DNA from: Erysipelotrichaceae bacterium UBA1783
GTDB taxonomy: Bacteria; Bacillota_I; Bacilli_A; Erysipelotrichales; Erysipelotrichaceae
Length of the DNA stretch: 5,628 nucleotides
NCBI GenBank assembly: GCA_002315205.1
Contig: DCGH01000062.1
Span: 1 to 5,628, forward strand
Direction of reading: 5' to 3'
Shown here piece by piece: positions 1 through 5,628 of the stretch (its first letter is position 1; each line of letters opens with the position of its first letter). The notes under the pieces are model-generated. The model had not been told where the DNA came from. It did no database searches and was given only the letters and a program-made list of their open reading frames with translations. Position numbers and translations under genes: made by a program.

Positions 1-413
1 AGATTATCGGTCAGATGGCAAAGGGACAAAATCCAGCCAGCCTATCTAGAGCAATGGATTATGTAAGTAATCTAGAGGGAACTAAAGAAATGATTATCAT
101 TATTGATGATGTTTTTGATAAACGTTCCACTGAACGAAGCGAAGTTATCAGCTATATCTATGATACTAATTATGAATGCTTAAATAATGACTCTATCAAA
201 AGAATTATTATTGGTGGTGTTAGAGCCTTAGATTATAAGGTTCGATTACTTTTTGCTGGTATCAATGAAGAAAAAATCTTTGCCTATGAAAAGGAAATGG
301 ATTGTCTGAACAGCTTACAATATGATGCAGATAAAATTATTATTGTAAATGATATGTATCAGGAAAAAACAAGATATCAGCTAATCGATGGAATAAAGGA
401 GGCTTTAAAATGA
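1..413 (+). CDS. murT: MurT-like Mur ligase, C-terminal part (copy 1, 5' end outside window)
   Basis: The frame is open from base 3, so the ATG at 15 is an internal Met and the gene begins upstream of the window. About 136 residues are visible. They match the C-terminal DUF1727-type domain of MurT, the Mur-ligase-like subunit that activates the D-Glu alpha-carboxyl of lipid II for amidation. Landmarks are a KGQNP segment, IIIIDDVFD, YIYD, and IIIGGVRALDYKVRLLFAG (the GG-R-x-x-D-x-x-x-R-x-x-x-AG signature). By eye about 36 of 85 aligned residues equal the second MurT at 3602-4969, so this is a diverged paralogue, not a recent copy. The loop before YIYD lacks the ADGxDxSW stretch I expect in canonical MurT. 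The stop overlaps the next start (ATGA at 410-413), which implies translational coupling. The ATPase half and zinc ribbon cannot be judged here. Confidence 0.85.
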   Translation, partial: IIGQMAKGQNPASLSRAMDYVSNLEGTKEMIIIIDDVFDKRSTERSEVISYIYDTNYECLNNDSIKRIIIGGVRALDYKVRLLFAGINEEKIFAYEKEMDCLNSLQYDADKIIIVNDMYQEKTRYQLIDGIKEALK

Positions 414-1108
414 TTTTAGAAGTACTTTATTCAAATGTCGCTAATTTATATGGCGATTTATACAATGTCAATTTCTTAAAAGAAACATTGCAGGATGAAT
501 TAGAGGTTATTTATACTGAATTCTATGATGAACCATATTTTGTTAATCATCATGTAGATATGGTGTATATGGGTTCAATGATAGAAAAATACCAGAAGAT
601 TGTTATTGAAAATCTTAAGCCATATAAGAAGAAATTAGAGCAGATGATTAATGAAAACATTGTTTTCTTAATTACAGGTAATGCAATGGAAATCTTTGGT
701 CAAAAAATTGATCAGATGGAAGCTCTAGGGATTTTTAATTACTTTACTGAAAGTGATTATTCACATCATCATAATTCTTGCTTCTTGGGAAAATTGAATG
801 ACCAGTATATTACAGGCTTTAAAAGCTGCTTTAGTTATACTAGCAATTGTAAAGAACCATTATTTGAAAAGGTAAAGGGTTACGGCTTTAAAGATGACAA
901 TAACCACGAGGGGGTAAAAAGAAACAATTTCTTTGCTACCTATCTGATTGGTCCTGTTTTAATTCAAAATCCATATTTTACACATTTGATTTTAAAGCTG
1001 TTAAATGTGGATAGAGAATTAAAGAATGAACAGTTTATATTGGATGCTTATAACTATCGAATTGATGAATATCTGACCTATTCCGATTTTAAAGAATTTA
1101 AGCATTAA
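410..1108 (+). CDS. gatD: GatD-like class I glutamine amidotransferase homologue, active site lost (copy 1)
   Basis: The protein has 232 residues, close to the usual GatD length (about 240). The start is set by AAAGGAGG at 395-402, seven bases before the ATG. Family landmarks are NLYGDLYN (residues 12-19), VYMG (52-55), the nucleophile-elbow region FLITGNAMEIFG (86-97), GFKSCF (136-141) and EGVKRNNFFATYLIGP (167-182). Canonical GatD frees ammonia from glutamine with a Cys in an ICGGYQxLG elbow and a His in GTYLHGP. In a gap-free alignment the Cys is Gly90 (Thr89 if shifted by one) and the His is Ile180. The GGG loop reads GSM at 55-57, and the GFENH segment reads GFKSC. The protein should therefore not hydrolyse glutamine. 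Intact frame, good RBS and coupling to the MurT partner argue against a pseudogene. It may be a structural partner of MurT or may bind another amine donor (inference). The family is clear; the function is not. Confidence 0.85.
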   Translation: MILEVLYSNVANLYGDLYNVNFLKETLQDELEVIYTEFYDEPYFVNHHVDMVYMGSMIEKYQKIVIENLKPYKKKLEQMINENIVFLITGNAMEIFGQKIDQMEALGIFNYFTESDYSHHHNSCFLGKLNDQYITGFKSCFSYTSNCKEPLFEKVKGYGFKDDNNHEGVKRNNFFATYLIGPVLIQNPYFTHLILKLLNVDRELKNEQFILDAYNYRIDEYLTYSDFKEFKH

Positions 1109-1144
1109 TACTGGAAAAAATTCACTTTTTAGACAAAATAAATA

Positions 1145-1172
1145 TTGTATTTGACGCCATCTATGATATAAT
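1145..1172 (+). promoter_or_regulatory. Candidate promoter of rpsB-tsf (extended -10)
   Basis: A perfect TATAAT lies at 1167-1172, preceded by TG at 1164-1165, giving the extended -10 form TGnTATAAT. A partial -35, TTGTAT at 1145-1150, sits 16 bases upstream. Transcription would begin near 1179, leaving a leader of about 130 nt before rpsB. TTGACG at 1151-1156 looks more like a -35 but is only 10 bases from TATAAT and has no good -10 at 17 bases. No convincing terminator separates copy 1 gatD from this promoter, so some read-through into rpsB is possible. Confidence 0.7.
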
Positions 1173-1184
1173 CATTTATGGCGT
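1154..1184. repeat. 7-bp inverted repeat around the rpsB -10 box
   Basis: ACGCCAT at 1154-1160 and its exact reverse complement ATGGCGT at 1178-1184 flank the -10 box symmetrically, 17 bases apart. The right arm falls at the predicted transcription start. It could be an operator, or the symmetry may be a by-product of the leader, because ACGCCAT recurs at 1207-1213 and TGGCGT at 1255-1260. Confidence 0.5.
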
Positions 1185-1310
1185 TTTATTACGCCCTTAT
1201 TTACACACGCCATGGATTCAGTTATTCCGTGCGCTATAGGCTTAAATACTAGCTTGGCGTTAATGCTGTTGGAAGTGGCGGAGGAAACAACGGAATGGAG
1301 GAAATTTAAA
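1179..1310 (+). promoter_or_regulatory. Structured 5' leader of rpsB, candidate S2 autoregulatory RNA
   Basis: Several exact complementarities lie in the predicted untranslated leader. GGCGT 1180-1184 can pair with ACGCC 1191-1195 as a 5-bp hairpin. TGGCGT 1179-1184 can instead pair with ACGCCA 1207-1212, and that same ACGCCA can pair with TGGCGT 1255-1260, so these states exclude each other. ATTCCGT 1224-1230 pairs perfectly with ACGGAAT 1290-1296, ending directly at the rpsB Shine-Dalgarno (1297). GCTA 1233-1236 and TAGC 1250-1253 could form a small hairpin inside that stem. Ribosomal protein operons are often controlled by binding of their own product to the leader, so S2 is the natural candidate ligand. 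That is inference, and I cannot match the leader to a named RNA family. Confidence 0.5.
1297..1304 (+). promoter_or_regulatory. Ribosome binding site that fixes the rpsB start
   Basis: GGAGGAAA begins 14 bases before the ATG at 1311, with nine bases between GGAGG and ATG. The in-frame ATG at 1212 has no such site, and the 33 extra residues it would add resemble nothing in S2. The RBS directly abuts the 3' arm (1290-1296) of a predicted leader stem. Confidence 0.85.
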
Positions 1311-2210
1311 ATGTCAGTTGTTACAATGCGTAAACTGCTAGAAGCAGGAGCTCATTTTGGTCACCAGACAAGAAGATGGGACCCAAGAATGAAGTCAAAC
1401 ATCTATTGTGCTAAGAATGGTACACATATCATCAATCTAGAGAAGACTTTAGTTGCTTTAGACGAAGCATATGTTGCTATGAAGGAAATCGCTGAAAGAG
1501 GCGGTAAGGTATTATTCGTTGGTACAAAGAAGCAGGCTCAGGCAATCGTTATGGAAGAAGCTTTAAGAAGTGGTTCTTTCTACGTAAACCAGAGATGGTT
1601 AGGTGGTACTTTAACTAACTACAGAACTATTCAGAAGAGAATCAGAAGATTAGTTGAAATTGAACAGATGGAAGAAACTGGTTCAATCAACAACTACACT
1701 AAGAAGGAAATCGCTTTAATCAGAAAAGAACAGGAAAAGTTAGAAAACTTCTTAGGTGGTATCAAGGAAATGAAGAAGCTACCAGATGCATTATTCATCG
1801 TTGATCCAAAGGAAGATTACAATGCTGTATTAGAAGCAAGAAAGTTAAATATCCCAGTATTCGGTATCTGTGATACTAACTGTGATCCAGCTTTATGTGA
1901 TTATGCTATTCCAGGTAATGATGATGCTGTTAAGGCTATCAAGTTATTATGTGGTGTTATGGCAGACTCAATCGCAGAAGCAAAGGGTGCTGTATTAGAA
2001 TTCGCATATACTGCAGATGAATTACCAGAAGTTGGTATGGAAGATGTTATCAAGGTTGTTGAAGAACAGGCAGCTGAAAATGAGAGAAAGAGAAAAGCTC
2101 GTTTTGAAGAAAAGAGACAGCAGCAGAACAGAAACAATCAGAGAAGACCATTTGTAAGAAGAGAAAAGCCTGCAACAGAAGAAGTTAAGGCAGAAGCAAA
2201 AGAGGACTAA
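1311..2210 (+). CDS. rpsB: 30S ribosomal protein S2
   Basis: S2 binds the head-body junction of the small ribosomal subunit. The protein has 299 residues and opens with the typical [19 protein letters not shown]. Further signatures are RRWDPRMK (21-28), the S2 motif [13 protein letters not shown] (91-103), the helical insert (about 105-155), PDALFIVDP (158-166), GICDTNCDP (185-193) and PGNDDA (201-206). It is longer than common bacterial S2 (about 230-260) because of a hydrophilic tail from about residue 255, rich in Arg, Lys, Gln, Asn and Glu. The start at 1311 is chosen from the strong GGAGG and the family N-terminus; the frame stays open upstream to 1212, which could mislead automatic annotation. 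It forms a unit with tsf six bases downstream. Strong use of AAG, AGA, TTA and CAG codons fits high expression. Confidence 0.97.
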
Positions 2211-2216
2211 TTAATT

Positions 2217-3110
2217 ATGGCAATCAGTGTACAGGACGTTAAGGATTTAAGAGAAAGAACAAGTGCTGGTATTGCAGACTGCAAGAAGGCATTAGAAGCT
2301 TGTGATGGAAACATGGAAAAGGCTATCGACTGGTTAAGAGAAAAGGGTATCGCTAAGTCAGCTTCAAAGGCAAGCAGAATTGCTGCTGAAGGTTTAGCAA
2401 ATATCACTGTTAACGGTAACGAAGCTGTTATCCTAGAAATTAACTCAGAGACAGACTTCTCAGCTAAGACTGACAAGTTCAAGGATATGGTAAAGGTTGT
2501 TGCTAATGCAATTTTAGCTAACAAGCCCGCTACTGTTGAAGAAGCTTTAGAGTTAGTAGTTGATGGTCAGAAGATTTCTGAAGTTATCGCAGCAGTATCA
2601 TTCGCTACTGGTGAAAAGATGACTTTAAGAAGATTCAACGTTGTTACTAAGACTGATGATCAGGTATTCGGTCAGTATGTTCACCATGATGGAAAGACTG
2701 CTGCTATCGTTACTTTAAACGGTTCTAAGGAAGACGTTGCTAAGTCAGTAGCAATGCAGGTTGCTTCAATGAAGCCACAGTATGTATCAAGAGACAAGAT
2801 GCCAGAAGAAATCGTTGCTCATGAAACTGAAGTTCAGACAACAATTGCTAAGGCAGATCCAAAGTTAGCTTCTAAGCCAGAACAGGCATTAGCTAAGATC
2901 ATCGAAGGTAAGGTTTCAAAGGCTTTACAGGATCTTTGCTTAAATGACCAGTTATATATCTTAGATGGCAAGACTAAGGTTTCTCAGGTATTAAAGGATG
3001 CTGGTATGTCAGCTGATTCATTTGTATTAATCGTAGTAGGTGAAGGTATCGAAAAGAAGAAGGACAACTGGGTTGCTGAAGTTGCTGCATCAATGGCAAA
3101 CGTTAAGTAA
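2217..3110 (+). CDS. tsf: Translation elongation factor Ts
   Basis: EF-Ts is the nucleotide exchange factor that releases GDP from EF-Tu in the cytoplasm. The protein has 297 residues, a normal length. The UBA-like N-terminal domain shows VQDVKDLRERTSAGIADCKKAL (residues 5-26). The EF-Tu contact motif follows as NSETDF (76-81), placing Asp80 and Phe81 where the E. coli protein has them. The core domain has YVHHDGKTAAIV (154-165), and the C-terminal part has IIEGKVSKALQDLCLNDQ (228-245). Small departures from consensus are TSAGIADC for TGAGMMDC and TDFSAKT for TDFVAKN. The ATG lies six bases after the rpsB stop; its RBS, AGAGGA at 2201-2206, lies inside the end of rpsB, so the two genes are probably co-transcribed and coupled. 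A terminator follows directly. pyrH and frr, often next in other bacteria, are absent here. Confidence 0.97.
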   Translation: MAISVQDVKDLRERTSAGIADCKKALEACDGNMEKAIDWLREKGIAKSASKASRIAAEGLANITVNGNEAVILEINSETDFSAKTDKFKDMVKVVANAILANKPATVEEALELVVDGQKISEVIAAVSFATGEKMTLRRFNVVTKTDDQVFGQYVHHDGKTAAIVTLNGSKEDVAKSVAMQVASMKPQYVSRDKMPEEIVAHETEVQTTIAKADPKLASKPEQALAKIIEGKVSKALQDLCLNDQLYILDGKTKVSQVLKDAGMSADSFVLIVVGEGIEKKKDNWVAEVAASMANVK

Positions 3111-3128
3111 TTAATTTTCAACTTACAT

Positions 3129-3158
3129 AAAAAACCTATCTGAACTGATAGGTTTTTT
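3129..3158. terminator. Bidirectional intrinsic terminator between tsf and ssb
   Basis: AAAACCTATC (3131-3140) and GATAGGTTTT (3147-3156) form a perfect 10-bp stem with a TGAACT loop, extendable by two A-T pairs to 3129-3158. On the plus strand the stem runs into seven T (3153-3159), ending the rpsB-tsf transcript. On the minus strand the A-run at 3129-3134 becomes a U-tract, so the same hairpin can end the convergent ssb transcript, whose stop codon is at 3165-3167. Confidence 0.92.
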
Positions 3159-3164
3159 TCTTTG

Positions 3165-3470
3165 TTATCCAACATCAATTTCTTCATTTAAATAGACCAG
3201 TTTTTCTGCAATCACAATACAAAGGTTATCTCTGGTTTCTTCAATTCTTCCTTTAATTGCTATGACACTACCAATTGGATACTTCTCATCAAGCATATCA
3301 CCAACACCACGAAATACTTTGACAATAACGTGGTCCTTCTGCATAGAACCATCAGAATTCCAATAGGGCCTTTGAATCTCTAAAATCATTCTTGCATAAT
3401 GAATATCATCATTTTCTGCAACAAATGTATTGGAATGCTTGATGCCTACTAAAACAATCGAATTAAGCAT
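3165..3470 (-). CDS. ssb: Short single-stranded DNA-binding protein (OB fold), no acidic tail
   Basis: SSB proteins coat exposed single-stranded DNA in replication, repair and recombination. The protein has 101 residues from the chosen start. MLNSIVLVGI (1-10) is the typical first OB strand, YARMILEIQRP (25-35) the second, HVIVKVFRG (47-55) the third, and IGSVIAIKGRIEE (66-78) with CIVIAEKLVYL (84-94) the last strands. It stops just after the fold: the flexible linker and acidic DDDIPF-like tail that bring partner proteins to ordinary SSB (about 160-180 residues) are missing. One Trp (37) is present and the usual DW/EW before strand three is DH, so DNA contacts may differ. It is therefore probably an accessory SSB, with the main one elsewhere. 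It is convergent with tsf and divergent from the second murT. The SSB-like family is well supported; the exact role is inferred. Confidence 0.82.
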   Translation of the reverse strand: MLNSIVLVGIKHSNTFVAENDDIHYARMILEIQRPYWNSDGSMQKDHVIVKVFRGVGDMLDEKYPIGSVIAIKGRIEETRDNLCIVIAEKLVYLNEEIDVG

Positions 3471-3475
3471 ATAAT

Positions 3476-3482
3476 CTCCTTT
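3476..3482 (-). promoter_or_regulatory. Ribosome binding site that fixes the ssb start
   Basis: On the minus strand AAAGGAG stands five bases before the ATG at 3470-3468, directing translation to MLNSIVLVG, the usual SSB N-terminus. An in-frame ATG at 3485-3483 overlaps the site itself and cannot use it, so the five-residue-longer form is unlikely. Confidence 0.85.
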
Positions 3483-3541
3483 CATTAAATAATAGAAGGG
3501 AAAATTTTGTATTCCTTATACTCGTGAAAAAATTATTCAAA

Positions 3542-3570
3542 TTGTATTAAAGTATTATTTCCTTTATAAT
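3542..3570 (+). promoter_or_regulatory. Promoter of the second murT-gatD pair
   Basis: TTGTAT at 3542-3547 and a perfect TATAAT at 3565-3570 are separated by the optimal 17 bases; transcription should begin near 3577. Just upstream is an A/T-rich stretch with GAAAAAATT (3526-3534) that could act as an UP element. The -35 hexamer TTGTAT is the same as the candidate one before rpsB. The leader is short, about 25 nt, and I see no structure in it. Confidence 0.75.
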
Positions 3571-3601
3571 TAATAATTGAAGTCAGGAAAGAAGAATTAA
3601 T

Positions 3602-4969
3602 ATGGGAAAATTAAGATTTTATTTTACCGTGATTATAACAAAGCTAATTATTAAATTTATGCATCTTGTAGGAAGAAACGCAACAGATTTCCCTGGAAGA
3701 ATTGCCTTAAAGCTATGCCCAGATATTTTAGGAAGAATAACTCCGCCTAAGAAGGTTATCGCAATAACTGGAACCAATGGTAAGACTAGCACAAACAACA
3801 TTACGATGTCAGTGCTAAAGCATGCCGGTTATTCAGTCATTGAGAATTCATTTGGTGGAAATATCAATTCGGGTATTGCATCCATATTACTAACACATAG
3901 TGACTGGAAAGGTGTATGTCATCAAGATGTTGCCTGCTTAGAAATAGATGAAAGAAGCGCTGTAAGAGTATATCCTTATTTAAAACCGGATTATATGCTT
4001 GTCACAAACCTTCAGAGAGACTCTATGATGAGAAATGCTCATGTAGAGTATATTTATAGTATCTTAGATCAATACATCCCAGAAAGCACGAAAATGATTT
4101 TGAATGGTGATGATCTGATTTCATCTCAATTAGGAAAAAAGAGAGCATCACAAACCTTCTTCAGATTTGCTTTGCAGGAAAATGAAATCTGTCGTGATAA
4201 TATTATTAAGGATATTACTGTCTGTCCAAAATGTGGTAGTGAAATCACCTGGAACTTTGTCAGAAATCATTCTATTGGTCAGGGTCATTGTCCAAATTGT
4301 GATTTTGGTTCACCAGCAGCAAAGTATGTTTTAGAAACAATTAAGGATGGCAAATGTACTATCGCATATGATGGAATCAAGGAAGAGTTCCCAGTAGTAG
4401 GATATAGAACATCGGATTATTACAACACCTGTGCATGTATCGCTTTATTAAAGGAATTTGGCTTGACATCAAAGCAGATTGCTGACGGATTAGCAGCTGC
4501 TATCGTTCCAACAAGCAGATATCAAGAGGTAGTAATCAATGGAAAGAGAATCATTTCCATTCTTTCTAAGGGTATGAATGCGATTGCCTGTTCAAATTCA
4601 TGTGATGTTGTCAGCAGAGATCCAAAGAAAAAAGCAGTCATTATGTTTTTAGATGATGTCAATGATGCTAAAAAATCTAGTGAAATGGTTAACTGGATTT
4701 ATGATGTAGACTTTGAATTCTTAAAGGATGAAAACATTACCCAGATTATTTATGGTGGCAAGCGTCATGTCGATTATCATATTCGTTTTGCTTTAGCGGG
4801 TATTGATGAAGAAAAGCTGACATGTATTGAAAGTGATGTGAAGACACCAGAGTATTTAGATGTAGAGGCATGTGAAAATATTTATATTCTATTCGATATG
4901 TATTCAGTTGCTGAATACAAGCAGATTCTTGCTAAGGTTAAAGAAAAATGTGAAAGGTTAGGTAAATAA
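3602..4969 (+). CDS. murT: MurT-like lipid II ligase subunit (copy 2, complete)
   Basis: The protein has 455 residues, normal for MurT (about 440-450). Canonical MurT uses ATP to activate the D-Glu alpha-carboxyl of lipid II at the inner membrane face so that GatD-derived ammonia can form D-isoglutamine. Domains in order: N-terminal segment with GRNATDFPGRIALK (24-37); Mur-ligase ATPase domain with P-loop TGTNGKTST (56-64), NSFGGNINSGIA (82-93), EIDE (114-117) and NLQRD (136-140); a zinc ribbon CPKC (208-211) plus CPNC (230-233); SRYQE (305-309); and a C-terminal DUF1727-type domain with WIYDVDFEFL (365-374) and IIYGGKRHVDY (382-392). All four ribbon cysteines and the P-loop Lys61 are intact, so ATP use is likely. 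The loop before WIYD (DDVNDAKKSSEMVN, 351-364) lacks the ADGxD acidic stretch where I place the Asp that canonical MurT lends to the GatD triad. AGGAAAG at 3585-3591 is the RBS. gatD copy 2 follows after one base. Confidence 0.92.
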   Translation: MGKLRFYFTVIITKLIIKFMHLVGRNATDFPGRIALKLCPDILGRITPPKKVIAITGTNGKTSTNNITMSVLKHAGYSVIENSFGGNINSGIASILLTHSDWKGVCHQDVACLEIDERSAVRVYPYLKPDYMLVTNLQRDSMMRNAHVEYIYSILDQYIPESTKMILNGDDLISSQLGKKRASQTFFRFALQENEICRDNIIKDITVCPKCGSEITWNFVRNHSIGQGHCPNCDFGSPAAKYVLETIKDGKCTIAYDGIKEEFPVVGYRTSDYYNTCACIALLKEFGLTSKQIADGLAAAIVPTSRYQEVVINGKRIISILSKGMNAIACSNSCDVVSRDPKKKAVIMFLDDVNDAKKSSEMVNWIYDVDFEFLKDENITQIIYGGKRHVDYHIRFALAGIDEEKLTCIESDVKTPEYLDVEACENIYILFDMYSVAEYKQILAKVKEKCERLGK

Positions 4970-4970
4970 T

Positions 4971-5628
4971 ATGGTAGTTGAAATATTATATCCAAAGCTA
5001 TGTAACCTTTTTGGAGATCGTGGTAATGTCATCTATTTAAAGAAATGCTTACCAGAAGCAACCTTTATTGAAACAGAATTAAATGATGTGCCTTACTTTG
5101 TAAATCACAAAGTTGATTTGATTTATTTAGGACCATCAACTGAAAGTGCTCAAGAAAAATATGTTGAACGTTTGAGTAAATATAGAGATTGTCTGGAAGA
5201 ATTAATTAATAATGGAACCTATTTTTTATTAACAGGTAATGCCGTTGAAGTTTTTGGTAAAGAAGTTACCGATAAAAATGGGGTATGCCTAAAAGGCTTA
5301 GGTTTAGTTGATTTATCAGCTGAAAGAGATTATTTTGGCAGAAAGAACACCATCTATTTAGGTAAATATCATGATTATGAGGTAGTTGGTTTTAAGAGCC
5401 AGTTCACTTTAGCTACTTCTGATGAACAACCATTATTTACTAATGAAAAAGGTTTTGGATTAAATCTTCAATGTCCAACAGAGGGAATCAGGAAAAATAA
5501 TCTGATTGCAACCTATCTGTTAGGACCAATGCTGGTTTTAAATCCTTTATTTACAGAGGAGCTACTAAAGCAGTTAGGTGTCCAATCACCAAAGGTTGCA
5601 CTAGATGAATTAACTATGGAAGCTTATA
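4971..5628 (+). CDS. gatD: GatD-like glutamine amidotransferase homologue, active site lost (copy 2, 3' end outside window)
   Basis: This gene runs off the right edge with 219 codons visible, most of a GatD (about 240). Landmarks are NLFGDRGN (12-19), IYLGPSTESAQ (51-61, where GatD has a GGG-x-D-x-x-Q loop), the elbow region FLLTGNAVEVFG (85-96), GLGLVD (109-114), GFKSQF (140-145) and EGIRKNNLIATYLLGP (171-186). Compared without gaps to ICGGYQxLG and GTYLHGP, the nucleophile Cys is Gly89 (Thr88 if shifted by one) and the catalytic His is Leu184. The GGG loop is GPS, and GFENH is GFKSQ. It retains GDRGN better than copy 1, which reads GDLYN. One base separates it from the murT stop, so the two are surely co-transcribed; the RBS is weak (GAAAGG 4952-4957, 13 bases away), suggesting reliance on coupled translation. 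Glutaminase activity is not expected. A scaffold or alternative-amine role with MurT is inference. Confidence 0.85.
   Translation, partial: MVVEILYPKLCNLFGDRGNVIYLKKCLPEATFIETELNDVPYFVNHKVDLIYLGPSTESAQEKYVERLSKYRDCLEELINNGTYFLLTGNAVEVFGKEVTDKNGVCLKGLGLVDLSAERDYFGRKNTIYLGKYHDYEVVGFKSQFTLATSDEQPLFTNEKGFGLNLQCPTEGIRKNNLIATYLLGPMLVLNPLFTEELLKQLGVQSPKVALDELTMEAY

Follow-up and report, generated by a model that had tools for sequence, protein, structure and literature searches.

A conserved MurT/GatD subfamily without the glutaminase residues of GatD, and the amine that it may place on D-Glu

We analysed a window of 5,628 nucleotides (the whole stretch of contig DCGH01000062.1 from Erysipelotrichaceae bacterium UBA1783) and found in it two tandem MurT/GatD copies, diverged from each other, in which both GatD proteins have exchanged their catalytic residues (Cys to Gly, His to Leu or Ile). 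An earlier note on this DNA had proposed that the second MurT activates D-Glu and that, its partner being unable to free ammonia, another amine is joined to it. The observation is correct and larger than that note saw, for it extends to an entire subfamily. The core of the proposal, that D-Glu is activated and combined with an amine that does not come from glutamine, is reasonable, and our current working hypothesis, to which we assign a probability of about 0.4, is that these pairs (referred to here as TGN-type) join D-Glu to an amine that is not ammonia from glutamine, an amino acid or polyamine being the likeliest.

All four genes lie on the plus strand. Copy 1 comprises the C-terminal part of a MurT (136 residues, positions 3..413; MurT_C, PF08353, 1e-19), the 5′ end of which is outside the window, and a GatD of 232 residues (410..1108) with the motifs TGNAME and TYLIGP, which has lost its glutaminase residues and has a His where the glutamine-capturing Arg is expected. 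Copy 2 comprises a complete MurT of 455 residues (3602..4969) with its ligase residues intact and a GatD (4971..5627), 219 of whose 234 residues are inside the window. The two MurTs are 36% identical over the same C-terminal part, and the two GatDs are 40% identical. In GatD copy 2, a TGN-type pseudo-glutaminase, TGNAVE (residues 88–93; 5232..5249) replaces the nucleophile elbow ICGGYQ and places G89 at the position of Staphylococcus aureus C94, L184 (5520..5522) replaces the catalytic His189, and the oxyanion loop reads GPS instead of GGG. R124 (5340..5342) is kept and aligns with the glutamine-capturing R128 of S. aureus GatD and R142 of Streptococcus pneumoniae GatD. MurT copy 2 adjoins tsf, and a short SSB-like ORF on the minus strand (3165-3485; 31.7 bits against NF005242, cut-off 189) lies between the two. 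A similar-looking minus-strand ORF is found upstream of the pair in two other loci (L001 and L007), where the pair adjoins genes that read as thyA and folA, named from the start of their sequences only.

The claim that MurT copy 2 keeps its P-loop (TGTNGKTST, residues 56–64; 3767..3793, read from the sequence) and Cys4 zinc ribbon (C208, C211, C230 and C233; 4223..4300) is confirmed and can be extended to the Mg-binding and acceptor residues. The ribbon is invariant in 27 of 27 aligned MurTs, as are G57, N59, G60, K61 and T62 of the P-loop, the acceptor Asn N87, the Mg-binding Glu E114 and the Asp-Glu pair D116/E117. The protein belongs to the Pfam families of the Mur ligase middle domain (PF08245, 30.9 bits, cut-off 24) and MurT_C (77.1 bits, cut-off 25), its best structural matches are MurT, and GatD copy 2 has the class I GATase fold (PF07685). 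The NCBIfam equivalog cut-offs of NF045635 and NF045636 are missed (174.9 against 800 and 47.0 against 400 bits), GatD copy 2 having been scanned without its last 15 residues. Among the kept residues are K61, N87, D116/E117, D140 and R144, whose counterparts are crucial in S. pneumoniae, where the mutants have at most 13% activity (PMC6085368, excerpt). Judging from these residues, MurT copy 2 should still activate the D-Glu carboxyl, as had been supposed. The Asp that completes the catalytic triad (S. aureus D349, S. pneumoniae D355) is not kept; M362 stands in its place, and the Asp is present in 14 of 14 Cys-paired versus 24 of 171 TGN-paired MurTs. The S. aureus substitutions MurT D349N and GatD C94G and C94S are each reported to abolish or severely cut glutamine-dependent activity; D355A in S. 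pneumoniae is less critical, with 28% activity (PMC6085368, excerpt).

The MurT loop at the interface with GatD reads RDQxDRxGE in Cys-paired proteins versus RD[S/Q]xxRNxH in TGN-paired ones, and MurT copy 2 has RDSMMRNAH (residues 139–147; 4016..4042), with the N145 and H147 of the latter form. Merging MurTs whose last 300 residues are identical reduced the 218 pairs to 185; N145 was then found in 164 and H147 in 147 of the 171 TGN-paired MurTs, against Glu at position 147 in all 14 Cys-paired ones, so that the TGN-paired proteins have a sequence signature of their own. In the other Mur ligases this loop contains a Mg-binding His that canonical MurT lacks (PMC6085368, excerpt); in TGN-type MurT a His does appear, but at the far end. 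The positions changed are those of pneumococcal D139 and E143, whose Ala mutants retain 71% and 102% activity, and the counterparts of D136 and R140, whose mutants fall to 10% and 13%, are kept as D140 and R144 (PMC6085368, excerpt). Since the changed residues are the dispensable ones, they need not mean a new nucleophile, and the loop alone cannot decide the question.

A protein search with GatD copy 2 returned 1,404 relatives at E values up to 0.001, and TGN is carried by 119 of 120 among the matches listed. Residues were counted in 229 distinct GatDs aligned from fetched loci, 42 of them Cys-type and 187 Cys-less. The catalytic His, the GGG oxyanion loop and R124 are present in all 42 Cys-type proteins, and the His in none of the 187, which have Gly (182), Asn (3) or Tyr (2) at the Cys position. 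Their elbow is TGN[A/S]xE, with E93 standing for the conserved elbow Gln, and the commonest forms of their oxyanion loop are GPM, GSG and GSM; T88 is found in 178, N90 in 175, E58 in 182, E93 in 162 (Asp in 21 more) and R124 in 177. In a tree of 114 concatenated pairs a single branch (SH-aLRT 100) divides the 100 Cys-less from the 14 Cys-type; this was a quick search under LG+G4 with no bootstrap, from which TGN pairs with a GatD at least 66% identical to a chosen one were omitted. Because 187 distinct proteins share a new conserved motif, the Cys-less GatDs form a distinct, old and widespread subfamily, not a product of decay. Their pocket has not drifted but has kept a new, conserved shape: the catalytic Cys and His were lost together, genome G490 excepted, and new acidic residues became fixed while the Arg mostly stayed. 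No description of a Cys-less GatD was found in the literature searched, which lay mainly outside subscription journals.

Six further GatDs were read, namely three Cys-type proteins with His, two divergent Cys-less proteins without motif or Arg, and one in G490; one of the three Cys-less proteins among them keeps the His. The protein of G490, a Clostridia genome (L465, G490:C41), companion of a Cys-type GatD (L464, G490:C7), reads IGGGQ, with Gly for Cys and with His, Gln and Arg kept; it is a plain Cys-to-Gly change outside the TGN type and a natural counterpart of S. aureus C94G. In two Clostridia genomes that also encode a TGN-type GatD, a second Cys-less GatD-like protein has a [VI]GTxA elbow and Thr for Arg (L450, G745:C85; L451, G828:C7). 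As the Arg is absent from these and from GatD copy 1, some copies depart from the conserved pocket.

A named scan matched 311 stretches, of which 246 encode a relative and 80 were kept. To judge by titles, nearly all of the 80 are from uncultured Clostridia and Erysipelotrichia, and the named loci come from anaerobic gut and digester sources; the strains among them are Acutalibacter sp. 1XD8-33, Neglectibacter timonensis and Scatolibacter rhodanostii. In the order to which G003 belongs (Erysipelotrichales, going by its members' titles), 145 of the 244 genomes sampled have a GatD of any type; the figures are 43 of 197 for the order of G011 and 204 of 391 for the class of G011. Twenty TGN-type genomes chosen from the 80 have one MurT_C match (15 genomes) or two (5). 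Two or three GatDs occur in 12 Erysipelotrichales genomes, all of them Cys-less among the matches listed, and, with the same scope, a Cys-type and a Cys-less GatD occur together only in G490; the Cys-type genome G163 has a second GatD match beyond those listed. In a comparison of 120 loci, an rlmN-like gene accompanies the pair in 38, a PP2C-type phosphatase in 35 and a PknB-type kinase likewise in 35 (genes named from sequence). The nearest relatives of the source organism by tree, G001 and G007, have no FemAB match and have unusual MurE motifs (EDDHWE and EDNHWE).

The earlier note had tied the pair to group B peptidoglycan, through Erysipelothrix, and had predicted that TGN-type GatD and wall type would correlate. 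Group B walls are on record for Erysipelothrix rhusiopathiae, B1-delta with (L-Ala)-D-Glu-Gly-L-Lys, and for Holdemania filiformis, B1-delta with (L-Ala)-D-Glu-L-Asp-L-Lys (PMC4062643, excerpt). A bridge of group B begins at the carboxyl of D-Glu, so that a carboxylate-activating ligase should be needed to make it; and if residue 3 no longer takes part in cross-linking, one would expect the diamino-acid loop of MurE and the FemAB bridges to disappear. Within Erysipelotrichales the raw association is present: the MurE motif [DE][DN]PR is lost in 17 of 25 TGN-type versus 2 of 30 Cys-type genomes (Fisher P 1.9e-6), and a FemAB match occurs in 14 of 45 versus 32 of 35 (P 5.1e-8). Of the 17 TGN-type genomes without the motif, 16 have no FemAB match, and 4 of the 8 that bear it have one. 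On the MurE tree, however, there are only four independent TGN/Cys contrasts, the median sign-test P values are 1 and 0.625, and neither trait is significant. These wall-type contrasts are phylogenetically confounded, and a lineage-level link of TGN-type pair and wall within Erysipelotrichales is possible. Among the 29 Erysipelotrichales genomes that have no GatD match, 13 have likewise lost the MurE motif, and 11 of these 13 belong to the Erysipelothrix-like genus discussed below. For these counts the motif was scored by matching a pattern to 11 aligned residues of MurE, which treats forms such as DDPS or HNPK as losses, the GatD type of each of the 80 genomes scored for FemAB was taken from its residues, and two 966-residue MurEs were cut to 500; excluded were four TGN-type genomes outside Erysipelotrichales (G004, G011, G014 and G016), second MurE copies, G221 (no MurE match), 11 Oscillospirales genomes with MurE and without GatD, and a twelfth, G271, without MurE.

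The genus of G131, which we take to be Erysipelothrix-like, is represented by 13 genomes of 1.3–2.4 Mb, and the assignment draws in part on mur-gene spacing. In G088 and G093, with genes named from sequence, murD and murC are 24.5 kb apart in both, murC and murF 52.7 and 50.7 kb, and murF and murE 360 and 328 kb; the same intervals in E. rhusiopathiae 319078 are 26, 55 and 331 locus-tag steps, assuming that tags rise by 5 per gene (PMC9637936, excerpt). TGN-type GatD is found in 2 of the 13 genomes, and the other 11 have no GatD match and five Mur-ligase-domain matches each, versus six in G131. The fifth and weakest of these was considered as a MurT and rejected: in 11 of 11 genomes it reads as FolC-like, has no CxxC ribbon and scores 14 to 24 bits with the MurT profile. 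Neither MurT nor GatD is named in the E. rhusiopathiae paper (PMC9637936; 0 occurrences). In all 13 genomes (L387-L399) MurE has HDNR (11) or QDRR (2) instead of D[DN]PR, in agreement with the description of E. rhusiopathiae MurE as Ala-adding (PMC9637936, excerpt). The E. rhusiopathiae wall type is as the earlier argument has it, but the argument built on it is not supported: with 11 of 13 Erysipelothrix-like genomes lacking GatD and MurT, group B walls are very probably made there without the pair and very probably do not need it. Outside Erysipelotrichales, DNPR is found in the MurE of 28 of the 30 TGN-type genomes behind the named loci (29 titled Clostridia or a group within), where there is consequently no sign of a differently built wall, and in the order of G011 in 18 of 25 Cys-less and 4 of 4 Cys-type genomes. 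Most TGN-type carriers would not seem, from their sequences, to have group B walls, and group B was rejected as a general explanation of the pair.

Several other proteins were observed along the way. The GatD of G612, equal to P0243 (‘Eubacteriaceae bacterium’), is a TGT variant. Three genomes of the Oscillospirales order with a Cys-less GatD (G419, G368 and G441) have the MurE motif DNPA, which is presumably the lysine-type form of S. aureus. The two 966-residue ORFs that contain MurE (L228 and L231, in the TGN-type genomes G003 and G002) are longer than one ligase and perhaps fusions with a second Mur ligase. In two further TGN-type genomes (G235:C21 and G129:C29) one MurE-like protein is followed within a few kb by another, whose match starts at position 133 of the profile; these are candidate additional ligases that would add residues. 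A MurE-like protein of about 480 residues that scores 208-232 bits, under the family cut-off, is found in G164, G260, G002, G136 and G225, and is the best match in the last.

Glutamine is very probably excluded as the donor of TGN-type pairs, since the Cys, the His and the oxyanion loop are all gone at once, and the earlier view that the partner cannot hydrolyse glutamine very probably holds. We hypothesize that MurT would bind ATP and phosphorylate the α-carboxyl of D-Glu in the lipid-linked precursor, which is what canonical MurT is thought to do and what the kept residues suggest. With those three elements absent, no glutamine thioester would form at GatD, which would stay on as a partner with a conserved, re-shaped pocket. 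In the least certain step, a small amine held between MurT and the old GatD pocket may then attack the acyl phosphate and so be joined to D-Glu. An amino acid could not pass the ammonia channel, and another entry route is needed. The two diverged tandem copies might serve different substrates or successive residues. An amine donor of this kind is consistent with the conserved pocket, with the separate MurT signature and its loop His, with the paralogues in the 12 Erysipelotrichales genomes, with the loss of FemAB and the MurE motif in TGN-type members of that order, and with the natural occurrence of D-Glu α-carboxyls bearing cadaverine or putrescine, as in Negativicutes (PMC10628300, excerpt). 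Against it are the ammonia use of S. aureus C94G, the match of the changed MurT loop positions to dispensable pneumococcal residues, the DNPR motif of MurE in 28 of 30 TGN-type genomes behind named loci, the four independent contrasts on which the wall-type associations rest, and the lack of the glutamine-capturing Arg in GatD copy 1 and the L450 and L451 proteins. The group B wall of Erysipelothrix lends it no support. It is tempting to speculate, as a tentative and rather bold extension, that TGN-type pairs place an amino acid or polyamine on the D-Glu α-carboxyl with the former glutaminase as the acceptor-binding half, and that paralogues extend the branch from its carboxyl end; such residue-by-residue growth is something that FemX-type enzymes, which pass residues from aminoacyl-tRNA to an amine, cannot achieve.

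It is quite possible, alternatively, that the pair is an ammonia-dependent D-isoglutamine synthase, in which MurT uses free NH3 or NH4+ and GatD is a structural and allosteric partner. Ammonia-using CPS1 offers a parallel for such a retained glutaminase-type partner. The MurT residues most important for amidation are kept, and meso-DAP-type MurE genomes (the 28 of 30 with DNPR) and the anaerobic gut and digester sources both fit. The earlier note had itself allowed for free ammonia, and here it meets a direct experimental precedent, the strongest rival to its main proposal: S. aureus MurT with GatD C94G, the identical Cys-to-Gly change, amidates lipid II with NH3 or NH4Cl at pH 8.5 and requires GatD to do so, although the S. 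aureus pair makes no use of NH3 at pH 7.5 (PMC3266927, excerpt). A GatD that was only a scaffold, moreover, need not keep R124, E58, N90 and E93, and with ammonia as the substrate it is not easy to see why a genome should have two or three copies.

The retention in 177 of 187 Cys-less GatDs of R124, to which structural work on S. aureus and S. pneumoniae assigns the capture of glutamine (PMC6085368, excerpt), would also suit a GatD that senses glutamine or another amino acid and switches MurT on, with ammonia coming from elsewhere; we regard this as improbable, given that E93 replaces the conserved elbow Gln, that the oxyanion loop is lost and that GatD copy 1 has His at the Arg position. There is similarly little to suggest that the pair acts on a substrate other than the D-Glu of lipid II. 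The tsf gene beside copy 2 and the thyA- and folA-like genes beside the pair in L001 and L007 could be taken that way, but the acceptor Asn N87 and the structural matches to MurT point back to lipid II, as does one set of loci with a PP2C-type phosphatase and a PknB-like kinase beside the pair (named from sequence). A functionless, decaying duplicate would account for the lost catalytic residues, yet it is very improbable for a family of 187 distinct proteins with a shared new motif, the more so as 15 of the 20 genomes inspected have no other MurT_C match than the MurT of such a pair.

Several pathogens depend on MurT/GatD for viability, and the pair is under study as a drug target (PMC6085368, excerpt); glutamine is the donor in the chemistry known for it. 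Gut Clostridia and Erysipelotrichia contain a large, old branch that retains the pair, in most of the 20 genomes as the only MurT, and has discarded the glutaminase, which makes annotation as isoglutaminyl synthase by homology doubtful. The branch offers a natural test of donor change in a glutamine amidotransferase and bears on which wall fragments its carriers release. Should an amino acid or amine prove to be attached, these would be genes for a wall chemistry for which we found none named in the literature, mainly outside subscription journals.

The closest known system is the lipid II isoglutaminyl synthase MurT/GatD of S. aureus, S. pneumoniae and Streptococcus pyogenes, with which the TGN-type pair shares the two-gene order, the MurT domains, the P-loop, the Mg and acceptor residues, the Cys4 ribbon and the GatD fold. 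It differs in having no glutaminase Cys, His or oxyanion loop, in its TGN[A/S]xE elbow, in the RD[S/Q]xxRNxH loop of MurT, in not keeping MurT D349, and in scoring far below the NCBIfam cut-offs. S. aureus MurT with the engineered GatD C94G shares the Cys-to-Gly change and has activity with NH3 only (PMC3266927, excerpt) but, unlike TGN-type GatD, is a laboratory mutant in which only the Cys was changed. The amino-acid-adding ligases MurC, MurD, MurE and MurF have an N-terminal UDP-binding domain, and in these ligases and the archaeal pseudomurein peptide ligases the loop His is at another position than in TGN-type MurT. None of them, to our knowledge, has a GatD partner. The chemistry to be expected of an amine-using MurT is already seen in the wall of Negativicutes, in which cadaverine or putrescine is carried on the α-carboxyl of D-Glu (PMC10628300, excerpt).
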